Source: an uncultured Bacilli bacterium
GTDB lineage: Bacteria > Bacillota_I > Bacilli_A > RFN20 > CAG-449
Assembly: GCA_944332525.1 (NCBI GenBank)
Contig: CALVKD010000028.1
Coordinates: forward strand, 1-45,552
Direction of reading: 5' to 3'
Length of the DNA: 45,552 nt
The notes under the pieces were generated by a model. It made no database searches and was not told where the DNA came from. It saw only the letters and a program-made list of their open reading frames with translations. This document shows positions 1 through 45,552 of the stretch, one piece after another. How positions within the stretch are numbered: position 1 is the stretch's first letter; the number at the start of each line of letters is the position of its first letter. The translations under genes and the position numbers were made by a program.

Positions 1-1
1 T

Positions 2-94
2 TTCTTGTCAACGCTTAAAGATTGGTTAATTACCATTGGGGTTGTTGCTGGTGACATTATTTTAATCGTCATTATTTCGGAAATTGTTAAATAA
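2..94 (+). CDS. C-terminal end of a small membrane protein (partial)
   Basis: The reading frame is open from the window edge to the TAA at 92-94 and gives 30 residues, mostly hydrophobic (WLITIGVVAGDIILIVIISE), ending EIVK. This looks like one transmembrane helix with a short charged tail. Its place directly before a Zot-like ATPase fits a filamentous-phage coat or minor coat protein, but that is inference from context. The start lies outside the window. Confidence 0.5.
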   Translation, partial: FLSTLKDWLITIGVVAGDIILIVIISEIVK

Positions 95-149
95 ATTCAA
101 AATGATGAATCTAAAAAATAATAAATAAAAAATAGAAGTCGTGGGAAAT

Positions 150-1901
150 ATGAGCGCTGAAGAAATTTTAAATTTGATAATCGAATTTGTATCAAAATAT
201 TTTATCGTGGTTATTATTCTTGGCGCATTCGCATTTCTCTCGGCTTTTTTCGTTTTCTGGAATAACGCAATCAGATTTTTTAAATCCATTTCAAACGGGA
301 TTATCTGGATCTTAAAAATTCTTTGGTGGATTCTTAAAAATTTATTTATCTTAATTTTCAAAAAAATAATATTTGAATTTATTATTTTAAAATCAATAAA
401 ATTTATAAAAAATATTATCAGAAAATTCAAATTAAAAAGATCCAAATATAATATTCGACCGGTTAAATATCATTTTAATTTCATCGGTTTGATTTTTAAT
501 TACAAATTAAGAAAAGAACTTAAATATCGCTATAACGCAATTGAAGCTTGTGAGAGAACGCACGATTTAATAGATAAGAAATTTTCTTATATTACGATGA
601 TTGAAGCTTCTGTTGGTGGGGGAAAAACTTCCTTCATGAACGGCTATTCGCATTATCGCACTGTATTATTTAAAGAACGAATCGAAAAATTAATTGTCGA
701 TACTGAAACACATTTTAAAGATTTTTCGTTTCTGGAATTAAGAAAAATTATTCGTGATGAAGCAATTAAGGGATCTTCTGAAGCTGATGTTCTTTCCAGC
801 GTTTATAAAAATAAAGCAATAAATGATAAATTCAATAATACGATTGTTTATTCAAATTATATTTCGCAAGAGCCAGCACCGGAAATTTTAAAATCTTATT
901 GCGTCGCTTATCTTGCTGAATTAAGAAATAATTTTGTTCTTTCAAATTATCGATTATATAACAGAATCACAAATTCTTATAATTATGAAATTGATGATAA
1001 TTTCTTAAATATCAAATCGGAAGAAGATCGAAAGAAATTCTATTTGCCGTCTTATTCGTTGATTGTTGAAGATGAAAAAGCTTTATCGCTTTATAAAAAT
1101 ACATCTGATTATCGAAAATTAAATGATTCGGGGGCGGACGTAACATTAAGATTATTTCGTCAATTAAGGAATGAAACAACCTATTACATCACAGCCACGC
1201 AAAATACATCAAGGCTTGCTGTTCTTTTTCGAGAACTCGCAAATTCTTATATTCAAATTCAAACATCGTCAATCGTTGGCAACCTTCCAAATTGGCAAAG
1301 GCGCCAAGATAAAAAAGAAAAGAAAATTTTTAAAAAGGCTATTAAAAAGGCAAAAAAGAAAGAAATTAAACGCGTTGGAGCTGGGGAAGAATGGTTACAT
1401 CGCGAAAATAATTCTTTTAAAAAGAAACTTTTTAAACTATGGGACAAGCGAAAGCAAGTAACATCTTGCGGTTTCATTAAATACAAAATTTTAATTGCTT
1501 CAAAACTCGATGATTTAAAAGATCATTCAGAGAACGCAAGAAATGAAGAATTGACGTTAACATTTCCGCTTACATGGTGTTATGGCGTGTATCGAACTTG
1601 TGAATATTCGGATTTTTACGACTATTTATCAAAAGAAAGCGAGATAAAATCGCCGGATCAATTAAAGCAAATTACATCGCTTTATTCTGATAATGAATCC
1701 AAATTTAAATATATCTTAGCCACGAAAGAAGATACTGAATTATCTGATTATGCAAAGACAGTTAAAGCAAAAATGGAAATTCGCAAAAAGCTAAAAGAAG
1801 AAGCTAAAGCGCTAGAAAAAGAAGCTAAAGAACAAGCAAAAAAAGAAGCTGATGACAAGAAAGGAAAAGAAGAAAATGATATATCAGAACAAACAAAATA
1901 A
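150..1901 (+). CDS. Membrane-anchored Zot-like (inovirus assembly) P-loop ATPase
   Basis: About 583 aa. The N-terminus carries two or three hydrophobic segments (about residues 15-40 and 45-80) and then a basic stretch. A Walker A motif (ASVGGGKTS, near residue 152) opens the ATPase domain, and a Walker B-like LIVEDE follows near residue 303. Near residue 347 there is ITATQN followed by RELAN, which resembles the sensor region of Zot/pI proteins (LTTQN...RxL). Zot/pI proteins drive extrusion of filamentous phage through the host membrane. The usual order is ATPase then membrane span, so an N-terminal anchor is atypical. The C-terminal ~60 residues are a Lys/Glu/Ala-rich helix. A GTG at 141 is an alternative start; neither has a strong ribosome binding site. 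The end overlaps the integrase gene. A divergent FtsK/VirB4-like ATPase is the main alternative. Confidence 0.6.
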   Translation: MSAEEILNLIIEFVSKYFIVVIILGAFAFLSAFFVFWNNAIRFFKSISNGIIWILKILWWILKNLFILIFKKIIFEFIILKSIKFIKNIIRKFKLKRSKYNIRPVKYHFNFIGLIFNYKLRKELKYRYNAIEACERTHDLIDKKFSYITMIEASVGGGKTSFMNGYSHYRTVLFKERIEKLIVDTETHFKDFSFLELRKIIRDEAIKGSSEADVLSSVYKNKAINDKFNNTIVYSNYISQEPAPEILKSYCVAYLAELRNNFVLSNYRLYNRITNSYNYEIDDNFLNIKSEEDRKKFYLPSYSLIVEDEKALSLYKNTSDYRKLNDSGADVTLRLFRQLRNETTYYITATQNTSRLAVLFRELANSYIQIQTSSIVGNLPNWQRRQDKKEKKIFKKAIKKAKKKEIKRVGAGEEWLHRENNSFKKKLFKLWDKRKQVTSCGFIKYKILIASKLDDLKDHSENARNEELTLTFPLTWCYGVYRTCEYSDFYDYLSKESEIKSPDQLKQITSLYSDNESKFKYILATKEDTELSDYAKTVKAKMEIRKKLKEEAKALEKEAKEQAKKEADDKKGKEENDISEQTK

Positions 1902-3000
1902 ATCATACTACTACAAATTTTCTTTAAATGGTCGTCAGTATCTAAAACGCGGTTTTACAAGCAAAAAGAAGGCGCTGACAGCTGAAAAGCAATTCAAAGA
2001 TGAATTACTCGGAATTGATAAAAGCGGTTATCATCGATTGAATTTGACTTATTCACAAGGGCTTAATGAATTTAAAGATTTTTATTTTAAATCACAAAAA
2101 GAAACGACAGCAAAGGAAATCGCACGGGCGATTAACTCTTATTATATTAATTATTTTAAAGCCGATAGATTAATATATCAGCTTAACGCAAGCGACGCAG
2201 AAAAAGCATGGTCGAAGATTAATTCAGAAGCTATTTCGCCGGCAACAAAAAATAAAAAACTTGCCTTTTTAAAAAGATTCTTCCTATTTATTCAGAAAAA
2301 ATATTCTTTCTATTATTCATCAATTTTTAATCTTCCAAAGTTTAAAGATTATAAAATTTCACGGGTAAAAAAGAAAAAATTAATCATCGAATTATCTGAT
2401 CTTCAACAGCTGATTCAAAAAGCAAATTCAAAATATATGAAATTGGCTATATTAACGCTATTCATATATGGTTATCGGCTCGGCGAATTACTCGGATTAA
2501 AAGTCAATAGTTTTGACTTTAGAAATAAAACTGTTGAAAACTACATAAATATTACCTTCAAGACGGGCGACGGGGGATTTATCGAAGTTTCACCAAAAAC
2601 AAAAAAAAGCGATCGCTTGCGAAGCTGTTCTGATGAATATTTAAATCTTGTTAGGGAACACATCAAATTAAATAATTTAAAATCTAATGACTTCATCTTC
2701 TTTTCATTAGCGAATCAATTTCATGAAGATCTTCATGATAAGCCGATTCATGAAAATACATTTAGAAGAATGCTTCAGCGACTGAATCCAAACATAACCC
2801 CGCATACATTAAGAAGATCTCTTGTTACTCATTTAACAGAACGCGGAGTTTCCATTAAAGAAATATCTAAATATATCGGTCATGAAAGTATAAGAACGAC
2901 AGAATCATATTATCTTAAGCAATCCGACGAAAAGGCAAAAAAAATAAATAACGTAATCGATCAAATAATTAATGATCTAGAAAGGAATAGCGAAAAATGA
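1876..3000 (+). CDS. int: Tyrosine recombinase (phage-type integrase), element 1
   Basis: About 374 aa. It should integrate and excise the element by site-specific recombination, probably at the neighbouring tRNA-Thr. The N-terminus has an AP2-like arm-binding domain (YYYKFSLNGRQYLKRGF), then a core-binding helical domain. The catalytic domain shows the first Arg in YGYRLGELLG (about residue 200), a Lys in the TKKSDR region, HTLRRS (about 309), YIGHES (about 334) and the nucleophile Tyr in TESYYLK (about 343). The ATG at 1876 is chosen over 1852 because the second integrase in this window (31819-32949) starts at the equivalent point and an AG-rich stretch precedes it. It overlaps the ATPase gene by 26 bp and its stop (ATGA) overlaps the next start, so the genes are translationally coupled. 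Confidence 0.92.
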   Translation: MIYQNKQNKSYYYKFSLNGRQYLKRGFTSKKKALTAEKQFKDELLGIDKSGYHRLNLTYSQGLNEFKDFYFKSQKETTAKEIARAINSYYINYFKADRLIYQLNASDAEKAWSKINSEAISPATKNKKLAFLKRFFLFIQKKYSFYYSSIFNLPKFKDYKISRVKKKKLIIELSDLQQLIQKANSKYMKLAILTLFIYGYRLGELLGLKVNSFDFRNKTVENYINITFKTGDGGFIEVSPKTKKSDRLRSCSDEYLNLVREHIKLNNLKSNDFIFFSLANQFHEDLHDKPIHENTFRRMLQRLNPNITPHTLRRSLVTHLTERGVSIKEISKYIGHESIRTTESYYLKQSDEKAKKINNVIDQIINDLERNSEK

Positions 3001-3380
3001 AATTAATATTTGAAATTAATATCAGCTCTTCATCGATGTTGGATCAAAAGCAATTCGCATTTTTCAAGAATGCGAAACGCGCATTCTTTCAGACTGTCGA
3101 TTTTTATTTAATCAAAAAAATAAATGGCGATGATCTTCCGAACATTAAATTCGATTTAGATTTAATCTTTGCTGATGATTTAGAAAAAGAAACATCAAGA
3201 TTAAATTTAATTCACGAAAATTTAGAATATCTTTCTTCTGATCCAAAAGCTAAAGAAGAATATTCTAAAATCAAAGAATTAAGCTATTTAGAGATAATAA
3301 AGCGTGCAACATTAAATAATTCAATCGACAAACAAACATCGCTTCAAATGGCGTTATTTGTTTCTAATGGAGCGCCTTAG
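2997..3380 (+). CDS. Small protein of the integrase module (orfA-type), unknown function
   Basis: 127 aa, starting in the ATGA overlap with the integrase stop, so probably coupled to it. The protein looks soluble and mixed alpha/beta, with no signal or membrane segment; the sequence is rich in Lys, Asp and Phe. I do not recognise the family. The second integrase (31819-32949) is followed by a protein of nearly the same length (134 aa) in the same position, so the pair is likely analogous or distantly homologous. A role as accessory factor for recombination or as an element-encoded regulator is inference only. Confidence 0.75.
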   Translation: MKLIFEINISSSSMLDQKQFAFFKNAKRAFFQTVDFYLIKKINGDDLPNIKFDLDLIFADDLEKETSRLNLIHENLEYLSSDPKAKEEYSKIKELSYLEIIKRATLNNSIDKQTSLQMALFVSNGAP

Positions 3381-3404
3381 CAAATAAATAAAGGAGTTTT
3401 AAAA

Positions 3405-3593
3405 ATGTATAAACAAATTGTCATCGATCCAGAGCAAAAGATTGTTTACATTCTGGAAATCATCAAAGCCAAAAGAAATATTAATCCGTCAGCTAAAAGA
3501 AAAGCTGATGAAATAATTATCGTTGGAATGAATTTTGAAAATTTTAAAAAGAGATATCCAGAACTTGCGAATCAAATAAAAGAAATCTCATAA
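3405..3593 (+). CDS. 62-aa conserved protein of the integrase module (orfB-type)
   Basis: 62 aa, preceded by an AAAGGAG ribosome binding site. It is clearly homologous to the 63-aa protein at 33359-33550. Shared blocks include EQKIVYIL, an AKRKA-E-II-GM block and NFKK-YPEL. The basic, helical C-terminal half could bind DNA, and small proteins encoded next to integrases are often excisionases (recombination directionality factors), but no diagnostic motif is visible. It is the last gene of element 1 before tRNA-Thr. Confidence 0.75.
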   Translation: MYKQIVIDPEQKIVYILEIIKAKRNINPSAKRKADEIIIVGMNFENFKKRYPELANQIKEIS

Positions 3594-3688
3594 AAGAAGG
3601 CTATATTATTTTAGGTTTAAAAGAGCTAAAATAGCGATAGTAAAGTTAAATGTAGATAGAAACGTGTATCAAAAAGGGCAACATGAAA

Positions 3689-3714
3689 CAAAAAAATCCC
3701 ATTGTCATGGGATT
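3689..3714 (-). terminator. Terminator of tRNA-Thr
   Basis: The perfect 8-bp stem AATCCCAT/ATGGGATT with a 4-nt loop is followed on the minus strand by a run of T. It lies 12 nt beyond the tRNA-Thr 3' end and fits intrinsic termination of that gene. Either it belongs to the host locus, and the element starts beyond it, or the element brought it in. Confidence 0.8.
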
Positions 3715-3726
3715 AAATAACGTAAA

Positions 3727-3802
3727 TGGTGCCGTCTATCGGAATCGAACCAACAACCTATCGATTACAAGTCGATTGCTCTGCCAGTTGAGCTAAGACG
3801 GC
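3727..3802 (-). tRNA. tRNA-Thr (anticodon UGU)
   Basis: 76 nt with encoded CCA. On the minus strand the acceptor arm GCCGTCT pairs with AGACGGC, the anticodon stem ATCGA/TCGAT holds loop CTTGTAA (anticodon TGT), and the T-loop is TTCGATT. Its 3' end faces the integrase module at 1876-3593, which makes it the probable target of element 1. Confidence 0.97.
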
Positions 3803-3877
3803 GTTCGCTTTACTATAATATTAGAAATAAATAAAAAAATCAACTTATTTTTTATTTATTTTTAGAAAGATTTATTT

Positions 3878-4666
3878 ATGATCACTTTACAGGTATTTTC
3901 CTTTCAAATTAATTTGTTCTCTCTAATAGCGTTTTTAGTCGGAATGCTCTCCGGAATGGCTATTTTATTTTTAATTTACCTATTTAATGCATTAATCAAA
4001 CTTAATAAAGATGCTGTTAAACTCAATAACCGAATTCAAAATATTTCTAAAGAGGAAATTCAAAAAGTTATTAGCAATTATCAAGAAGCCTTCACTGATG
4101 AGAAAAAAAGAAGAGGCGAACTCCCGCTTGATTATTTTAAATCATCAATCGCAGATATGGTAAATTCAATAGCGAAAGAATTTTATCCCGATTCCAAAAG
4201 GCCATTAAGCGAATTAACGCTTAACGAGCTCATTTTACTAGATCATTACATAATAGATAAAATTGATAATCTCTTGTCTAAGCGCGGATTTAAATTATTT
4301 AGAAATTTAAAACTATCCACAATTTTAAAACTTATCGATGCGAAAACCAAAGTCGATGAAACCAAAGTAGTAAAAACTTATAAAAAATACAAATTGCAAA
4401 AAGTTGTTAATGTTTTAACTACCGCCATCAATTTTATTAATCCCTATCACTGGTTTAAAAAACTTGTCGTTAATCCATCCATAAATGCTTTAATAAATAA
4501 AATATGTTTAATTTGCTACTCTATCGTCGGAGAAGAGACCTATAACGTTTACTCAAAGCAGGCTTTTCTTAACGAAGATGACGAATTACAAAATTTATTA
4601 AAAGAAGCCGAAAAAGACTCAAGTGATATTGAAGAAAGAGGAATCATTGTTAACGATCAGAAATAG
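3878..4666 (+). CDS. Conserved membrane-anchored protein of unknown function
   Basis: 262 aa. One transmembrane segment is clear at about residues 14-37 (IAFLVGMLSGMAILFLIYLF); a lysine-rich, helical cytoplasmic portion follows. A second weakly hydrophobic region (INKICLICYSIVGEETY) lies near residue 205. The C-terminal ~35 residues are acidic. I cannot name a family. The gene is alone on the plus strand between tRNA-Thr and the convergent lipase gene, and the two 3' ends overlap by 17 bp. Confidence 0.8.
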   Translation: MITLQVFSFQINLFSLIAFLVGMLSGMAILFLIYLFNALIKLNKDAVKLNNRIQNISKEEIQKVISNYQEAFTDEKKRRGELPLDYFKSSIADMVNSIAKEFYPDSKRPLSELTLNELILLDHYIIDKIDNLLSKRGFKLFRNLKLSTILKLIDAKTKVDETKVVKTYKKYKLQKVVNVLTTAINFINPYHWFKKLVVNPSINALINKICLICYSIVGEETYNVYSKQAFLNEDDELQNLLKEAEKDSSDIEERGIIVNDQK

Positions 4667-5843
4667 ACTTCTTTTCTTCAACTATCGCAGCAATCTTATC
4701 CTCTTGATCAACTTTACTCAGATCAATTTTCCTTCTAATCCGATAATGAGAAATATTTTTAAAATATATTTTGACATATGTTGCAATAATTTTAGAAAAC
4801 ATATCCCTTTTTTCTTTATTTTTTAAAATCATCGATAAGGATTTAACAGCTAAAAATAATCTCCGATCGATATTTTTTAGCATATCGTGCACTGTAACAA
4901 TTTTTGAATCATCAATCACTGAAAAAATTATATCGATAAATTCTTTTTTCTCCTCTGTGCTTAAAGCTTTTAAAAAGTCGTGCATGTTATATGATAAGAA
5001 CACTGATGAAGAAGACAAATTTTTTACTTCAATGAATTCCGAGCCATTCAAATACCAATTATATGGGGAATGCTGAAATATAGAAAAGCTTCGAGCTTTA
5101 ACAATTTTTGCTTTAACCTTACTTTCTAAAAGAATACCAATCATTGAATCAATCGGCATAATTTTTTTAATTTTCGTAGAAATAGCTTGATAAGATGGTA
5201 CTTTATCAAGAGCTTCTCTGAATCCCGGGCCATCTAAGTCATAAATATTAATAATTCTTTTTTGAATATCATATGGAGCGTAGCAAGCAGAATGCACCGC
5301 TAATGCTCCGCCTTTAGAATGTCCGATAACCATTAAAGGTGATGAAGGAAAAAGCTGTCCTATCTCTTTTAAATAACGATCAGCTTCTAAATAAGAAGGT
5401 AAATAATCATTTATCGACATCATCAAATCTTCTTTCCAGCCGACTAATGATGAATCAGTCCCGCGGAAACAAACGCAGATAAGTCCGTTATCAAGGATAA
5501 AAGTAATAGCAAAAAACTGGATAGCTAATTCTTTATCAAATTTATTTTGAACGTAATTTAACCTGATGTTGCCGAATCTTTTGCTTTTCGCACATAAGAA
5601 AAAGAACTGCCTATCCTTGTTACCAGTTACTGTACCTTCAAGAAGATAATCAATTAATTCATTATCATTAAGATGTTCTAGAGTAACATCCTTGCCGTTA
5701 CTTTCTAACGATGAAACTAAATCATTGAAATTAAGATAACTAAGCACACATAAACACGCAGCATCAACCTCTGAGAAAGGTTTTACTACAAAACTCTTCT
5801 CACCATATCGCTTTACGTAATCAAAAATCGTATACTGTTTCAT
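4650..5843 (-). CDS. Mbeg1-like / lipase class 3-type alpha/beta hydrolase
   Basis: 397 aa. The sequence has the nucleophile elbow GHSKGG (VIGHSKGGALAVHSA, about residues 172-186). A block ending CVCFRGTD (about residues 125-132) marks the oxyanion-strand region of class 3 lipases, and Asp and His candidates follow. The overall pattern matches the DUF2974 (Mbeg1-like) family common in Firmicutes. No signal peptide is visible, so it is probably cytoplasmic. Substrate is unknown. It is transcribed alone, downstream of a symmetrical hairpin at 5888-5943. Confidence 0.85.
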   Translation of the reverse strand: MKQYTIFDYVKRYGEKSFVVKPFSEVDAACLCVLSYLNFNDLVSSLESNGKDVTLEHLNDNELIDYLLEGTVTGNKDRQFFFLCAKSKRFGNIRLNYVQNKFDKELAIQFFAITFILDNGLICVCFRGTDSSLVGWKEDLMMSINDYLPSYLEADRYLKEIGQLFPSSPLMVIGHSKGGALAVHSACYAPYDIQKRIINIYDLDGPGFREALDKVPSYQAISTKIKKIMPIDSMIGILLESKVKAKIVKARSFSIFQHSPYNWYLNGSEFIEVKNLSSSSVFLSYNMHDFLKALSTEEKKEFIDIIFSVIDDSKIVTVHDMLKNIDRRLFLAVKSLSMILKNKEKRDMFSKIIATYVKIYFKNISHYRIRRKIDLSKVDQEDKIAAIVEEKKSISDR

Positions 5844-5885
5844 AACTTTATTATTACATTGACTAAAAAAAGAATAAATAAAAAA

Positions 5886-5949
5886 AATTCTCCCGGCGAG
5901 TTATGTTGTGTTTGGGGATATTTATGAAGGGACACCGGAGAACTTTTTT
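5886..5949. terminator. Symmetrical hairpin with T-runs on both sides; terminator or small RNA
   Basis: TTCTCC..GG pairs with CC-GGAGAA across a ~38-nt loop, with one bulged C. A T-run follows the hairpin on the plus strand (5944-5949) and on the minus strand (7 A from 5881), so it can end transcription either way. Lying between the histidine kinase stop and the lipase start, both on the minus strand, it probably ends the two-component operon. The long, non-random loop leaves open a small RNA. Confidence 0.5.
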
Positions 5950-6055
5950 CTAGGAAATAAATATTCTGTGATTATTATTTGAATATCATGGGGTATTTCC
6001 TATTACAAATGTATAATATATGCCTTTTTTAAACTCAATTTAAACTCTACTTAAA

Positions 6056-7117
6056 CTAACTTTGAATTATATCTTTTCGAAATTCGACGATAAATGTCGT
6101 TCCTTTTCCGAGTTCGCTTTTAACATTTATCGAACCATTTAATAAACGGATAATTTTTCCAACGATAGTTAATCCAAGGCCGTTACCTTCTTTACTATGC
6201 GAAGTTTCCCCTTGGAAGAAACGATCAAAGATATGTTTAACAGTTTCCTCGCTCATTCCTTCTCCGTGATCGGTAATGGTAACTGCTATAACATCTGTGA
6301 CTTTAAGTTTAATCTCAATCAAACCACCTGTTTCCGAAAATTTTATTGCATTAGATAAAATATTAATCCAAACTTGATCTAAAAGTTCACCATCAGATTT
6401 AACCATTACAGCATCTAAATCGATATCTAGTTCAATCTGTTTATTTTCAAACTTATCCGCTAATGTCAAAATACACGTTCTAATTTCTTCATCTAGACGG
6501 AAAGAATTCAATTCTAGTTTGACATTTTCATTATCAAGTTTTGAAATTTTTAAAGCATTAGAAACAAGCGTGGATAATTTATCGATTGATTGATTGATTT
6601 TGCTTAAACAAATTCTTTTTTCATCATCATTTAATAAAGAATTTTCAAGAATATTAACATTGCTGCGAATAACCGCTAAAGGAGCTTTAAATTCATGTGA
6701 GACATTTGCTACGAAATCATTAGAAAGCGTATCTACTTTTCCTAATTCTTCAACCATCTGATTAAAACTATTTAAAACGTTCTCTAATTCTGGAATTACT
6801 GATTTTCCCTCTATTCGAACAGAGAAATCACCTTCAGCTACGCGCTTAGATTTCGCAGATAATTCAACGAATTTCTTCAAAATCCTCTTACCGACAAAGT
6901 AAGAGAAAAAAGAAGATAATACTGCGGAAGCTAAATAAACAGAGACAATTGTGATAATGGTGGTTGAAGCAAATCCCCTAAGAAGCAACGGAGCTAATGG
7001 GGATAGTAAAATGAAGCATAAAATGATTGCTACCAAGATAAGCAGCACAAAAAAGAAGACGAAAATAAAGATTGAAAATCTTAAATATAAATAGGATTTT
7101 TTCTCTTTTTCATCCAT
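6056..7117 (-). CDS. Two-component sensor histidine kinase
   Basis: 353 aa. Two N-terminal membrane helices (about residues 10-35 and 40-65) are separated by only a few residues, so there is almost no extracellular sensor domain. A HAMP linker (about 70-125) and a dimerization domain with the phospho-acceptor His in VSHEFKAPLAV (about residue 141) follow. The ATPase domain shows the N box NILSNAIKFSE, G1 DHGEGM and G2 GNGLGLTIV. The lack of an outer domain suggests intramembrane sensing. The gene sits 1 bp after the response regulator gene. The signal is unknown. Confidence 0.95.
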   Translation of the reverse strand: MDEKEKKSYLYLRFSIFIFVFFFVLLILVAIILCFILLSPLAPLLLRGFASTTIITIVSVYLASAVLSSFFSYFVGKRILKKFVELSAKSKRVAEGDFSVRIEGKSVIPELENVLNSFNQMVEELGKVDTLSNDFVANVSHEFKAPLAVIRSNVNILENSLLNDDEKRICLSKINQSIDKLSTLVSNALKISKLDNENVKLELNSFRLDEEIRTCILTLADKFENKQIELDIDLDAVMVKSDGELLDQVWINILSNAIKFSETGGLIEIKLKVTDVIAVTITDHGEGMSEETVKHIFDRFFQGETSHSKEGNGLGLTIVGKIIRLLNGSINVKSELGKGTTFIVEFRKDIIQS

Positions 7118-7118
7118 T

Positions 7119-7790
7119 TTATTTTTTTACCGCCTTATAACCTAATCCGCGAATAGTAACAATATCAAAATCCGGATTATTTTTAAATTTATCGCGTAAG
7201 CGATTAATATGTGTATCAACAGTTCTTTCTTCAGAGTTAGAATCAATACCCCAGAATTCATCCATCAATTGAATTCTCGTAAAGATTTTATTTTCATAGG
7301 AAAGCAGTTTAAATAAGATTTGGAATTCCTTTTGAGGTAATTCAAAAACTTGTCCGTTTGTCGTTACAGTAAGAGAATCGCTATCGAGCGTTGTCGATTT
7401 AAAGGTTAGTTGATGGGCATTGGAAATCTTAGCCCGTCTAAACAAGGAATTAATTCTTAATTCAAGTTCGTTTAAATCTAACGGCTTAACCATATAATCA
7501 TCAGCTCCGGAAGTAAATCCCGCTTCTTTATCTTTAAATTGATCTTTTGCCGAAATAATTAAAACTGGAGCTTTAATATTGTTTTCGCGTAATTCCTTAA
7601 TAAAAGTAATCCCGTCCATACCCGGCATCATAATGTCGGTAACAATAACATCAACAGGATATTTTTCTAATTCATCTAAGGCATACTTCGGGGAATATGA
7701 GCAATAAACATCATAGCCTTTTTTTGTTAAGAAGACTTTTATTGCATCGCTTAAGGCTATATCATCTTCAACTAATAAAATTTTAAACAT
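7119..7790 (-). CDS. OmpR/PhoB-family response regulator
   Basis: 223 aa. The receiver domain carries the acidic pocket EDD (8-10), the phospho-acceptor Asp52 in VTDIMMPGMDG and Lys in MVKPLDLNE. The C-terminal winged-helix domain has the recognition segment RTVDTHINRLRDKF and ends in GLGYKAVKK, typical of OmpR regulators. The ribosome binding site is TGGAGG, 9 nt before the ATG. It is cotranscribed with the adjacent histidine kinase, its cognate partner. Confidence 0.96.
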   Translation of the reverse strand: MFKILLVEDDIALSDAIKVFLTKKGYDVYCSYSPKYALDELEKYPVDVIVTDIMMPGMDGITFIKELRENNIKAPVLIISAKDQFKDKEAGFTSGADDYMVKPLDLNELELRINSLFRRAKISNAHQLTFKSTTLDSDSLTVTTNGQVFELPQKEFQILFKLLSYENKIFTRIQLMDEFWGIDSNSEERTVDTHINRLRDKFKNNPDFDIVTIRGLGYKAVKK

Positions 7791-7838
7791 TTGCCGATAC
7801 CTCCACCATTACCATAAAATATTTATTTTAACTAATTA

Positions 7839-8069
7839 TTAACTCTTTTTACTGAGAAGATAAATATGGATAAACATAAAAATAAAATATCCGACAAAAA
7901 GCAGCAAAGAAATAATCATCGCAATTAGTAAATATTTCTTAACTTCTTGATTATCTTTAAAGAAAAAATAATTAAGAGCTAAAAAAGCGATAAGAATAAT
8001 AACGAAAATCGCCATGACTATTTTGGTAATTTTACGATAAGTTTTAATCTTCTTGTTTATGTCCGTCAT
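7839..8069 (-). CDS. Small two-helix membrane protein
   Basis: 76 aa with two hydrophobic helices (about residues 17-36 and 45-70), a short polar hairpin between them and basic ends. The start lies 26 bp inside the end of cysE, so it is probably translated from the same mRNA. Family not recognised. It lies between the cysteine genes and the two-component pair. Confidence 0.65.
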   Translation of the reverse strand: MTDINKKIKTYRKITKIVMAIFVIILIAFLALNYFFFKDNQEVKKYLLIAMIISLLLFVGYFIFMFIHIYLLSKKS

Positions 8070-8868
8070 TTTTAATTTCTCTAAAAGTTAAATCAATGTT
8101 ATTAAGAGTAACTATCATATTATCTGGAACGCTTTTAACTAAGAAAACATTGCCTCCGATAACACAGTTATTACCAATAATGGTTTCTCCGCCGAGAATC
8201 GCGGCATTCGCGTATATCGTTACATTATCTCCAATGGTCGGATGTCTTTTTTGACCTTTCAGCAATTGTCCTTTGCTTAAAGAAAGCGCACCGATGGTCA
8301 CACCTTGATAAATTTTTACATGCTCACCGATAATTGCTGTTTCACCAATAACAATACCTGTGCCATGATCGATAAAAAAACTTTTACCTATTGTTGCTCC
8401 CGGATGAATATCAATTCCTGTTTTACTATGAGCCATTTCCGTTAAAAGGCGCGGCAAATAATAAATATTTCTTTTGTAAATTACATGGGCAATTCTGTAG
8501 ATAAAAATTGCAAACAAACCTGGATATGTTAAAATAATTTCCGAAAAATCTTCCGCGGCTGGATCAGATAAATAAAAGGCTTTTAAATCGCTTTCTAAAA
8601 CATCACCCAAAGAAACGATTTCCTCTAAAATCTCTTTAGCTAAAACTTCGCTTGAACGCGGATCATTTTTTAATATCAAAGCTTTTTTTATTTCTTTATT
8701 TAAAACTTGTTCGGCTTTTCTTAAAGTGTTATTTGCCCCGTTTCCATCTTCACAGGAAAAATAACCAGGATAAAAATAATCTCGGCAACAATGAATCAAT
8801 TTTTTCATATTATCTCTGCAAGGCAAAGCTTTTTCGCCTTGAGACATTTTTAAAACGCATCTATTCAT
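8044..8868 (-). CDS. cysE: Serine O-acetyltransferase
   Basis: 274 aa. It makes O-acetyl-L-serine from serine and acetyl-CoA, the first step of cysteine synthesis. The hexapeptide-repeat left-handed helix is evident (HPGATIG, FIDHGTGIVIGETAIIG, KIYQGVTIGALS, ANAAILGGETIIG). The N-terminal helical part with FYPGYFSC resembles the longer EpsC-type enzymes and supports using the first ATG. The start lies 1 nt after the cysK stop, so the two are cotranscribed; CysK and CysE usually form the cysteine synthase complex. The N-terminal ~35 residues contain several Cys residues. Confidence 0.92.
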   Translation of the reverse strand: MNRCVLKMSQGEKALPCRDNMKKLIHCCRDYFYPGYFSCEDGNGANNTLRKAEQVLNKEIKKALILKNDPRSSEVLAKEILEEIVSLGDVLESDLKAFYLSDPAAEDFSEIILTYPGLFAIFIYRIAHVIYKRNIYYLPRLLTEMAHSKTGIDIHPGATIGKSFFIDHGTGIVIGETAIIGEHVKIYQGVTIGALSLSKGQLLKGQKRHPTIGDNVTIYANAAILGGETIIGNNCVIGGNVFLVKSVPDNMIVTLNNIDLTFREIKNDGHKQED

Positions 8869-8869
8869 G

Positions 8870-9775
8870 TTAAAGCACCGAAAGATATCTTTCGCCGGTA
8901 TCCGGCAATAATATTACGCATTCCCCATTTTTAATATTTTTTAATCCTTTTAAAGCTGCCATTAAAGCTCCGCCAGAAGAAATTCCGGCGAAAATAGCCT
9001 CTTGAGAAGCCAATAAACGCATACCTTCAAAAGCCTCTTCATTTTCAACTGTTAAAATCTTATCAACATATTGCTTATCAAATGTTTTAGGCACAAAATT
9101 AGCTCCAATACCTTGGATTTTATGGCTTCCAGCTTTACCTTGAGTTAAAAGAGGTGAAGAAGATGGTTCATAACCAATTATTTCAATATCTTTATTTTTT
9201 TCTTTAAAAAATTTTCCGCATCCAGAAATGGTTCCGCCTGTTCCAATACCGGCAATAAAATGGGTAATTGAAGGCAAATCATGATAAATTTCTGGAGCAG
9301 TTGTTTGGTAATGGGTTAATGGATTTATCATATTTTCAAACTGGGAAGGAACAAAGACTTTACCTAATGATTTTTTTAACTCTTCTTGCTTATCAAGTGA
9401 ACCCTTCATTCCGTCTTTAGCATCAGTTAAAACAATTTCTCCTCCATAAGCCTTTATCATTTTTTGTCTTTCAATCGACATTGAAGAAGGCATAATGCAG
9501 ATAAATCTTAAATGATAATAGCTGCACGCAAATGCTAAACCAATTCCGGTATTACCGCTAGTAGCCTCGATAACAACTGTATCTTTATCAATTAAACCTT
9601 GCTTTAATCCTTCTTTAAGCATCATTAAAGCAATTCTGGCCTTAACTGATCCAGACGGATTAAAAGATTCAACCTTAGCATAGAGATGATATGGAAGAGA
9701 AAACATCTTTTCAATATGATGCAAACGGACTAAAGGGGTATTACCAATAGTATCGAGAATTGAATCGTATAGCAT
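8870..9775 (-). CDS. cysK: Cysteine synthase (O-acetylserine sulfhydrylase)
   Basis: 301 aa. PLP-dependent fold type II enzyme that makes cysteine from O-acetylserine and sulfide. The PLP lysine is K45 in NPSGSVKAR, the substrate loop is EATSGNTGIG (about 70-79) and the phosphate-binding glycine loop is GIGTGGTISG (about 175). The length is typical. It overlaps pepF by one base and is followed directly by cysE. No T-box or S-box leader is visible because the operon starts upstream in pepF. Confidence 0.95.
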   Translation of the reverse strand: MLYDSILDTIGNTPLVRLHHIEKMFSLPYHLYAKVESFNPSGSVKARIALMMLKEGLKQGLIDKDTVVIEATSGNTGIGLAFACSYYHLRFICIMPSSMSIERQKMIKAYGGEIVLTDAKDGMKGSLDKQEELKKSLGKVFVPSQFENMINPLTHYQTTAPEIYHDLPSITHFIAGIGTGGTISGCGKFFKEKNKDIEIIGYEPSSSPLLTQGKAGSHKIQGIGANFVPKTFDKQYVDKILTVENEEAFEGMRLLASQEAIFAGISSGGALMAALKGLKNIKNGECVILLPDTGERYLSVL

Positions 9776-11535
9776 TACTTAATAAGCTCCTTCATCGTCT
9801 TAACTAATTCAGATAATTTATTACAAACTGCTTCAAATGGCTTGCTGGTAGTTAAATCAACGCCGCCTTTTTTAACAATATCAACTGGATACATCGATCC
9901 GCCGAGCTTTAACATTTCAATATATTTTTCTTTTGCGCCTGGAATATTATTTTTGACGTTTTGATAAATTTCCATTGCCGCGGATAAACATGTCGCATAT
10001 TGATAAACATAGAATGGAGAATTAAATAAGTGAGGAATATACGCCCAAACAAACTTCTTTAATGGTTCGGTCTCTAAGTCTATTCCGTAGTATTCAAGAT
10101 ATAATTCTTTCATAATATTACAAAGAGTTTCATATGTTAAACCTTCACCATTAAGAGCTTTTAAGTGAGCTTGATATTCAAAATCGGCAAATAAAGTTTG
10201 ACGGTAGAACGTTGAAACAATCGAATCTATTTGCTGCTCAAGAGCTTGAATCTTTAATGTCTTATCATCGCTATTCTTTAATAAATAATCTAAGAGTGAT
10301 TGTTCATTGAAAGTCGAAGCTATTTCAGCGACGAAAATAACATAATCTTTAGTTGCATAAGGCTGATTTTCTAAAGAATATAAGGTATGAATTGAATGTC
10401 CGCATTCATGGATTAACGTAAATAAACTATTTAGATCATCTGTATGATTAAGAAGAATATATGGGCCGTATCCTTGAATTTGTGATGAATAAGCACCAGA
10501 GCGCTTGCCATCGCGTGGATAAACGTCAACGTGTTCTTCTTTCATAGCGATTTTTGCATGGTTAACAAAATCTTCACCCATGACTTCAAGAACTTTTAAA
10601 ACAGTATTATAAGCTTCTTCATAATCGTATTTAACATCGCTATGAGCCATTGTCAAAATTCTATCATAGGTATGGTATTCTTTTAAGTGGAAGAAATCTT
10701 TTCTTAAACGAATCCATTCTTTTAATGGTTCAGTATGTTTTCTAACTGTTTCGATTAATGATAAATAAACACTTTCTGGAATTTTATTGTGATCTAAAAA
10801 TGTTTCCAAGATCGTCTTGTAATGACGATTTTTCATCATCGCAATATCTTTATCAATCACACCCTTATAAATGGCTGCAAAGGTATTCTTATGAGTTTCG
10901 TAATGTTCAAATAATGCCTCGAAAATCTTTTTTCTATCTTCTTGACTTTTTAAAGTTCCTAAATAATAAGTGTAATTATTTTTATTAATAGCTAAAATGC
11001 CTTCAGAAGTTTCGACATTTAATGTTTTATTATCGCTGTTTTCAAGCATTGCATAAAGGGAAGAAAAAGCTCCGGTAACAGTAGAATAGTTTGCAATAAT
11101 TGCTTCTTCTTTAGCTGTTAGAACGTGGCTAGCTCCATCAAAAGTTTTTCTAATTGAGAATAAATATTCTTTAATGATTTCGTATTTTTTGCTCCATTCA
11201 ACAAAATCTTCATATTTATTTTTAATAATTTCTTCATCAACGAAAGAAAGAGCAGAAACATAAGCCATATATAATGGTTGAAGTTTTCCCATCTCCATTT
11301 GAGCATTAAGATCTTTCTGATTTAAGTCAAAATTCATTGAAAGGCAAGCAAATAATTTTTCTAAAACTTGCTCTGTTTCTTTTTCTAAAGTGAAAAAAGC
11401 TGCGACATCTTCAGCATTATTTAATTTTCCCTGATATTTTTTTAATTCTTCAATTTTTGAATAGATAAATTCTTTATCTTTTTCAATTTCTTTATTAGAA
11501 GGATAAACTTCTTTTAAATTCCATTCTTTAATCAT
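9775..11535 (-). CDS. pepF: Oligoendopeptidase F (M3 zinc metallopeptidase)
   Basis: 586 aa, usual length for PepF. The zinc motif HECGHSIH (about residues 375-382) is followed about 25 residues on by the third ligand region VAEIASTFNE. It has no signal peptide and should act in the cytoplasm, cutting peptides of roughly 7-17 residues. The ribosome binding site is GAGGT before the ATG. It is the first gene of the pepF-cysK-cysE run, so peptide breakdown and cysteine synthesis share a transcript here. Confidence 0.96.
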   Translation of the reverse strand: MIKEWNLKEVYPSNKEIEKDKEFIYSKIEELKKYQGKLNNAEDVAAFFTLEKETEQVLEKLFACLSMNFDLNQKDLNAQMEMGKLQPLYMAYVSALSFVDEEIIKNKYEDFVEWSKKYEIIKEYLFSIRKTFDGASHVLTAKEEAIIANYSTVTGAFSSLYAMLENSDNKTLNVETSEGILAINKNNYTYYLGTLKSQEDRKKIFEALFEHYETHKNTFAAIYKGVIDKDIAMMKNRHYKTILETFLDHNKIPESVYLSLIETVRKHTEPLKEWIRLRKDFFHLKEYHTYDRILTMAHSDVKYDYEEAYNTVLKVLEVMGEDFVNHAKIAMKEEHVDVYPRDGKRSGAYSSQIQGYGPYILLNHTDDLNSLFTLIHECGHSIHTLYSLENQPYATKDYVIFVAEIASTFNEQSLLDYLLKNSDDKTLKIQALEQQIDSIVSTFYRQTLFADFEYQAHLKALNGEGLTYETLCNIMKELYLEYYGIDLETEPLKKFVWAYIPHLFNSPFYVYQYATCLSAAMEIYQNVKNNIPGAKEKYIEMLKLGGSMYPVDIVKKGGVDLTTSKPFEAVCNKLSELVKTMKELIK

Positions 11536-11585
11536 CGTTTTACCTCATATTTCTTTCTTAATATAATTATTATATCGAAAAACAA

Positions 11586-11619
11586 TAAAAAAGTGATAAG
11601 GAAAAATCCCTATCACTTT
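11586..11619 (-). terminator. Intrinsic terminator after the EEP hydrolase gene
   Basis: AAGTGATA pairs with TATCACTT, extended by GG/CC around a mismatch, and T6 follows on the minus strand. It lies 9 nt after the stop at 11627, separating this gene from pepF. Confidence 0.85.
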
Positions 11620-11626
11620 ATCAAGT

Positions 11627-12745
11627 CTATTTTTGTAAAGTAAATTCCATATATACCGGATTATGATCAGAATAAAGGAATTGATTATCAATATTTTTTA
11701 CTAAATTTATTTCAATATTATCGGAAACTATAAATCCATCAACAACGCAGGTATAAGTCTCATCTTTAATATAAATCATATCTGCTCCGCGGCAGGTTGG
11801 AGCGTTATTATTTGCATCGGCAAAGCGATATCCTTCTGTCAAATCTTCATCGCTAATAAAAGCTAGCCATGATGGTACCTTTTGTGTGGTTTTAAAATAA
11901 GTAGATGAATCAGCGATATCGTGATTAAAATCACCCCCAGCAATAACATAGTTACCATTATCGCGTTCAGTTTTTAAAATCTCATTAAGCATAGCTATTT
12001 GTTTAGCCCGGTATACCCCACCTTCATCATAAGCTGATAAATGCAAATTAATTAAAACTAAATAATTTTCTTGTCCTTCAAGAGGCAGATAATTAACAGT
12101 TAAGCAGCGATCTAAATCAAAGAACTTTTCTAAAAATCCCTCCGAAATTGGTAAACTTCTTCTGATCGATGATTCAATATAATAACGACTTAAAGTTTCC
12201 GTTCCGGCCTCAACTGCGCCATGAGGATCAGTTAAAGGATAAAATAAGAATGGTGAATGGAAATTATTGGTAAAAATATTTCCGTATCGAGGGAAGGCTT
12301 CGACAATCATATTTGACTGATTGATATGATATGAACGCGTCGAATCAATATCCACTTCTTGAGTAAAATAAAAATCTGCATCTAAAGATTTCATTAATTC
12401 AATTGAACCTTCGGTATTTTTTAAAACGTCTTCTTTAGATAGTCCCTTCGCGTGCTCACCTTGAGTTTTTGTTCCGTCGAGCATCTCACCGGTATCCATA
12501 AAGAAAGTATAGTCCTGCTGATACGCTCCAAATCCAATATTATATGTTACAATTGAATATTTTTGTTCTGATTGGACTTTTTCATTTTGATCATTATTGA
12601 TATTTAAAGCTAAATTATCTGCTATTCGGTAATAACTAGCCTGCATATAGATAACATATCCTCCGACAACAGCTATAATTAATACAACAATAGTCAATAA
12701 AATAATCAAAACGATTTTCCACCAGCTTAAACGTTTTTTTGTCAT
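11627..12745 (-). CDS. Membrane-tethered endonuclease/exonuclease/phosphatase (EEP) family protein
   Basis: 372 aa. One N-terminal membrane helix (about residues 9-32) anchors the protein with the catalytic domain outside. The EEP fold is marked by TYNIGFG (about 66), the metal-ligand Glu in TQEVD (about 128), GGDFNHD (about 268) and the terminal SDHNPVYMEF. This superfamily includes sphingomyelinases, inositol polyphosphatases and DNases. The surface location argues for phosphodiester scavenging, but the substrate cannot be read from sequence. It is monocistronic, ending in its own terminator. Confidence 0.88.
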   Translation of the reverse strand: MTKKRLSWWKIVLIILLTIVVLIIAVVGGYVIYMQASYYRIADNLALNINNDQNEKVQSEQKYSIVTYNIGFGAYQQDYTFFMDTGEMLDGTKTQGEHAKGLSKEDVLKNTEGSIELMKSLDADFYFTQEVDIDSTRSYHINQSNMIVEAFPRYGNIFTNNFHSPFLFYPLTDPHGAVEAGTETLSRYYIESSIRRSLPISEGFLEKFFDLDRCLTVNYLPLEGQENYLVLINLHLSAYDEGGVYRAKQIAMLNEILKTERDNGNYVIAGGDFNHDIADSSTYFKTTQKVPSWLAFISDEDLTEGYRFADANNNAPTCRGADMIYIKDETYTCVVDGFIVSDNIEINLVKNIDNQFLYSDHNPVYMEFTLQK

Positions 12746-12830
12746 ATGAAAATACCTCTAACGCAATCATAACACAAGGTCATGTTTCCCGCTAGAGGCA
12801 CTCTTTACATTTTCTTTACAAACTCTAATG

Positions 12831-14453
12831 TTATTTATTTTTCTTTTGCTTTTTTAGCAATTTTTCTTGTTTTTTTGCTTGATATTTTCTTTCTTCCTCT
12901 TCAAAGGACAAGCCTTTCTTCTCGCAACGTATTCTAAGTTCATTAATACGTGCTTCTTCTGCTTCTAAATCGGCCTTTTCTTGTTCTAATCTGAGCTTTT
13001 CTTGAGGTTCTATCCAGATGCCGCCTTCAGCTAAAACTTTTTGCTTTTGTCTTTCGATAATTGTCTCATGGTCATTATCAATTTGCTTTTCAACATTCAA
13101 TAATATCATTAATATCACCATAATTAAACCGGCTATTGCACCGAACCATAAAAAGAAGAAAGCAGTAACTGGTGAGTTTGCTACATTACTTGGATGGAAT
13201 AATTTAAATATTGCTATTGCTAAGCCGTTTACAGTAGTTAAAATCGCTGTATAAACCGACATAGAAATTCCGTCAACTCTAAATCCAGCTTTAGCCTCAA
13301 TATGATCAAGAACATCACTAAATAAAGCCATCATACAATAAGAAACCGGAATATTGCCAATACCTAAAAGGGTTTGTCCAATTAACACTACATAAAAGTT
13401 TGATGGAGCAATTCCGCAGATAACTGATCCAACAATAGAAAATAAAGCCCCGATAATAATGAAGGTCCGCTTACCAATTTTATTCGCTATCGGCCAAGCG
13501 ATGAGCATTCCTAAAGCCAAAGGTATACCAGACACCAAAGCTAAGACAGACTGAACTAAAGAAGCATTCATCGTTATTCCAAAGACAACAACTTGTGAAA
13601 AATATTCTTGAGCATAAATACTAAACACATATCCGCCACGATATATAACCGACGATTGATAGAAGAGGTAAAATACCATGATAATCCACCAATATTTCTC
13701 TTTGGCAGCTGCTTTAAACTGTTTAGAAGTGGCAATCTTCTCTTCTTTAAGATTTAACATTATCGCTTCTTCAGTGATTCTTTCCCTAGTGAAATAATAT
13801 TCCACTAAACAGCAAACAAAAGCGATTACGACAAAAATTGTCATAACGAGTCCCCATTTTTCTGAGGTGTTCATTGAAGAATTTTCGCCGTTAATCCATC
13901 CGAGAACTAATGGCATTAAAATTGAACCAATAAAGCCGTTTGCAGTAACAGCAGGAATATTAGCCACGACGGAAACTAAAGATCTCTGACGGGCATTTCT
14001 TGTTGATAGAGACACCATCAGATAATGGGCTGAACCATACATTGGATTAGCTATTGATTGAAATAAGTTAAATGTGATGGCAATATAGACCATTTTTCCA
14101 ATAGCATTGATGTTCGGGACAAAGAACATTAATAATCCAGATACAAGAAGGACTGGAGCAGCTAAAAGAATATATGGACGAGCTTTGCCGTTTTTATCCT
14201 TAGTTTTACCAATGATAATACCCATAATAATATTGCCCAAAACCATTGGAATAACCGAGACAAGTGGTAGTAATGCAACAAAATTGGCATTAAGTGATAA
14301 TGTGTCATAATACGACATGTAATAAAGAGAAATTACTGTCGTCATCATTAAAACGCCAAAAGGTCCAAGAAAATAACCAAAAATCATTTCTTTTAAACCA
14401 ACATTGGCTGATTTTATTCTAGAATTAAATACTTTGCCATTAAACAATTTCAT
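12831..14453 (-). CDS. GPH-family (MelB-type) sugar:cation symporter
   Basis: About 540 aa with about 12 membrane helices. The N-terminal block GLKEMIFGYFLGPFGVLMM, the loop GKTKDKNGKARPYILL and the mid-protein GKRTFIIIGAL are typical of glycoside-pentoside-hexuronide symporters. The C-terminal ~75 residues are a charged Glu/Lys/Gln coiled coil, longer than usual. The ATG at 14453 is chosen because GAGGT lies 7 nt upstream; an upstream in-frame ATG at 14489 falls in a terminator. Its place between two GH3 loci suggests import of released sugars. Confidence 0.9.
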   Translation of the reverse strand: MKLFNGKVFNSRIKSANVGLKEMIFGYFLGPFGVLMMTTVISLYYMSYYDTLSLNANFVALLPLVSVIPMVLGNIIMGIIIGKTKDKNGKARPYILLAAPVLLVSGLLMFFVPNINAIGKMVYIAITFNLFQSIANPMYGSAHYLMVSLSTRNARQRSLVSVVANIPAVTANGFIGSILMPLVLGWINGENSSMNTSEKWGLVMTIFVVIAFVCCLVEYYFTRERITEEAIMLNLKEEKIATSKQFKAAAKEKYWWIIMVFYLFYQSSVIYRGGYVFSIYAQEYFSQVVVFGITMNASLVQSVLALVSGIPLALGMLIAWPIANKIGKRTFIIIGALFSIVGSVICGIAPSNFYVVLIGQTLLGIGNIPVSYCMMALFSDVLDHIEAKAGFRVDGISMSVYTAILTTVNGLAIAIFKLFHPSNVANSPVTAFFFLWFGAIAGLIMVILMILLNVEKQIDNDHETIIERQKQKVLAEGGIWIEPQEKLRLEQEKADLEAEEARINELRIRCEKKGLSFEEEERKYQAKKQEKLLKKQKKNK

Positions 14454-14471
14454 AATCATTACCTCAAAGAA

Positions 14472-14503
14472 TAAAAACTCCCCAAGCAAACATTCTTGGG
14501 GAG
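14472..14503 (-). terminator. Intrinsic terminator of the first GH3 operon
   Basis: The 9-bp perfect stem CTCCCCAAG/CTTGGGGAG with an 8-nt loop is followed by TTTTTA on the minus strand. It lies 15 nt after the stop of the 140-aa protein and just before the symporter ribosome binding site, so the symporter is expressed by read-through or from an undetected promoter. Confidence 0.9.
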
Positions 14504-14517
14504 CTAATAAATTTTAC

Positions 14518-14940
14518 CTATTTACTATCTTCTAATTTGAAGAAATTAGTAACTAGTCCTCCGATAATGGAAAGGATTAAAAATATTAATGTCACCAATA
14601 ATTCTGGATAATCTTCAGTAAACGAGTAATGGTTAGTGAATATATAACCTAAAACATCGACCCTATCACCGATAAACATCACTGTTCCAGCCATGGCTAA
14701 TGTAACAAAAATAATCGGAGTTAGATTAATTGGATCTATTTTAATCTTAAATACTTTAAGAATTTCAACGATTAAAGGCAAGGCAATCGATAAAACGGAG
14801 AGTATGACCGTGATAATGGTCAGTTTATGTTCCTTGCCTCCATCTACCAAAAAGAAGATAAAGCCAATAATAAATAGCACATAACTAATAAAGAACAGAT
14901 AAAAACCTGCACTTTTATTTTTGATATAGTTCTTAAGCAT
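14518..14940 (-). CDS. Small four-helix membrane protein next to GH3
   Basis: 140 aa with four predicted membrane helices (about residues 14-33, 38-60, 70-92 and 115-135) and short loops. It begins 2 nt after the GH3 stop, so it is cotranscribed with and possibly assists the membrane-anchored GH3. I do not recognise the family. It is the last gene before a strong terminator. Confidence 0.8.
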   Translation of the reverse strand: MLKNYIKNKSAGFYLFFISYVLFIIGFIFFLVDGGKEHKLTIITVILSVLSIALPLIVEILKVFKIKIDPINLTPIIFVTLAMAGTVMFIGDRVDVLGYIFTNHYSFTEDYPELLVTLIFLILSIIGGLVTNFFKLEDSK

Positions 14941-14942
14941 AT

Positions 14943-17900
14943 TTACGCCTCCTCTTCTTCAGATGGCTTTTTGCCAATATCACTGCTCAAAACAGTTAAT
15001 ACAAGTCCGCCGGCAGCCAACACAGCAAAGGCGCTTCCTAGACCAATAAGTAAGCCTGGCCAGTATCTAATAATTTTAAAGGTAGCACCGGTTACTTGGT
15101 TAGAATTTGCATAGGTATATAATGTATAATGTATTGAATCGTATGCGCGTTCCATCAGTTTTAAATCACCGGATATTTGTTTAGCAACATCAGCAGTTCT
15201 CCAAAGAGCAGAAGTAGCTAACATACTCGTTCCGCCAGTTGACATAGAGGTAATCCAATCGAGATATGGTTGATACATAGCGTATGCCGCATCAGTCATA
15301 TCTAATCCGGTAAAGTCCCATTCTTGTCTTAAAACAATGGTGTTAAGAGCTTCATTAGCAGCACCTGAATATAATCCCATTCTCGAATAGGAATTCATAA
15401 CGCCACCAGCATAATTATTTTCACATGGCCCTTGGAAAGCCCGTAATTCATTTTCTCTGATTTGTTGCTCTGTTAAGAACTCAGCAATACCTTGACGATT
15501 GTTCTCAATATCATTGAAAGCAAAGTGCTTAAGAATAGCCACATTACCGAATTCTTTCATTCCTGAGGTAACTTCGCTGCAGATAAGATTTGCTAACATT
15601 GAATCTTCTGAATAATATTCATGGTTTCGTCCACCATAAGGTGTACGGTGAAGATTATTGCCTGGACCAAATTGAGTTGAATATCCACTCCAAAGCGAAT
15701 CATTACCGAACATTTGTCCTTCTTTATTGGCTAAATCTTTATTGAAAGTAGCAGCAACTACCGGTGCGCATGGCATGTTAGCAAATGAATAACCATTATT
15801 CGGATCATTTGCTTCGACATAATACTTAGAATCTTCATTCATATTGAAATTAACTCCAAGTGTTGTATACATGCCGATTGGTCCGTCATATACGCCCCAT
15901 TTATTGATACCAAAAGAAGTTAAATCATTGGTATTATTGTATTTTAAGATGATTGTCAAAGCGTCGACAAAATCCATCTGTAAGATAAATTCTTTCCATT
16001 TTGGATCATTGAAATCTAAGCCGACAAGTTCACTGATTTTGATACCTTTATCATTACCCCATTGATATTCAGAAGTATCTTCACCTGTTTTAACAGTATA
16101 GAATTTATTTTCTAAAATATCCGCCATTTCTGGAGTGATTTCAATACCTGAATCATATTCTTCTGGGAAAGTATTCCAGTCGCTTCTTGTTAAATAAGTA
16201 ACGGCGTTTTCCTTGAAATAATTATAATCAGCATTTTCAAATTGATTAGAAACGCGAGTTCCATTTTTAGAATTCACATATGTATAATCATATCCGTCAC
16301 CAGAATCAATAGCAATTTCTTGAGAAATAACTTTATTTTGGAAATCGTTATTAACGTAATCCATTCCGTCGTCAGCGGTCTTACCTTGATAAGCTAAGAT
16401 ATTATTTAAAGCATCATGGGCTCCGTTGCCGAGAGCAAAGTAATAATCACCAATATCAAGAACATAAGCGCCTTTTAAATCATCATAAACAATAGATGAA
16501 TTATAAGAGGCCAAATATTGTCCTTCAAAAGTTAATTCAAGAACTTCACTAGCATCTGGTGCAAGTTCACTTGTTTTTTCAAAATCGACAAGTAATACAG
16601 CTGACTTTTCAACTCCATCGCGTTTATCGTTTTCTGTGTAAGGTGATTGCATATAGAGTTGGACAGCATGCTTGCCAGCAACATCACCTGTATTTGTAAC
16701 TTTAACATAAGTAGTATACGTTTTATCTTCTGAATTATAAGTTAAAACCGGTGTATCAGTTGCTGTTCCTTCTTTATCAGCAACAAATTCCTCTGAGAAT
16801 GTTGTATATGATAAGCCATACCCAAAAGAATAAGTAACTTCATCTTCATAATTCCAAGTAGTTCCATTAGTTACACCTTTGTTAACTTTAGCATTAGTAC
16901 CCTCTGGATCGTTTACCGAATCATAATAACGAGTTTCATAATACTTATATCCGGTATAGATACCTTCTGCTTGAATTAAATAAGCATCAGCATATTTTTG
17001 AAATTCAGGCGAAATAGCTGAAGTGTAATTAGAAAATAAATAATTACCATAATTTTGAGCGGCAGCAGAATTAGCTGCATTTACGGCATAAGTATCGCTA
17101 AGCTGACCAGACGGATTGATATCGCCATGGATAATTTTAGCTACGCTCTCAAATCCTAACGAACCCGGATATCCACACCATAAAATAGCATCAACATTTT
17201 CATTATTAGCGTATTCATCAATTTCAATTGGTGAAGCTGTATTCAAAACGATAATCACTTTATTAAAACTCTTAATGGCTTCATCGAGCATAGCTTTTTC
17301 ATTAACTGATAAAGCCATTCCTATTGGGCCTTCATGCCCATCAGCATCAGTAACTATAGTTTCTTTACTATAATCCGCTTCTTCCGCACTAGCTCTAGCG
17401 ATTACGCAAATCGCGGCATCACCATAGCTAGAAAAAGATGAAGTAACAGAACTATTAAGGCTAACTTCTCCGGTATTATAACGTTCAAAGTCAGGGCTAG
17501 CACTTCTAGTGTTTCCTGCAGATTGATAATAATCAATCGCTGTTTGATTCAAACTATAATAATTAGATAAAGCACTCTCTAAAGAGATTTTTTCCGCCTT
17601 ATCAGCGACATATGATGCAATATTTCCGCCATATAAAGGATAATGACTTGCTGTTCCTAGCAAAGTTATATTACTGGCATTTGTTAAAGGCAAAGTCCCA
17701 TTATTTTTTAATAAAACTGTACCTTCAGCTGCAATCTGCTTAAGAGTATTATCTCTATCAGTAACGAAATCCGTTGTATTTTCATAAGGTGATTCATAAG
17801 TTTTTGCTTCTTCACCACTAGCTTGCGAAGAAACAAGTGGAGCAAATAATTGATCGGCTACTGTTTGGTAATTATTAGCAATTGTATAACCGGTAAAAAC

Positions 17901-17972
17901 TCCTACTGATAAAACCGCAAAAACAGAAGTTAGGCCATGCCAAAGAAAGTTAAGTTTCTTAAGCTTTTTCAT
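14943..17972 (-). CDS. Membrane-anchored GH3 beta-glycosidase with inverted domain order
   Basis: 1009 aa. The protein has an N-terminal membrane helix (about residues 10-32). What is normally the GH3 C-terminal domain comes first (AAEGTVLLKNNGTLPL near 80). The fibronectin III-like domain follows (TNTGDVAGKHAVQLYM near 425). The TIM-barrel domain comes last (NNLHRTPYGGRNHEYYSED near 770, ILKHFAFND near 815, and MTDAAY near 890 as the likely nucleophile Asp). A second membrane helix lies near 965-990. The reversed order is known in some Ruminococcus and Butyrivibrio GH3 enzymes. The usual AGxD/LxM segment after the nucleophile is poorly conserved here, so activity or specificity may differ. 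Cotranscribed with a lipoprotein upstream and a small membrane protein downstream. Confidence 0.9.
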   Translation of the reverse strand: MKKLKKLNFLWHGLTSVFAVLSVGVFTGYTIANNYQTVADQLFAPLVSSQASGEEAKTYESPYENTTDFVTDRDNTLKQIAAEGTVLLKNNGTLPLTNASNITLLGTASHYPLYGGNIASYVADKAEKISLESALSNYYSLNQTAIDYYQSAGNTRSASPDFERYNTGEVSLNSSVTSSFSSYGDAAICVIARASAEEADYSKETIVTDADGHEGPIGMALSVNEKAMLDEAIKSFNKVIIVLNTASPIEIDEYANNENVDAILWCGYPGSLGFESVAKIIHGDINPSGQLSDTYAVNAANSAAAQNYGNYLFSNYTSAISPEFQKYADAYLIQAEGIYTGYKYYETRYYDSVNDPEGTNAKVNKGVTNGTTWNYEDEVTYSFGYGLSYTTFSEEFVADKEGTATDTPVLTYNSEDKTYTTYVKVTNTGDVAGKHAVQLYMQSPYTENDKRDGVEKSAVLLVDFEKTSELAPDASEVLELTFEGQYLASYNSSIVYDDLKGAYVLDIGDYYFALGNGAHDALNNILAYQGKTADDGMDYVNNDFQNKVISQEIAIDSGDGYDYTYVNSKNGTRVSNQFENADYNYFKENAVTYLTRSDWNTFPEEYDSGIEITPEMADILENKFYTVKTGEDTSEYQWGNDKGIKISELVGLDFNDPKWKEFILQMDFVDALTIILKYNNTNDLTSFGINKWGVYDGPIGMYTTLGVNFNMNEDSKYYVEANDPNNGYSFANMPCAPVVAATFNKDLANKEGQMFGNDSLWSGYSTQFGPGNNLHRTPYGGRNHEYYSEDSMLANLICSEVTSGMKEFGNVAILKHFAFNDIENNRQGIAEFLTEQQIRENELRAFQGPCENNYAGGVMNSYSRMGLYSGAANEALNTIVLRQEWDFTGLDMTDAAYAMYQPYLDWITSMSTGGTSMLATSALWRTADVAKQISGDLKLMERAYDSIHYTLYTYANSNQVTGATFKIIRYWPGLLIGLGSAFAVLAAGGLVLTVLSSDIGKKPSEEEEA

Positions 17973-17986
17973 TTTTTTCTCCTATA

Positions 17987-18811
17987 TTAAGCGTTTTCGA
18001 TGCTAATAATTTTTAATGTTTCTTCATCAACTGTAACCTTTTGAGCTACTGGTGCAGGCTGTCCTTCTTCATCTTGTGAAGCAACAACGAACATTGAATT
18101 AAACCAATAATTAATGGAAGAATCCTCAGCAAATGTAGTTTCAGCCATGTCAACGTGATCAATAGCCATTACTTTTGTTAATCCTTCATTTGAATCAAGA
18201 ACAATACTATTATCAACCATACTGACATATACAGTTGCACCATCTTGTACTTTTTCCATATAAGTAACACCATTAGCGTCCGACCAAATTGGATATCCAT
18301 CTGGATCAATTTCTTGTTCTGTTTCACTATAAACTACTTTTGAAGTGACACCTGCTGCTGCAGTTTCCTCACCAGGATATATTAATTTAAAACTATCGAG
18401 GTATGAAACATACATATCTGAAATAAACCAAAGACGAGATCCATCTGTTGGAACGTCTAAAGTATAAACTCCGGCTTCTGTAGAAGTATAAGTGCCCTTA
18501 AATGTAATTTTTAAATCAAAGCCAGTATCTTTAGCACCAGCTTGATATGCTTCTTTTACAAAAGTATAATTACCATTATCTAAAGTAAGAGAAACTTCAG
18601 TGATAGGGCTTTGAGTTCCTAATAACATTCCAGCATAGAGATGTGATGAAATATTACTAGCATACTCTTCGTTATAATAGTCTGAATCAAGATCAGAAGA
18701 AGCGCCACCGATATAAGTGACTGGTTGACTACCTCCTCCACATGCAACCAAAGTTGCAGCACCAGTTAAAAGAAGTACTGGTAAAATCATTAATTTGTGT
18801 GTCTTTTTCAT
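17987..18811 (-). CDS. Lipoprotein of unknown function in the GH3 operon
   Basis: 274 aa. A lipoprotein signal peptide ends in the lipobox LVAC (Cys24) followed by GGGSQP. The rest looks like a beta-rich extracellular domain. No family recognised. It begins the operon, about 64 nt downstream of a strong promoter, and the GH3 gene starts 14 nt after its stop. A glycan-binding partner of GH3 is a reasonable inference, since the second GH3 locus also begins with a lipoprotein. Confidence 0.82.
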   Translation of the reverse strand: MKKTHKLMILPVLLLTGAATLVACGGGSQPVTYIGGASSDLDSDYYNEEYASNISSHLYAGMLLGTQSPITEVSLTLDNGNYTFVKEAYQAGAKDTGFDLKITFKGTYTSTEAGVYTLDVPTDGSRLWFISDMYVSYLDSFKLIYPGEETAAAGVTSKVVYSETEQEIDPDGYPIWSDANGVTYMEKVQDGATVYVSMVDNSIVLDSNEGLTKVMAIDHVDMAETTFAEDSSINYWFNSMFVVASQDEEGQPAPVAQKVTVDEETLKIISIENA

Positions 18812-18874
18812 TTTAGTTACCCTCCGTTAAGTAAAATCTATTCTCAATACGAGTTATAGATACAAGACACAAAG

Positions 18875-18903
18875 ATTTTATTTTTTTACCATTTTTATGT
18901 CAA
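18875..18903 (-). promoter_or_regulatory. Strong sigma-A promoter of the lipoprotein-GH3 operon
   Basis: On the minus strand TTGACA (18898-18903) is followed after exactly 17 nt by TAAAAT (18875-18880). This is a near-consensus housekeeping promoter ~64 nt upstream of the lipoprotein start. Confidence 0.8.
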
Positions 18904-18910
18904 TCGAATA

Positions 18911-18924
18911 TGAAAGCCCTTTCA
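18911..18924. promoter_or_regulatory. Cre-like 14-bp palindrome just upstream of the -35 box
   Basis: TGAAAGCCCTTTCA differs at one central base from TGAAAGCGCTTTCA, a canonical CcpA (cre) site. It lies 7 nt upstream of the -35 hexamer, where CcpA sites usually activate. A LacI-family or other regulator could equally use it. No regulator gene is in the window. Confidence 0.4.
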
Positions 18925-18951
18925 GGTAAAATAGACAAAAACGCCTTTTTG

Positions 18952-18978
18952 TTACAAAAAAAGCGGATTACCCGCTTT
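18952..18978 (-). terminator. Terminator after the PfkB kinase gene
   Basis: AAGCGG pairs with CCGCTT around a 5-nt loop, followed on the minus strand by a run of T. It is 13 nt after the kinase stop and ends the lysine-transport/nitroreductase/kinase run before the GH3 promoter. Confidence 0.85.
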
Positions 18979-18990
18979 TAATTATTTTCT

Positions 18991-20019
18991 TTAAAAATCT
19001 ATTTTTTCTAAACAAATTAATTTTTCTTTATTATTGCTAAATCTAATTAACGCCTTTTGATTAATTAAGTCAAAACCAATAATTTGACAATTAGACCCAG
19101 AAACTTCGATTTCATATATATTATTAATAGAACTTTTTTTCTTAATTAATATTTCAAAAAATTTAATTAAATTTCTATTAGGAAAGGATTCTGCCCCTCC
19201 GGGATAAGCGGTACTTAAGGAAGATATTAAAACCGCTTCATCAATGCTTTCGTAGTCAGATATATTTTTTGCATTAACAAATGTATGCAAGTAGCTACCC
19301 ATCAAGGCATCACCTGCCCCAGTAGTGTCAACAATCGATGATAATTTCAAAGGATTACGCGATGTTAAAAGTTTATCGCCAATTGATAACTGAACAAGAT
19401 TTTTACCATCGGAACGCAAATAATAAATTTTTTTATCAATTTGATTTTCTAAAATGAAATCTTCATCGCCAGAATATTTAATTAAATCAAATTGTTTCAA
19501 AAACTTATGATAAATTCTTTTGGCATCTAAAACAGAATTAAATATCTGCGCGCGATAATTGACATCAAACGAAACTTTTATCCCCTTTTTATGAGCTTTT
19601 ATTAATAGCTGTCTTAAAAAATTACGTCCGTTTCCTTCCGAGAGAAGAAAAGATCCGACATGGATATGATTAGCTTTGTCAACAATTTCATCAATCGCAT
19701 TAAAATCTAAACACTGATCAACCTTATCTTCACGATGAAAGAAAAAATGTCTTTCTTTATTTTCAGTAAAAGTAACTTCGCTATAAGTTGTCTTTTTATT
19801 AGGTATTTGATCAATTTTTAAATAATCAAAATTTTGTTTTTTTGCAAAAGCGATGAGTTCCTTACCTAAATCATCATCGCCAACAACTCCATAGAAACCG
19901 ACTTCATCACCTAATTTTTTTAAAAAGGTCGCACAATTTAACGGTGCTCCTCCAGGATGATAGATAGTATTATCACCCTTAACAATATCCATTAATATTT
20001 CACCAATTACGATAACCAT
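18991..20019 (-). CDS. PfkB-family carbohydrate kinase (fructokinase-like)
   Basis: 342 aa. It phosphorylates a sugar with ATP. The N-terminal signature GGAPLNCATFLKKLGDEVGFYGVVGDDDLG (about residues 23-52) and the catalytic anion-hole motif DTTGAGDALMG (about 229-239) are intact. The fructokinase-type NCATFLKKLG and length favour fructose or a related hexose, but the substrate is not certain. An extra C-terminal segment of ~50 residues follows the kinase fold. It begins 2 nt after the nitroreductase stop. Confidence 0.88.
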   Translation of the reverse strand: MVIVIGEILMDIVKGDNTIYHPGGAPLNCATFLKKLGDEVGFYGVVGDDDLGKELIAFAKKQNFDYLKIDQIPNKKTTYSEVTFTENKERHFFFHREDKVDQCLDFNAIDEIVDKANHIHVGSFLLSEGNGRNFLRQLLIKAHKKGIKVSFDVNYRAQIFNSVLDAKRIYHKFLKQFDLIKYSGDEDFILENQIDKKIYYLRSDGKNLVQLSIGDKLLTSRNPLKLSSIVDTTGAGDALMGSYLHTFVNAKNISDYESIDEAVLISSLSTAYPGGAESFPNRNLIKFFEILIKKKSSINNIYEIEVSGSNCQIIGFDLINQKALIRFSNNKEKLICLEKIDF

Positions 20020-20021
20020 AA

Positions 20022-20540
20022 TTAAAATTTATAAATATAATCATTCTTTCTTGGTTTCGCAGCGACTGCTCCATCAGGATAACCAATAGCTAATGCTCCA
20101 ACACCGGTATAATTGCCTTCAATTCCCCATTTATGCAATAAAGATTTACCTTTTTCCGAATCAAACATTTCTTTTTCTCTATGTATCCAGCAACTACCAA
20201 GTCCGAGTGAATGAGCAGCTAACATCATATTTTCTAGTACGCAAGAGCCATCCTCAACTTTAGTATGGACATCACTAGATGCTAAAACTAAGGCAATCAC
20301 ATCTGCTCCATAATATGGATCTCCATTGATACCCATAATTTCTGCATTCATTTCTCTAAGAGTCTTTTTATCTTCTGGATTTCTCACAGCAATAATTATT
20401 GGTGATTGTCTACCTCTACCTGTAGGAGCATAGGTTCCCGCTTCTAAGATTAAATCTAGTTTATCTTCTTCCACTGGCTTATTTAAAAATTTTCTAACGC
20501 TTCTTCTAGTTAAAATATTATCAATAACTGCATTTTTCAT
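20022..20540 (-). CDS. Nitroreductase-family flavoprotein
   Basis: 172 aa. The N-terminus carries the FMN-contact motif TRRSVRKF (about 11-18) and the APTGRGRQSP segment. GLGSCWIHREKE (about 115-126) and GVGALAIGYPDG near the C-terminus are typical. Members reduce nitro compounds, quinones or flavins with NAD(P)H. The physiological substrate is unknown. A ribosome binding site (AAAGGAG) precedes the ATG. Possibly cotranscribed with the lysine importer upstream. Confidence 0.9.
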   Translation of the reverse strand: MKNAVIDNILTRRSVRKFLNKPVEEDKLDLILEAGTYAPTGRGRQSPIIIAVRNPEDKKTLREMNAEIMGINGDPYYGADVIALVLASSDVHTKVEDGSCVLENMMLAAHSLGLGSCWIHREKEMFDSEKGKSLLHKWGIEGNYTGVGALAIGYPDGAVAAKPRKNDYIYKF

Positions 20541-20589
20541 AAATTATCATCTCCTTTCTAATATTCTATTACAAACAAAGGAACATGAT

Positions 20590-21432
20590 TTATTTTTCTT
20601 TTTCAATCTTTAGGAATTGTCTTAATTTCTCGCTTTGAGGATTATTAAAAATATGTTCTGGTGTTCCCTCCTCAACAACTTCTCCGTCTTCCATAAATAT
20701 GACATGATTAGAAACGTTTCTAGCAAAATCCATCTCATGGGTAACCACAATCATAGTAATACCTTCAGAAGCAAGTTTTTTCATAACATCTAAAACTTCT
20801 TTCACCATCACTGGGTCTAAAGCTGATGTTGGTTCATCAAATAAAATAATACTCGGATTCATCGCAAGAGCACGTGCAATAGCAACTCTTTGCTTTTGTC
20901 CTCCAGAAATTTGATTTATCGAAAAAGTAGCACGCTCTTCTAGTCCAACTTCTTTAAGACATTTCATAGCGATTTCTTCTGCCTCTTTCTTGCTTCTTTT
21001 TAAAATTTTTCTTTGAGCAAAAACAACATTTTGTAAAACGTTCATATTATTAAACAGATTAAATGATTGAAACACCATAATCATATCTCTGCGAATTTGA
21101 TTAATATTTCGCGTTTTAATTTCTTTAAGTTTTTGTTTAGCCTTTTTAACATTTTCCGCATCTTTAGATGTTTTTATTAATTCTTTTAACTCTTTTATTT
21201 GTTGATCTCTAGTTTCTTTATTAACTCCGATACCTTGAAAATAAATATTTCCTCCAGATGGGATTTCTAATAAATTAAGGCACCTAAGAAATGTCGATTT
21301 TCCAGACCCAGAAGGACCAATAATTGAAACAATATCACCTTTATAAACATCTAAAGAAATATCTTTTAAAACAGAAGTAGTATCAAAGTCTTTTTTCAAA
21401 TGTTCAACATGCAACAATAACTCTTTATTCAT
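20590..21432 (-). CDS. Lysine (amino acid) ABC transporter, ATP-binding protein
   Basis: 280 aa. Walker [10 protein letters not shown] (about 37-45), Q-loop MVFQSFN (about 119), signature ISGGQKQR (about 164), Walker [13 protein letters not shown] (about 185-196) and the H-loop [11 protein letters not shown] are all present, placing it with GlnQ/HisP-type polar amino acid ATPases. A lysine-rich insertion of about 35 residues between Walker A and the Q-loop makes it longer than the usual ~245 aa. It begins 3 nt after the permease stop. The lysine riboswitch upstream assigns the substrate. Confidence 0.93.
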
Positions 21433-21435
21433 GCT

Positions 21436-23124
21436 CTATACCCTTCCTTTCTGAAAATGTCTACTTAGAAAAAATGGTCTTTTAATAATTTTTTCTTTAT
21501 TCATTTTCATTTCAATCAACTTAAATATCAACGAGAAGATAAATGTTAAAAGTAAATATATAACCGCGGTGATAATATAAACGCCAATAGCGTTATATGT
21601 ATTATTAATAATAATTCTTGACCATCCATATAACTCTGTTAAACCAATAACATTTAAAACCGAACTATCTTTAATATTGACAATAAATTCATTTCCAATC
21701 GACAGCAAAGAATTTTTCAGCGCTTGAGGTAAAATAATGGATTTCATAGTTTGAAAATGGGTTAATCCAAGGCTTCTACCACCTTCGAGCTGACCTTTAT
21801 CAACTGAAGATATTCCTCCGCGAATAATCTCTCCAATATAAGCTCCAGTATTTAAAATAATAACAATACATCCGCAATAGAAATATCCGTTAAAAATAAC
21901 ATTATTACCCATATTCACCCAATCAACAGGTATTATTAATGGTATGGCTAAAAAGAAGATCATGCCCTGAATCATCATTGGAGTCCCGCGGAAAATCAAA
22001 ATATAAATATAGGCAATTGCATTAGCTATTTTCTTACAAATTTTAATAAAAATATTATCATTTTGTGAAATAGTTAAGGTTCGACAAACACCTAAAAGTA
22101 AACCGATAATTACCCCTCCAATAGTGCCAGCGATAGCTAAAAATAACGTCGTCGCTATCCCATACCCAAACTGAAGAGAATACTCATTAATAATGTCAAA
22201 AACACTATTTGAAGAAGCTTCACCTTCAATTGCCGCCCACGGCAAAAGAGCATCCCATTCCATTTTTTGAACAAGCAATGTCATGTTTAATTCTTCAGCG
22301 ATTATTTTAGCTATTTCAATATCATAGCCTTCAACATATTGATTAGATAATCCTGAAATTGGATAAGTATAATTATTAGGAGAAGTCTCTGTCCAATTAA
22401 AAGAAGGATAATTGCATTCTAACCCGACAATAATAGTTCCATTACTTCCAACAATTTCACTTTGAATATTATCGATTGGCTCATTATTGTTTGAATTAAA
22501 TGCAACCATTTCCGTCATGATTTCATTTCGCTTTTCTGCAGATATATTAGCTAAAACAGAATTAACAGATTCTTTGAACTCATCGTTTCCTTTTCCAATA
22601 CCAATAGATACTTTTAATTCGTTAAGCAAATCGCCAAGAATATTTTTATCAATGTGGATTAACATTAAATCAGCATTTCCACCGACATAAGATTGAGCAA
22701 CAGGTAATTCAGCAGTAAAGCCAAATGCTGCGCCATTAGTAACATTAAGCGCTGCCGTAGTAAACGAATCAACAGCATTCATTTTCTTAGCATTGAACTT
22801 TTCTACAAAGACATCAATCATGTCATAAGTTATAGTACCTGTTTGCGAAATTAGATTTTGACCATTTAAAATACTTGTTAGTTCTTCTTCGCTATAGATA
22901 TGCTCATCGCTTAAAGAACTATCTTTTCTTACTACTAATACTAATTCGCTTTCATAATAATAATCAGTAAAATCAATTGATTCTCTTCTTTCCTCTGTAT
23001 CCGTCATACCGGCGATAATTAAGCGATAGGTTTGATCACTTGAATCACCGCATGAAGCAAGAAACAAACAAGAAGTGAACATCATAAAGAAACAAATAAA
23101 AAATTTAATTGCTCTGCTTTTCAT
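21436..23124 (-). CDS. Fused lysine-binding protein/permease; binding domain apparently circularly permuted
   Basis: 562 aa. It has a lipoprotein signal (LASC, Cys25), then about residues 33-225, which begin with IIAGMTDTEERR. That motif normally sits in the middle of a type II amino acid-binding protein, and this segment runs on to the domain's usual end. Residues ~228-305 (IVGLECNYPSFNW to WDALLPW) match the usual beginning of the same domain and stop where the first segment would continue. A permease domain (about 310-562) with the conserved EIIRGGISSVDKGQLEG loop follows. The ATG at 23124 has the site GGGAGG; an upstream ATG (23187) lies within the riboswitch leader. Substrate assignment rests on the lysine riboswitch. 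Confidence 0.88.
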   Translation of the reverse strand: MKSRAIKFFICFFMMFTSCLFLASCGDSSDQTYRLIIAGMTDTEERRESIDFTDYYYESELVLVVRKDSSLSDEHIYSEEELTSILNGQNLISQTGTITYDMIDVFVEKFNAKKMNAVDSFTTAALNVTNGAAFGFTAELPVAQSYVGGNADLMLIHIDKNILGDLLNELKVSIGIGKGNDEFKESVNSVLANISAEKRNEIMTEMVAFNSNNNEPIDNIQSEIVGSNGTIIVGLECNYPSFNWTETSPNNYTYPISGLSNQYVEGYDIEIAKIIAEELNMTLLVQKMEWDALLPWAAIEGEASSNSVFDIINEYSLQFGYGIATTLFLAIAGTIGGVIIGLLLGVCRTLTISQNDNIFIKICKKIANAIAYIYILIFRGTPMMIQGMIFFLAIPLIIPVDWVNMGNNVIFNGYFYCGCIVIILNTGAYIGEIIRGGISSVDKGQLEGGRSLGLTHFQTMKSIILPQALKNSLLSIGNEFIVNIKDSSVLNVIGLTELYGWSRIIINNTYNAIGVYIITAVIYLLLTFIFSLIFKLIEMKMNKEKIIKRPFFLSRHFQKGRV

Positions 23125-23136
23125 GTAAGCCTCCCT

Positions 23137-23167
23137 AAAATAAAAGATTGCATCATTACCGATGCAA
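23137..23167 (-). terminator. Riboswitch-controlled terminator of the lysine importer
   Basis: TTGCATC pairs with GATGCAA around a 6-nt loop, followed on the minus strand by TCTTTTATTTT. It lies between the lysine aptamer and the ribosome binding site, as expected for an OFF switch. Confidence 0.85.
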
Positions 23168-23190
23168 CCCTGAAAAAGTAAGCTCACACC

Positions 23191-23346
23191 GATAGCGCCT
23201 CTAGAAGAATTTCTAGGAGTCTATAGGGATATTGTCCCATAGCCCAATCAATGCTTATGCCTAAACATTGTTTCGGCAGCCTTGCCTTTCACTTGTTTCA
23301 TTAGATGCCTCTTCCGCAAGTTACTCTTATAGGCTGCGCCTCTATC
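23191..23346 (-). ncRNA. Lysine riboswitch (L-box)
   Basis: Read on the minus strand, GATAGAGGCGC pairs with GCGCTATC to close P1. Conserved L-box core segments lie between them: AAGAGTAACTTGCGGAAG, GTGAAAGGCAAGGCTGCCGAA and GGGCTATGGGA. Lysine binding should stabilise the aptamer and favour the terminator at 23137-23167, shutting off the importer when lysine is plentiful. It defines the substrate of the downstream ABC system. Confidence 0.93.
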
Positions 23347-23359
23347 AATCTTTGTAAAT

Positions 23360-23388
23360 AAAATATCGGTTTACGCTTTCTATGTCAA
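23360..23388 (-). promoter_or_regulatory. Promoter of the lysine riboswitch operon
   Basis: A consensus TTGACA (23383-23388), a 17-nt spacer and TATTTT (23360-23365) on the minus strand place the start site a few bases upstream of the riboswitch P1 stem. Confidence 0.78.
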
Positions 23389-23405
23389 CTGAAAAATATC
23401 TTTTT

Positions 23406-24140
23406 TTAAATCTTATAAAACACTTTTCCCAAACTATCTTTAATTAATAAATTAGCTCGATAATCAAAATGTGTTGCTTGAGCATTTATCAAAACCAGTT
23501 TATCGCCTTGATAAAAATCCACAAGTGATGCGGCAGGATAAACCGTCAAAGACGTTCCTCCAACAATGAGCATATCGCATGAAGCTATTAAATAAATTGC
23601 TTCACGTAAGAGAAAATTACTAAGCGATTCTCCGTACATAACCACATCTGGCCGAATAAATCCGCCGCAAGAGCAATAAGGAATACCCTCTTGCGACATA
23701 ATCTCTTCGTATGAATATTTTTTATGACATTTAACGCAGTAATAACGATGCGCATTGCCATGGAGTTGATACACGTTTTTAGATCCTGCTAACTGATGAA
23801 GATTATCAATATTTTGAGTAATGATGGCTTTAACTTTACCTTCTTTTTCAAGTTCAGCCAAACGATAATGGGTAATATTTGGTTTAACCTCACTATTTTT
23901 ATTAAATTGGCGAAAAAATTCATAAAATTCTTTAGGATGTGAAAAAAGAAAATCATGCGATAAAATCGTCTCAACTGGTATATCTCTTTTCTGTTTATAA
24001 AGGCCGTTATCACCGCGAAAATCTGGTATGCCACTTTCCGTTGATACTCCGGCTCCTCCTAAAAAAATAATATTATTAGAACTTTTAATCCATGTTTTTA
24101 AGATTTCTGTTTTTTCATCAAATGATTTGTCTTCAATCAT
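23406..24140 (-). CDS. cobB: Sir2-family NAD-dependent protein deacylase
   Basis: 244 aa. The NAD-binding motif GAGVSTESGIPDFRG (about 29-43), QNIDNLHQLAG (about 108-118) and the catalytic His in LHGNAH (about 126) are present. The zinc module is CVKCHKKY...YCSCGG. It removes acyl groups from lysines with NAD, giving nicotinamide. Length and zinc ligands are normal. It follows the 91-aa gene after a terminator. Confidence 0.94.
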   Translation of the reverse strand: MIEDKSFDEKTEILKTWIKSSNNIIFLGGAGVSTESGIPDFRGDNGLYKQKRDIPVETILSHDFLFSHPKEFYEFFRQFNKNSEVKPNITHYRLAELEKEGKVKAIITQNIDNLHQLAGSKNVYQLHGNAHRYYCVKCHKKYSYEEIMSQEGIPYCSCGGFIRPDVVMYGESLSNFLLREAIYLIASCDMLIVGGTSLTVYPAASLVDFYQGDKLVLINAQATHFDYRANLLIKDSLGKVFYKI

Positions 24141-24167
24141 AATTATAACCTCTTTTATGAATATTAT

Positions 24168-24197
24168 AAATTAAAGCAGGGATGACCTTCCCTGCTT
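24168..24197 (-). terminator. Terminator after the 91-aa protein gene
   Basis: AAGCAGGG pairs with CCCTGCTT around an 8-nt loop, with a T-rich tract on the minus strand. It starts 4 nt past the stop at 24201. Confidence 0.83.
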
Positions 24198-24200
24198 AGA

Positions 24201-24476
24201 TTATTTTTCCATTTGATAATTTAAATACTCAATATCCAAATCATCGGCATGACTAGAAATTTCATCAAAAGCTTCTTTTAATAATCTTTTGGTTTCATCA
24301 TATTTTTTTTCATCAAGCTTACCGCTTTTTTTGCTATATTCAACAGCCGCGGCTAAAAAGGCAAAAGCCATCAACAAATCTTTTACATCTTTTTTGTCTT
24401 TCAATGGTTTAAATGATGTATCTTTGTGTATTTCCTTTAAGATACTAATACAATTATTACTAACTTGATAACCCAT
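24201..24476 (-). CDS. 91-aa soluble helical protein, unknown function
   Basis: 91 aa, predicted mostly helical, with no signal or membrane segment (MGYQVSNNCISILKEIHK...). AFAFLAAAVEYSKKSGKLDEK forms a clear amphipathic helix. Family not recognised. It has its own promoter (24508-24536), ribosome binding site (AAAGGAG) and terminator, so it is an independent gene. Confidence 0.75.
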   Translation of the reverse strand: MGYQVSNNCISILKEIHKDTSFKPLKDKKDVKDLLMAFAFLAAAVEYSKKSGKLDEKKYDETKRLLKEAFDEISSHADDLDIEYLNYQMEK

Positions 24477-24507
24477 AATTATTAATTATTCTCCTTTAAT
24501 TGATTTA

Positions 24508-24536
24508 ATCGTATCGAATAATTAACAACTTGACAA
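24508..24536 (-). promoter_or_regulatory. Promoter of the 91-aa protein gene
   Basis: TTGTCA (24531-24536), 17 nt, then TACGAT (24508-24513) on the minus strand, 32 nt upstream of the start codon. Confidence 0.55.
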
Positions 24537-24540
24537 CATA

Positions 24541-24574
24541 TTAAAATAAAGAGATCTTGTTGTTTGATCTCTTT
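24541..24574 (-). terminator. Terminator of the second GH3 operon
   Basis: AAAGAGATC/GATCTCTTT, a perfect 9-bp stem with a 9-nt loop, is followed by ATTTTAA on the minus strand 14 nt after the GH3 stop. The other strand also has a T-run. Confidence 0.85.
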
Positions 24575-24587
24575 ATTTTTTAATTAG

Positions 24588-27500
24588 TTATTTTTCATTA
24601 CTTTTTTTTATTCTATTTTCCAATGAAGCAATTATTTTATTTTTTTCTTCCAATTGATTTTGCAAAGATTTTATTTCTTCTTCAAGTTGTTTTTTGTTCT
24701 TTTGCTTAGGTTTTACTATTACTGGTTTATCATCAACTACAATTCCATTATCTGTTACCTTTTTTCTCTTAGGAATGTAGGTCCAAACAAATAGAAATAC
24801 TGGCAATCCGAAGAAAATAATATTTAATAAGACAACTAAGATAACCCACCAGTTAAATCCTTTGGTAATTGCTTTTGGATCAGAAATTTCAACACTATAT
24901 TCATTATCAACTTCTTCAGTCTTTGCGCGGTAATAGGTATTGCACATTGTATAAACCATAGACTTAGCAGATGAACGTGCAAGATTCATATCTACTGTAT
25001 CAGAAGTTGAAATTGTACCATATTTTCCCGCTTGACCATAGTTTGGATTTAATTGCAAATTCAATCCAGCTCTAATACCATTTCTTAATACCATGTTAGA
25101 ATCATCACCGCTATCATAATCAGTAACAACGACACCCTTAAATCCGAATTCTGTGCGTAAGATACCATCTATCATTGCTTGATTAGATCCTGACCAAGTA
25201 GCACCAATTTTATTAAATGATACCATGACAGCATTAGCACCGCCTTTTTTAATGGCAATTTCAAATGGTTTAAGATAATTTTCTCTAAGATTTTGCTCTG
25301 TGCACCAAACTCTTTGATTTGTCCAAGGTGAGGAATCATATAAAGCTAAGTGTTTAATATAAGAATAAACTCCATTAGAAGCTGCTCCTTTAATGAAACT
25401 AGCAGCTAAATAGCCACTTAAAACGCCATCTTCACTATAGTATTCGTAATTTCTTCCATTTAATGCTTCTCTATGGAGATTTACACCTGGAGCATAAATG
25501 CCACTAATACCAAAGTTTTGACCATCCATACCGATAATTTGACCAGCTTGTGAGAGCAATTCTTTATTCCAAGTTTGACCAGTAAGATTTTCGCATGGCA
25601 AAGCAGTCATATTTGAACCAGGAGTATTTGGAGAAAGATTTGTCCTATTAAAACCTGAAGGACCATCGTATTCAAGATTCACTGGTTTCCCAATACTTTC
25701 AGCAGCACGAGAACCATAACCACCATCTTCAACTAATCTCTTAAGTTCTGTAGGTGTTAGTTGATTTAAAAAGTCATCCCAAATCGAATCATTATAATTG
25801 GCTGGGTTGCCTAATTGCATCATTAATTCATCATTATATTTTAATTTTGCACCTTCTTTTTCACCAGTAAATTCTTCATAACTAGCAAAGCTTCCATCAT
25901 CTTTTGTTACTAAACGTAAATTGCTTTCAACACCAGTAACTGGCATATTCTCAAAAACGTAATCATCATAATAATAAATTGAATATGCCGACATAACAGC
26001 TGATGATGGTGCTTCTTCTCTCTCACGCGGCATCGTAGCTTCAAAATTACTTCTTGATAAATATGTCCAATCAACATCTAATGATGAACCATCTAATGGA
26101 CATTCACCATAAGCTGTATAGCCGGTAAATCTATTTTTAATTCTGCCACCAGATACTGGATCTTTACGATAACGGAAAGCAACATCATCGACAGTATATG
26201 TTAACGTATTATTTTCCATTTCTTTCAAATGATGAGAATCAGTCATTAACTTCAATTGATATTCACCAATATCGACTTCCCAACCTGTCATACCATTATC
26301 ATTTTTATCATAACAATCGTAAGAAGCTAAATCATATGGTTTCACTGTGAATGAAATAACAGAAGATTGTCCTGGTTCTAGTAAAGGAGTTTTACCAAAA
26401 TCAAGTAAATTGACTTCAGCTTTTTCAATTTGTCCATCATAATACGGAGCAGTATAATAGAGTTCTACAACATCTTTACCAGCTACTGCACCGGTATTAG
26501 TAACACGAACATCAAATTTTATTTCAGAAGTACTAGTTAGTGCACTATTTTCTGGTAAGCTAAGATTTTCAACTTCCCAAGAGAAAGAAGTATAACTTAA
26601 TCCATGACCGAAAGGATATTGAACAACAGCATCATATCCATTTTTTTCATATGGAGTACCACCAAATTTGACTTTATTATCAAAATAACCCTCTGCATCA
26701 GCAGTTTCATAAAATTTATATCCTAAATAAATATCTTCAGCATACACAATATCATTTGATAATGGATTTACACGGCTTATTTCGTTTTCCTTAGGATCAT
26801 ACAAAACTGTATCAGCTAATTTTCCGCTAGGATTGACCTCGCCTGTTAAAATTTTACCAATAGCAGTCGCACCAGATTGTCCCATATATCCAACGTTCAT
26901 TGCAGCTCCAATTTTACCATATGTTGCTTCGTCATCGATGAAGCTCATATCCATAATTGAACCGGTATTAAAGACAACGATAACATTATCGAAATTACTT
27001 GTAACCATTTTAATCAATGATATTTCTTCAGTTGAAATTTCATTGAATGATCGTGTTTCATCTGTAGGTAAATCATGTTTATATTGAACATCATATAATC
27101 TTCCAATATATTCACCGCTGTAACGCGATAATACTATTACTGCAGTATCTGAGAATGTACGAGCCCGGCCAACAACATCATCTGGAAATGCTGTTGCAGT
27201 AACAGGCTCCTTTAATTTTGTGCTGTAACGATTATTCCAATTGCTTGTTTCACCCCAGTCAGCATCTTCATCAGTACACCAGTCTTCATAGATTTTTATT
27301 ATTTCTTCGTTGTATTCAAATCCTGCTTCTTTTAACCCTTCCAAAAATGTAACTTTATTATCTGGGTAAATATATGATCTGCCTGAACCATTACCAGTAT
27401 AAAGGAACCCGGAATCAGTAGCACCCCAACCAAAGACATTTATCTTTCTTTTATCATTGGCTAAAGGAAGCGTTGGTTTACCTTCCTTATTTAAGTCGTT

Positions 27501-27737
27501 TTTTAATAAAACAACACCTTCATTTGCTAATTTTCTGACAACTTCATCACCATTTTTTGCTGCTTCCTCAACATTATTACTTCCAGAAGAAATTTGTTCA
27601 GCTGTGTTAAAAAAGTTTGAAATTGGTCCAGCATATTTAACAGCGAAATAGTCACCTACAATTATTGAAGGAAATAAAACTGCTGCCAAAGCAATTCCCG
27701 TTATTTGAATCGGTTTTAATTTAAATTTCTTTTTCAT
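24588..27737 (-). CDS. Second membrane-anchored GH3 beta-glycosidase with inverted domains
   Basis: 1049 aa. Same plan as the first GH3: an N-terminal membrane helix (about 10-30), the usual C-terminal domain first (LANEGVVLLKN near 70), a fibronectin III-like domain (NTGAVAGKDVVELYY near 415) and the TIM barrel last (VNLHREALNGRNYEYYSED near 755, IKHLALYD near 795, VVVTDYDSG with the nucleophile Asp near 870). A second membrane helix lies near 970-995. The C-terminus is a Lys/Glu coiled coil of ~45 residues. Catalytic motifs are better preserved than in the first copy. The gene starts 15 nt after the Ig/CBM-like lipoprotein, its likely partner. Confidence 0.92.
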   Translation of the reverse strand: MKKKFKLKPIQITGIALAAVLFPSIIVGDYFAVKYAGPISNFFNTAEQISSGSNNVEEAAKNGDEVVRKLANEGVVLLKNDLNKEGKPTLPLANDKRKINVFGWGATDSGFLYTGNGSGRSYIYPDNKVTFLEGLKEAGFEYNEEIIKIYEDWCTDEDADWGETSNWNNRYSTKLKEPVTATAFPDDVVGRARTFSDTAVIVLSRYSGEYIGRLYDVQYKHDLPTDETRSFNEISTEEISLIKMVTSNFDNVIVVFNTGSIMDMSFIDDEATYGKIGAAMNVGYMGQSGATAIGKILTGEVNPSGKLADTVLYDPKENEISRVNPLSNDIVYAEDIYLGYKFYETADAEGYFDNKVKFGGTPYEKNGYDAVVQYPFGHGLSYTSFSWEVENLSLPENSALTSTSEIKFDVRVTNTGAVAGKDVVELYYTAPYYDGQIEKAEVNLLDFGKTPLLEPGQSSVISFTVKPYDLASYDCYDKNDNGMTGWEVDIGEYQLKLMTDSHHLKEMENNTLTYTVDDVAFRYRKDPVSGGRIKNRFTGYTAYGECPLDGSSLDVDWTYLSRSNFEATMPREREEAPSSAVMSAYSIYYYDDYVFENMPVTGVESNLRLVTKDDGSFASYEEFTGEKEGAKLKYNDELMMQLGNPANYNDSIWDDFLNQLTPTELKRLVEDGGYGSRAAESIGKPVNLEYDGPSGFNRTNLSPNTPGSNMTALPCENLTGQTWNKELLSQAGQIIGMDGQNFGISGIYAPGVNLHREALNGRNYEYYSEDGVLSGYLAASFIKGAASNGVYSYIKHLALYDSSPWTNQRVWCTEQNLRENYLKPFEIAIKKGGANAVMVSFNKIGATWSGSNQAMIDGILRTEFGFKGVVVTDYDSGDDSNMVLRNGIRAGLNLQLNPNYGQAGKYGTISTSDTVDMNLARSSAKSMVYTMCNTYYRAKTEEVDNEYSVEISDPKAITKGFNWWVILVVLLNIIFFGLPVFLFVWTYIPKRKKVTDNGIVVDDKPVIVKPKQKNKKQLEEEIKSLQNQLEEKNKIIASLENRIKKSNEK

Positions 27738-27752
27738 TAGACTTTTTTCTCC

Positions 27753-30017
27753 CTAAAATATGATATCAATCTTGTCAATATTGGCAGATCTCATCGAATT
27801 ATCATTTGTATCTTTAATTTTACCAATACATTCCAAGGAAATTTTATTATAACCCTCTATTAAGTTTATAGTTGCAATATTATTTTCAGTCCAAAGGAAC
27901 CAAATACTTTCGTTACCGATAGCCTCACGACCTTTAATAATAACATCATCACCAACAGTTATTTCTTGATCATTAACAGTCAATTTAAAGATTTTGTTAA
28001 ATTGAGAATCATAAGTTCCAACTTTTCCTTCGCTTCCTGGATAACGATCTAATGATGCCGCGGTAAGAACAAGTTGACATCCTTCAGTAGCAACATCGCT
28101 ATATGCATAGAAATCGATTTTAGAACCAGTGGTTATACTTTCAATGCAAGTAGCACCATTCGCATCAGTTTTAATTTTCGAATCATCTTCTGCTCTTGTG
28201 ATGATTGTATAATTATCTTTTTCACCTGTGATATTATCTTGGTAAATATCTTCCGCTTCAATAGTGTATCCATTGAAAATTTCAATGGTAAATTCTGCAT
28301 ATTTAACAATATCATTAGAAGTGATTTCTGCTCTCAATGTCAATTTTCCATTAGGATATGTTCCATTGAGGATAGTATCATTCGTATAAATGTTTCCTTC
28401 ACTATCTTTAACAACATAATTTTGAGCATTCTCGTATACATAACCATTTTCATACGTTGCTTTAACCTCGAGTCCAGTTAAATTTAAACGACTGCCCTTA
28501 GCATATTTTGTAGTATTAGGCATTGAAGTAATTTCGACAGATGAGACTTCTGGAATTGTCAAATCTATTTTTTGAGACCAGGTATAGTTTTTATACTTCA
28601 AAGTAATTTCGTCATCCACAGGAGATAAAGGTCCATTAGGTTCAAAGGAAAAGTTACTATCACTAGGAGTGATATTCGTGTCACCTTGGTATCCGTTGCG
28701 GTAATTTACATTAAACTTTAATCCTGACGGATCAAAAGTTTCACCAATTTCATATTGCAATTTGCTTGGTTCTGAAACAATATCAACAGAAGTGACATAA
28801 TCGCCAGTATCGGTTTCACCATCATTCATTCTAACTTCTAATTTATCAATATTAGGAGTTCTTCCATAACCATCATCACCAGCCTGTGTACCGATACATT
28901 CTAATTTCACTTTATTGAATCCAGGATGTATATCAATACTTCCTAAAGGAGCATCTGCCCAGTTTGTCCACTTAGTTGTTGCGCTGCCAGCAGCAGGATA
29001 TGCTTTACCAGGAATGATAACATCATCTCCTACCCATACTTCTTGATTTTCTTCACCATAATATAATTTGAAGAGTTGATTGAAGTTCATATCATCCATT
29101 TTTGATTCTGCATTGTTTGTTCTAGTGGACGATGCAATTAAGACAAGATCAGCATTTTTAATTTCTATATCAGAATATATATAGAACTCAATTGACATTC
29201 CTTTATTAATATCGCCAATATATCCTGTTCCAGTAAATGTGCTATCTGTTTTAACAACAGAATTTGCTCCATCATTAGGGTCTAATGATAAATTATTTCC
29301 AGTAATAACTGTATAACTATGGTCTACTGGTTGTTCTCCGTCAATATATATATCCTCAGCTTGTACAGTGATGCCAGAAAATACAGTGATAGTAAATGAA
29401 TCACTCATTGTTGTATCGCCAGCAGTGACATTAACAAATAATTCAATTTCTCCAGGCTTATCTAAGACTTTTCCCTGTTCATATGGATTTCCATCTTTAT
29501 CGGTAACAGTATAGATAGTTTCATTGTCAACGTATCCTTCTTCATAGTCAGCTCCAACTGTTAATCCGGTTAAATCTAATGAATCACCTAGTTCATATGA
29601 TTTAATATCTGGCTCGCGAATAATTTCTATTCCAAGCAATGTTTTTGGTTCAACAATGATATCAATATCGAATGAAAATCCTTCAAATGTCATTGTTACC
29701 TTTGTAACATCTTCAGTTAATGGGCCATTAGGTGACCAACCATCACAATCTCCACCAGTAAGGCCTTCTTCAACAAATCCATTTTCATAATAAGCCGTAA
29801 ATACTAATCCAGATGATTTAAATTTTTCGCCAGCTTTATATGTTGTTTTTGTTGGCATACTTTCAATTTCAATTCTTTCAACAGTATCTCCCGTCTGAGG
29901 AGCAGTTGAAACACTAATTGATGGACGTGAACTACTTGTTGTATTTCCACCACAAGCAGTAACCCCTGCAATAGTCAATAATGAAGTTAAGACTATTAAC
30001 AATTTTCTATTTTTCAT
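27753..30017 (-). CDS. Lipoprotein with two tandem [Ig-like, Ig-like, CBM6/35-like] units
   Basis: 754 aa from the ATG at 30017, which has the strong site GGAAAGGAAATT; an upstream ATG (30062) is less likely because it would bury the signal peptide. The lipobox is VTAC. The body repeats a three-domain block. Ig-like domains with IESMPTKTTYKAGEKF and IIREPDIKSYELGDSL are followed by a beta domain starting VQAEDIYID. Then IVSEPSKLQYEIGETF and ITSMPNTTKYAKGSRL are followed by one starting IEAEDIYQD. The beta domains resemble CBM6/35 carbohydrate-binding modules. The protein probably binds glycan at the cell surface for the GH3 encoded downstream. Confidence 0.83.
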   Translation of the reverse strand: MKNRKLLIVLTSLLTIAGVTACGGNTTSSSRPSISVSTAPQTGDTVERIEIESMPTKTTYKAGEKFKSSGLVFTAYYENGFVEEGLTGGDCDGWSPNGPLTEDVTKVTMTFEGFSFDIDIIVEPKTLLGIEIIREPDIKSYELGDSLDLTGLTVGADYEEGYVDNETIYTVTDKDGNPYEQGKVLDKPGEIELFVNVTAGDTTMSDSFTITVFSGITVQAEDIYIDGEQPVDHSYTVITGNNLSLDPNDGANSVVKTDSTFTGTGYIGDINKGMSIEFYIYSDIEIKNADLVLIASSTRTNNAESKMDDMNFNQLFKLYYGEENQEVWVGDDVIIPGKAYPAAGSATTKWTNWADAPLGSIDIHPGFNKVKLECIGTQAGDDGYGRTPNIDKLEVRMNDGETDTGDYVTSVDIVSEPSKLQYEIGETFDPSGLKFNVNYRNGYQGDTNITPSDSNFSFEPNGPLSPVDDEITLKYKNYTWSQKIDLTIPEVSSVEITSMPNTTKYAKGSRLNLTGLEVKATYENGYVYENAQNYVVKDSEGNIYTNDTILNGTYPNGKLTLRAEITSNDIVKYAEFTIEIFNGYTIEAEDIYQDNITGEKDNYTIITRAEDDSKIKTDANGATCIESITTGSKIDFYAYSDVATEGCQLVLTAASLDRYPGSEGKVGTYDSQFNKIFKLTVNDQEITVGDDVIIKGREAIGNESIWFLWTENNIATINLIEGYNKISLECIGKIKDTNDNSMRSANIDKIDIIF

Positions 30018-30134
30018 AATTTCCTTTCCGTTCAAAAAACCGAACTTCTGCCTTTTAAGCATTTAATAATATTAAATAATTGTGCTAATTGGAAGGGGTT
30101 ACATGTTTCGCAAAAGTGCAATTATTTTTCGTAA

Positions 30135-30440
30135 TTCTATTTTGACTCTTCCACAAAAAATAATAAAAATCAACAGCCGCATGCTTCATTACAAATCGGA
30201 ACAGGCGACGGCAATTGGTCAAGGTTGCCTACAACTACAGCTAAAACACATGATAAAAGACAATATATTTATTTAAAGAATCCATCCAAAGATGGTAAGC
30301 AAATAAAAATGCGGAGAAGAATTATAACCGGTAGCATCAACAAAAGACTAAATAGAGCAAAAAATAGGCCTAAATTAGAAGCTTCTGATATGAAGAAAAT
30401 TAAAGCCTTTATTAATAAAGAGCTTGAAAAAAACAAATAA
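30135..30440 (+). pseudogene. Truncated ORF copy A (5'-decayed) of the repeat-linked protein
   Basis: The frame is open from just after a TAA (30132-30134) to the TAA at 30438-30440 and encodes FYFDSSTKNN...GTGDGNWSRLP...LEKNK, with no start codon conserved with copy B. Compared with copy B (31302-31646), most third-position differences are silent (for example GGT/GGC, CGG/AGA, ACC/ACT, GCC/GCT), so this frame was under selection. The frame with an ATG start at 30082 is not the conserved one. The basic C-terminus suggests nucleic-acid binding, but I do not recognise the family. Repeat R1 starts 4 nt after the stop. Confidence 0.65.
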
Positions 30441-30444
30441 AAAA

Positions 30445-30548
30445 GCAAGTCACTGCTTCTATTAGGCGCAAAATCCTATCACTAGGACCGCCACAAACGG
30501 CTAGCATCTCGATATAAATTAATATATCGCGCTTCACAGATGACTTGC
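30445..30548. repeat. Structured repeat R1 (subtype a, follows ORF copy A)
   Basis: Ends GCAAGTCA/TGACTTGC pair to close P1. Inside are GGCG/CGCC enclosing hairpin TCCTA-tcac-TAGGA, then hairpin CGATATA-aattaa-TATATCG. It has the CAAAA linker and CCGCCACAAACG segment shared only with R6. Confidence 0.85.
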
Positions 30549-30599
30549 ATATAAATATTAATTTAAATTCTTAAAATTATCAACATTAAAACAAAAAAA

Positions 30600-30705
30600 G
30601 CAAGTCACTGCTTCTATTAGGCGCCATTATCTCACATTGTGAGACCGCCAGGAACGGCTAGCATCTCGATATAAATTAATATATCGCGCTTTACAGATGA
30701 CTTGC
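30600..30705. repeat. Structured repeat R2 (subtype b)
   Basis: Same P1 and P4 as R1, but the P3 hairpin is TCTCAC-att-GTGAGA with a CCATTA linker and CCGCCAGGAAC. Begins 155 nt after R1 begins. Confidence 0.85.
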
Positions 30706-30755
30706 ATATAAATATTAATTTAAATTATTAAAATAATCAACATTAAAACAAAAAA

Positions 30756-30863
30756 GCAAGTCACCGGATTTATTAGGCGCCATTATCTCACATCGTGAGA
30801 CCGCCAGGAACAACATAGCATTTCGATATAAGTTAATATATCGCGCTCCCCAAAATGACTTGC
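30756..30863. repeat. Structured repeat R3 (subtype b)
   Basis: P3 is TCTCAC-atc-GTGAGA and the P4 loop changes to agttaa while both stems stay intact. Begins 156 nt after R2 begins. Confidence 0.85.
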
Positions 30864-30909
30864 ATATAAATACTAATGCAATCTATCAAAATTATCAATA
30901 TAATAAAAA

Positions 30910-31014
30910 GCAAATTCCCATCATTATTAGGCGCCATTATCTTACTTCTAAGACCGCCAGGAACAACATAGCATTTCGATATAAACTAATATATCGCGCT
31001 CTCAAGGAACTTGC
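30910..31014. repeat. Structured repeat R4 (subtype b, most diverged)
   Basis: P1 becomes GCAAATTCC/GGAACTTGC (both sides changed, one A-C mismatch), and P3 becomes TCTTA-cttc-TAAGA with paired changes. P4 is kept with loop aactaa. Confidence 0.82.
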
Positions 31015-31063
31015 GCATTAATATTAACATAATAAATTGCACTTATCAACATTCATAAAAAAA

Positions 31064-31170
31064 GCAAGTCATCGGATCTATTAGGTGCCATTATCTCACG
31101 TTGTGAGACCACCAGGAACGTGTAGCATTTCGATATAAGTTAATATATCGCGCTCCCCAAAATGACTTGC
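31064..31170. repeat. Structured repeat R5 (subtype b)
   Basis: GGCG becomes GGTG and the partner CGCC becomes CACC, a compensatory change in P2. P3 is TCTCAC-gtt-GTGAGA. Confidence 0.84.
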
Positions 31171-31301
31171 ACATAAATATTACTTTATTTTATTAAAATA
31201 ATCAATTAATAAATATTTGTAAAATTCAAATAGCATCAGAATTAATAATAAGCGATTATAAATTCAATAAAATATGTAAAAAATATTAGACCACTACATA
31301 A
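31171..31301. other. AT-rich gap between R5 and ORF copy B
   Basis: About 130 bp of AT-rich sequence with no open frame, repeat or clear promoter that I can recognise. Confidence 0.5.
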
Positions 31302-31646
31302 AAAATCTATTATCAAGAAGAGGTTCTGGATAAGCAAGAGTTTTATTTTGATGCTTCAACAAGTAACAATAAAAATCAAAAGCCGCATGCCTCTTTGCAA
31401 ATTGGAACAGGCGACGGCAATTGGTCAAGGTTGCCTACAACTACAGCTAAAACACATGATAAAAGCCAATATATTTATTTAAAGAATCCATCCAAAGAAG
31501 GCAAGCAAATAAAAATGAGAAGGCATATTTTTACTGGAAGCACAAGAACTAGACTAAACAAAGCCAAAAATAGGCCTAAGTTAGAATATTCTGATATGAA
31601 GAAAATTAAAGCTTTTATTAATAAAGAGCTTGAAAAAAACAAATAA
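31302..31646 (+). pseudogene. Truncated ORF copy B of the repeat-linked protein
   Basis: Open from after a TAA (31299-31301) to the TAA at 31644-31646, encoding about 114 residues. It aligns to copy A from FYFD(A/S)ST-NNKNQ through GTGDGNWSRLPTTTAKTHDK to INKELEKNK. No ATG, GTG or TTG start is shared by the two copies: the TTG at 31395 is TTA in copy A. Both therefore look 5'-truncated, or use an unusual start. About 60 nt in the middle are identical between copies. Repeat R6 starts 5 nt after the stop. Confidence 0.62.
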
Positions 31647-31651
31647 AAAAA

Positions 31652-31756
31652 GCAAGTCACCGGATCTATTAGGCGCAAAATCCTATTTCTAGGACCGCCA
31701 CAAACGTCTAGCATTTCGATATAAATTAATATATCGCGCTCCCCAAAATGACTTGC
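31652..31756. repeat. Structured repeat R6 (subtype a, in the int2 leader)
   Basis: Same subtype as R1 (CAAAA linker, TCCTA-tttc-TAGGA, CCGCCACAAACG). It ends 62 nt before the integrase start, so it may lie in the integrase 5' region. Confidence 0.85.
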
Positions 31757-31818
31757 ACATAAATATTAGCTTAATTCAATTAATTAATCAAGCAAAAAAC
31801 GAAAGGAGGATAATAAGC

Positions 31819-32949
31819 ATGCCAATTTATTCATATAACGGCAAACGCGGAAAGAGTTATTTTTTCAAATTTGGTATAAATGGAGCCTATTACCTCCGCC
31901 GGGGATTTAAGACAAAAAAAGCAGCTTTAGAAGCCGAAAAAGATTTTAAAAATAAATTACTCGGCGATTGTGATCCTTGGAAAGTCATAGTAAGGCTAAA
32001 GTTTAAAGATATCGTTAATAAATATGTTGAGTATTGTTTTTCTACAATGAAAATAACAACCGCCAGCGACATTAAAAGACAAGCCTCATCATTTTATTTA
32101 AAAGCTTTTAATCCTGAAAAATATCTCTATCAAATGACTCCAGCAGATGCAAATAAAGCATGGAAATATATCCAAACTCTCAAAATCAATGAAACTACCA
32201 AAAATAAAAAGCTTAGAAGTGTTAAACAGCTCTTTACATGGGTAAGAGATACATATGGCTATTATTACGCAGCTATCTATACTTTGCCAAACTTTAAAGA
32301 TTATCAGATCAAGAGAGTTAAACAAAAAAAGGATATTTTAGAAGTTGGTGAACTCATCCAGATATTAAGACGGGCTAGCCCTTATTATTACTTAGCTATC
32401 TTGACAATGTATATTTATGGCTACCGCCTCGGGGAACTGCTAGGCTTAAAGGTCGATAGCATCGACTTTAATAAGAGAACCATCGAGAACTATCAAAGCA
32501 TATCCTTTAAAACTGGACAAGGATATTTTATAGCTACAACACCAAAGACCAAAAAAAGCGATAGGGTAAGAAGCTGCTCCGATGAATATCTAAAATTACT
32601 AAGGCAACATATAAATCGCTACCAACTAGGGCCTAAAGACTTTCTTTTCTTCAATATGCAAACGATGATCCACGGCGATATCAAAAATCAACCAATGCAT
32701 GAAAACACTTTTAGAAGAGCTTTAAAGAATATTGAGCCAACGCTTAACCCGCATATGCTCAGAAGGTCAGTAGTTACTCATTTAAGCGAGAGCAATGTTT
32801 CTTTAAAAGAGATAGCTAACTATATTGGCCATGACTCGCTAGCAACAACAGAACGCTATTACTTAAAGGTGTCGGAAGAAAAGAAAAATAAGATTAACAA
32901 AGTTATTGATGAGCTAATCAAAGAAGCTAAGGAGGTAACAAATGAATAA
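31819..32949 (+). CDS. int: Tyrosine recombinase (phage-type integrase), element 2
   Basis: About 377 aa, alignable along its length with the element-1 integrase. It has an AP2-like arm-binding N-terminus (SYFFKFGINGAYYLRRGF). The catalytic residues are Arg in YGYRLGELLG (about 201), Lys in TKKSDRVRS, HMLRRS (about 310), YIGHDS (about 335) and nucleophile Tyr in TERYYLK. The ATG at 31819 is preceded by AAAGGAGG, so an upstream in-frame ATG at 31753, inside repeat R6, is rejected. All catalytic residues are present, so it is probably active. It runs toward tRNA-Leu, its likely target. Confidence 0.93.
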   Translation: MPIYSYNGKRGKSYFFKFGINGAYYLRRGFKTKKAALEAEKDFKNKLLGDCDPWKVIVRLKFKDIVNKYVEYCFSTMKITTASDIKRQASSFYLKAFNPEKYLYQMTPADANKAWKYIQTLKINETTKNKKLRSVKQLFTWVRDTYGYYYAAIYTLPNFKDYQIKRVKQKKDILEVGELIQILRRASPYYYLAILTMYIYGYRLGELLGLKVDSIDFNKRTIENYQSISFKTGQGYFIATTPKTKKSDRVRSCSDEYLKLLRQHINRYQLGPKDFLFFNMQTMIHGDIKNQPMHENTFRRALKNIEPTLNPHMLRRSVVTHLSESNVSLKEIANYIGHDSLATTERYYLKVSEEKKNKINKVIDELIKEAKEVTNE

Positions 32950-33346
32950 TTACTATAATGTGATACTTAACCTTAATTATCAAAGCGAAAGAAAGAGCTA
33001 CGGCGATTTTGAAAGCTTTAAAACGGCTAAAGATATCTTTTTCAAGATTTTAAATGAAGTAATTAACTTTAATGCTAATCACTATAAAGAGATTGATCCA
33101 GGCGAATATTTAGAGCTAAGAGCAGTATTACAAGATGATTTATTTAACAATATAGAAACCATTGAGCTAATACATGTAAATACATACATATTAACCAAAG
33201 ACGCTTTTTATTTAAACGATATTAAAGACTTAGAAAGGCAATCATTAAAAGATATCTTAACGCGTAAAAAAGGCAGTTTAAGCAATAATCAAAGGCAGTT
33301 AATAAAATTATTGCTCACTGATAAAAACGAAGCTAAAGAAGCTTAA
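32942..33346 (+). CDS. 134-aa protein of the integrase module (orfA-type)
   Basis: 134 aa, starting 8 bp inside the integrase stop with AAGGAGG upstream. It is the positional counterpart of the 127-aa protein at 2997-3380, similar in size and composition but only weakly alike by eye. No signal or membrane segment; family not recognised. Confidence 0.75.
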   Translation: MNNYYNVILNLNYQSERKSYGDFESFKTAKDIFFKILNEVINFNANHYKEIDPGEYLELRAVLQDDLFNNIETIELIHVNTYILTKDAFYLNDIKDLERQSLKDILTRKKGSLSNNQRQLIKLLLTDKNEAKEA

Positions 33347-33358
33347 AAGGAGGGAAAA

Positions 33359-33550
33359 ATGCTAAAGTATCGAGATCAGATAATAATAAACAAAGAGCAA
33401 AAGATAGTCTATATTTTAAATTTTGTAGATGCTCCAAGGTCGATAAATGCAAAAGCTAAGCGAAAAGCGAAAGAAGTTATTATTCAAGGGATGAGCTTGG
33501 ATAATTTCAAAAAAATTTATCCAGAGTTATATGCTGCAGTATATACGTAA
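33359..33550 (+). CDS. 63-aa conserved protein of the integrase module (orfB-type)
   Basis: Homologous to the 62-aa protein at 3405-3593 (EQKIVYIL, AKRKA, an II-GM block and NFKK-YPEL). It has the strong ribosome binding site AAGGAGGG. Conservation next to two different integrases suggests a role in recombination direction or regulation, but no excisionase motif is provable by eye. Confidence 0.75.
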   Translation: MLKYRDQIIINKEQKIVYILNFVDAPRSINAKAKRKAKEVIIQGMSLDNFKKIYPELYAAVYT

Positions 33551-33574
33551 GTATATGGAAAAAATCAAAAAAAA

Positions 33575-33602
33575 GGGAGGTGATAACGAACGAAAAAAGT
33601 AA
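33575..33602 (+). other. Orphan ribosome-binding-like site near the element 2 right end
   Basis: GGGAGGTGATAACGAACG contains an excellent Shine-Dalgarno, but only poor start codons and no substantial ORF follow. A 15-residue frame from 33555 spans it. It may be the remnant of a gene cut by integration. Confidence 0.3.
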
Positions 33603-33634
33603 AAAAATAGTATCAAATAAGCAAAGGCAAGCAC

Positions 33635-33657
33635 AAAAAAAGCCCATGAAGATGGGC
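33635..33657 (-). terminator. Terminator of the tRNA-Arg/tRNA-Leu transcript
   Basis: GCCCAT pairs with ATGGGC around a 4-nt loop, followed on the minus strand by a run of T. It lies 15 nt beyond the tRNA-Leu 3' end, the same arrangement as at tRNA-Thr. Confidence 0.82.
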
Positions 33658-33671
33658 AAAAATAACAAATA

Positions 33672-33754
33672 TGGTGCGGGATACAGGACTTGAACCTGCA
33701 CGGTCGCCCATCAGATTCTAAGTCTGACGTGTCTGCCAATTCCACCAATCCCGC
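33672..33754 (-). tRNA. tRNA-Leu (anticodon UAG)
   Basis: 83 nt with encoded CCA. The acceptor GCGGGAT pairs with ATCCCGC, the anticodon loop is CTTAGAA (TAG), and the long variable arm is that of a class II tRNA. Its 3' end faces the integrase module of element 2, making it the probable integration target. Confidence 0.96.
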
Positions 33755-33758
33755 ATTT

Positions 33759-33836
33759 TGGCATGCCCGACGCGGCTCGAACGCGCGACCTCAACCTTCG
33801 GAGGGTTGCACTCTAATCCAGCTGAGCTACGGGCAT
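33759..33836 (-). tRNA. tRNA-Arg (anticodon CCG)
   Basis: 78 nt with encoded CCA. The acceptor ATGCCCG pairs with CGGGCAT, the anticodon stem CAACC/GGTTG holds loop CTCCGAA (CCG) and the T-loop is TTCGAGC. It is 4 nt upstream of tRNA-Leu and shares its transcript. Confidence 0.96.
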
Positions 33837-33900
33837 ATAACTAGATTATTTTAGCAAAGTTATTTTTAATTAACAAGATAAAGCGCTATTTATTATCAGT

Positions 33901-34623
33901 TCAATGACGTTCATCGCTATGGAAAATTTCACAAAAACGTCCATGGAAAGATGGTTTTATACCTTTAATATTTAGATGTGATATATCACCATATCCTAGG
34001 CAACGGAACTGTGCTTCACCCTCAACTCTTTCTTCGCTTATTAATGTTGTTACTCCAGTAGGGGGGCAGCAGAAATATTGAGTTAAAACCACATATGGTA
34101 AACTCATTAAATGAGCCATCAAAACACTCATCATTCCAAAGTGGCAAACAAATAATAATGCATCTCGGTTTTCTTTTATAACCCTATAATATTTGTCTTC
34201 TCTAACATAACCATGTGCAGCAAGAATTTTATCAAATTCATTGACGACATGTTTATAATCATCTTTAATATCCCCGGATTTCATTACCTCATGATCAAGA
34301 TATTTATCATAAGAATAGAAATCTTTTTGATCAGTGAAATATTTTGGTAAAAAATCCCAATTTTGAACGCGTTCTTCTGAATATGGCACTTTAACAAAAT
34401 GCGTAAATTCTTTTAACCAATCCATCGTATGAAATTCTTTTACGCGATTAGGTAATAACCCCTTGGCAGTTAATTGAGCCCTTGCTAACGGAGAAACATA
34501 AATTTCATCAAATGGATAATCTTTATAAAAATCATGTAAAGCTGCGACTTCTTCAAATCCTTTTTTTGTCAATGTCTGATTTGGATTATCCGGTTCACCA
34601 TGTCTAATTATGATTATTCTCAT
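33901..34623 (-). CDS. Histidine phosphatase superfamily protein
   Basis: 240 aa. The phosphohistidine motif RHGE (residues 7-10, IIRHGEPD), SPLARAQLTA with the second Arg (about 63-72) and CHFG, with the second His, near residue 177 are present. Members dephosphorylate sugars, nucleotides or other small molecules; the substrate cannot be set. It overlaps the pnuC-like gene by 20 bp, which suggests a shared role in nucleotide or cofactor salvage. Confidence 0.88.
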   Translation of the reverse strand: MRIIIIRHGEPDNPNQTLTKKGFEEVAALHDFYKDYPFDEIYVSPLARAQLTAKGLLPNRVKEFHTMDWLKEFTHFVKVPYSEERVQNWDFLPKYFTDQKDFYSYDKYLDHEVMKSGDIKDDYKHVVNEFDKILAAHGYVREDKYYRVIKENRDALLFVCHFGMMSVLMAHLMSLPYVVLTQYFCCPPTGVTTLISEERVEGEAQFRCLGYGDISHLNIKGIKPSFHGRFCEIFHSDERH

Positions 34624-35305
34624 TTTTTCTCTCCTTTGTAATAATCCAGGTTATCAAACCATAAAGATTGATAATAATATACACCGCATTTAAGACTAAA
34701 TATAGCAAGCCAGTTCCGTCTTGTGAAAAATAATTAATTGTCCAAATTGCAACTAGGCAAGCCGAATACAAAATCCAAAATACCCATTGCGATAAACTAG
34801 CTTTACTAGCTAAATAGCAAGCAACTAAAGCAAACGATGTTGATAAAGCATTTAAAAATGGCAAAGCAGAATTTATCGATTTTAAAATAAAACCATAAGC
34901 TATAGTTATAACCGGTATTAAGCAAATAATAATTATTAAATTTTTCTTACTTAATTGCTTTATGCTAAAATCGCTTTTTTCTTCTCCCTGCTTGCGATCG
35001 CGAATGTAATATTTATAGAGAGTAAACAAATAAACTGGTAGATTATAAAAAACATTTAAAATAGCTTCGCCGTATTGTTTTTCAATAAAAGATACTATGC
35101 CGTAAAATAATACGTAAAAACTATAAACGAAGAAAGCATATTTTTTTCTTTTTAAATTCAAAGAAACTGCTGCTAATCCTAAAAAGACGGATATAAGTTC
35201 TAAAACCGGTGAATGGTAAATCACTCCTAGCGAAATGAATGCTGCAACGCAAAGAAGAAGGAATATCCATTCATAAACTTTAAAAATCCGCCAAACTTTA
35301 CTCAT
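34604..35305 (-). CDS. pnuC: PnuC-like nicotinamide riboside/vitamin transporter
   Basis: 233 aa with about seven membrane helices. The mid-protein segment GEAILNVFYNLPVYLFTLYKYYIRDRK and the C-terminal GLLYLVLNAVYIIINLYGLITWI match the duplicated W-x-x-Y-type repeats of PnuC transporters. These carry nicotinamide riboside by facilitated diffusion with trapping by phosphorylation, or related vitamins in PnuT/PnuX members. No riboswitch (such as THI or NAD) is visible upstream, so the substrate is open. Confidence 0.8.
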   Translation of the reverse strand: MSKVWRIFKVYEWIFLLLCVAAFISLGVIYHSPVLELISVFLGLAAVSLNLKRKKYAFFVYSFYVLFYGIVSFIEKQYGEAILNVFYNLPVYLFTLYKYYIRDRKQGEEKSDFSIKQLSKKNLIIIICLIPVITIAYGFILKSINSALPFLNALSTSFALVACYLASKASLSQWVFWILYSACLVAIWTINYFSQDGTGLLYLVLNAVYIIINLYGLITWIITKERKNENNHN

Positions 35306-35343
35306 ACCTTTATATTATAAACAAAATTCAATAAATACTATAA

Positions 35344-35652
35344 TTAATATTCATCGATGACTTCTAAATAAAATGAAACAGGCCGAAATCCGTCATTGCA
35401 TGACACCATCGCTGACTTTTTATTCTTCATCCAACCTTTGTAAATATCTTCTCCGCCATGAAGAAGGGTCATCACAAAAGGATATAAAGTTACATATGCA
35501 CTTTCACAAAGTCCATCAGGTTTATTTAAATCGCTCATATAGAAAATATCACCTTCATTAATTTGGCATGCATTACTAATTAAATTTTCATATTTATCGC
35601 TTAAATCAGCATGAAAAACTTTTTTAACCACGGTTATCTTTACTTTTCTCAT
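35344..35652 (-). CDS. TIGR04076-family small protein
   Basis: 102 aa. It has the family pattern VKITVVKK-F---L, a conserved Cys in NACQINEGD, the central ESAYVTLYPFVMTLLHGG and terminal CNDGFRPVSFYLE. The function of the family is unknown; three Cys residues suggest a possible redox or metal role. It overlaps the flavodoxin-like gene by 29 bp and is cotranscribed with two flavoprotein genes. Confidence 0.83.
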   Translation of the reverse strand: MRKVKITVVKKVFHADLSDKYENLISNACQINEGDIFYMSDLNKPDGLCESAYVTLYPFVMTLLHGGEDIYKGWMKNKKSAMVSCNDGFRPVSFYLEVIDEY

Positions 35653-36091
35653 CTGCTATCTCCTCTTGATAGAAGTCTGCAACTTTTTGTAAGTCATTAG
35701 CATCAGGATGATTTTTTCTCACACCTTTAAATAATTTAAATGGCCCAAATGTGAAAAATCCTGGAATATGTGTAAATGCGCATTTACTAACATTTTTCTT
35801 TTGAATTTGCTTAATAAACGCTTTACCAAAACTATCAACGTCCATTGCCGAAGTATATATTAAAAAGCAACGTTTATTTTCTAATGGTAAGTTTTCAATT
35901 AATTTATTGATGCTCTCATCAAGATGAAAAGCATAAATGCCTGTCATAAAAATAATATTGTCATATTGAGATATATCTTGAGAAAAATTCTCAACTTCAA
36001 ATGCTTCAATATTAAATTTTTCAGTTAAAAAATCAACTACCTTTTTAGTATTTTGATGATGTTTGGATACGTAAATAATTATATCTTTCAT
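35624..36091 (-). CDS. Flavodoxin-like protein
   Basis: 155 aa. The N-terminal phosphate loop region (IIIYVSKHHQNTKKVVDFL, about 4-22) and the central MTGIYAFH match flavodoxin-domain proteins of the protoporphyrinogen oxidase type found in Firmicutes. It carries FMN and transfers electrons. Lies in a three-gene redox cluster with an iron-sulfur-like flavoprotein upstream. Confidence 0.82.
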   Translation of the reverse strand: MKDIIIYVSKHHQNTKKVVDFLTEKFNIEAFEVENFSQDISQYDNIIFMTGIYAFHLDESINKLIENLPLENKRCFLIYTSAMDVDSFGKAFIKQIQKKNVSKCAFTHIPGFFTFGPFKLFKGVRKNHPDANDLQKVADFYQEEIADEKSKDNRG

Positions 36092-36106
36092 TAGATGATT
36101 TCCTTT

Positions 36107-36730
36107 TTATCTAACAAAATTTGTCCAAACTTTTTCTTCAAGTTTTGGAGGCAAAATGCCGTTTTGCTTGCAAAAATCAATACATTTCATAATCCAAGTC
36201 ATATTAAGAGCGAGGTTTCTCATCGTCTGTAAACCTTCTTTATTCTCTTCAACTTCTTCACTTTTTCTTCCATGCACCATATTCCAGTAAGAAGAGCCTG
36301 GAACTATCATCGCTGCATCAAGTAAATATTTATTTAATACATCAAGAGAAGCAGTTGTTCCCGCGCGTCTAGCTGAAACAATCGCGCAGCCAACTTTCTG
36401 ATAAAAGGTCGAACTTGCAGAATAAAATAATCTATCGAGTAAAGATAAAATTTGTCCGCTTGGATGAGCATAAAATACTGGTGAACCAAATACAAAGCCA
36501 TCACAGGTCTTAGATTTTTCAATGATAACATTAACTAAATCATCATTAAAAACGCATTTATGATTCTTTTGGCAGTACCCGCATCCCATGCAGTCGTGGA
36601 TTGCACTAGCTCCCATTTCAATAATTTCTGTTTCAATTCCTTGTTCATTAAAAATTTTTACCATTTCCGATAAAGCTCTAAAAGTGCAACCATGTATTTT
36701 AGTTGAGCCATTAACAAGTAATACCTTCAT
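36107..36730 (-). CDS. NADPH-dependent FMN reductase / iron-sulfur flavoprotein family
   Basis: 207 aa. LLVNGSTKIHGCTFRAL (about 4-20) is the FMN phosphate loop, and CMGCGYCQKNHKC is a compact C-x2-C-x2-C-x5-C motif as in iron-sulfur flavoproteins. GSPVFYAHPSGQ (about 86-97) is the second FMN loop. The ATG at 36730 follows GGAGG by 8 nt; a TTG at 36745 in the same frame contains the ribosome binding site and is rejected. Begins the small redox operon. Confidence 0.9.
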   Translation of the reverse strand: MKVLLVNGSTKIHGCTFRALSEMVKIFNEQGIETEIIEMGASAIHDCMGCGYCQKNHKCVFNDDLVNVIIEKSKTCDGFVFGSPVFYAHPSGQILSLLDRLFYSASSTFYQKVGCAIVSARRAGTTASLDVLNKYLLDAAMIVPGSSYWNMVHGRKSEEVEENKEGLQTMRNLALNMTWIMKCIDFCKQNGILPPKLEEKVWTNFVR

Positions 36731-36785
36731 TATAAATACCTCCAATACCTATATTTATTTTAAAATCTTTTTTTATTTTTTTTCA

Positions 36786-36813
36786 AACAAAAAAGGTGAT
36801 GTTTCCATCACCT
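36786..36813 (-). terminator. Terminator of tRNA-Ala
   Basis: AGGTGATG pairs with CATCACCT around a TTTC loop, with T6 on the minus strand, 12 nt past the tRNA-Ala end. Confidence 0.85.
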
Positions 36814-36825
36814 AAATTCTCTTAA

Positions 36826-36901
36826 TGGTGGAGCTGACGAGGCTCGAACTCGCCACCTCATCCATGCCATGGATGCGCTCTCCCAGATGAGCTACAGCCC
36901 C
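36826..36901 (-). tRNA. tRNA-Ala (anticodon GGC)
   Basis: 76 nt with encoded CCA. The acceptor GGGGCTG pairs with CAGCTCC and includes the G3:U70 alanine identity pair; the anticodon stem CATCC/GGATG holds loop ATGGCAT (GGC). No integrase is beside this tRNA. Confidence 0.97.
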
Positions 36902-36969
36902 AAAGACCAAGCAAAATGATTATATAGGCATTCTGCTTAGTAAGTCAACAAAAAAGTAATAAAGATTAA

Positions 36970-39900
36970 TTAATTTAATAAATCAAATAACGATAATTGA
37001 TCAGAATCCGGCAATCCATCTAAAACGCCAAGATTCTTCAATTTCTCAATATTTTGAGAATTTAATTTAGTTCTTCTAGATAAATCCTCTTTTGAAGAAA
37101 ATCTTCTTTCTTCACGAGCTTTTACAACGCTTTCTGCAGGTCCTTCACCTAATCCATCAATAACGATAAATGGAGGTATAATTGCATTATTTTCTTCATC
37201 GACAATGAAGTTTTTATAATGTGAACGATATAAATCAATATTTTCAATCTTATAACCGCGTTCGCACATTTCTAATGCGATTAATAAAGTTTTATGTATT
37301 TCATCGTCCTTAGGTGCCTGCATTCTCTTTTCTTTCAAGGCATTTATTTCTTCAATTCTTCTAATAATAGCTTGTTTTCCGTTAACCATCGCTTTGATAT
37401 CATATTGCTTAGAACGCGTTGAGAAGAATGTAGCGTAATAAGCTAATGGTTTATGAACTTTATACCAAGCAATTCTTACAGCCATAGTAACATATGCAAT
37501 CGCATGAGCTTTAGGGAAAAGATATTTACATTTATTAGCAGATTCAATATAATATTCCGGAATTTTATATTCTTTTAAAGTTTCCATATATTCAGGTGGA
37601 ATCTTCTTACCTTTTCTAACTGCCTCCATCGTTTTGAAAGCAATAGAATTCTCGACTCCGTGAGCCTGTAAAAAGAGCATAACATCATCACGGCAAGCGA
37701 TAATACCTTCAACTCCACATACTTTATTATGCAATAATTCTTGAGCGTTACCGGCCCAGACATCAGTACCATGTGATAAGCCGGAAATTAAGACTAAATC
37801 TGCGAAAGTTTTTGGACGAATCTCTTCAAGCATTGAACGGGTCAAGGCGGTACCGAATTCCGGTATTCCTAATCCGCCTGTTGTTTCATTTAAATAATTC
37901 GACTGGCATTTTAAAGCGTCGCGGGAATTAAAAATAGAAATGACATCTTGATCGTTCATCGGCACCGTTCTCGGATCAATTTTTGTAATATCGCCGAGCA
38001 TTTTTAAAGCCGTCGGATCGACGTGACCGAGCAAGTCTAATTTTAAAACGTTATCGTGGATAGCGTGGAAGTCGAAGTGGGTTGTCTTCCACGCCGCAGA
38101 TAAATCATCAGCAGGATATTGGATAGGCGTAAAATCATATACCTCAAATTGAGCCGGGATAACGATAATTCCTCCAGGGTGTTGGCCGGTTGTCCGTTTA
38201 ACATCCTTGCAGAAGGTCGCCATTCTCGTCCGTTCAGCATTTGGAATAGTTTTTGGGTCAATTCCTAAAGCTTCATAATATCCTGAAACATAACCAAAAG
38301 CCGTCTTTTCCGCGACAGTTTCAATCGTTCCCGCGCGGTAGACGTTATCCGCGCCTAATAAAACTTTTGTTAATTCATGCGCTCTAGCTTGATATTCTCC
38401 AGAGAAATTTAAATCGATATCTGGAACTTTTTCAGCATTGAATCCTAAGAAGGTTGCAAATGGTAAATTTTGTCCGTCTTGTTTCATCTTATGCCCGCAG
38501 CAAGGACAATTTTTATCAGGCAAATCATAACCGGATTTTACTAATCCATCGGTAACAAATTCAATATGCTTACATTCCGGACACAAATAATGAGGAGGTA
38601 AAGCATTAACCTCGGTAATATCTGCCATCGTCGCCACAAAGGAAGATCCGACAGATCCTCTAGATCCGACGATAAATCCGTCTTTATTAGCTTGTCTAAC
38701 AATTTCTGAAGCGATGAAGAATTGAACAGAATATCCGTATTTAATAATACCTGAAAGTTCAGCCTTAAGCCGGTCTTCAACCACTTGAGGAAGTGGATCT
38801 CCGTACATTCGGTGAGCTTTTTCGTAAACGCGCGAGACAAGTCTTTCATCAACGTTTTCAATATAAGGTGGGTATAGTTTATCTTTAACCGGATAAAGAG
38901 GTTCGATCATATCCGCAATAGCGTTAGAATTCTTAATAACGATTTCTTTAGCCTTCTCTTCACCTAGGAAAGCAAATTCTTCTAACATTTCACTAGTTGA
39001 ACGCAGATGCTGATCAGGGTTTTCATAATGCATATTATCTCTTCTATGCGGATTAAGAGGATGACGGACACCTCCGACAGCTTTTGCAAAAATATAAACA
39101 TCTCTAAACTGCTTTTGATATGGTCTAACATAATGGCAGTCACTAGTCGCGACAACTTTTTTACCTAATTCATCCGCGGCATTAATAATATCTTTTACAA
39201 TCATTTGCACTTTGTCCATTGACGAAACCTGTCCATCATTAACTAAGAAGGTATAGTTAGCTAACGGCTGCACTTCAATATAATCATAATAGCTCATCTT
39301 TTCTTGTAAGACTTGTTTTGAACGAGTCATTGCAGCTTCAAAGACTTCCCCATTAAAGCAAGCTGAACCGATTAAAAAATTCTCCCGGTACTGATCTAAA
39401 ACTCTTCTAGGAACTCTAGGCACTCCATTGAAACAATTTATGTGGCCATATGAAATTACTTTAAATAAATCTTTCAGTCCCTGAGGGTTTTTAGCAAAAA
39501 CGACAGCATGTTTAACACGGGCATTTAAAGGAATTTTTTCATTAGTCAATTTATCAAGATCGGCATGCTTTAAATGAATATTACCCGCGGTTAATTTACC
39601 AAGCATCGCCTGCCAAACGGAATTAAGAACTTCCGCGTCATAATTAGCTCTATGTGCTTCGTCATCATCGTAACGGACCTGGAACTGTCTGCAGAGTCCG
39701 CCGAGAGAATGGCTCTTAGCGTCAGGGAACATATACCAAGCTAAAGCTAAAGTATCGATAACTGGGTTTTTCATCTCCGGTTGCTGATTATTTTTAAAAG
39801 CTTCATTTAAGAAACCATAGTCGAAAGAAGCGTTATGAGCTACCAAGATACTATCACCGATAAACTTTCTCATTATTTCTAGAGCAGGTTTAATCTTTAA

Positions 39901-41259
39901 TTGATTCATCAGCATTTGATCGGTAATATGCGTTTTTTCGACGATAACTTTTGGTAATTTAATTTCCGGGTCGACAAAAATATCGATTGAATCAACAATT
40001 CTGCCGTTTTGATACTTAACCGCGCCGAATTCAATAATTCTATCATAACGCGCGCTTAAGCCGGTTGTTTCAAAGTCGAACACGACATAACTAGCATCGA
40101 GCAATTCGATATTTGATGGATTAAAAATATAATTTAAATGTTCATCGACAAGATTAATTTCTGATCCATAAAGGATTTTCATATTATATTGCTTGCCGGC
40201 TTTTTGAGCTTCAGGAAAGGCTTGAACAACTCCGTGGTCGGTAACTGCGATAGCTTTCATTCCCCATTTAGAAGCTTGCCTACAATATTCATCCATCGTC
40301 GCAACTCCGTCCATGGTCGACATTTTTGTATGAAGATGAAGCTCAGTTCTCTTTTCTTCAGCTGTATCTTCCGTTTCGCCGCCTAAGACGAAGGTTTCAT
40401 CAATATCTATTGATGAGGCTCTAACCTGTAATTCATTATTAAAGGTCGAACGTTGAACATAACCGCGAATTTTAACCGCAGGCATCTTTTTAGCTAAATC
40501 ATCTAATAATTCTTCTTTTATTTTAGAAAGGTTAGAAAAAGCAATAACTTCAACAGCATAGGTATCATCGCAAACATAAATCGTCGCAAACTTCTTACCT
40601 TTTTTGCTGACTTTAACTTCCATTTGGAAGATTTTTCCAGTGAATTCAACTAAACCGGAATCATCATTGATTTCATTAATTTTAACAACTTGATATTCGC
40701 CTTTCATAACCTGTTTAGGCGCATTTTTCTTTATATATTTTTGATAATCTTCTTGTGTTGCTTTTAAATACTCTAAAATTTTCTCTTCTCTTTGCTCAAG
40801 TTCTCCGTCATGAAAATCGACATCGGTTTCTATTTCACAGAGCAAATCAAGTGAATTTAATAAATCTTCCCATACCGACAAAACGTCATCAAAGGCAACT
40901 TTATGATAACGGGAAAAGAAATGTAAAGTTATAACATTTTTATTAATGCTAAATCGCGGCAATTCTTCTTCCGTCGCTCCCGGGTGAGAAAGAAATTCTT
41001 CTTTTAAGAGATTAGCGACTTCGCTAGTTGTATATTTGCTTAAATATTCAAAATGTAAATCAATTTTAAAAGGGGCGTTTTCCGCGCTATCAAGAAAATC
41101 TTTTGCTAATGAATAATTCATGACCTTTGGGCAAAGAACAGTTAACGTTAAGATATCTGTTTCTTTCGAATATTTAGTTTCTTTAAAAGAGAATCCCTCA
41201 TAACGAGTGATTCCCTTCAAATTTATTTTTTTGGCAAAGCGCAGGAATAAATTATCCAT
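36970..41259 (-). CDS. polC: DNA polymerase III alpha subunit, PolC type
   Basis: 1429 aa, the usual length. Order of domains: N-terminal region, OB fold (about 205-270), PHP domain (ELHLHTKMSTMDG near 305, TDHG), proofreading exonuclease (VFDFETTGLSA near 391), PHP remainder, zinc module (CPECKH near 892, CPCCGH near 915), DIDLNF of the active site near 946 and helix-hairpin-helix near the end. It ends in QLSLFDLLN, a beta-clamp-binding motif. PolC is the main replicative polymerase of low-GC Gram-positives. The ATG at 41259 has GAAAGGGG upstream. Last gene of the uppS-cdsA-dxr-rseP-polC run. Confidence 0.98.
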   Translation of the reverse strand: MDNLFLRFAKKINLKGITRYEGFSFKETKYSKETDILTLTVLCPKVMNYSLAKDFLDSAENAPFKIDLHFEYLSKYTTSEVANLLKEEFLSHPGATEEELPRFSINKNVITLHFFSRYHKVAFDDVLSVWEDLLNSLDLLCEIETDVDFHDGELEQREEKILEYLKATQEDYQKYIKKNAPKQVMKGEYQVVKINEINDDSGLVEFTGKIFQMEVKVSKKGKKFATIYVCDDTYAVEVIAFSNLSKIKEELLDDLAKKMPAVKIRGYVQRSTFNNELQVRASSIDIDETFVLGGETEDTAEEKRTELHLHTKMSTMDGVATMDEYCRQASKWGMKAIAVTDHGVVQAFPEAQKAGKQYNMKILYGSEINLVDEHLNYIFNPSNIELLDASYVVFDFETTGLSARYDRIIEFGAVKYQNGRIVDSIDIFVDPEIKLPKVIVEKTHITDQMLMNQLKIKPALEIMRKFIGDSILVAHNASFDYGFLNEAFKNNQQPEMKNPVIDTLALAWYMFPDAKSHSLGGLCRQFQVRYDDDEAHRANYDAEVLNSVWQAMLGKLTAGNIHLKHADLDKLTNEKIPLNARVKHAVVFAKNPQGLKDLFKVISYGHINCFNGVPRVPRRVLDQYRENFLIGSACFNGEVFEAAMTRSKQVLQEKMSYYDYIEVQPLANYTFLVNDGQVSSMDKVQMIVKDIINAADELGKKVVATSDCHYVRPYQKQFRDVYIFAKAVGGVRHPLNPHRRDNMHYENPDQHLRSTSEMLEEFAFLGEEKAKEIVIKNSNAIADMIEPLYPVKDKLYPPYIENVDERLVSRVYEKAHRMYGDPLPQVVEDRLKAELSGIIKYGYSVQFFIASEIVRQANKDGFIVGSRGSVGSSFVATMADITEVNALPPHYLCPECKHIEFVTDGLVKSGYDLPDKNCPCCGHKMKQDGQNLPFATFLGFNAEKVPDIDLNFSGEYQARAHELTKVLLGADNVYRAGTIETVAEKTAFGYVSGYYEALGIDPKTIPNAERTRMATFCKDVKRTTGQHPGGIIVIPAQFEVYDFTPIQYPADDLSAAWKTTHFDFHAIHDNVLKLDLLGHVDPTALKMLGDITKIDPRTVPMNDQDVISIFNSRDALKCQSNYLNETTGGLGIPEFGTALTRSMLEEIRPKTFADLVLISGLSHGTDVWAGNAQELLHNKVCGVEGIIACRDDVMLFLQAHGVENSIAFKTMEAVRKGKKIPPEYMETLKEYKIPEYYIESANKCKYLFPKAHAIAYVTMAVRIAWYKVHKPLAYYATFFSTRSKQYDIKAMVNGKQAIIRRIEEINALKEKRMQAPKDDEIHKTLLIALEMCERGYKIENIDLYRSHYKNFIVDEENNAIIPPFIVIDGLGEGPAESVVKAREERRFSSKEDLSRRTKLNSQNIEKLKNLGVLDGLPDSDQLSLFDLLN

Positions 41260-41280
41260 AATTAAATCCCCTTTCAAATA

Positions 41281-42459
41281 TTAAAACAAACGGAAGATAT
41301 CTTTAAATGTAACAATAATAAATAAACCGAATAACAATACCATGCCAATAGTCGACATAACAGTTTTAAATTTTTTCGGAAGTTCTCTTCTAGTAATACC
41401 TTCAATAATATTTACTAAGATATGCCAACCATCTAAGCCTGGGAATGGCAGTAAATTAAAGATTGCTAAGTTTACCGATATAAGTCCCCAGAGATATAAA
41501 TAATAATAAAATCCAATTGATGTCGCTTGACTCGACATTTGGAAAATTGAAATTAACCCCCCGGTTTGGGCAAATCCCTCCGGAGTAAACATCATCCCAA
41601 TACCCTTAAAAATCGCACTAGATCCTTGAACAAATAAATCGCCTGATAACGTAAACCATTCTTTAACCGTCGTCTTACGGGTATAGGCGCTTAAAGTGAT
41701 ACCAATTGCATTCCAAGATGTTTCTTTATTAACGGTTGTTGCACCGAGATTAAAAACAATTTCTTTATCTTCAGTAGTAATTAAAGTGAAATGAATATAG
41801 TCGTCTTGACCAATTGGCTTATAAGAAGCCGCTTCCGTGATAAGCCGATATAAATTAGTTTGATAATCGACATCGCCTTCAGTAACAACATTTTCTCTTT
41901 CTCCGGCGATTTGGTTATTTATATAGACGACATAACTGCCTGAGGCAATAACATCATCGCTTCTCCAACCGCTATCATAAGCCAAAGAGTTTTCACTAAC
42001 TGTTACTTGATTAGAATAACCATAAGTAAGAGGCATTGACACAGCTGAGAAAAAGAATAAAACATAGCCGAGTAAGAAATTTAAAGTTACTCCAGCAATT
42101 AAGATAATTATTCTTTTCCATCTAGCAATTCCGTTTAATTTTCTCTCTGGAGGCAATGAACGGGTTAAATCGACCAATTCTTTATCATTAACTGAAAGCG
42201 AATTATATTCTTCTTCGGTGAATTCCGGTAAATCTTCACCGATCATTGAGCAATATCCACCTAAAGGGATACATCTAACAGAGAATTTTGTTTCTTTATT
42301 TTTTCTTCTTTTAGAATACAAAGCCGGTCCAAAACCGATAGAGAATTCATAGACGTACACCCGAAAAATTTTCGCGGTGATAAAATGTCCGAACTCATGA
42401 ATAACAATTAAAACGCATAATGAGATTAATGCGATGATTAAATTGATAAAGATCTGCAT
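41281..42459 (-). CDS. rseP: Site-2 intramembrane metalloprotease
   Basis: 392 aa. The zinc motif HEFGH (residues 21-25) is in the first helix and the third ligand Asp is in NLLPFPGLDGW near the C-terminus. A PDZ-like domain of ~130 residues lies between, and there are four membrane helices. RseP/RasP releases anti-sigma factors and clears signal peptides. Between dxr and polC; proS, often found here in Bacilli, is absent. Confidence 0.95.
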   Translation of the reverse strand: MQIFINLIIALISLCVLIVIHEFGHFITAKIFRVYVYEFSIGFGPALYSKRRKNKETKFSVRCIPLGGYCSMIGEDLPEFTEEEYNSLSVNDKELVDLTRSLPPERKLNGIARWKRIIILIAGVTLNFLLGYVLFFFSAVSMPLTYGYSNQVTVSENSLAYDSGWRSDDVIASGSYVVYINNQIAGERENVVTEGDVDYQTNLYRLITEAASYKPIGQDDYIHFTLITTEDKEIVFNLGATTVNKETSWNAIGITLSAYTRKTTVKEWFTLSGDLFVQGSSAIFKGIGMMFTPEGFAQTGGLISIFQMSSQATSIGFYYYLYLWGLISVNLAIFNLLPFPGLDGWHILVNIIEGITRRELPKKFKTVMSTIGMVLLFGLFIIVTFKDIFRLF

Positions 42460-42465
42460 TAGTTT

Positions 42466-43620
42466 TTATCCTTTCAATGAGATAATGATATTTCTAGTTT
42501 CCCTTCTCGCCCACTTATCAACTCTGCAAAGAGTTTCATAATCATAATTATCAATTATTTGATGTTTATCCATCACTTTTTCAATAACGTATTCTATGGA
42601 AGAAAAAGCTAATTCTCCATCCCTAAAAGCTTGATTAGCTTCTTCATTTGCCCCGTTCAGTACGCATAGCATCGTATGGCCATCTTTTAATGCTCTCTTA
42701 GCGAGATTTACTCCCGGATAACGCTTTTCATCAAAGACGCGGAAATGTAATGCTGAGAGCTTTTCTAAAGATAAATGGTCAAGATTTTTGACATCGTGAT
42801 ATTGGCACTTATAGAGAGCATAGGTGATTGGTATCCGCATATCGGCAATACCCAAATCCGCCACGATAGAATGATCAACCATTTCTAAAGCAGAATGGAT
42901 TACTGATTCATCGTGTAATAAGACTTTAATCTTTTCTGGAGGAAAATTAAAGAGAAAATGCGCTTCAATTATCTCAAACCCCTTATTTAACATCGTTGCT
43001 GAATCGATTGTTATCTTTGCTCCCATCTTCCAAGAAGGATGTTTTAAAGCGTCGGCAACTGTTACTGAGGATAATTGTTCTCTAGTTAAATCTCTAAATG
43101 ATCCACCAGAAGCCGTAATAATTAAGTTTTCAACATCCTCGCGCTTTTGATGTGACAATAACTTGCTTAACGCGGCGTGCTCAGAGTCGATTGGATAGAT
43201 AATTTTATTTCTTTTCTTTAATTCACGGTTAATTAATTCTCCACCGACAACTAATGATTCTTTATTAGCTAAAGCTAAATCCATGTCACGGGTAATAGTT
43301 AATAAACTTGGATATAATCCGGCAAAACCAACTAAGGCATTAACGACCATATCATATCCGTTTAAAAGTTCATCCATGCCTGCTTTTCCAGTTAAAACAG
43401 TTAGCTGAGGATATTTATCTTCAACATATTTTTTCTTTTCCACATCATTAACATAAACTTTTTGTAATGAAGGCAAAGACGGCAAAAGCTTTTCAAATTC
43501 TGCAACATTACTATTAAATGCGCAGCCGAGAATTACAAAATCCTTTGGATGTTGATTAACGACGTCGACAACATTTTTACCGATAGAACCGGTAATACCT
43601 AAAACGCATAGTTTTATCAT
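42466..43620 (-). CDS. dxr: 1-deoxy-D-xylulose 5-phosphate reductoisomerase
   Basis: 384 aa. Converts DXP to MEP in the non-mevalonate isoprenoid pathway, using NADPH. The NADPH loop is GITGSIGKNVVDV (8-20); ALANKES (about 115), the metal-binding PIDSEHAAL (about 146-154) and ITASGGSFRD (about 173) are intact, as are HPSWKMG and ATMLNKGFE. Start and cdsA stop share one base (TAATG), so translation is coupled. Feeds UppS. Confidence 0.97.
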   Translation of the reverse strand: MIKLCVLGITGSIGKNVVDVVNQHPKDFVILGCAFNSNVAEFEKLLPSLPSLQKVYVNDVEKKKYVEDKYPQLTVLTGKAGMDELLNGYDMVVNALVGFAGLYPSLLTITRDMDLALANKESLVVGGELINRELKKRNKIIYPIDSEHAALSKLLSHQKREDVENLIITASGGSFRDLTREQLSSVTVADALKHPSWKMGAKITIDSATMLNKGFEIIEAHFLFNFPPEKIKVLLHDESVIHSALEMVDHSIVADLGIADMRIPITYALYKCQYHDVKNLDHLSLEKLSALHFRVFDEKRYPGVNLAKRALKDGHTMLCVLNGANEEANQAFRDGELAFSSIEYVIEKVMDKHQIIDNYDYETLCRVDKWARRETRNIIISLKG

Positions 43621-44609
43621 TAGATGACCCCGCCAAAAGGATTATAGTAAATAAATGTAATTAAAATTGTTGTTAATAAAGATGTGATTAATAATGAATC
43701 AAAACGGTCTAATACTCCGCCGTGACCTGGGAATATTTTACCGAAATCTTTAATGTTATATGATCTCTTAATTAATGAGAACATCAAATCTCCTAAAACT
43801 CCGAAGAATGGAATAGCTACCGAGATTAACAACGCAAAGTACCAATGTTCCATATCGATGACGCCTTTTAAAACCGGTACATTAAATACTCCATCACAGA
43901 TTAAGGCAAAAGCAAAAGTAACAATAGCTGAAAGGATAATTCCTCCAAAGAAACCTTCCCAAGTCTTCTTTGGTGATACTCTTTCATTCATCTTATGTTT
44001 ACCGAAAAGAACCCCGGTAAAATAAGCAAAGATATCATTTAAAGCTGTTCCGCCATATACATAGAATATTAATAAGCAGGTAACATAGCGATTTGGATAA
44101 CTATATCCCTCTAAAGACGCTAATGCCTGCGGAGAGAATCTTAAGAAAAGGACCGATTGAATAGATATTCCTAAGAATAAGGACATTGTAAATAAATAGA
44201 AAACATCGTGAGTATCAAATTTGGCAGAGGCAATGGAATATGTAAACAACAATGCGATTAAAAATCCTACGCCCATTGTCGATATGCGGATATCTTGCAT
44301 AGAAAAGAGAAAATGCTCACTATCATAAGAAGCTATTGGAGGTAAAATTTCCGATGATTGAAAAAACACCCAGAAAATGAATGATAAAGTAAAGATATAG
44401 ATAATTAAAACAATTAACCAAGAATATTGTTTATTGGTGACATGCAGAATTTCCCAAACGCCAATTACTCCTATAAAAAGGGCTAAAGCGATAAAAAACC
44501 AATCGCCTAAAATAATCAATGGAATGCCGATAACCGCCATTAAAATGCCGGTAATAACTCTGACTTTCATTGAATGTTGAGTAGCATCAGATATTTTATT
44601 TATTTCCAT
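43620..44609 (-). CDS. cdsA: Phosphatidate cytidylyltransferase
   Basis: 329 aa. Makes CDP-diacylglycerol for phospholipids. The CdsA signature KDFGKIFPGHGGVLDRFDSLL near the C-terminus and SPKKTWEGFFGG (about 205) are perfect; about eight membrane helices. Longer than usual because of extra loops. The ribosome binding site GGAGG is 8 nt before the ATG, inside uppS, overlapping it by 14 bp. Confidence 0.96.
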   Translation of the reverse strand: MEINKISDATQHSMKVRVITGILMAVIGIPLIILGDWFFIALALFIGVIGVWEILHVTNKQYSWLIVLIIYIFTLSFIFWVFFQSSEILPPIASYDSEHFLFSMQDIRISTMGVGFLIALLFTYSIASAKFDTHDVFYLFTMSLFLGISIQSVLFLRFSPQALASLEGYSYPNRYVTCLLIFYVYGGTALNDIFAYFTGVLFGKHKMNERVSPKKTWEGFFGGIILSAIVTFAFALICDGVFNVPVLKGVIDMEHWYFALLISVAIPFFGVLGDLMFSLIKRSYNIKDFGKIFPGHGGVLDRFDSLLITSLLTTILITFIYYNPFGGVI

Positions 44610-45330
44610 ATTTTATACCTCCAAAGCGCCGATTACGCGAGGCGTATTCCTCTAAACAAGCAACAAATTGCTTACGCTTAAAATCTGGCCAATAATCATC
44701 GATAAAGATTAATTCGCTATAAGCCAGCTGCCATAAGCAGAAATTAGAGATTCGCAATTCACCTGAAGTTCTAATCATTAAATCAACTGGAGGTAAATCA
44801 TCGCTCATCAAATGTTTTTCAAAAACTTTTTCATCAATTTCATCAACGCTTAATTTTTTATCTAAAACTTCATTTACGATTTCTTTGCAAGCGTGGACAA
44901 TATCATCATGTCCACCATAATTTAAACATATATTTAAAACAATACCGGTATTATTTTTGGTTAATTCTTTTGCCTCCGCAATTTTTTGCTGAGTTGAAAG
45001 AGGTAATTTAGTTAAATCACCCATCGTATGAATAATACAGTTTCTTTCATGTAATTCATTAATTTCTTTATCAAAAAACTCATCAAAAAGCGAAAACAAT
45101 GTATCGACTTCTTCTTTGCTCCGTTTCCAATTTTCAGTTGAAAAGCAAAAAAGAGTCATTACTTTTACATTGAATTCATCGCATAAAAGAGCAGTATCTT
45201 TAATTCTTTTAACGCCTTCGCGATGTCCGAAACTCCGCGGCAATAATCTTTTTTTTGCCCAACGACCATTTCCATCCATAATAAAAGCGATATGTGTAGG
45301 TATTTTATCTAATGTAATTTCTTTTTCCAC
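44596..45330 (-). CDS. uppS: Undecaprenyl diphosphate synthase
   Basis: 244 aa. Cis-prenyltransferase making the lipid carrier for cell-wall and surface glycans. The catalytic MDGNGRWAKKR (Asp19) and the C-terminal DLMIRTSGELRISNFCLWQ are intact. The start is GTG at 45330, with GAGGTG 7 nt upstream. First gene of the operon. A complete uppS suggests the cell retains a wall or undecaprenyl-linked polymers. Confidence 0.96.
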   Translation of the reverse strand: MEKEITLDKIPTHIAFIMDGNGRWAKKRLLPRSFGHREGVKRIKDTALLCDEFNVKVMTLFCFSTENWKRSKEEVDTLFSLFDEFFDKEINELHERNCIIHTMGDLTKLPLSTQQKIAEAKELTKNNTGIVLNICLNYGGHDDIVHACKEIVNEVLDKKLSVDEIDEKVFEKHLMSDDLPPVDLMIRTSGELRISNFCLWQLAYSELIFIDDYWPDFKRKQFVACLEEYASRNRRFGGIKYGNK

Positions 45331-45527
45331 AATCCGACACCTCTTATAAATTATATAATCTAAGAGTTATTAAATAAAGAATGTAAAGATTTTCTAAACA
45401 TTTTTATATATTAAGGTTTTTATTCCAGATGATTTATCAAATTAAATGCAACACATAAGAAAAGACCCATATTCGATTCTATGTTAATATGTAAGTGACC
45501 AAACAAACATTTAACGGAGGAATCTAT

Positions 45528-45552
45528 ATGAGTCATATACATCTTACCATAG
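45528..45552 (+). CDS. Start of a gene, possibly an IS30-type transposase (partial)
   Basis: ATG at 45528 preceded by AACGGAGGAA gives MSHIHLTI before the window ends. This N-terminus is reminiscent of IS30-family transposases (M-x-x-x-HLTIEER), but eight residues cannot prove it. It is the only plus-strand gene at this edge, divergent from uppS. Confidence 0.4.

Follow-up and report, generated by a model that had tools for sequence, protein, structure and literature searches.

A circularly permuted family-3 binding domain fused to an ABC permease under a lysine riboswitch in an uncultured Bacilli bacterium, and its relatives with other cut points

Natural circular permutation has been described before among binding proteins. 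The permutant described in depth is TpMglB-2 (Tp0684), a glucose-binding lipoprotein for which a type Ic/cluster Bc has been proposed; it shares with the protein described here a natural circular permutation and a lipid anchor, and it keeps binding and conformational change (PMC4990184). A structure-based permutation family, obtained with CPSARST, comprises glycine-betaine-binding proteins (2B4L versus 1R9L/1SW1), molybdate-binding proteins and CysB, which, like the present case, show circular permutation among periplasmic-binding-like folds (PMC2395249). As regards domain fusion, importers of the GlnPQ type (6h30) have one chain in which the family-3 domain or domains precede the permease, the ATPase being separate, and this is also the layout of the locus analysed here.

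This locus lies in a stretch of 45,552 nucleotides (the window; contig CALVKD010000028.1, GCA_944332525.1). It is very probable that the product of its gene at 21436-23124 contains a naturally occurring, circularly permuted family-3 (PF00497) amino-acid-binding domain whose new C-terminus continues into an ABC permease, and that this protein and the adjacent ATPase constitute a lysine importer under the control of a lysine riboswitch.

Domain order and predicted fold of the fusion protein

The open reading frame, on the minus strand, encodes a lipoprotein of 562 amino acids, starting at an ATG at 23124 that is preceded by a GGGAGG-type ribosome-binding site; a longer version with a GTG start would overlap the end of the riboswitch. 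Pfam finds SBP_bac_3 (PF00497) in two stretches (E 1.8e-17), which places the permuted domain in family 3 on profile, and BPD_transp_1 (PF00528) in the same frame, bearing out an earlier sequence-only reading in which a binding domain was fused to its own permease. The protein was divided into segments C1, C2, N and permease (Table 1).

Table 1. Features of the permuted importer locus (coordinates of the window)
Feature	Coordinates	Strand	Basis
Lysine riboswitch aptamer, immediately 5' of the permuted gene	23185..23352	-	Rfam RF00168, 82.7 bits, E 3e-20
Lipoprotein signal peptide and lipid-attachment Cys (residues 1-25, ...LFLASC)	23050..23124	-	Read from sequence; Cys shared by all three CP-A copies
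Segment C1 (residues 33-149): strand after alpha-2, hinge strand, most of lobe 2	22678..23028	-	6svf from residue 72 on; piece HMM
Segment C2 (residues 150-212): back into lobe 1, normal C-terminal helices	22489..22677	-	6svf up to residue 224; piece HMM; model helices
New linker (residues 213-229), old C-terminus to old N-terminus	22438..22488	-	Low-confidence loop between last C2 helix and first N strand in the model
Segment N (residues 230-296): normal domain start (TIIVGLECNYPSFNW ... EWDALLPW), last here	22237..22437	-	6svf 7-64; piece HMM
Junction of permuted domain and permease (residues 297-315)	22180..22236	-	Sequence; varies among CP-A copies
Permease domain (residues 316-562), polar amino acid ABC importer type	21439..22179	-	PF00528 E 1.1e-22; NCBIfam amino-acid permease models
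ABC ATPase gene, last importer part	20590..21432	-	ORF bearing two motifs

Alignment with the solved arginine-binding protein of Thermotoga (6svf) places residues 35-205 on chain positions 72-224 and residues 226-296 on positions 7-64, giving the order C1-C2-N instead of the canonical N-C1-C2. Since the match is in swapped order, the cut can be placed in the turn between helix alpha-2 (EWDALLPW, ending at residue 296) and the strand YRLIIAGMT (starting at residue 33). The parts are thus swapped and the old termini joined, as in a circular permutation, and piece HMMs indicate that C1, C2 and N add up to one complete domain in which none is duplicated or missing. This agrees with the earlier proposal that the two halves, joined end to start, make exactly one domain.

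C1, a mid-domain piece in the normal order, bears GMTDTEERR (Thr41, Thr43, Arg46) and Glu139, residues that are invariant among the three copies of this type. The amino-acid-binding residues of family 3, namely those of the TxxR motif and the acidic one of lobe 2, are kept, as is the cysteine for lipid attachment. Conservation is weaker in the linker than in the domain (dN/dS 0.25 for residues 209-228).

Structure prediction had been suggested as a check of the permutation, and the AlphaFold2 model, built on an alignment with three full-length rows of this type and otherwise fragments of relatives, closes into one domain (pLDDT 86.3, pTM 0.81). A free-standing relative with the order C2-N-C1, described below, gave pLDDT 85.1 and pTM 0.80. 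The top Foldseek match of the fusion model is the tandem SBD1-SBD2 of GlnPQ (6h30), over 269 columns at an rmsd of 19.9 A, and single family-3 binding proteins match over only about 180 columns; this is the pattern expected if one closed query domain overlies halves of two target domains. The model and, indirectly, the Foldseek matches thus suggest that the two permuted parts pack as a single closed domain.

According to this model, the chain would run from the lipid anchor into lobe 1 at the strand after alpha-2, proceed to lobe 2 and come back to lobe 1 by way of the usual C-terminal helices. A new linker, about 17 residues long, would then connect the former termini, and the strands and helices that normally open lobe 1 at the N-terminus would be built last, leading into the permease. 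The two lobes would close on lysine in the usual way, so that transport by the standard binding-protein-dependent importer cycle would be expected, with the permuted domain tethered at both ends during the cycle.

Importers of this type carry two permease copies, which would bring two permuted domains close together. Taking into account that the linker is also short, C1-C2 of one protomer could instead complete its domain with N of the other by a domain swap. This pairing in trans is unlikely, given that the single chain is predicted to close by itself and that the free-standing C2-N-C1 permutant, which has no permease fusion, is predicted to close as well.

Lysine link, conservation and origin of the permuted order

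The aptamer upstream of the permuted gene is the sole RF00168 match in the genome. The dapA and lysA models had no hits in this genome, which is 98.95% complete, and in control genomes the same models found dapA in 14 of 14 and lysA in 13 of 14; the host is therefore probably a lysine auxotroph. The binding domain and permease form one chain, and the ATPase frame follows 3 bases downstream. In the copy of the fusion carried by G161 (CALVXI010000005.1), an open reading frame at 4685-5533 occupies the same place after the fusion gene. The best reading is that the permuted fusion and the ATPase constitute a lysine importer, the riboswitch and the missing lysine genes pointing to lysine binding and transport. 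Lysine had already been put forward as the likely substrate, and that assignment fits a genome which lacks dapA and lysA and has its single lysine riboswitch directly before this gene. Near the importer, the window also encodes a large secreted protein (24588-27737) with a C-terminal membrane helix, which by eye looks glycoside hydrolase-like.

The same C1-C2-N order fused to a permease (type CP-A: the window's genome, G001 and G161) was found in relatives, where the sequence-only reading had advised looking for it, at 98% identity in G001 and at 72-73% in G161, a member of another family of the window's taxonomic order. For the whole gene, dN/dS is 0.05 against G001 and 0.19 against G161, and C1, C2, N and the permease each show about 0.16 against G161.

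A GlnP-like tandem protein reduced to two truncated, non-functional domains in the course of being lost would give the same piece order where the two domains abut, and tandem binding domains fused to permeases do exist (6h30). It is nevertheless very unlikely that the gene is such a remnant: purifying selection acts on both parts as strongly as on the permease, the pieces are complementary and a second copy of any of them is absent, the gene is the sole one with a lysine riboswitch in a genome lacking dapA and lysA, and the predicted model folds with confidence.

That a short-read assembler wrongly collapsed tandem or duplicated domains is barely conceivable, even though the window's genome is a 98-contig draft and its named relatives were assembled from metagenomes, since three genomes share the same in-frame order (98% and 72-73% identity) under purifying selection and other cut points recur across many genomes. 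The conserved order and the dN/dS values of 0.05 and 0.19 rule out chance and artefact, an assembly artefact being ruled out in particular by the order held at 72-73% identity. The permuted order is natural and recurrent, neither a one-off nor an assembly error, and the earlier reading of the domain as circularly permuted is upheld by the swapped 6svf match, the order kept in three genomes and the closed model.

Circular permutation is usually explained by duplication or tandem fusion followed by trimming. It had been proposed that the permutation arose when a GlnP-like pair of tandem domains was stripped of its two outer halves. This origin, through a duplicated or tandem intermediate that was later trimmed, is plausible, tandem GlnP being known (6h30). 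All 76 related binding proteins examined contain each piece exactly once, the CP-A locus has no duplication remnant beyond A+T-rich chance repeats, and no tandem intermediate was seen among the relatives examined. In a plasmid search, every match had the coverage expected of an unpermuted or tandem relative. The pieces of CP-A conflict in their affinities, N and the permease being nearer the C2-N-C1 group and C1-C2 nearer others; piece-wise AU tests of a mixed origin were undecided, the quick tree search having missed better trees.

Other cut points and the number of permutation events

In nine genomes of the window's taxonomic order, the binding protein is a separate gene with the order C2-N-C1, followed by a permease gene; a tenth (G017) is cut off by a contig end. 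The cut lies here between helix ELPVAxSIV and strand LxIVHxD. A lysine riboswitch is found upstream of all nine loci and of 10 of the 12 unpermuted relatives scanned.

Among 279 genomes of the order, a C2-N profile found 14 continuous matches, namely the three CP-A copies, the nine C2-N-C1 copies and two more (G244, G246) from a different subfamily that likewise has the order C2-N-C1. In the latter, T-box leaders (L146:1312-1550 in G244, L147:2584-2822 in G246) lie directly upstream of the binding protein genes, and their specifier, which by eye reads CGC (arginine), tentatively suggests an arginine importer. The gene L147:1554-2573 of G246 begins with about 50 residues unlike its relatives, apparently through a frameshift or an error in sequencing. 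G357 and G282, outside the window's order, contain further members of this subfamily. In it, the unpermuted L148 matches the permuted L188 with swapped parts at 36% and 59% identity, and L188 aligns with AncQR (4zv1) as 82-259 to 14-176 and 9-57 to 183-231.

In a third order, seen in G466 and G389 from another family, the cut separates the hinge strand from lobe 2; against 4zv1, query residues 143-239 match 6-103 and residues 10-129 match 109-232. These hinge-cut genes (L190:1117-1896, L191:1115-1906) adjoin a gene for a conserved protein of 330 residues and importer permease and ATPase genes.

With full-length queries and strict cut-offs, the class and phylum samples gave only unpermuted copies outside the window's order. 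The more sensitive C2-N profile, applied to 272 genomes of the class, found four permuted copies outside it, which overturns a restriction of the permutation to this order and makes the earlier negative a matter of sensitivity.

Trees were built on concatenated pieces restored to canonical order. The G206 and G207 copies split from the other seven C2-N-C1 copies with branch support of 100/100. A single clade of all nine was rejected on binding domain plus permease (AU p 0.0047 with the quick tree, 0.01 with the careful tree) and appeared in 0% of 200 bootstrap trees in the careful analysis, and it was not rejected on the binding domain alone (AU p 0.096). The rejection is good but not final, because the clade was chosen for testing after the tree had been seen and the G206/G207 pair sits on a long branch. 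A single origin of all lysine-type C2-N-C1 copies is disfavoured by the tests on domain plus permease. On the permease tree, the T-box-type subfamily stays apart from the main C2-N-C1 group (AU p 1e-4). A clade of CP-A with the main C2-N-C1 group was not rejected (AU p 0.23), and thus one could derive from the other.

There are, then, five permuted groups (CP-A, main C2-N-C1, the G206/G207 pair, the T-box-type subfamily and the hinge-cut type) with three cut points. We consider it rather probable that the family-3 domains of this bacterial class form a permutation hotspot, with about five independent re-cuts at at least three surface turns in riboswitch- or T-box-controlled importers, one site having been reached more than once. 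If this is true, working permutants of the family-3 fold arise easily and are kept.

In two genomes, an unpermuted domain fused to a permease (L005 in G041, L091 in G066) groups with the main C2-N-C1 clade, which could reflect a separate fusion or a reversion. Their position beside that group would fit a permuted ancestor from which some unpermuted relatives descended, an idea that is scarcely credible considering that the solved relatives are unpermuted and that this order predominates in the class and phylum samples.

Comparison with known systems

Natural permuted binding proteins such as TpMglB-2 and the betaine-binding proteins were known earlier; what appears to be new here is permutation in amino-acid family 3 and in fusion with a permease, since no natural permutant of either kind was found in the open-access literature, outside which most subscription papers lie. 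Earlier natural permutants of binding proteins were recognised between distant proteins. In the present case, permuted and unpermuted versions of one domain are found in operons of one kind that the same riboswitch controls, with about 45-60% identity per piece and three cut points; with such close pairs, the route, constraints and cost of permutation become directly testable. Moreover, family profiles written for one order conceal real members, and the cut points offer naturally tested permutation sites for a fold in wide biosensor use.

TpMglB-2 has a cluster B sugar-binding fold, is a separate protein and has a moved part of weak similarity, whereas the window's protein belongs to family 3, is fused to its permease and has a moved N part that is about 45-59% identical to unpermuted relatives; its matches are family-3 amino-acid-binding proteins, outside the type Ic cluster B fold. 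The permutation among betaine-binding proteins, molybdate-binding proteins and CysB was seen by structure at less than 24% identity, while the permutants described here are found between close relatives, and order, operon and regulation can therefore be compared directly. GlnP contains two complete domains in normal order, in contrast with the single permuted domain of the window's fusion, in which each piece is present once. The Thermotoga arginine-binding protein and AncQR correspond to this same domain piece by piece, both in the normal order.
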